A stretch of DNA of 31,657 bases from positions 1 to 31,657 of IMG/VR virus record IMGVR_UViG_3300027969_000289. The stretch is one strand, 5' to 3'. Shown one piece after another: positions 1-31,657 of the stretch (positions within the stretch are counted from its first letter, which is position 1; every line of letters begins with the position of its first letter). The notes under the pieces were generated by a model. That model saw only the letters and a list, made by a program, of their open reading frames with translations, made no database searches and was not told where the DNA came from. Both the position numbers and the translations under genes were made by a program. The DNA comes from a virus.

Positions 1-67
1 TAGATGGGCGCTCGGCGGACATCGGTATTGCTGGCCGTAGGCCGTTTAGATACTGCAGTACGTTCAT
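1..67 (-). CDS. Small phage protein, 3' part beyond the window (partial)
   Basis: The ATG at 67-65 overlaps the TGA of the upstream gene as ATGA, and the frame stays open to the left edge. The visible N-terminus begins MNVLQYLNGLRPAIP. It resembles the start of small conserved phage proteins I remember as continuing with an SNSELRRWL-like motif, but that part lies outside the window, so this is a memory-based suggestion. Function is unknown. It is the last visible member of the small-gene chain that follows mazZ. Confidence 0.5.
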   Translation of the reverse strand, partial: MNVLQYLNGLRPAIPMSAERPS

Positions 68-312
68 TTCTTAAATCCTTTAATGTAAATCGCAACACTC
101 TTCAACGTGTCCTTGCCGAACGCCTTCGAGAATTCGGTCTCCAGCGAGTGCGCCGCCATCTCCAGTGCGGAATTCCAACCCGCCTCGTAATGCTTATCCC
201 ATTGCTCCTTTAGCTCGTGATTCTCCACCGTTAGTCTCGCATTTCTGATCATCAGTGAATCCCTCGCGGTCTTCATCCTATCGAATTCGATCGCGCTCTC
301 GTCTTTATCCAT
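64..312 (-). CDS. Conserved small phage protein, 82 aa
   Basis: Charged, helical protein. Its first 40 residues look like a short coiled coil (ENHELKEQWDKHYEAGW), followed by a W-x-x-A-L-x-x-A-A helix and a C-terminus KGFKK. I recognise the pattern as that of small phage proteins of unknown function. The start follows GGAG with a 7-nt spacer and overlaps the end of the 56-aa gene upstream. It ends in an ATGA overlap with the next gene, so it sits in the translationally coupled chain. No catalytic motif is visible and I assign no function. Confidence 0.7.
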   Translation of the reverse strand: MDKDESAIEFDRMKTARDSLMIRNARLTVENHELKEQWDKHYEAGWNSALEMAAHSLETEFSKAFGKDTLKSVAIYIKGFKK

Positions 313-475
313 TGGTGCGCTCCTTCAGCTTTTCAACGTACTGAATCAGGTGGGCGAGTACCTCCGGCTCCAGTGCCACTACGTTGTTCTCGTGGTGATT
401 GACGGCCAGCCATACGGAGTAGCCGTCAAAGCTGGCGTACACGCCATCACCCAAATAAGTCGAGTCGTCATCCAT
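305..475 (-). CDS. Conserved small phage protein, 56 aa
   Basis: This short gene starts ATGGATGACGAC at 475 after a strong GGAG (8-nt spacing) and ends in TAA at 305-307. The protein begins MDDDSTYLGDGVYASFDGY and continues with a V-W-L-A-V strand and a final helix L-x-x-Y-V-E-K-L. The opening YLGDGVYASFDGY and the E-P-E-V helix are typical of a family of about 55-60 aa found in many environmental phage genomes; its role is unknown. It overlaps the upstream 85-aa gene (ATGGATGA) and the downstream 82-aa gene. Confidence 0.72.
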   Translation of the reverse strand: MDDDSTYLGDGVYASFDGYSVWLAVNHHENNVVALEPEVLAHLIQYVEKLKERTNG

Positions 476-725
476 TGTTTTTTCTCCTTAACGCGGCTTC
501 TGCCGCTCGTATCAACCGATAAATAACCCCGTCTTCTGCGTACTCAGGGAGAGCGTGGATTTCTTCATCCGTCAGCCCCACCCATGGGCGTTTGTAGTCC
601 TGTATGTCGTCGTCGTCTTCTTCGATGCGGGCCTTTGCCATCGCGCGCTTGGCTGGAAAGCCACCACCCCACGCACCCTGCCTGCGGGCGATGTCGTCGA
701 ACGCTTCGTCTTCTGCATCTTTCAT
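468..725 (-). CDS. Conserved small phage protein with DEAFDDIARRQ / WVGLTDEE motifs, 85 aa
   Basis: Acidic N-terminus (MKDAEDEAFDDIARRQG), a GGGFPAKRAM turn, an EEDDDD acidic stretch, then PWVGLTDEEIHALPEY and a basic C-terminal helix. The DEAFDDIA and WVGLTDEE segments occur in small phage proteins of unknown function. I start it at the ATG at 725, which has GGAG eight bases upstream and overlaps the TGA of the 43-aa gene before it; a GTG 15 bases further upstream would add five residues. It may act through protein contacts, but nothing catalytic is visible. Confidence 0.68.
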   Translation of the reverse strand: MKDAEDEAFDDIARRQGAWGGGFPAKRAMAKARIEEDDDDIQDYKRPWVGLTDEEIHALPEYAEDGVIYRLIRAAEAALRRKNNG

Positions 726-853
726 ACCACGAACTCCCACATGACCACACCAACGGTTACCACGAACAGGCAGAAAAAGCCAATGGCAATAATTGTCTTC
801 ACCATGTCTACAAAAAAGTCCCCGCCGAAGTCGGTATCGTCATCGTCGTTCAT
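722..853 (-). CDS. Small single-pass membrane protein, 43 aa
   Basis: Very acidic N-terminus (MNDDDDTDFGGDFF) followed by one hydrophobic helix of about 24 residues (roughly residues 18-41: VKTIIAIGFFCLFVVTVGVV) and the end MWEFVV. It starts in an ATGA overlap with the 43-aa gene upstream and ends in an ATGA overlap with the 85-aa gene downstream. This tight coupling on both sides is the main reason to call so short a gene. Function unknown; an inner-membrane peptide made early in infection is a reasonable inference. Confidence 0.6.
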   Translation of the reverse strand: MNDDDDTDFGGDFFVDMVKTIIAIGFFCLFVVTVGVVMWEFVV

Positions 854-981
854 AGCCACCCCAATCCTTTGCAAACACCTGTAAGAATGAACAGCACCCC
901 AACGAAATTACCAACAATAGGGGGGCAGTGCGGGGCAATCCAAATTGTGCCTAGCAATAATAAAATTTGTCTGTCAGTCAT
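850..981 (-). CDS. Small hydrophobic protein, 43 aa
   Basis: Begins MTDRQILLLLGTIWIAPHCP and continues with a second hydrophobic stretch (VGNFVGVLFILTGVCKGLGWL), so it probably has two short membrane helices with a CP turn between them. The MTDRQ-x-L-x-x-x-G-x-x-WIAPH start resembles tiny phage membrane proteins I have seen in environmental phages. It begins in an ATGA overlap with the 87-aa gene, has a good upstream AGGGGAGGAG ribosome site, and ends in an ATGA overlap with the next small membrane protein. No function can be assigned. Confidence 0.62.
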   Translation of the reverse strand: MTDRQILLLLGTIWIAPHCPPIVGNFVGVLFILTGVCKGLGWL

Positions 982-1241
982 GCTTTGCTCCTCCCCTGAA
1001 ACATCTCCGCGCTCCACGCATCAAGGATGCGGGCCTTGGCCTCTTCGCGTTCTTCTGGTGGGTAGATGTCGGCAACAACGTCATCTAATGTTTTCAACGC
1101 CGACTCCGCCATCTGCTGTGGTGTAAGTATCATTTCGTTTTTCTTTTCAATTCTTATCCCCAAGTTATGTAGTGCGTCAGTCCATTCTTTTAACGTGGAA
1201 CCGGGCCAAGATGCCTCCTCTGTGTAAACTCGCTCTTTCAT
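978..1241 (-). CDS. Small acidic phage protein of unknown function, 87 aa
   Basis: Starts MKERVYTEEASWPGSTLKEW after a strong GAGGAG five bases upstream of ATG. The middle is amphipathic, with a PQQMAESALKTLDDVVADI helix and a PPEEREEAKARILDAW helix. No family is recognised. It follows the lipoprotein gene after 9 bp and ends in an ATGA overlap with the 43-aa gene, so it is part of the same transcript and coupled translation unit. Confidence 0.65.
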   Translation of the reverse strand: MKERVYTEEASWPGSTLKEWTDALHNLGIRIEKKNEMILTPQQMAESALKTLDDVVADIYPPEEREEAKARILDAWSAEMFQGRSKA

Positions 1242-1250
1242 GCTTGCTCC

Positions 1251-1535
1251 TCACATAAACTTGGGTGCGCAGATGATGTCAAGTACGATCTCGACCGATT
1301 GGCCGTTCACGATGCGACGAGCGTAGATGATGCGCGGGCGCAGCTCATTGGCGCGGCATTCATTCATCGCCTCGATCTGCTCACCCCGGCTCAGCGGCGA
1401 AGTCTTCTTGTCCAGCATCATTTCCTGCGCTGCGGGCTGCATGGAGGGCTGGTAGTCGGCCACGGGCGCACGAGTATTGTTAGCGCAGCCTACCAGTAGA
1501 ACGGCCAGCGCGAGAGGGGTAATCTTAGCGAACAT
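1251..1535 (-). CDS. Phage-encoded lipoprotein, 94 aa
   Basis: The N-terminus is a textbook lipoprotein signal: K4, a hydrophobic core (residues 5-15) and a lipobox LVGC with the acylated Cys at residue 17. The mature part of about 78 residues has a P/Q-rich linker and then a compact C-terminal part with two Cys (positions in ECRANEL and IICAPKFM). The start has AGGAG upstream and overlaps the end of the 48-aa gene. Known phage lipoproteins include outer spanins and superinfection-exclusion proteins such as T5 Llp. As the lysis module is 24 kb away, a receptor-masking or exclusion role is a better guess than a spanin, but it is unproven. Confidence 0.7.
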   Translation of the reverse strand: MFAKITPLALAVLLVGCANNTRAPVADYQPSMQPAAQEMMLDKKTSPLSRGEQIEAMNECRANELRPRIIYARRIVNGQSVEIVLDIICAPKFM

Positions 1536-1671
1536 TTTTGCACTCCTTGGTAAAAACGGATGCCACGCTTCCGCACGGCGGGTGATAGGTGGTGTAGCCG
1601 ACGTAGAATCCGAACACGGCGGTGGTACATACTAGCCCGATTAGGGCGAACAGGTCAGCGAGGAATTTCAT
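1525..1671 (-). CDS. Small membrane protein, 48 aa
   Basis: Encodes MKFLADLFALIGLVCTTAVF and about 28 more residues. It has one N-terminal hydrophobic helix (about residues 4-24) and a short C-terminal tail with two Cys (PPCGS and ECKNVR) that could form a disulphide outside the cytoplasm. I chose the second of two adjacent ATGs, which sits five bases after AGGA; the first (1674) would add one Met. The gene overlaps the end of the 72-aa gene and the start of the lipoprotein gene. Function unknown. Confidence 0.55.
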   Translation of the reverse strand: MKFLADLFALIGLVCTTAVFGFYVGYTTYHPPCGSVASVFTKECKNVR

Positions 1672-1873
1672 CATTATCCTTCATGCTACGAATGATTCCA
1701 GTCACTTGAATGCCGTCGAATTCGGCAAAGGACTCGGCGTCGAACTTCCGCGCCACTTCTTCCACCACGCTGTTGAAGATCTGCTGCAGCGCGGCGCGAG
1801 CCATTCGCTCCTGCTGCTCGTTCTCCAGCAGCATACCGAAACGGTCGGCGTACCAGCGGTCGAAATCGGTCAT
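1655..1873 (-). CDS. Small acidic phage protein, 72 aa
   Basis: Starts MTDFDRWYADRFGMLLENEQ in an ATGA overlap with the last codon of mazZ, which makes this start preferable to the longer frame opening at 1915. It looks all-helical, with a helix AALQQIFNSVVEEVARKF and a C-terminal helix before KDNDEIPR. No family is recognised. Position directly after mazZ suggests co-expression with the nucleotide genes, not necessarily a shared role. Confidence 0.65.
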   Translation of the reverse strand: MTDFDRWYADRFGMLLENEQQERMARAALQQIFNSVVEEVARKFDAESFAEFDGIQVTGIIRSMKDNDEIPR

Positions 1874-2358
1874 GGTACATGCCTCATTATCCGTGTGTTC
1901 TCGTCCACCCGCCACGAGCGTGCCTCGTTAATCTCCATCTTCTCCTCTATCGCCCGGTGGATGTCGATCCCATTGCGGCCCGCCACGTCGAGCAGCAGGA
2001 TCATAACATCCCCCAGCTCTAGTGCCGATTTCGGATTACGTGCGTATTCGCCGATCTCCTCGTAAAGCTTCAGCAGGATGTCCGCCGTGGACCGCTCCGG
2101 GAATTTCTCGTCCGCCCACTTCGTTATCCGGTCCTGTAATTGCCGGATGTCCGCGCCGCCCCGGCGCTTGTAGGCGTTCACCGCCCGCACGACCATGTCC
2201 GCGTTCTTGTCGCAGTTGCCGATCACGCCACGCAGGTGGTGCCGGACCTCGAATGACCCGACCACCGCGCCGTGCGCGTCCAGGACGTTCGCCCCGTCCG
2301 CTGCCCACGGCAGCTCGTTGGTCTCGTCCGTGTGTACCGTCGATTCTACTTGCAGCAT
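1870..2358 (-). CDS. mazZ: MazG/DUF550-type nucleotide pyrophosphohydrolase (MazZ-like), 162 aa
   Basis: Residues about 72-160 match the MazG-like all-alpha NTP pyrophosphohydrolase pattern: metal-binding E100-E101-x-x-E104 (YEEIGEY) and E114-x-x-D117 (ELGDV), then an N-x-A-R-x-W segment and a terminal R-H-V typical of DUF550 proteins. Family members hydrolyse (d)NTP to (d)NMP; in Z phages MazZ turns dGTP into dGMP, the substrate of PurZ. Residues 1-65 form a separate piece (W-x-x-x-G-x-x-V-x-D-A-x-G ... A-V-N-A-Y) resembling stand-alone small phage proteins, so this looks like a fusion. I start at the ATG at 2358, six bases after GGAG; an ATG 12 bases upstream lacks a ribosome site. It overlaps the end of purZ, so the two are translated together. 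The MazZ assignment rests largely on this context. Confidence 0.8.
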   Translation of the reverse strand: MLQVESTVHTDETNELPWAADGANVLDAHGAVVGSFEVRHHLRGVIGNCDKNADMVVRAVNAYKRRGGADIRQLQDRITKWADEKFPERSTADILLKLYEEIGEYARNPKSALELGDVMILLLDVAGRNGIDIHRAIEEKMEINEARSWRVDENTRIMRHVP

Positions 2359-3452
2359 TTTGTACTCCATATATCCATGATTGCCTCGATCCGCATTGTT
2401 CGGCTGAGGTGATTAGTGCGGTACACGTCATCGTGTGTCGGCCCCGTGCCCACCCAAGCGATGATTGTACCACTGGACTCCAGCCGGTTAATGATCCCGA
2501 ACATCTCGTCCTTTGCCCGCACATAATTGATGAAGTTGAGGAACGTGTGCGTCGCGTTGCAGTACCGCACCGCCTCGGTGATCTGCTTCTCGCTGAATGT
2601 GAAAATCCGCCTCGGCAGCTTCGTCACCGTCGTCAGCTCCACCTTTTGCCCGATCTCCTCGAACGTTATCTCCACCTGATCATCGTAGCACGGCCCGCTG
2701 TACCCCACTTGCGTGCCCTCGGTGTCGAACCGATTGGCGACTCGAATCGGGTAGGTCCGCGCCGTGCCGACCACGTTAAATATCGCCGGTCTGTGGATGC
2801 CCTGCATGACCATCGACGCCGGGATACCGCAATCGGCCAGTATCTGCCACGTGCTCACGTCGCGCGAGGTGGTGTAGGGGTAAAAGCCGTGGTACATCGA
2901 GAGCCCGTAGCCCTGCGCCCCCTCGATCAGCGTATTGTCGGCCATGCCCAGCAATTCGCGGTACTCCTGAGTCGTGACCACAAACGCTTTGAGCCGGGGC
3001 TCGTTCGCCGCAATGTTCGCCGTATCGGGGTCGCGCCGGATGCGCTCGATCGCCGCCGCGCCGACGCCCTTTTTCGTGCTGCCGATCTTCGTCATCGGCC
3101 CCGCCTCTTCGTCACGGTGACGCTGGTAGACGATCGCCGCGTGCGGGTGAATCGCGATCTGCGCCTGCCCAATCACCTCCCGGCAGTCGTGTATTTCCTG
3201 CAATAGCTGATCGGTGTCGATCATCGAGCCCGGACCCAGCAGCACCCGGCGCAGCATGGGCGAGACCACGCCGTTGGCCAAGTGCGTATGAATGAACTTT
3301 CGCCCCCGGCTGCTGACGTAGGTATGCCCCGCGTTCGGAGCCCACGCGGTGATGATCGTGTCGGGCATCTCGTGCTCGGCCAGCCACCCCGCGATCAGCC
3401 CTTTGCCGGTGCTGCCGTACTGTAAATCCACCACCATCGTTATCGATTTCAT
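2346..3452 (-). CDS. purZ: PurZ: 2-amino-2'-deoxyadenylo-succinate synthase, 368 aa
   Basis: Homologue of adenylosuccinate synthetase that in Z phages condenses dGMP with aspartate on the way to dZMP (2-aminoadenine deoxynucleotide). Visible motifs: N-terminal QYGSTGKG (residues 11-18), where PurA has QWGDEGKG, so Ser14 replaces the catalytic Asp; NAGHT (40-44) with the conserved His43; IGSTKKGVGAA (123-133); IEGAQG (176-181); YPYTTSRD (191-198); LPRR (279-282). The Asp-to-Ser/Gly change is the published hallmark of PurZ, needed to accept dGMP. At 368 aa it is shorter than bacterial PurA (about 430), as expected for PurZ. The start at 3452 has AGGA eight bases upstream; the longer frame would run into the polymerase gene. 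It lies between the polymerase and mazZ with overlaps on both sides. Confidence 0.93.
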   Translation of the reverse strand: MKSITMVVDLQYGSTGKGLIAGWLAEHEMPDTIITAWAPNAGHTYVSSRGRKFIHTHLANGVVSPMLRRVLLGPGSMIDTDQLLQEIHDCREVIGQAQIAIHPHAAIVYQRHRDEEAGPMTKIGSTKKGVGAAAIERIRRDPDTANIAANEPRLKAFVVTTQEYRELLGMADNTLIEGAQGYGLSMYHGFYPYTTSRDVSTWQILADCGIPASMVMQGIHRPAIFNVVGTARTYPIRVANRFDTEGTQVGYSGPCYDDQVEITFEEIGQKVELTTVTKLPRRIFTFSEKQITEAVRYCNATHTFLNFINYVRAKDEMFGIINRLESSGTIIAWVGTGPTHDDVYRTNHLSRTMRIEAIMDIWSTKCCK

Positions 3453-3457
3453 ACTCT

Positions 3458-5296
3458 CTATCCTTTTGCTTGATACCAATCATCACCGATACCCCAATCG
3501 CACGTTATTGGCACACGCAAGTGAATGGGGCACGACACTCCGTCGAATGCCGTGTAAATCTTCGCTATCTCTTCCGCATGGTCGCGGGAATCCGTGTCCA
3601 GCGATATCCCCACCTCGTCGTGCACGGTCAGCAGCAGCCGCCCGCACTGGTGCTCGGTGAGGTAGCGGTGCAGCTCGATAAGCTTCACCTTCATGCAGTC
3701 CGCACTGGTGGCTTGGTAGATCAGCCCCGACGCCTTGTGCGCGAATTGCCCACCGGGGAACCGGATGTGCCGATCCATGATCGAGTGCACGAACCCGCGC
3801 TCTTTCGCGATCCCCGTCGCCTTCATCGCGTTGTTGCGCATCCCGGGGTTCGCGGCGTGGTACTTGTCGAACAGCTCCATGGCCTCGGGTCCGGCACGCA
3901 GGAACACATTCCCGCTCGGCCCGGTCTCCTCCGTGTACGGCAGTCCGCACTCCTGCGCCAACCGGCCCGCCCCCATGTTGAACGCCAGCCCTAGATTAAT
4001 CGCTTTCGATGACGGACCCCCGGCGTACTGCGCGTTCCGGGGGATACCGGTCATGTCCGAGACGAGCTGGTGAAAGTCAAGACTCGGGTTTTGTGCGTAC
4101 GCTTGAAGAATCGCGGGTACCTTACCGTAATGGTTAGCAACACGAAATTCAAACTGGCTCCAGTCCAGACCCAGCCAATCTGCCCCAAAGTCTGGCTTGA
4201 ATATGGGGCGCACCAGCGACTTAATATGTTGATCGCGGGACGGGATTTGTTGAAGAGCGGGATTTGTAATACTAAGTCGCCCAGTTCCGGTTCCAGCCTC
4301 AGCGTCGTTTTTAGTCTGGTTATAGTTGCAATGAATGATGCCATCGTGTTGGTGTCCTAGTATGTGTCCTTGCAGGAATGTGTCGCGAGTCTTGAGCATC
4401 TTGCGCAAGTCCAGTATCATAGCCGCCGCCGGGTGCTTCATCCGGCGCAAGCAGTCCGCGTTAACCGACGCCTTGCCCCCGTCCGTCTTGTCGGCGCGAG
4501 TGCCGTCGATCAGATACCACTCATTGTCGTCGCCCAGCGTCGGCTTGAATAGCTCGGTGATCGATCCGGACGGGTTCGGGTTGACCTCGAAGCCCGCCAA
4601 GGTATTCAGATCCCGCTGCGCCTTCTCGACGCGCGTCGTGAGCCCCCGGACGGCCAACTCGGCCTGATCGACGTCCACTCGCACCCCGCCGGTCTCCATG
4701 TCGAGAATGACGGGCATGAGGTCGCGCTCCAACTGGTGAATGCGGTGAATCTTTTGCTTCTCGATCTCCCCCACCTGCCACTGATACAGCGCCCGCGTCG
4801 CCACTGCGTCCTGAATCGCGTACTTCGACACTAGCGCGACTGGGGCACGGGAAATGTGGGGCATCTGCACGTTCCGAGTGGCGCGACCACCGAATATCTT
4901 CGCCATCTCGTCGTATATCTCCTCGTCCTTCTTCTGCCCCGCGTATTTACGGGCCAAGAAGTCGAGCGAGTAGGTCGGCTCGTGCTCACTGATCAGCGCC
5001 GCTCGAATCATCGTGCAGTCGATCCGGTCACCCGGGAGCTCGATTCCGGCGCAGCGCAGGAAGTGGCAGTCGAATTTCAGATTATGGCCGACCCACACCC
5101 CGACACGCTCCTCGCGAATCAGGTCGCGCAGCCAGTCGATGACGTAGGGGTCGGTGCGAACGTCCCAGTACATACCCTCACCTTCGGGCAGAGCGATGGA
5201 AATACCGAATAGACGGTCCTTCCACCACTGCAGCCCGGTGGTCTCGGTGTCGATCACCATATAGGGGACCGAGTCGATGCGGGGGAAAGCCGACAT
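3458..5296 (-). CDS. dpoZ: Family A DNA polymerase with 3'-5' exonuclease (DpoZ type), 612 aa
   Basis: Replicative PolA-type polymerase. Exonuclease motifs: Exo I D16-x-E18 (DTETTG), Exo II HNLKFD (D76), Exo III Y159-x-x-x-D163. Polymerase motifs: A LDWSQFEFR with D378; B SSKAINLGLAFNMG with K431; C TVHDE with D560. There is no 5'-3' exonuclease domain. Motif B is unusual: no Arg four residues before K431 (Gly instead), Leu at the position of E. coli F762 and Phe-Asn at that of Y766-G767. Polymerases next to purZ are the DpoZ group, in which the proofreading domain is proposed to favour Z over A; that link is by context. The start at 5296 overlaps the TGA of the SSB-tailed gene (TGATG); the frame extends 51 codons upstream, but that part is a shadow of the neighbour. 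Confidence 0.92.
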   Translation of the reverse strand: MSAFPRIDSVPYMVIDTETTGLQWWKDRLFGISIALPEGEGMYWDVRTDPYVIDWLRDLIREERVGVWVGHNLKFDCHFLRCAGIELPGDRIDCTMIRAALISEHEPTYSLDFLARKYAGQKKDEEIYDEMAKIFGGRATRNVQMPHISRAPVALVSKYAIQDAVATRALYQWQVGEIEKQKIHRIHQLERDLMPVILDMETGGVRVDVDQAELAVRGLTTRVEKAQRDLNTLAGFEVNPNPSGSITELFKPTLGDDNEWYLIDGTRADKTDGGKASVNADCLRRMKHPAAAMILDLRKMLKTRDTFLQGHILGHQHDGIIHCNYNQTKNDAEAGTGTGRLSITNPALQQIPSRDQHIKSLVRPIFKPDFGADWLGLDWSQFEFRVANHYGKVPAILQAYAQNPSLDFHQLVSDMTGIPRNAQYAGGPSSKAINLGLAFNMGAGRLAQECGLPYTEETGPSGNVFLRAGPEAMELFDKYHAANPGMRNNAMKATGIAKERGFVHSIMDRHIRFPGGQFAHKASGLIYQATSADCMKVKLIELHRYLTEHQCGRLLLTVHDEVGISLDTDSRDHAEEIAKIYTAFDGVSCPIHLRVPITCDWGIGDDWYQAKG

Positions 5297-5559
5297 CAGA
5301 AGGGGATGTCGCCGAGTGCAATATCGTCGACGAACGAGCGCCCGGGAGCCGAGCCGCCGCCCTCTTTCGGGTTGACCTTGAGCGAGAAGTACTTCTTGCC
5401 CTCCATCCGACCGCCCGCTTTGCCCTCGTTCACCCAAGCGCTGACCCAATAGTCCACGCCGTTCACGTTGAGCGAACCGGTGTACTCCGGATGCTTATCC
5501 GTCTTACGATTCTCATTGCGGGCTAGCATGCCCGAGTTGGTATTATCGTACTGTGCCAT
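5296..5559 (-). CDS. Small SSB-tailed protein, 87 aa
   Basis: A beta-rich small protein starting MAQYDNTNSGMLARNE, with strands YTGSLNVNGVDYWVSAWV and YFSLKVNPKE, a flexible G/S/P linker and the C-terminus VDDIALGDIPF. The final DIPF after an acidic stretch is the same tetrapeptide that ends bacterial SSB proteins and recruits their partners. Small phage proteins with the YDNTN-S/R-G-x-L start and the DIPF end are common beside phage polymerases. Role inferred: single-strand binding or a mimic recruiting host SSB-interacting proteins. It is the first gene after a strong promoter at 5592-5620 and is followed by an overlapping polymerase gene. Confidence 0.72.
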   Translation of the reverse strand: MAQYDNTNSGMLARNENRKTDKHPEYTGSLNVNGVDYWVSAWVNEGKAGGRMEGKKYFSLKVNPKEGGGSAPGRSFVDDIALGDIPF

Positions 5560-5591
5560 GTTACCGTCCTCTATTAATTGATGGAGACTAT

Positions 5592-5620
5592 ATTATATCA
5601 CCACTGGGGTGACCCGTCAA
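5592..5620 (-). promoter_or_regulatory. Sigma70-type promoter for the SSB-like/dpoZ/purZ/mazZ operon
   Basis: On the minus strand TTGACG, 17 bp, then a perfect TATAAT preceded by TGA (extended -10 pattern TGn). It lies in the 74-bp gap upstream of the SSB-tailed gene, pointing into it. It fits initiation about 25 bp before that gene's ribosome site. Confidence 0.8.
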
Positions 5621-5633
5621 CCGCTATCGTTTG

Positions 5634-7046
5634 CTACAGTGGATACCCGTTGTAGCCCTCCACTATGTCTAGTACATTTTTGCTCCGGGTCATCCCGACG
5701 TAGAATACCCGCACCTCGTCGTCCGGATTCTTCTCCGTCGACTGAATCACCCGGTTGGTCATGTCGGTGAGAAGAACGACCTGATCCGCCTCGTGGCCTT
5801 TTGCAGCATGGATCGTAGAAAGTCGAATGGTCGGGGTCGCGTCCAAGTCGGCATCCGCGTAAAAATCGACGACTCTCGCGGGGATGTTGAGACTCGTATA
5901 GAAGGGCCGTTGGGTAAACGAATAGTCCGCCATTTCGAGGCATCGTCTTGTTTCGGCAGTGGCAATGGCAAGTATTGCGCTCCGATCGCTCTCTCCGATC
6001 TTAGCCCCGGTAACCAGACGATTGAAGGCTCTAATTCCTGCTGCAAACCGGTTCTGATATAGCCCGGGCCTACCGGATTCGCGCGTGTACGGAATTCGTC
6101 GATCGATGAGCGTTTGCTCAACCTCGCGGAGGACTGAGTGCGTCCGTCCCAGTAAAAGTGTATCCGTCCCATGCTGGATGTCGACCGAGTTGAAAGAGCC
6201 GTGTATACGTACGGATCCCACATTGTTGTTGGCACTGAACTCCTTATCCACTCGGAATACGATTCGACGGATGAGGTCTTGAGATCGTGCGTGGACTGTA
6301 ATAGGAAGTCGATGCGAGAACGAGAGCACATGGCTATGACCCTTATGCCTTTCCGTAAATCTCGCCATACCGTGAGCATCTGCCCCTGACCAAGTGTAGA
6401 TGGCCTGATCGTCGTCCCCGGCGAGATATACTTGGTGAGCGCGTTTGCAGATCTTGCCGACGACAGCCCACTGAAGAGGTGATAGGTCTTGAGCTTCATC
6501 GATGAATACAATTTCGGCATCCGCTCGGATGCCGCCCTTCGCCGCCCGCTCGAGCATGTCGGTGAAGTCGTAATAACCATACGTATGTTTGAACTCAGCG
6601 TAAGCCCGTACGAAAACATCGAATTCAGCCCGAGTCCCCGGCCTATCCGATACGTCGTAAACTTCAGCGGGATTGGAGAATGTGTTGCGTGCATAATTGA
6701 GAATGTCCAAGTAGAAATCACCATCGGCACGCTCCTCGTCGTCCTCCGGTGACTTGCCAATGATCGGGACCCCCATGACGGTGGCGAACTCGCGCAGCTT
6801 CATCGAATCGATTACCTGCGACTGTCGTAGCCCCAAGTGCCGGAACGCCATCGCGTGAATGGTGCTTACATTGTTCGATTTCTTTAACCCTAAGCGTGAG
6901 AGCGCCTCGCTGGCGGCGGCTCGGGTGAAAGATACGAAGGCCACGCGTTCGGCTTGAACGCCCGAATCCCTCGCCTCTTTCACCCTTCGCAGCAATTCCG
7001 TGGTCTTACCCGTACCGGGCGGACCATAAATCGCTTGGACTAGCAT
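5634..7046 (-). CDS. UvrD/Rep-family superfamily 1 DNA helicase, 470 aa
   Basis: All SF1A helicase motifs are readable: I GPPGTGKT (residues 8-15), Ia FVSFTRAAA (37-45), II FIDEAQD (181-187), III GDDDQAIY (210-217), IV FSHRLP, V STIHAAKGHEAD and VI VFYVGMTRSK near the C-terminus. At 470 residues it is shorter than host UvrD (about 720) and seems to lack much of the 1B/2B insertions, as in phage versions. Likely role: 3'-5' unwinding in replication or recombination. The ATG at 7046 forms a TGATG overlap with the upstream ssDNA-binding-protein gene; a TTG one codon earlier is less likely. By eye the gene is more AT-rich than dpoZ/purZ. Confidence 0.92.
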   Translation of the reverse strand: MLVQAIYGPPGTGKTTELLRRVKEARDSGVQAERVAFVSFTRAAASEALSRLGLKKSNNVSTIHAMAFRHLGLRQSQVIDSMKLREFATVMGVPIIGKSPEDDEERADGDFYLDILNYARNTFSNPAEVYDVSDRPGTRAEFDVFVRAYAEFKHTYGYYDFTDMLERAAKGGIRADAEIVFIDEAQDLSPLQWAVVGKICKRAHQVYLAGDDDQAIYTWSGADAHGMARFTERHKGHSHVLSFSHRLPITVHARSQDLIRRIVFRVDKEFSANNNVGSVRIHGSFNSVDIQHGTDTLLLGRTHSVLREVEQTLIDRRIPYTRESGRPGLYQNRFAAGIRAFNRLVTGAKIGESDRSAILAIATAETRRCLEMADYSFTQRPFYTSLNIPARVVDFYADADLDATPTIRLSTIHAAKGHEADQVVLLTDMTNRVIQSTEKNPDDEVRVFYVGMTRSKNVLDIVEGYNGYPL

Positions 7047-7798
7047 CAATACTCGGTATCGGCTGCTGCGCCCACTTCGCCATCATAATCGGCACTAACC
7101 TTCACACCACCGCTACGCACGGTGTCGTAGAGCTTCTCGGCGCGGTCGTACACATCCTTCGCCACGAACCCAAGGCCCGAGATGTTGAAATTGTAGTACG
7201 ATTCGTTCCGCGCGTTGGTCTCCGTGATGCACGACAGCTTGTAAGCCCGAGCGAACGAGTCAGTGTTGGTGAGACGCATGAGCGAATTCCAACGCTTGCT
7301 GACCTTCATCTTGGACTTCGCCATCGAGATCACAGCTTCCTGCCACGCGCCGCCGAAGTTCACGAGCACGAAGTGCTGCGCGGTATCGGAGACTTCCAGT
7401 CCCTCTTCGCCCAGCGCGGTGATCGCGTCATCCGCAAGGCTCTTGGTGGCGAATGCACCACGGAACCCATTGGACCCGCCACCACCGATCTTGCGATCCT
7501 TCCACACGAGGAACTGTTTGGTGTAGAACACCGGAACCACGGTCACCGACTCGCCGTACAGCTCGCGGGTAACGTTGTTGTATAGCATTCCTTCTTCCGC
7601 CCCCTCGATGTACGCCGCGTCCGACTTCTTGCGAGCCGGGGACAGCGCTTGCACCAACTCGATCCTCGGGATGAGCATGTCGTCGGTGGTCACATTCTCG
7701 GAACCACGCGCGGCACCTTTGCCCTGCAGCCAATCGGGCAGGTCATTCGTTACCGCCAATTCAGTGTTATTAACCACTGCTACTTCCTTCTTTGCCAT
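7046..7798 (-). CDS. Putative phage single-stranded-DNA-binding protein, 250 aa
   Basis: Starts MAKKEVAVVNNTELAV at an ATG six bases after GGAG (an ATG four codons upstream lacks a ribosome site). It has a short N-terminal linker, then an alpha/beta region with a glycine run (KIGGGGSNGFRG) and conserved-looking VLVNFGGAWQEAVISMAKSKMKVSKRWNSL, and an acidic tail (DYDGEVGAAADTEY). Similar proteins beside phage polymerases are often annotated ssDNA-binding; the acidic end fits phage SSBs. I see no OB-fold signature certain enough to prove it. It is coupled to the helicase gene downstream and preceded by a structured leader. Confidence 0.5.
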   Translation of the reverse strand: MAKKEVAVVNNTELAVTNDLPDWLQGKGAARGSENVTTDDMLIPRIELVQALSPARKKSDAAYIEGAEEGMLYNNVTRELYGESVTVVPVFYTKQFLVWKDRKIGGGGSNGFRGAFATKSLADDAITALGEEGLEVSDTAQHFVLVNFGGAWQEAVISMAKSKMKVSKRWNSLMRLTNTDSFARAYKLSCITETNARNESYYNFNISGLGFVAKDVYDRAEKLYDTVRSGGVKVSADYDGEVGAAADTEY

Positions 7799-7810
7799 TT
7801 GTAACTCCAT

Positions 7811-7933
7811 AAGGTTAAAAAAGACGCACTAGGTGCGCCGGGTATCCGGCTCTCGCCGAATTGGGGTGGGGGTTAGCCTTGTCAAGCGGCTCCGTCTATC
7901 ACGGTAACATGCCGGGACTAACCCCCGAAATCA
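7811..7933 (-). promoter_or_regulatory. Structured 5' leader with alternative hairpins before the ssDNA-binding-protein gene
   Basis: This 123-bp gap on the minus strand holds, in order: an inverted repeat CTAACCCCC/GGGGGTTAG (7918-7926 with 7868-7876); CGGC-GAGA-GCCG, a hairpin with a GNRA loop (7847-7858); GCCGG-ATAC-CCGGC (7837-7850); and CGCAC-CTA-GTGCG followed by TC and six T (7817-7837). The second and third stems share bases 7847-7850, so they exclude each other, and the third touches the last. This is the layout of an attenuator. There is a TTGACA at 7880-7885 but no convincing -10 at the right distance. Confidence 0.45.
7817..7837 (-). terminator. Intrinsic-terminator-like hairpin with T6 tail
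   Basis: Five-base-pair GC-rich stem CGCAC/GTGCG with a 3-nt loop followed on the minus strand by TC and TTTTTT. It would end transcripts arriving from the primase/helicase side only about 20 nt before the next start codon, so it is probably leaky or conditional. The stem is short, hence moderate confidence. Confidence 0.45.
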
Positions 7934-8371
7934 TTATGCCTTCGTAATCGAAGCGCGTGTGAATGGGGATACGTTGAGCAGATGCTCAGGTACTTCCTCG
8001 CCATTCTTAAACATCGTCTTCACCGTCGCCTTGAGCGTAGATGGATTCACATTCTCTTGTATCAGATCAGTGCGCCCGTTGTCGCGCAACCACTCGTAGA
8101 ATGATCCTTTCTGGTCCGCCTTGATCGACACGTGCATATCGGCGGTGAGCGATACCCGCCCGACACCGGCCACCGAAATCTTGGTGACGCCATCGTCCTC
8201 CATCGTGGTCGGAATCTTCGATATGCGCAGGTAGTCGAAGTGCTTATTCACAGCTTTGAGCTGGTCCTCCAGCACATCTTTGTTCTGCTGAATCTTGTGC
8301 ATGGCTTCCACTAGCTCCACCAGCGTCAGCGAGTCGTACTGCGCGAATTCGTTTACTTGATCAATTAACAC
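7934..8371 (-). CDS. Unknown replication-module protein, 145 aa (GTG start)
   Basis: Begins at GTG 8371, six bases after GGAG. The first 45 residues form a helix (LTLVELVEAMHKIQQNKDVLEDQLKAVNKHFDYLR) suggesting a coiled coil, followed by a small beta-rich part (VAGVGRVSLTADMHVSIKADQK) and helices with NGRTDLIQENVNPSTLKATV. The arrangement resembles small phage proteins found beside SSB or Gam-like genes, but I cannot name the family. It overlaps the end of the 113-aa gene and is followed by the structured leader. Confidence 0.68.
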   Translation of the reverse strand: MLIDQVNEFAQYDSLTLVELVEAMHKIQQNKDVLEDQLKAVNKHFDYLRISKIPTTMEDDGVTKISVAGVGRVSLTADMHVSIKADQKGSFYEWLRDNGRTDLIQENVNPSTLKATVKTMFKNGEEVPEHLLNVSPFTRASITKA

Positions 8372-8702
8372 CTATTACTCCTTCGACACCGATTCGGATG
8401 GATGTGTACTTGCGGTCACGGTTATTCCACTTCAACACATTGAACGTATCGCTCTTCTCCCGCGCGATAGCGAATACCAGACCCGAAAGGATCGGGGAAC
8501 CACTAGGTGCGATAAAATCGACGGCGGGGTCGTAGGACTCGAATCGCTCACGAATAAGGCCGATAAGCCGTTGGTTATGCAGCGAGCGTGGTACGTCGCT
8601 GATCTCGGATACGCACAGCCATACGGGAGTACCGAATCGCTCCACGTCTCTATAATCGGCGGTGGTCACTTCTTGAGTGATAAACACCTTAGGGTCTGAC
8701 AT
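8361..8702 (-). CDS. Unknown protein, 113 aa
   Basis: Starts MSDPKVFITQEVTTADYRDV after GAGGAG (9-nt spacing). It is mixed alpha/beta with no recognised domain. The segment LHNQRLIGLIRERFESYDPAVDFIAPSGSPI followed by a strand/turn pattern gives no catalytic clue. It is the first gene downstream of the promoter at 8729-8757 and overlaps the next gene by 11 bp. The replication-module position suggests a supporting role in DNA metabolism. Confidence 0.68.
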   Translation of the reverse strand: MSDPKVFITQEVTTADYRDVERFGTPVWLCVSEISDVPRSLHNQRLIGLIRERFESYDPAVDFIAPSGSPILSGLVFAIAREKSDTFNVLKWNNRDRKYTSIRIGVEGVIGVN

Positions 8703-8728
8703 CTCTATTAACTCCTCTATGATACTAT

Positions 8729-8757
8729 ATTATACACTAGACCAGCGTCCCCATCAA
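8729..8757 (-). promoter_or_regulatory. Sigma70-type promoter, TTGATG-17-TATAAT
   Basis: On the minus strand TTGATG, exactly 17 bp, then TATAAT, located at the end of the SNF2 helicase gene and in the 34-bp gap. It points into the 113-aa gene, whose ATG is 27 bp downstream of the -10 box. The -35 is the same TTGATG as in the primase promoter. Confidence 0.72.
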
Positions 8758-10473
8758 TGTGTTCTCGTTTCTGTCGTTTATGCTTGTGCGCACGAACTCG
8801 GACACGTCGTTCTTCGTCCGTAGCGCCTGCATCACCACGCCGTCCACAGTGCCTTCGGCGATCAGGTCGATGTAGGTCACCGATTTTGTCTGCCCAATTC
8901 GGTGCGCCCGGTCCTCCGACTGCACACGGTCGGTGTAGGAGAACGAGTTGGAGTAGTAGATCACCAGCTCGGCCCGCGTCATATTGAGCCCCACGCCCCC
9001 GGTGGCCGCGTTGCCGACTAGGAATCGCGCCTTGCCGGACTGGAAGAGGTCGGAGACGTTATGCCACCGCTCGTCCTCGCTCACCCCGCCGTGTATCTCC
9101 ACCACCGAATCGTGTCCGTAGGCCTTCCGCAGTGCCTCCGTGACCATCTCGATCTCCTCTAGGAACCTACACCACACGATGGTGGAGACCTCGTTCTCCT
9201 CGGCTATCGACAGCAGTTCGTCTACCTTGGCATTCGTTCCGGGGATGCGTACGTGCTCGAACTTACTCGGGTTGTATATGTCCGGCTCGCGCTGATAGGC
9301 GATGATGCCGCCCGCGATCTGCTGAAGTCGGAGCATTCTTTCGAGGACCGTGGTGACGGTGATTCCTCGATCTCCAGATACCGCCTTGTCACGCTTAGCA
9401 ATGTCTTTGTATAGTCGTCTTTGTTCATCATTTAATTTCACTTCTCTAACTTCATAAACCTTCGGCGGCAACTCGGTCAGCACCTCCGACTTGCGCACCT
9501 GATACACGAACGGGGAGACCAGCTCGATCAGCTCCGCCATGTTTTGGTATCCTATTACCTGCTTCCCCTCGAACCCGCCCATCACTGCGTAACGGTTGCG
9601 GAATGAGTAGAAATCGCCGATGCCGATGATGTTCGAATCGAGGAACTCGAATTGCATGAACACGTCCATAGGGCCGTTGGCGATAGGAGTGCCGGTGAGA
9701 ATCACCTTGTAATTCGCCGATTTACCGAGTTTAACACAATTCTTGCTCCGCACCGCCGAGTGATTCTTGATCATGTGCGCCTCGTCCACCACCATGCCGA
9801 CGCGGGTGCTACAGTCCACGAACTTCTGCGCCAGCGCGGCAGCGCCGCCAGCAGCCAGCGACTCGGTGCCGACAATCAAGAACTTCAGCGCGTCGCCCGT
9901 GGTGTTCCAATCGGAGAACGCTTTCGGTTTGTCGGTATTGAGCACCATCACGTCGCATTCGAACGGGCAATGGATGCGGATTTCCTGCTCCCAGTTGCGC
10001 CGCGTGCTAAATTTCGTCACCACCAGCACCCGGTCCACCTTCTCGTCGAGGAAATACCCAGCGAACAGATCAAGCGTCGTTTTGGTCTTACCCGTACCCA
10101 TGTCCATATAGAACGCGAACGCATTCTTGCCCCATGCCCGGTCGAGCCCCGCACGCTGGTAGGCACGCGGCTCGGTCTTGAACTTGTAGCCGTGCGGGAA
10201 CGGCGTTATTCGATCCGCTAGCCGTTGAATAGATGCGTTTGCAGCCTCCTGAGCACCTTTTGTAAATACACCAGCGGGAAAAGAGGTAAGCACATACTCA
10301 CTATTAATACGTAGAGCAGGAGCTGTCCAAACACGACGGCGAGCATCCCAACGCCGATTAGGAATAGAGCGCACTTTATCAAGCATCCAAGGAGGAGCGT
10401 CGATAATGAACCTAGCGGATTTTTCATCATAATCAATGGACAGCTTAGAACTCGGAGCGGAATTTAGGTTCAT
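8737..10473 (-). CDS. SNF2-family helicase/translocase with HARP-like N-terminus, 578 aa
   Basis: Superfamily 2 Swi2/Snf2 ATPase: Walker A DMGTGKT (124-130), DEAH box VVDEAHMIKN (228-237), motif III LTGTP (259-263), motif IV WCRFLEEIE, motif V ATGGVGLNMTRA and motif VI RAHRIGQTK near residue 530. The first 60 residues (PNRRWDARRRVWTAP) resemble the HARP domain of SMARCAL1-type annealing helicases, which rewind or remodel forked DNA. In phages such proteins take part in replication or recombination. It starts at 10473 inside the last codons of the primase gene (29-bp overlap) with a weak AGGT site, suggesting coupling. Confidence 0.9.
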   Translation of the reverse strand: MNLNSAPSSKLSIDYDEKSARFIIDAPPWMLDKVRSIPNRRWDARRRVWTAPALRINSEYVLTSFPAGVFTKGAQEAANASIQRLADRITPFPHGYKFKTEPRAYQRAGLDRAWGKNAFAFYMDMGTGKTKTTLDLFAGYFLDEKVDRVLVVTKFSTRRNWEQEIRIHCPFECDVMVLNTDKPKAFSDWNTTGDALKFLIVGTESLAAGGAAALAQKFVDCSTRVGMVVDEAHMIKNHSAVRSKNCVKLGKSANYKVILTGTPIANGPMDVFMQFEFLDSNIIGIGDFYSFRNRYAVMGGFEGKQVIGYQNMAELIELVSPFVYQVRKSEVLTELPPKVYEVREVKLNDEQRRLYKDIAKRDKAVSGDRGITVTTVLERMLRLQQIAGGIIAYQREPDIYNPSKFEHVRIPGTNAKVDELLSIAEENEVSTIVWCRFLEEIEMVTEALRKAYGHDSVVEIHGGVSEDERWHNVSDLFQSGKARFLVGNAATGGVGLNMTRAELVIYYSNSFSYTDRVQSEDRAHRIGQTKSVTYIDLIAEGTVDGVVMQALRTKNDVSEFVRTSINDRNENTLMGTLV

Positions 10474-12007
10474 CTACTTTTACCTCGTAATCATCAGTAA
10501 TCGGGGCATACCATACGTTGAGCGTCTTACCGCCCGGTACTCGCATTTTGTCGTGATCCGCGCCACAGTCACGCCGGAGAGCGGTCCACAGGTCCATGCC
10601 CGTCATCACTTCGGCCTTGTTGCGCTTGAGGAACTCGGAGAATGCCGTGCCTCTAAACACTATGCACCGCGTGCCGTTCATCACCTGCACCACCGGAATG
10701 TTGCGCGTCAACGCCTTTCGATCCTCGATGTTCGTCCCGTCCGATGTGAGGTCGGCCTTTTGCACAAACTCGCTGAACTTGGACTGGATGATGCCCGATG
10801 CGCTCGCCTCTTTTGGTACCTCTATCACCCGCAGCGTCGGCACCAACGGGTCGAGCACCCGCTTGCGCCACGAATCTTGAGTGATCTTCGGTATATTGAT
10901 CTTCATCACCTCGAATATTAGTGTACCCATGGCGTTGGGGTCACGCAGCACGATGGTGGGGATGTTCGGGATCAACGTGCCGTTGACGTGCAGCCCCCAT
11001 CTCGGCGGCTCCGACTTGTACTCGATCAGCTCCGTGAATTGAGGCAGTCCGTCCTGCGCATCCAGCTCTTTGCTCTCCTCGGTCGATATCCCGTGCTCGC
11101 GGGTGATGCACACCTTGCGGTCACACAGGCTCTTGCACGGCTCCTCGCTGCATTTGTACAGATAGTCCCGCCTTGATGCCGACCGAATTACCTTTTTCGC
11201 CTCGGCTGGTGGCAGTGGCTTGTCGAACATCGTCTTGTTCAGCGCCATCGCGTCATCGAAGAACGAATCGGGCCGCGCCCGCTTGAGGTAGACCACCACG
11301 TTGTACATGGAGTCGTTCCGCGACCCGGATTCCACGCCGGAGTGAATCATCTTTTGGATGCACGGCGGCGCTTCCAAGTGCTCCCGGTGCGCCATCTCCT
11401 GCAGCTCCTCCACCGTCACCCGGCGGCTCTGCGCATAGGAGACGAACAGCTCGAAGCTCAGCCGGTCGCCGTTCGCATCCACCGCGTACCGGTCGGTGTT
11501 CTCGGCGTTGAAGTAGCACAGGTTGATCCAGTTCCCCAGCGACTTCTCCCCGCTCTTGGTCACCACCGAATCCTGCTTCGGGAAGATGTCCACATGATTC
11601 GGGAATGCGAGCATGTCGCGCCACGAATTGAGCAGCCGAATGACAAGCTTGGCGGGCAGGTAGTCCGAGCCAAATAAGTACAGGTGCGCCCCGCCGCTCT
11701 TGCTCCGCGTCACCACCAGCGGGAGCCGGTAATGCTCGACGCGTTTCGCGATCTCGGCGTGATCGAGGTCCAGCCCGTCGCCACCTTTACCGTGGTTATC
11801 GACGTCGATGCAGCCGAATAGTACCGTGCCGCCGTCGGTGATCGGTACGATCCCCAACCCCATCTCACCACCCAGATGTCGAGTGTAGTTCTCGACTGTT
11901 ACCTCGGCCTTCTCCGTGGTCATGTTTCGCGTAGCGGGGTCCCACTGGCCGTAAGAACGCAGATTACCGGCAAAAAGCGCGGCGAAGTCTTCCTGTAGAC
12001 TAGTCAT
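10445..12007 (-). CDS. Archaeo-eukaryotic-type primase / PrimPol, 520 aa
   Basis: AEP superfamily primase-polymerase. Catalytic motif I is GCIDVDN with D68 and D70; motif II is SKSGGAHLYLF with S104 and H108; motif III is VDIFPKQ with D140 in place of the more common Glu; then SLGNWINLCYF, usual for this phage group. A four-Cys cluster follows at C285, C290, C294 and C299 (KCSEEPCKSLCDRKVC), a likely zinc site. The C-terminal half (about 300-520) has no helicase motifs I can see. Primer synthesis for the polymerase, possibly with lesion-tolerant polymerisation, is the expected role; Z phage S-2L also relies on a PrimPol. It is the first gene leftward of the repeat region, with its own promoter at 12091-12119. 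Confidence 0.87.
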   Translation of the reverse strand: MTSLQEDFAALFAGNLRSYGQWDPATRNMTTEKAEVTVENYTRHLGGEMGLGIVPITDGGTVLFGCIDVDNHGKGGDGLDLDHAEIAKRVEHYRLPLVVTRSKSGGAHLYLFGSDYLPAKLVIRLLNSWRDMLAFPNHVDIFPKQDSVVTKSGEKSLGNWINLCYFNAENTDRYAVDANGDRLSFELFVSYAQSRRVTVEELQEMAHREHLEAPPCIQKMIHSGVESGSRNDSMYNVVVYLKRARPDSFFDDAMALNKTMFDKPLPPAEAKKVIRSASRRDYLYKCSEEPCKSLCDRKVCITREHGISTEESKELDAQDGLPQFTELIEYKSEPPRWGLHVNGTLIPNIPTIVLRDPNAMGTLIFEVMKINIPKITQDSWRKRVLDPLVPTLRVIEVPKEASASGIIQSKFSEFVQKADLTSDGTNIEDRKALTRNIPVVQVMNGTRCIVFRGTAFSEFLKRNKAEVMTGMDLWTALRRDCGADHDKMRVPGGKTLNVWYAPITDDYEVKVDEPKFRSEF

Positions 12008-12032
12008 CGTTTATGATACCTCTATGAGTATA

Positions 12033-12061
12033 TTGACACCGTTCGGGGGGACTGCTATAAT
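12033..12061 (+). promoter_or_regulatory. Perfect consensus sigma70 promoter on the plus strand
   Basis: TTGACA, exactly 17 bp, TATAAT: a full consensus match, the best in the window, yet it points rightward, against every gene, into the GTTCCA repeat region. Transcription would start near 12068. No convincing gene lies downstream on this strand. A primer RNA, an antisense/regulatory RNA or an origin-activating transcript are possible roles. Confidence 0.72.
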
Positions 12062-12090
12062 ACCGCCGTCCCTCTCAACGGACTGGCGCT

Positions 12091-12119
12091 ATTCTACCAC
12101 AGCGCCCTCGGAACATCAA
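12091..12119 (-). promoter_or_regulatory. Promoter for the primase gene, TTGATG-17-TAGAAT
   Basis: Minus-strand TTGATG, 17 bp, TAGAAT preceded by TGG (extended -10). The string TGTGGTAGAAT is identical to that in the promoter at 25127-25156. It lies at the left edge of the repeat region; its -35 overlaps one CTCGGAACATC repeat, so a protein binding there could control primase expression. Confidence 0.68.
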
Positions 12120-12425
12120 CCCCGACCGTTTGTTCCACCGTTCCATCGCAATGGAACACAGATGGAACAGCCTCCCCATTCGAAGACACCATACTTGTTC
12201 CACCGTTCCATGCGTACGCGGGTGAAGAGAACTGATTGCTTAACCCAGATATGGGGAGATATATGGAACAGATGGAACAATGGAACACAGTCTCGGTCTT
12301 CGAATGGAGAGAGCACTCCGAGCCGTTCCAGACGGCGTTCCATCATCATGGAACAGTTGGGGTATCTGGGGATTCTCTCGTGTATGCGTATGTTAGAGAA
12401 GCCTCTCGGAGGCGCTCGGAACATC
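12107..12425. repeat. GTTCCA/TGGAAC repeat region: candidate origin or operator array
   Basis: Twelve exact hexamers in about 225 bp: GTTCCA at 12132, 12140, 12197, 12205, 12325, 12337 and TGGAAC at 12152, 12163, 12264, 12273, 12281, 12349. Two form palindromes with identical geometry, GTTCCAT-N4-ATGGAAC (12140-12157 and 12337-12354). A 17-bp direct repeat TTGTTCCACCGTTCCAT occurs at 12130-12146 and 12195-12211, 65 bp apart. Half-sites are often spaced 8, 9 or 11 bp. The region is framed by CTCGGAACATC (12107-12117 and 12415-12425). It contains no credible gene and separates the structural and replication modules. Confidence 0.85.
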
Positions 12426-12450
12426 GTCGGCTATAGGGGTAGCGGAGCTG

Positions 12451-14421
12451 CTACTGCGGCACCTCGGTGACCACCGGCTGACCCTCGGGCGGGGCTTCGA
12501 CTGGTTCTTGGTTCTTCGGCGACCTAGAAGCCACGCCAGCACCTACTGCGGCAGCGCCAGTGTTGGTAGCCATCGTGGCGTTCACCAGCGCGGCTTCCTG
12601 AGCTTTGAGACTGCTTAAAATGCTTTCCTGCACTGGATCGAGCCCTGACTGCGAGGTGAGCAGCTTCTGAGTCACTCCCGCATTTACCTGTGGTGCTATA
12701 CGACCGGCGGGGAGTGCGGCCCGTGCGGCTTCTAGCGCCGCCCCCATCGGGTTGCCGGTGGCAAGATTCATCGCAGCGCCCACCGCCGTATTGTTGCCAA
12801 GATCGGCATCTATCGGAGTCCGACGAATGGCCGTTTTTTCGGTTCCGAGCATCTTGGACTCTTCCTGCAGTCGTGCCACAAACGTGTCGAACGCGTTGTC
12901 ATCTCGAAACGCTCGGCGCAGCTTCTGCTCGGCGTCACGGCCCAGCACGACTTTGAGCGGATCGGACCCCGGTGCGGCGGTGCGCAGCTTCTCCAACGCG
13001 GCTTGAGCGATACCGGCGCGAAATGCGTCGTACTCGGACGGGCTGTTCTTGAATCGATCGATCATCTTGCGCATATCGATCTCGGGCATCTTGTAGATGT
13101 TCTTACCCTCTTCCATCGCCGTCATCATCTCCGAATCCCCGGCGTAGGCTTGGCGTGCAGTCCGGTACTCCGGTGACGCTTTCTCCATGTCGGCGAGTAA
13201 CTGGCGCTTCATGTCCAGCAGAGTCTTAGCTTGCCCTTTCTCTCCTGCTCGCATCGCCTTGTCGATCATGTCGTCTATCGCGATCTTGGTCTCGTGCAGT
13301 CCGCGCAGCACGTTTTTCGGGTCAGTAATGTCCAGCCCCATGTCTTGCATTCGGCGCGACCCGGCTTTAAGTGCCTCGGCGAACGACGGGAAGTTCTGCA
13401 TCCGGGCGATACCGGCAGCGTTCTTGGGTGTGATAGCGGCGTTAGAGTCCCACGCGGCTTGATACAGCACGTCGGCGTCTTTGGACCGCTTGGCCGCGAG
13501 TTCCATAACATCAGTGTAGAAATCTTTCGATCCGGACATGAGCTGCACGAGGTCGGCGTCGACACGATTAACACGCCCCGCTTCGCGAGCTTGCAGCTCC
13601 GACTTTGCTGCGACCCGTGCCGGACCGGGCTCGGAAGTAGCGCGGCGGAGCAGCGCGGCGGTGTTCTCACCCACATCCGCCAGCGTCATCTCGCCACGGG
13701 CAGCCGCCTTGACGGCGTCGAGCGCTTGCTGCGGGGTCATCCCGTCCTTGGCCAGCGCTTTGACGATCTGCAGGTCCGCCATTTTGTTCGCGTCTCCGAA
13801 TCCCAGTGCACTCTTGAGTGCCCGATATCCGGGCATTACTACGTATTTACCCGCAAGACCGAGCACTCCGGTGGTGGCCGCGCCCGCCGCAGCGCCCCGC
13901 GCCGCTTCGCCGCCCCAGTCCTCCGCTGGCTTCTCAGTTGTGCCCACCGCACTCACCGCACCAGTGCCCGCGCCGATGCCGAGCATCTTGAGCACCGATG
14001 GAGCCATGGTCTTGACCGCTGTGCGACCAGCCGTGGGGATCATTGACGCGCCGCCGGTGACGATCGCCGGAATCATACCCCCACCGACTTCTGCCGCAAA
14101 ATTGGCCACGGGGTGCTCTTCTCCATACTTTCGCTGCGCTTCGCGCTCTGCTCGCGCGTAATCCTCGTAAGATCCTTTACCGAACATCGATCGCGCTTTG
14201 GCGATCGCTTCATCGGAGAACCCCATAGTTAAGCCTTGCAGCGCAGCACCACCCGCGCCGGTGAACACCGGCTCAACGTTGGATTTGGGTGCGGCTTGCG
14301 ACGCCGACTGCACAGCCGGTGCGCGATTGGTTTTCTGCGCTACAAATCGATTAATTACCGCCTCGGATGTACCGTCCGGGAATTCGTAAACCACACCGTT
14401 TACTGCGCGCTCTATTGTCAT
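12451..14421 (-). CDS. Internal virion / ejection-type protein, 656 aa
   Basis: Begins MTIERAVNGVVYEFPDGTSE; the FPDGTS-x-x-x-I motif near the N-terminus is common in phage internal virion and DNA-ejection proteins. An alanine/glycine-rich amphipathic section (about 100-210, with GGGMIPAIVTGGASMIP and GAAAGAATTGVLGLAG) could insert into membranes, followed by a long helical body. The C-terminus is P/E/A-rich and disordered. Three more such proteins lie upstream, matching podovirus-type internal cores that form a channel on injection. It starts in an ATGA overlap with the previous gene and is the last structural gene before the repeat region. No transglycosylase motif is seen. Confidence 0.72.
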   Translation of the reverse strand: MTIERAVNGVVYEFPDGTSEAVINRFVAQKTNRAPAVQSASQAAPKSNVEPVFTGAGGAALQGLTMGFSDEAIAKARSMFGKGSYEDYARAEREAQRKYGEEHPVANFAAEVGGGMIPAIVTGGASMIPTAGRTAVKTMAPSVLKMLGIGAGTGAVSAVGTTEKPAEDWGGEAARGAAAGAATTGVLGLAGKYVVMPGYRALKSALGFGDANKMADLQIVKALAKDGMTPQQALDAVKAAARGEMTLADVGENTAALLRRATSEPGPARVAAKSELQAREAGRVNRVDADLVQLMSGSKDFYTDVMELAAKRSKDADVLYQAAWDSNAAITPKNAAGIARMQNFPSFAEALKAGSRRMQDMGLDITDPKNVLRGLHETKIAIDDMIDKAMRAGEKGQAKTLLDMKRQLLADMEKASPEYRTARQAYAGDSEMMTAMEEGKNIYKMPEIDMRKMIDRFKNSPSEYDAFRAGIAQAALEKLRTAAPGSDPLKVVLGRDAEQKLRRAFRDDNAFDTFVARLQEESKMLGTEKTAIRRTPIDADLGNNTAVGAAMNLATGNPMGAALEAARAALPAGRIAPQVNAGVTQKLLTSQSGLDPVQESILSSLKAQEAALVNATMATNTGAAAVGAGVASRSPKNQEPVEAPPEGQPVVTEVPQ

Positions 14422-16430
14422 TTGCTCACCTCTTTGCCGTTCGCATCCACTTGAACCCGTGGAGCCGCGAAGTATTGCTCGAATGACATTCGCTTCGGGT
14501 TGATAATAATCGCACCTTTGGGATCGCGTGTCGTAATCGGATTCGCTTCCAAGTAACTGCGCCAGTGCGTCTGCGCCTCGGCCCCGATGTTGCCATTCAC
14601 TGCGGCGTAGCGATTGAGGTATTTGTAGTACTCTCGATCGCGTTCACGTTGCGCGAGCTTGAACTCAATAATGGTCTTATTGGTAATCGGCTCCTTATCG
14701 GAGCTGAACGTGCCGAGTTGCATCATCTTCACGTCCAGATTCGACACGTTGCTATCGCCGGGAATACGGTTCTGCTTCGCAGCCAGCGCCGAGAGCGAGT
14801 CAAATTCGTTGATAATCGCGCGATCGCCGGACAACACCTTAGCCACACCGCCGACACCGGGCAGGCCATAAGTGACTCCGGACGAGATCTTCTTGCTAAG
14901 CTCCAGCGCCCGTTTCAAATCGGTGATATCGTCGTCCACGGTGTTAATCAGTGGCTGCACCTTCTCGAGCAGGTATTTCTCCGCCGCCTCGCGCTCTTTG
15001 ATCTGCTGGGCCACGATCTCCTTCGCATTCATATTCCTGAATCGCGACATATCGCCGACCGGCACACCTTGGCCTTTGGCCGCAGTCAGCAATGGAGTGG
15101 TGTCGCCAGTTCGCGCCGCATCCGCGATCTTGGCTTGAAGCTCCTTGATCTCCAGACTTCCCTTGAGCAAGCCTTGTTCCTTGGCCTTGCGATCCAGTGG
15201 CGCGTTCTTGGCATCCTCTTGCGCCTTCAGCACTTGTGCCTTCTTGAGCGCCGCATCGTCCGCGATCTGGGCTACCTCGCCTTCTGCTTTCTTAACTTGC
15301 GCGGCTTTAAGCGCTTGGTCCTGCGGCAGCATCGACACCTTACCTTGCGCTTCAGCCAGTTGGGCGGCTTTAAGTGCTTGGTCTGTAGGTAGTGCCGCCA
15401 CCTCAGCCTCAGCCTTCTTCAGCAGCAATCGCTTGGTCTCCGCATCGACCGGTAGTAAATCGACTTCTGCTTGCGCTTTGGCAATCAGCAGCTGTTTCGC
15501 CTGCCTCTCCAGCGGAGCCATTTCGGTTTGAGCCTCCGACGCTTTCGTAGAAGCACCAGATGCCTTGATTTGCGCTTCTTTGGACTCGGCCTCCAACTTA
15601 TTGATCTTGTCGAGATAATCTGCCGCTTTCTTTACATCATCCGGGTTAGTGAAATCGCCGCGCATAGCGTCCAACACCTTGGCCAACTCCGGAGAGTTCT
15701 TGCGGAATTCATCCTGCTGCAGCGCCTTCTGCGCCGCTTGCAACCCCATTGGCGTATTGAGGTCGACACCAAGCACCGACGCGATCTTGCGTAATGGCTC
15801 CTGCTGCCGGTAGGTCTGGTACGCCGTGTTAAATCGCGGGTCAGCGGGGTTGATGCCCGATTGCGCCGCGAACGTCTTCATGTCTTCGGTCGCCGCTGTC
15901 AGCGAGGTGATCTCTTTCACCCGTGCGATACCGGCGGGTGATGTTGGATCAATACCCTCAGCTTGGACCTGCTGTTGCACAGCGGTAAGCTTCGGCGTGA
16001 GCTTGGACGCCACGTTAAGGCCCATCGTAGCCGCTGCTTGCTCATCTCCTAGCCCCTGTCGCGCCAGCTCGTAGCGCATTTTGGCCAAGTCTCGAATCCG
16101 CTGCTCATCGGCGACTTGCGCTGTGGCGTAGTTACCAGCCGCAGTACCAAGTGATTCGCCGAAAGAGCCGGTGCGGGTTGGTGCTAGGAACCCTTGTGCC
16201 AGCGCCAGCATGCCGGGGTCCAGTCCGGTGCGCCGCGCCGAGAGCGCCTCGGTCATCGCCAGCCGCGCATCATCCACATTTTTCTTGGCGACGTCGTACT
16301 CGTCGGTGTTCGCCCCCATGGCGGCACGCCCCAAAGCGGCTAGCGACAGGCCGGGGATGTCCTTTTCCCCGACGCGCAGCATCTTAGCCAGCAGCGGGCT
16401 ATACGATGAGTCTACGGTATCTTCAGCCAT
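14418..16430 (-). CDS. Internal virion protein with five 21-residue helical repeats, 670 aa
   Basis: Almost wholly helical. The first 120 residues include an ordered part (SPLLAKMLRVGEKDIPGLSL, LAQGFLAPTRTGSFGESLG) typical of environmental podophage internal proteins. Residues 314-418 are five back-to-back 21-residue repeats (pattern KAEAEV-x-x-LP-x-D-x-x-x-K), three heptads each, forming a long coiled coil with regular LP-x-D kinks. The C-terminal 200 residues look globular and end QVDANGKEVSK. Inferred role: structural rod or channel component ejected with the DNA. ATGA-coupled to the next gene, 12 bp after the previous one. Confidence 0.7.
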   Translation of the reverse strand: MAEDTVDSSYSPLLAKMLRVGEKDIPGLSLAALGRAAMGANTDEYDVAKKNVDDARLAMTEALSARRTGLDPGMLALAQGFLAPTRTGSFGESLGTAAGNYATAQVADEQRIRDLAKMRYELARQGLGDEQAAATMGLNVASKLTPKLTAVQQQVQAEGIDPTSPAGIARVKEITSLTAATEDMKTFAAQSGINPADPRFNTAYQTYRQQEPLRKIASVLGVDLNTPMGLQAAQKALQQDEFRKNSPELAKVLDAMRGDFTNPDDVKKAADYLDKINKLEAESKEAQIKASGASTKASEAQTEMAPLERQAKQLLIAKAQAEVDLLPVDAETKRLLLKKAEAEVAALPTDQALKAAQLAEAQGKVSMLPQDQALKAAQVKKAEGEVAQIADDAALKKAQVLKAQEDAKNAPLDRKAKEQGLLKGSLEIKELQAKIADAARTGDTTPLLTAAKGQGVPVGDMSRFRNMNAKEIVAQQIKEREAAEKYLLEKVQPLINTVDDDITDLKRALELSKKISSGVTYGLPGVGGVAKVLSGDRAIINEFDSLSALAAKQNRIPGDSNVSNLDVKMMQLGTFSSDKEPITNKTIIEFKLAQRERDREYYKYLNRYAAVNGNIGAEAQTHWRSYLEANPITTRDPKGAIIINPKRMSFEQYFAAPRVQVDANGKEVSK
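15177..15491 (-). repeat. Five tandem 63-bp (21-codon) repeats inside the internal virion gene
   Basis: Codes for residues 314-418 of the 670-aa protein; the five units have the same length without indels and share LP-x-D and A-x-x-x-K positions. The repeats are diverged at DNA level, so the protein pattern is conserved by selection more than by recent duplication. Confidence 0.7.
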
Positions 16431-16442
16431 GTTTATCCCTTA

Positions 16443-17732
16443 TTAGTATGACCAATAATCCGAACCGTCTTCGGGATTTATTTGCCAGCTGCCGCCGGGG
16501 TTGATGTAATCATTGGCGTCGTAAGCAGGCTCAGGCTCAGTGTAATTAAAACTATTCTGCCAATCGGTCCACAAGCTTGGGTCCAGACCGCCGGTCGCCT
16601 CGTACTGCGTGCCGCTTCCCGTGCCTCCGAATCCACCACCGGCGCGAACGTCCTCGCCGTAGGTGCCGTACTGCTGCCCGCTCGGCCCGTATGTCTCCGC
16701 AGCGCTTTGACCTGTGGACCCGGCGTTAGTGGAGCCGCCGTAGTATGCGTCACCAATACCCGAAGTGCCACCCGAAGTGCCACCCGAAATGCCGCCAACG
16801 CCCGAAGTGCCACCCGAAGTGCCACCCGAGCCCGGCACTAACGATCTAAGACCGGTGTACGCTTGTCCCACTAAGTTAGCGAAATTGCTCGCAGCACTAC
16901 CCGTGCCGCCAGCGCCCGACGCGAACAGGGTGCTAAGACCGGCGATCTGCGAGAGTGGTGAGTTAGAGTACGCGCCGGGTATTGGTGCGTTAGCGATCTC
17001 GTTCACGGTGCTCGGCACTTTTAGATTGGTGAGCAGATTCGACGCATTGGTCGCCATGGTCATGGGTGCATTGATGCGGGCTTGCGCTAACTCCTGTTCG
17101 TTCTTGCCCATCCCATACATAGCCTCAATATCTTTCAGCCCGAGTGTTTGCGCGGTAGTGCCGAGTGCACCGGCGGTGGTCGCAGCGGTCAATTCCCTGT
17201 TTTTTTCCGCTTGCGCTGCAGCGAGCGCTGAGGAGTAGCCCGCCGCCCGATACTGGGCCTCAGTGTTAGTTAGGTCTCTCTGCGCGTCAGCCATTGTCTG
17301 ACCGTATATCTCTTGGCTCCGCTTTGATCCGAAGTCACCGGCGGTTACACCACGAGCAGCGGCCATCGGCGCGATGTTATTACGAATGTTGCGCTCGCCA
17401 GTATCCCTAATTCCTTGAATCACGTTGCTTTCGTACGGATTCATGAAATTCTGCACCGTATCGGCTGCGGACCCAGCGCCAGCGCCAAGGTAGGTGTTGG
17501 CCTTACCCAAGAATGGCTGGTAGGACGCCCCAGCTTGGGGAGTGGCAGCTATAGCCCCAGATTGTAGTGGGGAGAACCCAGCGACGAGCTGCTCCGGCGT
17601 GCGTTGCATCGCGTTAGTGCCGGTGTCCGCAAGATTCTTGAGATACGCGGTGTACCAATCCGGAGCCGCAGTGGCCGTGGATTTGGTAGTGGTAATATTC
17701 GGTAGGGGATCACCCTGCATCAATCCAGCCAT
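16443..17732 (-). CDS. Virion protein (podophage internal/tail type), 429 aa
   Basis: The core (about 100-200) has FMNPYESNVIQGIRDTGER followed by AAARGVTAGDFGSKRSQE, matching the N-P-Y-x-x-x-V ... G-x-F-G-S/G-x-R motif I recognise in virion proteins of many environmental podoviruses; the AAAQAEKNRELTAAT region after it is helical. The last 130 residues are very Gly/Ser/Thr/Tyr-rich, with repeated GGTSGG units and YGPSGQQYGTYGED, so probably disordered. It ends one base before the start codon region of the next gene upstream (17734), inside a tightly packed structural block. The exact virion location is not known. Confidence 0.68.
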   Translation of the reverse strand: MAGLMQGDPLPNITTTKSTATAAPDWYTAYLKNLADTGTNAMQRTPEQLVAGFSPLQSGAIAATPQAGASYQPFLGKANTYLGAGAGSAADTVQNFMNPYESNVIQGIRDTGERNIRNNIAPMAAARGVTAGDFGSKRSQEIYGQTMADAQRDLTNTEAQYRAAGYSSALAAAQAEKNRELTAATTAGALGTTAQTLGLKDIEAMYGMGKNEQELAQARINAPMTMATNASNLLTNLKVPSTVNEIANAPIPGAYSNSPLSQIAGLSTLFASGAGGTGSAASNFANLVGQAYTGLRSLVPGSGGTSGGTSGVGGISGGTSGGTSGIGDAYYGGSTNAGSTGQSAAETYGPSGQQYGTYGEDVRAGGGFGGTGSGTQYEATGGLDPSLWTDWQNSFNYTEPEPAYDANDYINPGGSWQINPEDGSDYWSY

Positions 17733-17733
17733 A

Positions 17734-20355
17734 TTAACCTCTCATGTATGCCAATGGCGATTTAGCCTTCGGCGGGATTTTGTTCGCCGGAGCCGACCGC
17801 TTGTGTTTTCGAATCGCTTCTCTCATTGCGTCTAACTTCTTCGCGCCTTCTTTGTTCGAACCATCACCCAACGCCGCTACAATGTCCGCATCGAACACGT
17901 ACTCACCATCAGCTAGTCGGGCGTCAATCAGGTCATCCTGTCCACCCCCGGCCCCTTGCACGTAGTGTGACCCCTTGTGCGGGACGTCCCCACCGGTCGC
18001 TACCATTAAAGGTGTCGCCATTATACCACCACCGGATGCTTTGCGCACGACCCGGTTTGCTGCAACTAGGGGACTTGGGACGGAACCACCCTTTTTCAAT
18101 TGCAGGTTAGTCGAAATATCCGGCACATCGCCGTAGGCGTAGTAGTCAGGCTTTAACGAGTTATCGCTTGTAGTTTGAGTATCGTCCATATTTTCGCTTT
18201 TCGAGATAGAGGGCGAAGTCGCACTCAACGGGTCAATTGCGGATTTCCCCGCCTTGGCTGAAGTTCCCGTACCGCCTAGCCAAGATTCTTTCAGAGACGA
18301 ACCGGAGCTGCTAGACGTTCCAGACGAGCCGCTATCCGAACTGGCACTAGTCCCGGCGGCACCGACAGCCGGTATCGATAGAGTGCTAAGAGGTGAAGAT
18401 GGCGTGACGGGCGCTGCGGGAGTCGGCGTTGGAGTCGGCGTTGGAGTCGACGCTGGAGCCGGGGTAGAAGGAGCAGATGAAGAGCCTTGAGAAGAGCCTC
18501 GAGAAGACCCCTCGCTTATCGCCCTATCTATTTGACTTTCAATGCTGTCGCCCATATCCGTAACGTTGCCCGTGGATGTGCTGCTACCAAGGCTTGAGCC
18601 AACGTAATCACTGACAGCGTTTATAGGGCTTTGTATGGCTCCGGCTATTTTGCCGGTTGTCCCCCAATTTAAATTCCCTGCTTTAAGAGTATTATTGACT
18701 GCCGAGGGAACGCCCAATTCGCTCAGTCCTATGGTTACCAGCCTAGGATCGATGCTGTACGTCTTAGATATGTCTTTGACGGCGTAGCCCATCAATTGGC
18801 CGGTGATAGCATCCGCGAAATTACCATTAATTAGCGCTGTCAAAGCCGACGGGGTGGTGCCAATCATTGGGGCCAGTTTGTTGATGCCAATTCCAGTGAC
18901 CAAATCGCCGATAGACATTTCTCCAGACAACAGCTTGGCAGCCATCGTCACCATACCGTAGCCCGGGATGAAATTTTTAGCAGCGCCCCACACTTTCTCA
19001 GCGAACCTCGCGGCGTCGGTAGCCGCCACCACGCTCTCCGCAGTCTGTCCGGGCTCGTTGTACGTCAGCCCACCCACTGGCGTACCATCGCCCCCCATAA
19101 CGGATAGGCCAGTACCCGGCATGTTATTGAGATTAACGCCGGTGAGGTTCCCGAGACCCAGTGCCTGCAACTGCTTAGCCTCGCCGTAGCTGATAGCAGC
19201 GTTACCATCTTCCCCAGTGTACCCAAGGAAGCTCGCAATCGGTATGTTGGATGTCAGTGTGGTTACATCCCTAGTGGATTCCTCCGCGTTTTTGCCTGCT
19301 CCGATTTTCGTGGTTTGCTGATTCAGCCCGGAATCGACTGCGGCTAGTGCGGCGTTGGTCAGGCTGGTCCCGACGTTAGGGCTATTGACGTTGTATTGTT
19401 CGCCCGGTTTGGATAGTGCGACCTCTTTATCTTTCGCCACTTGTGCTAGGAAGCTCCTGACCGTCTCCTGATTTGCCAGTGCGTTAGCGTTCTCCGGCGT
19501 CATCTGGCCCGCACTGGACATCACCGCGAGGGGTGACGGAGCAGCGGGTTCAGTAGCGGCAGGGGCTGCCGCCTCAGTCAGTGGTGACGGAGCAGCGGTC
19601 GTGGCATCGGGTGATGAGGGGAACTGGCTTAACGCGGAAAGCGGAGCGGCAGGGGCTGCTTCTGGTGCTGATTGCGTGATAGGCTGCCTTGCAGCTTCAG
19701 CATCTGCGGCGTCCTTCTCTGCAGCGAGCCGTTGCATCGTCGCATCTCTTGCGTCTTGCGATGCTTTTTCTGCGGCAGCTCTATCTGCAGCATCTTGCGT
19801 AGCTCTTGCATCGGCGGCGTCCTGCGCGGCTTTCGCCTCAGCAGCAGCTTGCGCCGCTTGCTCTCGTGCGGCTTGCTCTCGGGCGGCTTGCTCCGAGGCC
19901 ATCTGAGCCTCTCGGGCGTCTCGAGCTGCTTGCTCTCTGGTCGCTTGCTCCCGAGCCGCTTGGTCGCTGGCAGCTTGTTCTCGGGCCGCTTGCTCTCGTG
20001 CGGCTTGTTCTCGAGAAGCCTGCTCCGCCGCCATTTGGGCATCTCGAGCTTCCCTAGCTGCTTGCTCTCGAGAAGCCTGTTCCCGAGCCGCTTGATCTGC
20101 TATCGCTTGCCTATTGGCGGCTTCGGCAGCGGCGGATTCTGCTGCTTCTCGTGCTTGGGCAGCCGAGTCACGGCCACCACTAACTGCTGCGCTACCACCC
20201 CCGGTGTCAGTCGACCCGTACCCTTCGTTAGAGCGTAGAGCGTTTCTTGTATCAGAAGATTGAGAGCTAAGCCCGCCGCCACCGCCACCGCTACTGCCAC
20301 CACCGCCCATGTAGCAGTGGCCTAGCAGCTTGCGTTTTTGCTCAAGAATGTTCAT
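17734..20355 (-). CDS. Large low-complexity virion protein with A/E/Q/R coiled coil and C-terminal DGEYV domain, 873 aa
   Basis: N-terminus has a poly-Gly patch (residues 17-28). Residues 64-222 are an A/E/Q/R coiled coil of degenerate REQAA units; then P/A-rich linkers, a more ordered centre (about 290-560) with hydrophobic helices (LGYTGEDGNAAISYGEA, GYGMVTMAAKLLSG), and a second Ser/Pro/Thr linker with TPTPTPTP. The last 90 residues (GQDDLIDARLADGEYVFDADIVAALGDGS ... GAKKLDAM) match a C-terminal domain common in phage internal or minor tail proteins. Probably another ejected core protein. It starts in an ATGA overlap with the GNAT-like gene. Confidence 0.72.
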   Translation of the reverse strand: MNILEQKRKLLGHCYMGGGGSSGGGGGGLSSQSSDTRNALRSNEGYGSTDTGGGSAAVSGGRDSAAQAREAAESAAAEAANRQAIADQAAREQASREQAAREARDAQMAAEQASREQAAREQAAREQAASDQAAREQATREQAARDAREAQMASEQAAREQAAREQAAQAAAEAKAAQDAADARATQDAADRAAAEKASQDARDATMQRLAAEKDAADAEAARQPITQSAPEAAPAAPLSALSQFPSSPDATTAAPSPLTEAAAPAATEPAAPSPLAVMSSAGQMTPENANALANQETVRSFLAQVAKDKEVALSKPGEQYNVNSPNVGTSLTNAALAAVDSGLNQQTTKIGAGKNAEESTRDVTTLTSNIPIASFLGYTGEDGNAAISYGEAKQLQALGLGNLTGVNLNNMPGTGLSVMGGDGTPVGGLTYNEPGQTAESVVAATDAARFAEKVWGAAKNFIPGYGMVTMAAKLLSGEMSIGDLVTGIGINKLAPMIGTTPSALTALINGNFADAITGQLMGYAVKDISKTYSIDPRLVTIGLSELGVPSAVNNTLKAGNLNWGTTGKIAGAIQSPINAVSDYVGSSLGSSTSTGNVTDMGDSIESQIDRAISEGSSRGSSQGSSSAPSTPAPASTPTPTPTPTPAAPVTPSSPLSTLSIPAVGAAGTSASSDSGSSGTSSSSGSSLKESWLGGTGTSAKAGKSAIDPLSATSPSISKSENMDDTQTTSDNSLKPDYYAYGDVPDISTNLQLKKGGSVPSPLVAANRVVRKASGGGIMATPLMVATGGDVPHKGSHYVQGAGGGQDDLIDARLADGEYVFDADIVAALGDGSNKEGAKKLDAMREAIRKHKRSAPANKIPPKAKSPLAYMRG
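19690..20166 (-). repeat. Low-complexity repeat coding A/E/Q/R coiled coil
   Basis: Codes for residues 64-222 of the 873-aa protein; units of REQAA/DQAA/DAREAQM recur throughout, with matching short DNA repeats of the type GCTTGCTCTCGxGC on the plus strand. Such DNA is prone to slippage, so unit number may vary between relatives. Confidence 0.65.
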
Positions 20356-20762
20356 AGCTTGACCTCCGCAATGAGGTACTTCTCTTCAAACCCCAGCCGT
20401 GACCAGAGTCGGAAGGTGGACGGACGCATGGCCGCTTCAATCATGGTAGCCCCGTCTTTCTTGCAAATGGCTTGCAGTTGTGCCCAATTGTCGTCGGTGG
20501 TCATACCGTCGCCAGCCAAGCAGGTAATGAAGGCCACGCGGGCATTAGGCCGGTTCTCGTAAACCATCGACAGCGAACCAATTATTGTCTCGCCCTCGGC
20601 CACGGTGATGAGCCACCAGTCACCAACACCCAGCTTCAGCCGAATTTGGTCGAGCGTGTAGTCGCCTTTAGTGTGCGGCTCCACGGCAGCGAAGTACTTC
20701 TCCACCAGCGGCCATGTCTGGTGAACTTGTGCGAAGGGGATTTTAGCTACGACGGCCATCAT
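20352..20762 (-). CDS. GNAT-like small protein, 136 aa
   Basis: The order of elements fits a reduced GCN5-type acetyltransferase fold: helix TWPLVEKYFAAVEPH, strands WWLITVAEGETIIGSLSMVYEN and RVAFITCLAGDGM, a helix NWAQLQAICKKDGA and the closing RLWSRLGFEEKYLIAEVKL, where LGFEEKY is the usual GNAT end. The Q-x-x-G-x-G/A acetyl-CoA loop is not clear (LAGDGMTTDD stands there), so activity is uncertain. Small GNAT-like genes sit among structural genes in many podoviruses, perhaps modifying a virion protein. Coupled by ATGA overlaps on both sides. Confidence 0.6.
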   Translation of the reverse strand: MMAVVAKIPFAQVHQTWPLVEKYFAAVEPHTKGDYTLDQIRLKLGVGDWWLITVAEGETIIGSLSMVYENRPNARVAFITCLAGDGMTTDDNWAQLQAICKKDGATMIEAAMRPSTFRLWSRLGFEEKYLIAEVKL

Positions 20763-21019
20763 GTTGACGCGGTTGCGGGGTTAACAACGTTCACCATGGC
20801 CTCAGCCCAATCGAACCAGTCTTCGAACTGATCGGTCCGTGGAATGGCTTCATTGGTGAAGACATCAATTGCGGCAAGCCCGTCGCCCCACTCTTTCCAA
20901 TCGGTGAACTTATCGGGGATAACGAGATTCTGGGATGCGTATTGTTCGCACAAGAGGCACGCCCACGACTCGAAAGTATGAAATCGTGGGTCATATATAA
21001 GGGCCGGGTTAAGAGCCAT
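20759..21019 (-). CDS. Small acidic protein with Trp/Asp repeats, 86 aa
   Basis: Begins MALNPALIYDPRFHTFESWA. It contains two similar segments, DKFTDWKEWGDGLAAIDVF and DQFEDWFDWAEAMVNVV, suggesting internal duplication of a helix. Such small proteins occur between tail and internal-virion genes in podophages; they may be virion components or chaperones. No function can be given. It overlaps the end of the nozzle-like gene by 11 bp and the start of the GNAT-like gene. Confidence 0.65.
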   Translation of the reverse strand: MALNPALIYDPRFHTFESWACLLCEQYASQNLVIPDKFTDWKEWGDGLAAIDVFTNEAIPRTDQFEDWFDWAEAMVNVVNPATAST

Positions 21020-23219
21020 AAGGCCTCACATCTCCGGTGTCCGCGTTGAGCAACATTCGTCCGAGCTGATAGTCACCATTGAGCACATTGCTGCGGAATC
21101 GCAGCCGAATCTCGCGTCTTTGTTCGCGAACATCAATTTTGCCGGTGGTGGGGCTGAACGTGTATGGGCCGCTAGTTACGTCTTCAGCTTGCGCGAATGG
21201 GCGACCGGTAATGTACATCTCCATATCACCAGTTTGAATAAAATCAGGCTCTACGCGGTCGATGTGCAACCATACGTTCTCGCCCACCATGGACGGTTGC
21301 GCCGGACCACCAGCCACTATGCCAAGGTCGCTAGTTTCGAAATAGCTTTCAATCGCCGTTTCGGATTGCCCTTGAATGATATTAGTACCGTACTCATGCT
21401 GCCAAAGACTGATGAGATCAGGCACCTGCCCGAATGCCAATGTGTATGTGCCGGTGATCGTGGCCGCAGCACTCATGGTGATCGTCTGTGCCCACAGAGC
21501 GGACACTGCTACCGAGAATCCGGCCCCAGTTCCACCGATGGTGGCTGCGGCGGCGCTGAGTGTGTCCACTAATGCATAGCTCGCGCCACGATTAACCAGT
21601 GTTACCGCTGTTACAGCGCCCCCGGAAACCACGATGTTGGCTGTGGCGTTGAACCCGCTGCCTCCGGTGAGGGCCACACCAGTGTATGTACCGTTGGTGT
21701 ATAGAGAACCCCCGGTTACAGCCCCCAGCGTCTGCAGACCGTTTGTGATGAGAGAAGCAACGGTAGTATTGGACGGGACACCCGTGCCGGTGATTAGCTG
21801 ACCGATTTGGGCATCAAGATTGATCGTGCTGTAATAGAGCTTGGTACTGCCGGTGGAAAGAGCGCTAGAGACTGAAAATACGGAAGTCTGTGTCGTAGTC
21901 TCCCATCCCGCGCACACCGGGTAATGGAACACTTGTGAATAATAGCCCGCCGATCGTTGAGCGCCGATTGAAGTCCCGGCGTCGTACCAGATGTTCTCGC
22001 GCACGTTGTAAATGATGACATCGTTGCACTCGGTAGAATTCCCCGACGGATAAAACCACCAGATCTCGCCGAATCGAGTAACCTTAGTGCCCCACACTTT
22101 CTGGCGTTGAGCGTAATTAACGTTATCAAAAAAATAATTTTGATTCATGTCGTTTGGTATTTCTTTGATGACACCGTTGTACAGCAAGAATCGGTCTACA
22201 CCCACCCAAAAATATATTCCGTCATACTCGACGACGGATTGGCTAGACATGATGGTCGTGCCATTGCTAATGATGTCGTACCGCCAGTATTGAGCCGGAG
22301 TCCCTTGACCTCCAATATATGATGCGCGAATTAAAGAATCGGTAGCCCAAAAAAGGCCCGATGGGGCGTTAGAGCCGCCACGGACGGCGAATCCTTGAAC
22401 TATCTTACCCGTAGCTACATTGGTTTCATTAGCGTCGGCGCTTACCCAATCATTCGGATTACCTGCGGCGCAGTTCTTAATAAACCCATTACTGCCATAC
22501 ACGAACACGTATGGGTGCAGAGCTACTACACCACCCGATACGGAGATGTTATTGTCAATCGTGAGAGTCGACGAACCGGTAAGGGTGGCGGCAGCGGAGA
22601 TCACAAAAGTCGTCGCGTTGGTGACCGATACTACTGTGGTGCCAGACGGTATTCCAGTACCGCTGACCGATTGACCAGCCCCGATTTGAGTAGTCGACAC
22701 CACAGTCACCGTAGTGCTAGATGCGAGTGTAGCAGCTATCGTGAAAACACCAATTGCTGACAAAGTGGTTCCCGAGGTGGACCCAATCAACACCGGAGTA
22801 TTAACAGTGCTTGCAATCGCATTCAAATCCTGACCGGGGTGAGCCAAAATGCTAGCCACGCCGCCGTTAAAAGAGTCGTAGAACCCGTCGAACTGCCATA
22901 AATTGTTATCACTGGCGGTGAAATTGTTGAGTGTGTAGTTTATGGGACTGGAACCCACACCATTGGAATCCAACGTGACAGATTGCAAGCCCGAATTGTA
23001 TCCACTATACACCACAGTATAATCATCTATCGGGTTCACCCACACACCACGACTTGGGCCGGTGAAAGCACCGGATATCTCTTTGAACCCACCTATTTTT
23101 CTCGGGCGACCGCGTTGAAATCGCACCCACCTGCCGTTAGTGTAGAAATTTTTATCGAACACCGTACCATCGCGCTGAATCCCAGCTTGGGTATCAATCG
23201 CGAATACTTTAAGACTCAT
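21009..23219 (-). CDS. Tail nozzle / stabilisation-type protein with inserted beta domains, 736 aa
   Basis: The N-terminus MSLKVFAIDTQAGIQRDGTV, then NGRWVRFQRGRPRKIGGFKEI, is characteristic of podovirus tail nozzle/DNA-stabilisation proteins (P22 gp10-like or T7 gp12-like role: closing the head below the adaptor). The body is a beta-rich propeller-like fold (YDGIYFWVGVDRFLLYNG, FGEIWWFYPSG). Two foreign-looking T/S/G-rich pieces interrupt it at about residues 147-224 and 441-597. I start at 23219, in an ATGA overlap with the upstream gene; the frame extends 84 codons further upstream but that part is a Arg/His-rich shadow of the fibre gene. Downstream of the adaptor gene, as expected. Confidence 0.75.
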   Translation of the reverse strand: MSLKVFAIDTQAGIQRDGTVFDKNFYTNGRWVRFQRGRPRKIGGFKEISGAFTGPSRGVWVNPIDDYTVVYSGYNSGLQSVTLDSNGVGSSPINYTLNNFTASDNNLWQFDGFYDSFNGGVASILAHPGQDLNAIASTVNTPVLIGSTSGTTLSAIGVFTIAATLASSTTVTVVSTTQIGAGQSVSGTGIPSGTTVVSVTNATTFVISAAATLTGSSTLTIDNNISVSGGVVALHPYVFVYGSNGFIKNCAAGNPNDWVSADANETNVATGKIVQGFAVRGGSNAPSGLFWATDSLIRASYIGGQGTPAQYWRYDIISNGTTIMSSQSVVEYDGIYFWVGVDRFLLYNGVIKEIPNDMNQNYFFDNVNYAQRQKVWGTKVTRFGEIWWFYPSGNSTECNDVIIYNVRENIWYDAGTSIGAQRSAGYYSQVFHYPVCAGWETTTQTSVFSVSSALSTGSTKLYYSTINLDAQIGQLITGTGVPSNTTVASLITNGLQTLGAVTGGSLYTNGTYTGVALTGGSGFNATANIVVSGGAVTAVTLVNRGASYALVDTLSAAAATIGGTGAGFSVAVSALWAQTITMSAAATITGTYTLAFGQVPDLISLWQHEYGTNIIQGQSETAIESYFETSDLGIVAGGPAQPSMVGENVWLHIDRVEPDFIQTGDMEMYITGRPFAQAEDVTSGPYTFSPTTGKIDVREQRREIRLRFRSNVLNGDYQLGRMLLNADTGDVRPYGS

Positions 23220-24463
23220 ACGAACGTGCCGCCCGAGATGCCGCCGGTGAATGTTCCAGTGCCGGGTATTGTGAGCCCCGTGGCGGTAAGCGAGAATAGA
23301 TTGACACCGAGAACGGCGATATTGAATTGCCCAGTTCCAGACCTGTACAAACCGGTGGTCGGCTCCGATCCGTAGTAAAGAGCGGGCGCAGCCACTGTGC
23401 CATTGACCAGTCCTATGGAAGACGATCCAGCTAGAACAGTATTTGCGTTCACCAGATTGATGGAGTCGCATATCAACGTGGCTTGCTGATTCGAAGCAAT
23501 GGTGGCACTCGACGAACCCGATACGCCCGTAGTGATGGTGACGGTATACGATCCGCTTGACGTCGTGGCGTTCTGAATGTAATACACTTGCACCGTCTGT
23601 GGTACGACGATGGTGACATTACCAGTGATCGTCCCGGTGTATTTCTGAATGACATTGGCGGCATCGGCGCTGGTAAGTGTGTAAGTGCCCGACACCACTG
23701 GGTAAGTGAGCTGAGTGAAGTTAAAGTTAGATACTTGACCAAGTCCCACGGTGTAGAACGCAGTGCCCGAGCAGCAGATGATGCAAGAATCGGCGGGCTG
23801 CATCGAGATGGTGGAAGACCCATTGATCAGATCGCCACCACTGGCCGCGACGGTGAGAGTCCCGGTTCCCGCGTTCCGGACCAGCATGAACCAACTATTG
23901 GTGAGGGTGGTCGCACCAGTTAGAGTCAACGTGCCCGCGCCACCGGTCCAAGCATAGACCGCTGCCCGATCCGTGCCGAGCGCTGTGTAGTTCGTACTAA
24001 ATGTGCTTACTGGCTGCGACTGATTGAGCGTTGTGGTGATTGCCACCAATCCATACCCGGCCAGTGTCGCTGCGTCAGCGCCGGATGACCCAATGCCGAA
24101 TGCGATGATACCCCACGTGCCAGATGTGGTGGCGTTGGTGGTAACGTAAATGTACTGCGACTGCCCGGGGCTAATGGTTACGATGGTGTTGACACCAAGG
24201 TAGTCCTTTACATCAAGCGCGACCGTACCGGTGTTGCGGATCAGAGCGTCCGTGCCAACCGAAGTCTGGTTAGCCGGTGGCATGTAAAGGTCGTAGGCGG
24301 TGTTGGTAAGGTACACCTCCATGATTCGCGCCGCGTAGTTGTCTGTCGCGTTGCCGTTGATAGGCCACGAGAGCTGCGTCGTTGCGGTAAGGGTAATGGC
24401 ACGGAAAGAGACATCAGTCGGCTGAATGACGTCACCAGTAAAGGGGCTGTTGAAGCTGGTCAT
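23216..24463 (-). CDS. Fibre-like virion protein, 415 aa
   Basis: Beta-rich, Thr/Ser/Gly-rich throughout. N-terminal 110 residues (TATTQLSWPINGNATDNYAAR, MEVYLTNTAYDLYMPP) form one module; then two similar modules of strands (GTLTLTGATTLTN, YTLTSADAANVIQKYTG); the C-terminus PALYYGSEPTTGLYRSGTGQ and ATGLTIPGTGTFTGGISGGTFV is a pattern found at the ends of phage fibre or decoration proteins. The same GGTF end closes the partial fibre gene at the right edge. Position between adaptor and nozzle genes suggests a tail-attached appendage. ATGA overlaps on both sides. Confidence 0.68.
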   Translation of the reverse strand: MTSFNSPFTGDVIQPTDVSFRAITLTATTQLSWPINGNATDNYAARIMEVYLTNTAYDLYMPPANQTSVGTDALIRNTGTVALDVKDYLGVNTIVTISPGQSQYIYVTTNATTSGTWGIIAFGIGSSGADAATLAGYGLVAITTTLNQSQPVSTFSTNYTALGTDRAAVYAWTGGAGTLTLTGATTLTNSWFMLVRNAGTGTLTVAASGGDLINGSSTISMQPADSCIICCSGTAFYTVGLGQVSNFNFTQLTYPVVSGTYTLTSADAANVIQKYTGTITGNVTIVVPQTVQVYYIQNATTSSGSYTVTITTGVSGSSSATIASNQQATLICDSINLVNANTVLAGSSSIGLVNGTVAAPALYYGSEPTTGLYRSGTGQFNIAVLGVNLFSLTATGLTIPGTGTFTGGISGGTFV

Positions 24464-25095
24464 GTGTCAAGCACCGTCGCTTGACGGTCTCCGATTCGGG
24501 TTAGGTCTTCCGATTTAAGCGTCTGAATAATGCCGTCGTACTGAGACTTCCACATCGGAAGACGTTGGTCGTTTTTCAGAAAGGGAGCCGACTGCAGTAA
24601 TGTGCCGTAGAGCATCGCTTGGGGCGCGTAGATGGTGAACCAATTGGTCTGGTTACTGGAGTCCAGCGGTTGAAGGCGCTCGTAGTACAGTACTTCAAAA
24701 TTATATGCCGCCGCCGGGGTGGGAGCCACGAGCCAGTGGTTGTAATCATAATCACAGTAGAACTCGGGCTTGCTGGTCTCGGTCGGGCTGGGCCAGTATT
24801 CGCGCAGGTACTCATACTTCCTGAGCAGCACCGGGAACCGCTCGCCCGCTACGGTGACGTTCATGGACACGGTCTTGTGCCACCGCGCCGGTTTGGTAAT
24901 GGTGGCTTCCCCGATGACCATAGTGCTGGTGTTGACCGTCAGATTTCCAAGAAACTTGATGTCCGCCGCAAGAGTCTGCTCGCACAGCATGATGAAAAGC
25001 GGAATTTTCTCGATGGTCCCGGCGTCGGAGCGTTCGAGGTACGACTGTACATTTTCGACCAAACTGTCGTACGTCATTACCGCAGCGGTCGTCAT
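24460..25095 (-). CDS. Head-tail adaptor (phage adaptor / tail tubular A-like), 211 aa
   Basis: Matches the podovirus adaptor pattern: N-terminal helices MTYDSLVENVQSYLER and IPLFIMLCEQTLAADIK, strands ATITKPARWHKTVSMNV, the turn YCDYDYNHWLVAPTPAAAYNFEVLYYERLQPLD, then NWFTIYAPQAMLYGTLLQSAPFLKND and a final long helix around WKSQYDGIIQTLKSED. Y-Y-E-R-L-x-P-L-x-x-x-N-x-T-N-W ... A-P-x-x-L-Y-G-x-L is diagnostic for this group. It forms a ring below the portal. First gene after the promoter at 25127-25156; AGGTG lies upstream of its ATG. Confidence 0.83.
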   Translation of the reverse strand: MTTAAVMTYDSLVENVQSYLERSDAGTIEKIPLFIMLCEQTLAADIKFLGNLTVNTSTMVIGEATITKPARWHKTVSMNVTVAGERFPVLLRKYEYLREYWPSPTETSKPEFYCDYDYNHWLVAPTPAAAYNFEVLYYERLQPLDSSNQTNWFTIYAPQAMLYGTLLQSAPFLKNDQRLPMWKSQYDGIIQTLKSEDLTRIGDRQATVLDT

Positions 25096-25126
25096 GCCAT
25101 CACCTCACAGTCGGAGCGAAATATAT

Positions 25127-25156
25127 ATTCTACCACACCGAACCCCTCCGGGTCAA
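25127..25156 (-). promoter_or_regulatory. Promoter for the adaptor/nozzle/internal-protein operon, TTGACC-18-TAGAAT
   Basis: In the 65-bp gap downstream of the endopeptidase gene: TTGACC, 18 bp, TAGAAT with TGG before it (extended -10). TGTGGTAGAAT is identical to the primase promoter. Position and shared sequence suggest a phage promoter type recognised by host sigma70 polymerase, perhaps with a modifier. Confidence 0.68.
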
Positions 25157-25160
25157 GCCG

Positions 25161-25499
25161 CTACACATTTCGCTCAAAATGCGGGCAGTCTACCAAGGAC
25201 TTGAAGTTCCCACCCCAGCGGTTTTTGGGGTGCAGGCTTTCCCAGTATGCGCCTAGCGGAGCCAGGATGCCCTTGTCCCAGATAATTTTGCCATCACGGA
25301 AGAAGTTGAGGTCGATGGCGCAACGCTTGAGATGAATGCTGTTCATAGTCTTAGACCGGCCTGTCTTGAAGTAGATAGCCTGCTGCTCTGGGGTACGTGC
25401 TAGTTCCCCGCCGGTGACCACAAAACCCATGTCTGTGGCATGCTGAATCAGCTTGCAGAAGTCCAGCAAAAACGCTGCTTGTTCTTGGCTTAGGCTCAT
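25161..25499 (-). CDS. M15-type zinc peptidase endolysin, 112 aa
   Basis: Peptidoglycan L,D/D,D-endopeptidase of the VanY/M15 group. Visible motif order: GGELARTPEQQAIYF, then NSIHLKRCAIDLNFF giving zinc ligands H56 and D63, and CPHFER giving the third ligand H107 with nearby acidic residues D104/E109. Length (112 aa) fits small phage endolysins without a wall-binding domain. No signal peptide, so it depends on the holin. Start at 25499 is chosen for the ATGA overlap with the holin gene; the frame extends 25 codons upstream into the holin gene. It ends the lysis module. Confidence 0.87.
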   Translation of the reverse strand: MSLSQEQAAFLLDFCKLIQHATDMGFVVTGGELARTPEQQAIYFKTGRSKTMNSIHLKRCAIDLNFFRDGKIIWDKGILAPLGAYWESLHPKNRWGGNFKSLVDCPHFERNV

Positions 25500-26008
25500 T
25501 TTGCGCTCCTCATTTCTGCCAGCTTCTCGACGGTACGCCCGCCAAAGTACGCGCCCATAATCAGCATGCCCCAATTTCCCAGCAGGGTCACGTAGCTCTC
25601 ATTGGCGTTGTAGCCGAAAGCGGACATCATGGCAAACAGGAAGTAGCCGCAGAAGATGGCAATCAGCGACATGGGTCGGATGTTTTTGGACAACCAAGAG
25701 TCGGAAGACATATCCGCTTTCCAGCGGTCGGTGATGTTCTCTGCGTCGGACTGTGCTGCTTTTGCATACATTTCCATCTCAGCCAACTCCAGCTTGGCCT
25801 TCTCGATGCCTAACTCAATCAGGCGCTCTTCATGCTCATACTGAAGTTGCCGCAGCTTCTCAACGTCGGCAGGAGTGGGGTTGTCAGGTATCTTGATGCC
25901 GAGCGTGTTCTCTACGACTTCTTTGCCCTTGGCCTGGATAGCACTGGACAACAGCCCTAGCCCGTTTTCAGCCAACGTGCCCAGCAATGCACCGATGATT
26001 GGGATCAT
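25496..26008 (-). CDS. 3-TM holin (GTA-holin type), 170 aa
   Basis: N-terminal hydrophobic/amphipathic helix (MIPIIGALLGTLAENGLGLL), a cytoplasmic coiled coil with many E/K/R (about 45-90), then two membrane helices (SLIAIFCGYFLFAMMSAFGY and LLGNWGMLIMGAYFGG) and the end VEKLAEMRSAK. The layout and D-x-W-L-S-K-N-I-R-P motif match the 3-TM phage holin family. It would permeabilise the inner membrane and release the endopeptidase coded by the next, overlapping gene. Confidence 0.83.
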   Translation of the reverse strand: MIPIIGALLGTLAENGLGLLSSAIQAKGKEVVENTLGIKIPDNPTPADVEKLRQLQYEHEERLIELGIEKAKLELAEMEMYAKAAQSDAENITDRWKADMSSDSWLSKNIRPMSLIAIFCGYFLFAMMSAFGYNANESYVTLLGNWGMLIMGAYFGGRTVEKLAEMRSAK

Positions 26009-26352
26009 TTATCTTCCTTTTTAAACGTGGTTTTCATTCCTGCTCTGTCCTCCAAAATGGCAATGTGCAGACGGTTGACTTGAATATCATCCCTGTTCTT
26101 TTGGATTTCTTTTTCCAAGTCTTGGCGTAACTTTTCCCTTGCCAACTCAGCGCCTGTGTTACTCGCTTGCTTATTGTCAGAGGTCACCACCAAACTGATT
26201 TTGCTGTTAAGGATAGTGACTTCGTGGGACAGGTTAGACAGAGCCGACATGAGATAAACCACGCACGAAAACAATAGCGGCAACAAAGCAAATGTGATTT
26301 TCTCAACCAAAGCGCTTTTGGTTTCCATTGCTTGAATTTTTTCTTCACTCAT
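26005..26352 (-). CDS. Membrane-anchored coiled-coil protein of the lysis module, 115 aa
   Basis: One membrane helix at about residues 16-40 (KITFALLPLLFSCVVYLMSAL) followed by a predominantly helical, charged part (NTGAELAREKLRQDLEKEIQKNRDDIQVNRLHIAIL) and a basic tail. An N-terminal anchor plus a periplasmic coiled coil is the architecture of inner spanins, so that role is possible; no outer-membrane partner is seen beside or inside it. Its start overlaps the stop of the frameshifted gene and its end overlaps the holin start. Confidence 0.62.
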   Translation of the reverse strand: MSEEKIQAMETKSALVEKITFALLPLLFSCVVYLMSALSNLSHEVTILNSKISLVVTSDNKQASNTGAELAREKLRQDLEKEIQKNRDDIQVNRLHIAILEDRAGMKTTFKKEDK

Positions 26353-26842
26353 TAAAAGCCCCTGTTCGTTATAACGTGAAATGCGACACTGACAAGTGGT
26401 ACAACAATAGCAGAAGCGCCAGAAATCCAGAGTGTGTTCATAATGATTGCCACTTTCATCTCTTTTTCCTTCTGCTTGCGCTCCGCTTCTTCTCGCTCCA
26501 GCGTGTTGCGTTCCTTTATCAGCCTAGTCCGCTCTGCCATCATCTCTTCCCAGACCGGGGCATTCCCGCTGTAGAAGAGTATGTCCTTCAGTTCCTTCTC
26601 ATGTTCCCGAAGCGCCTTAGATGCCAGTGCAATCTGGAGAGCTTCAGAACTAATTTGTGCATTCGTCTTACCTATACTAGCAATCCGCGCCTTACTGCTT
26701 GCTAGGTGAACCGTATCCGCTGCTTGATAAAAACTGCTGAATTCTTTATATAGACTGTGGATATCCTTACCAAGAGCGACTGCTTTTTTATGCCAGCTAC
26801 CGCGCCCTGCGCCATAGCGAATGCGGTAAAAGGGTCAATCAT
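26352..26842 (-). CDS. MIDP-type phage membrane protein, 163 aa, probably made by -1 frameshifting
   Basis: The ATG at 26842 (ATGA overlap with the upstream gene) opens MIDPFTAFAMAQGAVAGIKK and the zero frame stops at 26702-26704 after 46 codons. A -1 shift at 26783-26789, a perfect A AAA AAG slippery heptamer in the right phase, continues AVALGKDIHSLYKEF and joins the open frame that ends at 26352. The joined 163-aa product (20 + 143) has helices, a charged coiled coil (ERTRLIKERNTLEREEAERK) and one C-terminal membrane helix (IIMNTLWISGASAIVVPLVS). It matches a family I know from podophage lysis regions as one uninterrupted frame. A one-base homopolymer deletion or sequencing error is the alternative. 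Confidence 0.72.
26783..26789 (-). other. A AAA AAG slippery heptamer (candidate -1 frameshift site)
   Basis: Read in the zero frame as ATA-AAA-AAG, it is the X XXY YYZ arrangement used in E. coli dnaX. The -1 frame after it codes the rest of a conserved family. I see no strong stimulatory stem-loop downstream, only a short GGATATCC palindrome, and no clear SD-like site at the usual 10-nt distance upstream. Confidence 0.62.
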
Positions 26843-27060
26843 TTGTCAGCCTTGCTGTCGAGCTTGTCAAAAATCTGCTTCAAGATGGTCTTGACCTCGG
26901 CAATGTCCTCGCGGTAGTCACCCTTGATGACGTAGGTAGTAGGCAACGCGTTGACCTTGTCTTCGAGCTTTTGAATCTGCCGGGTCATGTTGTTAAAAAC
27001 ATATGCGGCCAGAAACCCAGCAACAGTCACTACAAGATTGAACAATTGCTGGTTTTCCAC
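26839..27060 (-). CDS. Small membrane/coiled-coil protein, 73 aa
   Basis: MENQQLFNLVVTVAGFLAAYVFNNM forms one N-terminal membrane helix, followed by a short coiled coil (TRQIQKLEDKVNALP) and a C-terminal helix with YVIKGDYREDIAEVKTILKQIFDKLDSKADK. This small family is frequent in podophage lysis regions; functions proposed for look-alikes include holin accessory or XhlA-like proteins, none shown. It starts just downstream of the 75-aa gene and ends in an ATGA overlap with the frameshifted gene. Confidence 0.7.
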   Translation of the reverse strand: MENQQLFNLVVTVAGFLAAYVFNNMTRQIQKLEDKVNALPTTYVIKGDYREDIAEVKTILKQIFDKLDSKADK

Positions 27061-27062
27061 GT

Positions 27063-27290
27063 TTACTCCACTACGGTTGCGTCGGTCACTGCGGGCTGCG
27101 CCAAGGAGTTCTTGAGGAACCCAAAGAAAGCATCCCGACCAACTTGCATCTGGTCTACGTTAAATTTTGCCGAGCCAAGTTTGCGGTCTAAGTCCGCGAC
27201 ATGGTTGACCAAGATTTGCTGTTCTTGGGTCATGTCCTCAAACTGGTACTCAACGCCGTCGATAGAGATGGGAGTTTTAGTATTTACCAT
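27063..27290 (-). CDS. Small conserved phage protein, 75 aa (DUF6447-like)
   Basis: Starts MVNTKTPISIDGVEYQFEDMT at the second of two adjacent ATGs, five bases after AGGA. A beta hairpin (ISIDGVEYQFED) is followed by a long helix (EQQILVNHVADLDRKLGSAKFNVDQMQVGRDAFFGFL). The pattern I-D-G-x-x-Y-x-F-x-x-x-T/S ... Q/N-x-x-D-x-x-L-x-x-x-x-x-x-x-x-x-x-x-x-A resembles DUF6447-type phage proteins of unknown role. Located between fibre-associated and lysis genes. Confidence 0.62.
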   Translation of the reverse strand: MVNTKTPISIDGVEYQFEDMTQEQQILVNHVADLDRKLGSAKFNVDQMQVGRDAFFGFLKNSLAQPAVTDATVVE

Positions 27291-27307
27291 CATCGTCCTT
27301 TCAATGC

Positions 27308-27329
27308 GCCACCAAGGTCGGGTGGTGGC
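27308..27329 (-). other. Strong hairpin between small genes
   Basis: Seven-base-pair stem GCCACCA/TGGTGGC with an 8-nt loop in the 45-bp gap after the 106-aa gene. No T-run follows on the minus strand, so it is not a classical terminator; RNA processing or 3'-end protection is possible. Confidence 0.4.
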
Positions 27330-27335
27330 TTCCCG

Positions 27336-27656
27336 TTATGCGGCCCAAGGCAGTGCTTGCGATGTCGGAGACACGGGTGGGGTAATCATGCTGTCAATCT
27401 GGCCCTGCACGCACGCCTGCATATTGCTCACGGTCTGCGGGTCAGCCCAGCCAACCACTTGGGCTTGGGTCAGTTGAGCGTAGGGCGTGAACGCCTCGCC
27501 CTGCTGGATGGTGAACTGCTGGCTGAAGCCAATGTCGGCGGTGTATGTGCCGTCTACCCCAGTGACGAGGTAGTTGACGTTGACAACAACATCGGTTTGC
27601 CCTGCCTCTTGAGGCAGAGTGAACATTTGAGTTACGGTAGTGGTAAAAGTAGTCAT
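27336..27656 (-). CDS. Fibre-associated small protein, 106 aa
   Basis: Begins MTTFTTTVTQMFTLPQEAGQ with a good AAGGA six bases upstream of ATG. First half is beta strands (VVVNVNYLVTGVDGTYTADIGFSQQFTI), second half TPYAQLTQAQVVGWADPQTVSNMQACVQGQIDSM and ends SQALPWAA. The L-T-x-x-Q-V-x-G-W ... I-x-x-x-I-x-x-x-x-x-P ... L-P-W pattern is shared by small phage proteins encoded next to fibre genes (DUF7936-like), perhaps involved in fibre assembly. Directly downstream of the large fibre gene. Confidence 0.62.
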   Translation of the reverse strand: MTTFTTTVTQMFTLPQEAGQTDVVVNVNYLVTGVDGTYTADIGFSQQFTIQQGEAFTPYAQLTQAQVVGWADPQTVSNMQACVQGQIDSMITPPVSPTSQALPWAA

Positions 27657-27671
27657 GGTAAGTCCTTCAAG

Positions 27672-30600
27672 TTAAGGGTGGGTGGATTTATAGGCATCAA
27701 ATTCTGCCTTGAGTTCTTTGATAGCGTTGACCAAGTACCAAGTCAAGTTATCGGAGTCAACAGACAATACGCCAGTTGATTCGGTCTTAACGCAGTCAGG
27801 TAAAACGGCTTGCAATTCTTGGGCAATTACACCAAGCTGAACGCCTTCTTTTTTGATGGCGCAATGCGTTTCAAGTTCCGTGACTTCTTCGGGCAGGCGA
27901 TATTCAAAGTTGCGAACACGGATTTGCGTGATTTTGCTTAAACCATCAGTGTTATCAACAATGTTCTTTTTAAGCCGCTGGTCAGAAGTGATTGACCATG
28001 CCGCTGAGTTATTGCCTTGATAAACGCCATTGCTTGCATTGATATAACCAGTGTTTGACCCTTTGCCTGTTGCAGCCGCTGTGCATAAAACAATCTCACC
28101 AGTTACAGCAACACCTGATGCGGTAGCTCGAAAACCCAAATATGTATTGTTCACACCCGTTGTTAATACAAGACCAGCTTCATATCCCAATGCCGTGTTG
28201 TAATCTCCAGTTGTGTTTGCTTTTAATGCGGAATGTCCAATTGCTACAACTACTCCACCAGTTGTAGTATTTAGAGCTGCTTGATAGCCAACAGCCGTCC
28301 CACCGCCTCCAGTAAAGGAATTAAGGGCGTAATACCCCACAGCAGTGCTTTGAGAGGCGGTGGTGTTACTTGCTAACGCATAATTACCAAACGCACTATT
28401 GGATGAACCAGTCGTATTTGAAAGCAGTGCTTGAAACCCAAGAGAATTATTGTTTGTTCCAGATGTATTGGCCTTCAATGCTTGATAGCCAACAGCCACA
28501 GTGTATAACGCACCCGTTGTTTGGGTATATGCAGCCTGATAACCGACAGCAGTGCTTGCATCTGCGGTGGTGTTGGAATAGAGGGCTTGTATACCCAACG
28601 CCACATTTAGTGAGCCTGTGGTATTTGCATACCCAGCCTGATACCCCAAGGCCACGTTATTTGCGCCAGTAGTATTTGAGTAAGCAGCCTGATACCCCAC
28701 AGCGGTATTGTTGCTTGCGGTGGTGTTGCCTGAAAGGGCTTCGCGGCCTACTGCAACATTACTTGTGCCAGTGGTGCTGCTTTGAAGTGCACCCCACCCA
28801 AAAGCACTGTTGTTACTGGCGGTGGTGTTTGACCCCAATGCACTATTCCCAACACCGGTATTAGCAGCGCCCGTGGTATTTTTCCACAATGCATTAGTTC
28901 CAATAGCAACATTCCCATCGGCAGTTGAGTTGTCAATAAGCGTGTTGATACCAATCGCAATATTGCTGTTGCCAGTTGTGTTGTTTTGCATTGAGCTATA
29001 CCCAATAGCAATGTTATAGAGACCTGTGGTGTTTTGGTATAGCGCTCTATATCCCGCAGCAAAACCAATTTGGCCTGTGGTATTGCTAAACCCAGCTTGA
29101 TAGCCAATAGCGGTTGATTGTCCGCCTGTGGTGTTGCCTTGAAGCGCACTTGTTCCAACTGCTACGTTTTGCGTTCCGGTTGTGTTGCTGTAAAGCGCAT
29201 AATATCCGACAGAAGTGTTGTCAGAAGAAGTAGTATTTGTATAAAGAGCACCAATGCCAACGGCAACATTACGCGCACCAGTTGTGTTAAATGATAACGT
29301 GCCTGTTCCAAAAGCCGCGTTGTTATCGCCAGTTGTGTTTCTATATAATGCGGCTCCTAGCCCTTGGCCACCACCAACTGCGGTATTACTACTACCAGTA
29401 GTATTAAAATACATCGCGCCAATACCTACTGCTACGTTGCCTCCAGTGGTATTGCTAAAAAGTGCTTGTTGACCAATAGCAGTGCTATTACCTGATGTTG
29501 CGTTCCTTAACGCTTGATAACCTAAAGCAGTTTGTTGCCCGCCAGTATCTGCGTACCCTGCTTGATAACCAACAAAAGTGTTGTAGCCTACATTCTGATG
29601 GCTGGCTCCTGCTTGATAGCCAATATTTGTAGTGTAGTTAGCAGTGGTGTTGCTATACCCAGCCTGATAACCCACAGCAGTGTTGTTGCCGCCGGTGGTG
29701 TTGTTTTGAAGTGCGCTATGCCCAATGGCAGTGTTCTCACCGCCAGTACTGTATAAAGCAGCAAAATAACCAACTGCGGTGTTGTTAGATGCGGTAGTGT
29801 TGCTTGCTAAAGCACCCTTACCTAAAGCAGTGTTGAAGCTACCAGTAGTATTTGCTTGAAGTGCATAGTTACCAAAAGCTGAATTAGAAGAACCTGTTGT
29901 ATTATTTTGCAAAGCAGCATTGGAAGCATCAGTAGCGCCACCAACACCAGTATTTTCAGTTCCGGTAGTATTACTTGTTAAAACATTTGCGCCAACAGCA
30001 GTTATTTTTCCTGTTGTGGTCGCATATCCTGCTCTGTAGCCAATAGCTGTGTTAAAACCATTGGTATTTACCGTGTAGTTATTAGAGTAAAGTGCTTGAT
30101 ACCCTACAGCGGTAAGCGCACCAGCAGTGGTGTTGGCTTGGAGAGCATAGTAGCCCAAACCAGTATTATTTGCACCAGTGGTATTTGAAAGCAATGCCGC
30201 ATACCCTACAGCGGAGTTGTTGCTGGCGGTTGTGTTTAATGCAAGTGAAGAATTACCAATAGCGGTATTGCTGCTGCCGGTGGTGTTGGAGAGTAATGAG
30301 TTTACGCCAACTGCGGTATTTTCACCGCCAATGGTATTTGCTGTTAATGCGCTTGGGCCAAATGCCGAATTACCAGTGCCAGTGGTATTTGCTTTAAGCG
30401 CTCGATAGCCAACGGCAGTTACACTGCCTGTAGTATTTGTATACCCAGCCTCAAACCCCACAGCGGTGTTGCTGCTGGCGGTGGTGTTAGAACGAAGTGC
30501 GCTGTCGCCAACGGCGGTGTTTTGAGCGCCAGTAGTATTACTGTAAGCAGCTTGATGCCCAATAGCCGTGTTGGAGTAAGCGGTGGTGTTGGAGTAAAGA

Positions 30601-31550
30601 GCCTGATGTCCCACGGCGGTAGCGTAGGCTGCGGTGGTGCTGGAATATAGGGCACTTACGCCCATTACCGTATTAAGGGTTCCGCTGTTAGTGGAGTAAG
30701 CGGCCTGATACCCTACAGCGGTGTTGCTGCTGTTAACGTTGGAATAGAGAGCGCTTGTGCCTATTGCCGTATTAAAAGTTCCGGTGTTGTTGGAATACCC
30801 AGCCTGATAACCTACAGCTACGTTGTCGGAGGCGGTGGTGTTGTTTCGGAGGGCTAGTTGCCCAATTGCCGTGTTATTTGACCCAGTGCTACCAAATAAC
30901 GCTAAATTGCCAAATGCTGCATTTGAACCAGTAGTTGTTACGCTGTATAGCGCGCCATATCCAAATCCCGCATTGTTAGTGCCTGTAGTAATTTGCGCTC
31001 CAGCATAAGGGCCAAAAACGGAATTCGAAGCGCCCGTAGTATTAAGCGCCAAAGCATTTATGCCAAAAGCAGCGTTGTCACTGCCAGTCGTATTTGCCGC
31101 CAAAACGCCAGAACCAATCGCCGTGTTGCTAGAAATAGCACCAGCGCCTCGGCCTACTCTAACTCCGTAGACAGTCAGGTCAGCCCCTGCGTACAGCAAG
31201 TTAGCGGAGCTTGTCTCAAGCCCGCCGGTAGTTGTGTAGACCACACGGCCCGTGGTCAGGCCAGAGTTGGTTATGGAGGACGAGGACAGCGTTGTGCCGT
31301 TCCATGTCAGGCTGGCAGACCCGGCCAAAACGCCCGAGGAGTTGAACTGAATCTGGGTGTTGCTGCCGCCCGCTGGGCCAGATGTGGCTCCCGCAAGCAG
31401 GGTCACCACGTTGCTGCTGTTCTTGTAGTACAGCTTGCCGTCGTTGGTGTTCAGAGCAAGCTCACCAGCGACAAGGTTTGCCGCCAGCGGGACGGAAGAT
31501 GCCGTGGCGCTGTAGTACAGCGAGATAGGGGTGTAGCCAGTTGCAGCCAT
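27672..31550 (-). CDS. Long tail fibre with YadA-like repeats and S74 chaperone domain, 1292 aa
   Basis: N-terminal 135 residues: attachment-type segment with ELALNTNDGKLYYKNSSN and TQIQFNSSGVLAGSASLTWNGTTL, common in phage fibres. Residues about 141-1130: roughly 55-60 units of about 17 residues, pattern N-T-A-V-G-Y-Q-A-L-x-x-N-T-T-G-x-x, a left-handed beta-roll as in YadA-type adhesin heads, probably trimeric. From about residue 1187: ITSDQRLKKNI and, further on, LGVIAQELQAVLPDCV and NAIKELKAEFDAYK, the S74 intramolecular chaperone that folds the trimer and is released by self-cleavage at Ser1189 in SDQRLKKN. Receptor binding is the expected role. The ATG overlaps the TAA of the preceding fibre gene (TAATG). 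Confidence 0.92.
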   Translation of the reverse strand: MAATGYTPISLYYSATASSVPLAANLVAGELALNTNDGKLYYKNSSNVVTLLAGATSGPAGGSNTQIQFNSSGVLAGSASLTWNGTTLSSSSITNSGLTTGRVVYTTTGGLETSSANLLYAGADLTVYGVRVGRGAGAISSNTAIGSGVLAANTTGSDNAAFGINALALNTTGASNSVFGPYAGAQITTGTNNAGFGYGALYSVTTTGSNAAFGNLALFGSTGSNNTAIGQLALRNNTTASDNVAVGYQAGYSNNTGTFNTAIGTSALYSNVNSSNTAVGYQAAYSTNSGTLNTVMGVSALYSSTTAAYATAVGHQALYSNTTAYSNTAIGHQAAYSNTTGAQNTAVGDSALRSNTTASSNTAVGFEAGYTNTTGSVTAVGYRALKANTTGTGNSAFGPSALTANTIGGENTAVGVNSLLSNTTGSSNTAIGNSSLALNTTASNNSAVGYAALLSNTTGANNTGLGYYALQANTTAGALTAVGYQALYSNNYTVNTNGFNTAIGYRAGYATTTGKITAVGANVLTSNTTGTENTGVGGATDASNAALQNNTTGSSNSAFGNYALQANTTGSFNTALGKGALASNTTASNNTAVGYFAALYSTGGENTAIGHSALQNNTTGGNNTAVGYQAGYSNTTANYTTNIGYQAGASHQNVGYNTFVGYQAGYADTGGQQTALGYQALRNATSGNSTAIGQQALFSNTTGGNVAVGIGAMYFNTTGSSNTAVGGGQGLGAALYRNTTGDNNAAFGTGTLSFNTTGARNVAVGIGALYTNTTSSDNTSVGYYALYSNTTGTQNVAVGTSALQGNTTGGQSTAIGYQAGFSNTTGQIGFAAGYRALYQNTTGLYNIAIGYSSMQNNTTGNSNIAIGINTLIDNSTADGNVAIGTNALWKNTTGAANTGVGNSALGSNTTASNNSAFGWGALQSSTTGTSNVAVGREALSGNTTASNNTAVGYQAAYSNTTGANNVALGYQAGYANTTGSLNVALGIQALYSNTTADASTAVGYQAAYTQTTGALYTVAVGYQALKANTSGTNNNSLGFQALLSNTTGSSNSAFGNYALASNTTASQSTAVGYYALNSFTGGGGTAVGYQAALNTTTGGVVVAIGHSALKANTTGDYNTALGYEAGLVLTTGVNNTYLGFRATASGVAVTGEIVLCTAAATGKGSNTGYINASNGVYQGNNSAAWSITSDQRLKKNIVDNTDGLSKITQIRVRNFEYRLPEEVTELETHCAIKKEGVQLGVIAQELQAVLPDCVKTESTGVLSVDSDNLTWYLVNAIKELKAEFDAYKSTHP
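28161..31130 (-). repeat. About 55-60 tandem ~51-bp repeats coding the fibre shaft
   Basis: Degenerate units of about 17 codons, many sharing the plus-strand string CCAGTxGTGTT or AGCGGTGTT. This creates long internal homology in which unit gain or loss by recombination is easy. Not a CRISPR array: no conserved palindromic repeat and no unique spacers, and the frame is open throughout. Confidence 0.85.
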
Positions 31551-31657
31551 TAGAAAGTACCTCCAAATATTCCAGTTGTGGCAGTCACAGTCGTGAACGC
31601 GCCCGTTGTCGGAGTGGTAGCCCCAACAGTACCGTTGATGTTAATCGAAGCAGTCCC
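31550..31657 (-). CDS. C-terminus of another tail-fibre gene (partial)
   Basis: The frame is open from the right edge to TAA at 31550-31552. Visible residues include INGTVGATTPTTGAFTTVTA and the end GIFGGTF, a typical end of phage fibre/appendage proteins in which the repeat G-T-x-G-A-T-T-P-x-x-G-A-F-T-T precedes the stop. The GGTF end is shared with the 415-aa fibre-like protein at 23216-24463. The gene continues outside the window. Confidence 0.7.
   Translation of the reverse strand, partial: GTASININGTVGATTPTTGAFTTVTATTGIFGGTF

Follow-up and report, generated by a model that had tools for sequence, protein, structure and literature searches.

Certain phages replace the adenine (A) of their DNA with 2-aminoadenine (Z), a system that is already known from phiVC8, S-2L, and SH-Ab 15497. 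In S-2L, the gene cluster runs purZ-mazZ-datZ, MazZ is without an N-terminal domain, and the phage carries PrimPol and no DpoZ. The phiVC8 cluster has a primase gene between dpoZ and purZ, and its pyrophosphohydrolase is MazZ-2 rather than MazZ-1. In SH-Ab 15497, the ssb gene follows dpoZ, and MazZ has the domain architecture DUF5664-DUF550. The hallmark of DpoZ consists of three insertions together with residues L455, F459, and G548 in phiVC8 numbering (PMC8599892). MazZ-1 proteins often bear N-terminal fusions (PMC8342488), and among isolates DUF5664 is a named fusion partner of MazZ (PMC12884076).

Here, we describe a locus from one virus record that was examined as a single window, that is, the whole stretch of 31,657 bases. 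We are highly confident that it is the Z-DNA cluster of an uncultured tailed phage, in which A would be replaced by Z; what is new is the lineage. The closest isolates are SH-Ab 15497 and its relatives (47% identity for DpoZ, 46-47% for PurZ, and 46% for the MazZ domain), with which the window has in common DpoZ, PurZ, MazZ, a UvrD-like helicase, SSB, and gp32-34-like neighbors, and with which its relatives also share DatZ. Yet in the window ssb precedes dpoZ and the N-terminal domain of MazZ appears to be different, and in many relatives of the window, unlike SH-Ab 15497, datZ is followed by genes for a zinc ribbon and a deacetylase-fold protein. The overlap of purZ and mazZ, the downstream position of datZ in the relatives, and the active-site residues of PurZ and MazZ recall S-2L, while the helix-O insertion and signature residues of DpoZ recall phiVC8, whose PurZ is approximately 41% identical.

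Results

Nearly all large genes of the window lie on the minus strand. According to the open reading frame lists and the sequence, the order of transcription is ssb (5559-5296), dpoZ (5296-3458), purZ (3452-2346), and mazZ (2358-1870). The single-strand DNA-binding protein encoded by ssb, the first gene of the operon, matches PHROG phrog_7364 (E 2e-15). The next three open frames, at 1870-5296, encode DpoZ, PurZ, and MazZ, as the sequence-only reading had placed them, with family scores far beyond chance. That reading described the three genes as overlapping. This is true of purZ and mazZ, which overlap by 13 nt, with GGAG preceding the mazZ ATG at 2358, but dpoZ and purZ are 5 nt apart (dpoZ stop TAG at 3460-3458, purZ start ATG at 3452) and overlap only if TTG at 3479 is taken as the purZ start. 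Upstream, ssb and dpoZ share a single base (TGATG at 5298-5294). The mazZ start, MLQVES, is kept in most relatives, and an alternative ATG lies at 2370. Ahead of the four genes is a strong sigma-70-like promoter on the minus strand (5592-5620; TTGACG-17-TATAAT with an extended -10 TG) that matches 11 of 12 consensus bases. Of 12 other loci that we checked, 9 have a similar promoter, located at -322 to -352 relative to dpoZ. The four genes are probably transcribed together from the promoter ahead of ssb, and the tight spacing and this one conserved promoter support the proposal that dpoZ, purZ, and mazZ are expressed in a coupled manner. The window yielded neither an Rfam match nor a tRNA.

The purZ gene (2346-3452, minus strand) encodes a putative succino-amino-deoxyadenylate synthase of 368 amino acids. 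Its product scores 345.4 bits against the curated NCBIfam model NF038379 (cut-off 300), and its PHROG label is 2-aminooxy adenylosuccinate synthetase (6.8e-82). By sequence, its best relatives of solved structure are the PurZ proteins of S-2L (7odx, E 2.8e-81) and phiVC8 (6fm1, E 6.6e-75). Ser14, located within GSTGKG, replaces the catalytic Asp13 of E. coli PurA. T274 corresponds to the conserved T273 of S-2L, and the residue equivalent to S-2L position 308 is Asn, as it is in phiVC8 and SH-Ab 15497. In a PurA/PurZ tree, which had been proposed as a check, the protein branches among the PurZ sequences of phages, separately from PurZ0 and from E. coli PurA (starred branches); the outgroup branch of this tree is long, and archaeal PurA was left out. 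These observations support the identification of the product as PurZ, for which condensation of dGMP with aspartate is predicted.

Two alternatives can be weighed against this evidence. All three proteins come from broad families that also include cellular proteins, and the locus might thus serve ordinary purine metabolism, with a catalytic PurA, a housekeeping MazG, a normal PolA, and A-containing DNA. This is extremely improbable given that Asp13 is replaced by Ser and that the PurA equivalog model reaches 95 bits against a cut-off of 396, whereas the PurZ model is passed. The second alternative is a PurZ0-type pathway like that of Arthrobacter phage Wayne, which involves DutZ/DmtZ and a different DpoZ. 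PurZ0 proteins are related to PurZ and have the catalytic Ser in common, but the tree separates them from the PurZ of the window, the polymerase scores only 19 bits with the model built on that other group of DpoZ proteins (cut-off 350), and PurZ is accompanied by MazZ and DatZ rather than by DutZ/DmtZ (gene sets from PMC12884076), leaving this pathway with next to no probability.

The polymerase gene, dpoZ (3458-5296, minus strand), encodes a phiVC8-like family-A DNA polymerase of 612 amino acids with a 3'-5' exonuclease. It scores 775 bits against the curated NCBIfam model NF038380 (cut-off 500), and the ordinary PolA model falls far below its cut-off. Among solved structures, the best relative is the DpoZ of phiVC8 (7pbk), at 457 bits versus 135 for Klenow. 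Residues L435, F439, and G524 match phiVC8 L455, F459, and G548. With regard to the insertions, that of helix O is present, that of the fingertip is present but shorter, and the palm loop is comparable. The combination of the helix-O insertion and the three residues is absent from the four non-Z polymerases that were compared, and in the tree the protein falls within the DpoZ of Z-phages, apart from four non-Z PolA sequences (100/98). Because related PolA proteins without a Z-cluster exist, such as that of phiJL001, which shares part of the DpoZ signature (PMC8599892), a preference for dZTP is not proven by sequence alone.

An argument can be made that selectivity of DpoZ or removal of dATP is weak in this lineage, such that replacement would be partial and the genome would contain a mixture of A and Z. 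The selectivity of DpoZ is without a single residue determinant (PMC8599892), and motif C of the window's polymerase is the ordinary HDE instead of the HDS of phiVC8. Nevertheless, the DpoZ of SH-Ab 15497 also has HDE and is reported to be selective for dZTP (PMC8599892). Together with the conservation of datZ described below, this makes a mixed genome quite unlikely.

The mazZ gene (1870-2358, minus strand) encodes a predicted MazZ-1/DUF550-type (d)GTP pyrophosphohydrolase of 162 amino acids. Its product matches the Pfam dATP/dGTP pyrophosphohydrolase family PF04447 with 42.9 bits (cut-off 23), and its best solved relative is S-2L MazZ (7ody, E 2.4e-14). Residues E101, E104, E114, D117, I120, D124, K140, R147, and W149 match S-2L MazZ; E101/E104/E114/D117 correspond to the metal ligands and I120/D124 to the guanine-contacting Ile and Asp described for that enzyme (PMC8342488). 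The catalytic domain (residues ~70-162) is preceded by a fused domain of some 70 amino acids at the N terminus (2150-2358, minus strand), which is conserved in 50 of 61 relatives and for which we found no PHROG, family, or PDB fold match. The predicted structure of the whole protein is of low confidence (pLDDT 73, pTM 0.44), with a PDB match (7ody) for the MazZ domain only. A Pfam search did not match DUF5664 in this protein, and the N-terminal fusion therefore appears to differ from that of the isolates.

With four DatZ proteins as queries, tblastn detected no datZ within the window. A collinear sister contig, L003, is 92% identical to the window at the nucleotide level over 5.7 kb. Base 1 of the window corresponds to L003 base 7127, and an HD-domain DatZ is encoded at L003:7293-7856. 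If the phage resembles its sister, the window contig ends approximately 165 nt short of datZ, and a dATP triphosphohydrolase would thus be the fourth gene of the cluster. Being outside the window sequence, datZ was not among the genes named by the sequence-only reading. Of the 62 relatives, 61 encode DatZ close to purZ/mazZ, which weighs further against a mixed genome; in the exception (L045), little sequence remains behind mazZ.

A scan of IMG/VR returned 62 contigs, several of them 55-59 kb long, that encode a PurZ with 45-99% identity to that of the window. The order helicase-ssb-dpoZ-purZ-mazZ-datZ is conserved across nearly all close relatives, and both PurZ and DpoZ of the window group with environmental relatives in their trees. 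In the phage collection, the 18 records with a MazZ match were all PurZ phages. Similarly, among the matches listed, those to DpoZ above 400 bits all came from PurZ phages, and the next scored 227 bits. That matches of such strength to MazZ and DpoZ are confined to Z-phages also speaks against ordinary purine metabolism. In bacterial genomes, which were searched for a clue to the host, PurZ was found in three contigs of metagenome-assembled genomes only, all distant (33-45%) and hence uninformative as to the host. Values of dN/dS between the window and L003 are 0.011 for PurZ, 0.029 for DpoZ, and 0.015 for MazZ, reflecting strong purifying selection and hence maintenance of the three proteins by selection.

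Additional genes lie behind datZ in the relatives. A gene for a histone-deacetylase-fold hydrolase (PF00850) follows datZ in 48 of 62 relatives (L003:8080-8967, beyond window base 1), and in most close relatives an NrdR-like zinc-ribbon gene (87 amino acids; L003:7820-8083) lies between the two. The model of the deacetylase-fold protein is confident (pLDDT 88.8, pTM 0.87), and a structural match to it is HdaH of Vibrio cholerae (9gky, E 4.6e-15). Zinc deacetylases are expected to have a histidine pair, a D-x-H, and a later Asp, all of which are invariant in the proteins of the relatives. Searching the phage collection recovered deacetylase relatives only in Rhodococcus phage E3 and four huge-phage records, none of them among the PurZ records listed, and the gene was not found in the collection's isolated Z-phages. 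It is present in 48 of the 50 relatives from the clade whose MazZ has the N-terminal domain and in 0 of the other 12, a pattern that shared descent explains as well as a role of the deacetylase in Z metabolism would. We regard it as doubtful that the zinc ribbon, the deacetylase, and the MazZ N-terminal domain are additions to the Z-cluster that aid replication or packaging of the Z-genome, in which case the deacetylase might act, for example, on polyamines or a DNA-binding protein.

Elsewhere in the window, 10 of its 20 TGTTCC/GGAACA sites are concentrated in ~310 bases (12110-12418) upstream of the primase gene. Most close relatives have 5-11 of these sites at the equivalent position, where 0.2-0.6 would be expected, and the cluster resembles the iterons of an origin of replication, or an operator. 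A promoter matching the sigma-70 consensus at 12 of 12 bases (12033-12061, plus strand) faces away from the primase and against nearly all genes. Of 14 relatives, 13 have a comparable promoter at a distance of 53-57 bases from the start of the primase gene, and its spacer contains a CCAC...GTGG inverted repeat. Downstream of the promoter, we saw no conserved open reading frame; its product is therefore possibly an origin primer or an antisense RNA. Four large genes on the minus strand (12451-20355; 656, 670, 429, and 873 amino acids) had no counterpart in Pfam and hardly any in PHROG, although the C-terminal part of the 873-amino-acid protein retains 47-61% identity across relatives.

Discussion

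Family models, relatives of solved structure, active-site residues, trees, and co-occurrence agree on the assignment of dpoZ, purZ, and mazZ that had been made from sequence. By analogy with phiVC8, S-2L, and SH-Ab 15497, MazZ would convert dGTP to dGMP, which PurZ would condense with aspartate to form N6-succino-2-amino-dAMP, and enzymes of the host would carry this intermediate to dZTP. DatZ, predicted to be encoded just past the contig end, would remove dATP, and DpoZ would copy the genome with dZTP preferred over dATP, thereby placing Z where A would otherwise stand. Virions of this phage would then contain Z, and their DNA may be protected from restriction. With regard to restriction-site avoidance, a possible sign of Z-DNA, GGCC, AGCT, and other sites are mildly under-represented in the window, and the relatives show almost no such under-representation except of CTAG.

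Our analysis adds to the Z-DNA phages an uncultured lineage that has contigs of 55-59 kb and is not represented by any isolate in the phage collection that we searched. The analysis also brings to light accessory genes behind datZ, none of which were found in isolated Z-phages. More generally, the approximately 60 sequence-diverse sets of PurZ, DpoZ, MazZ, and DatZ provide material for testing what determines the selectivity for Z over A.
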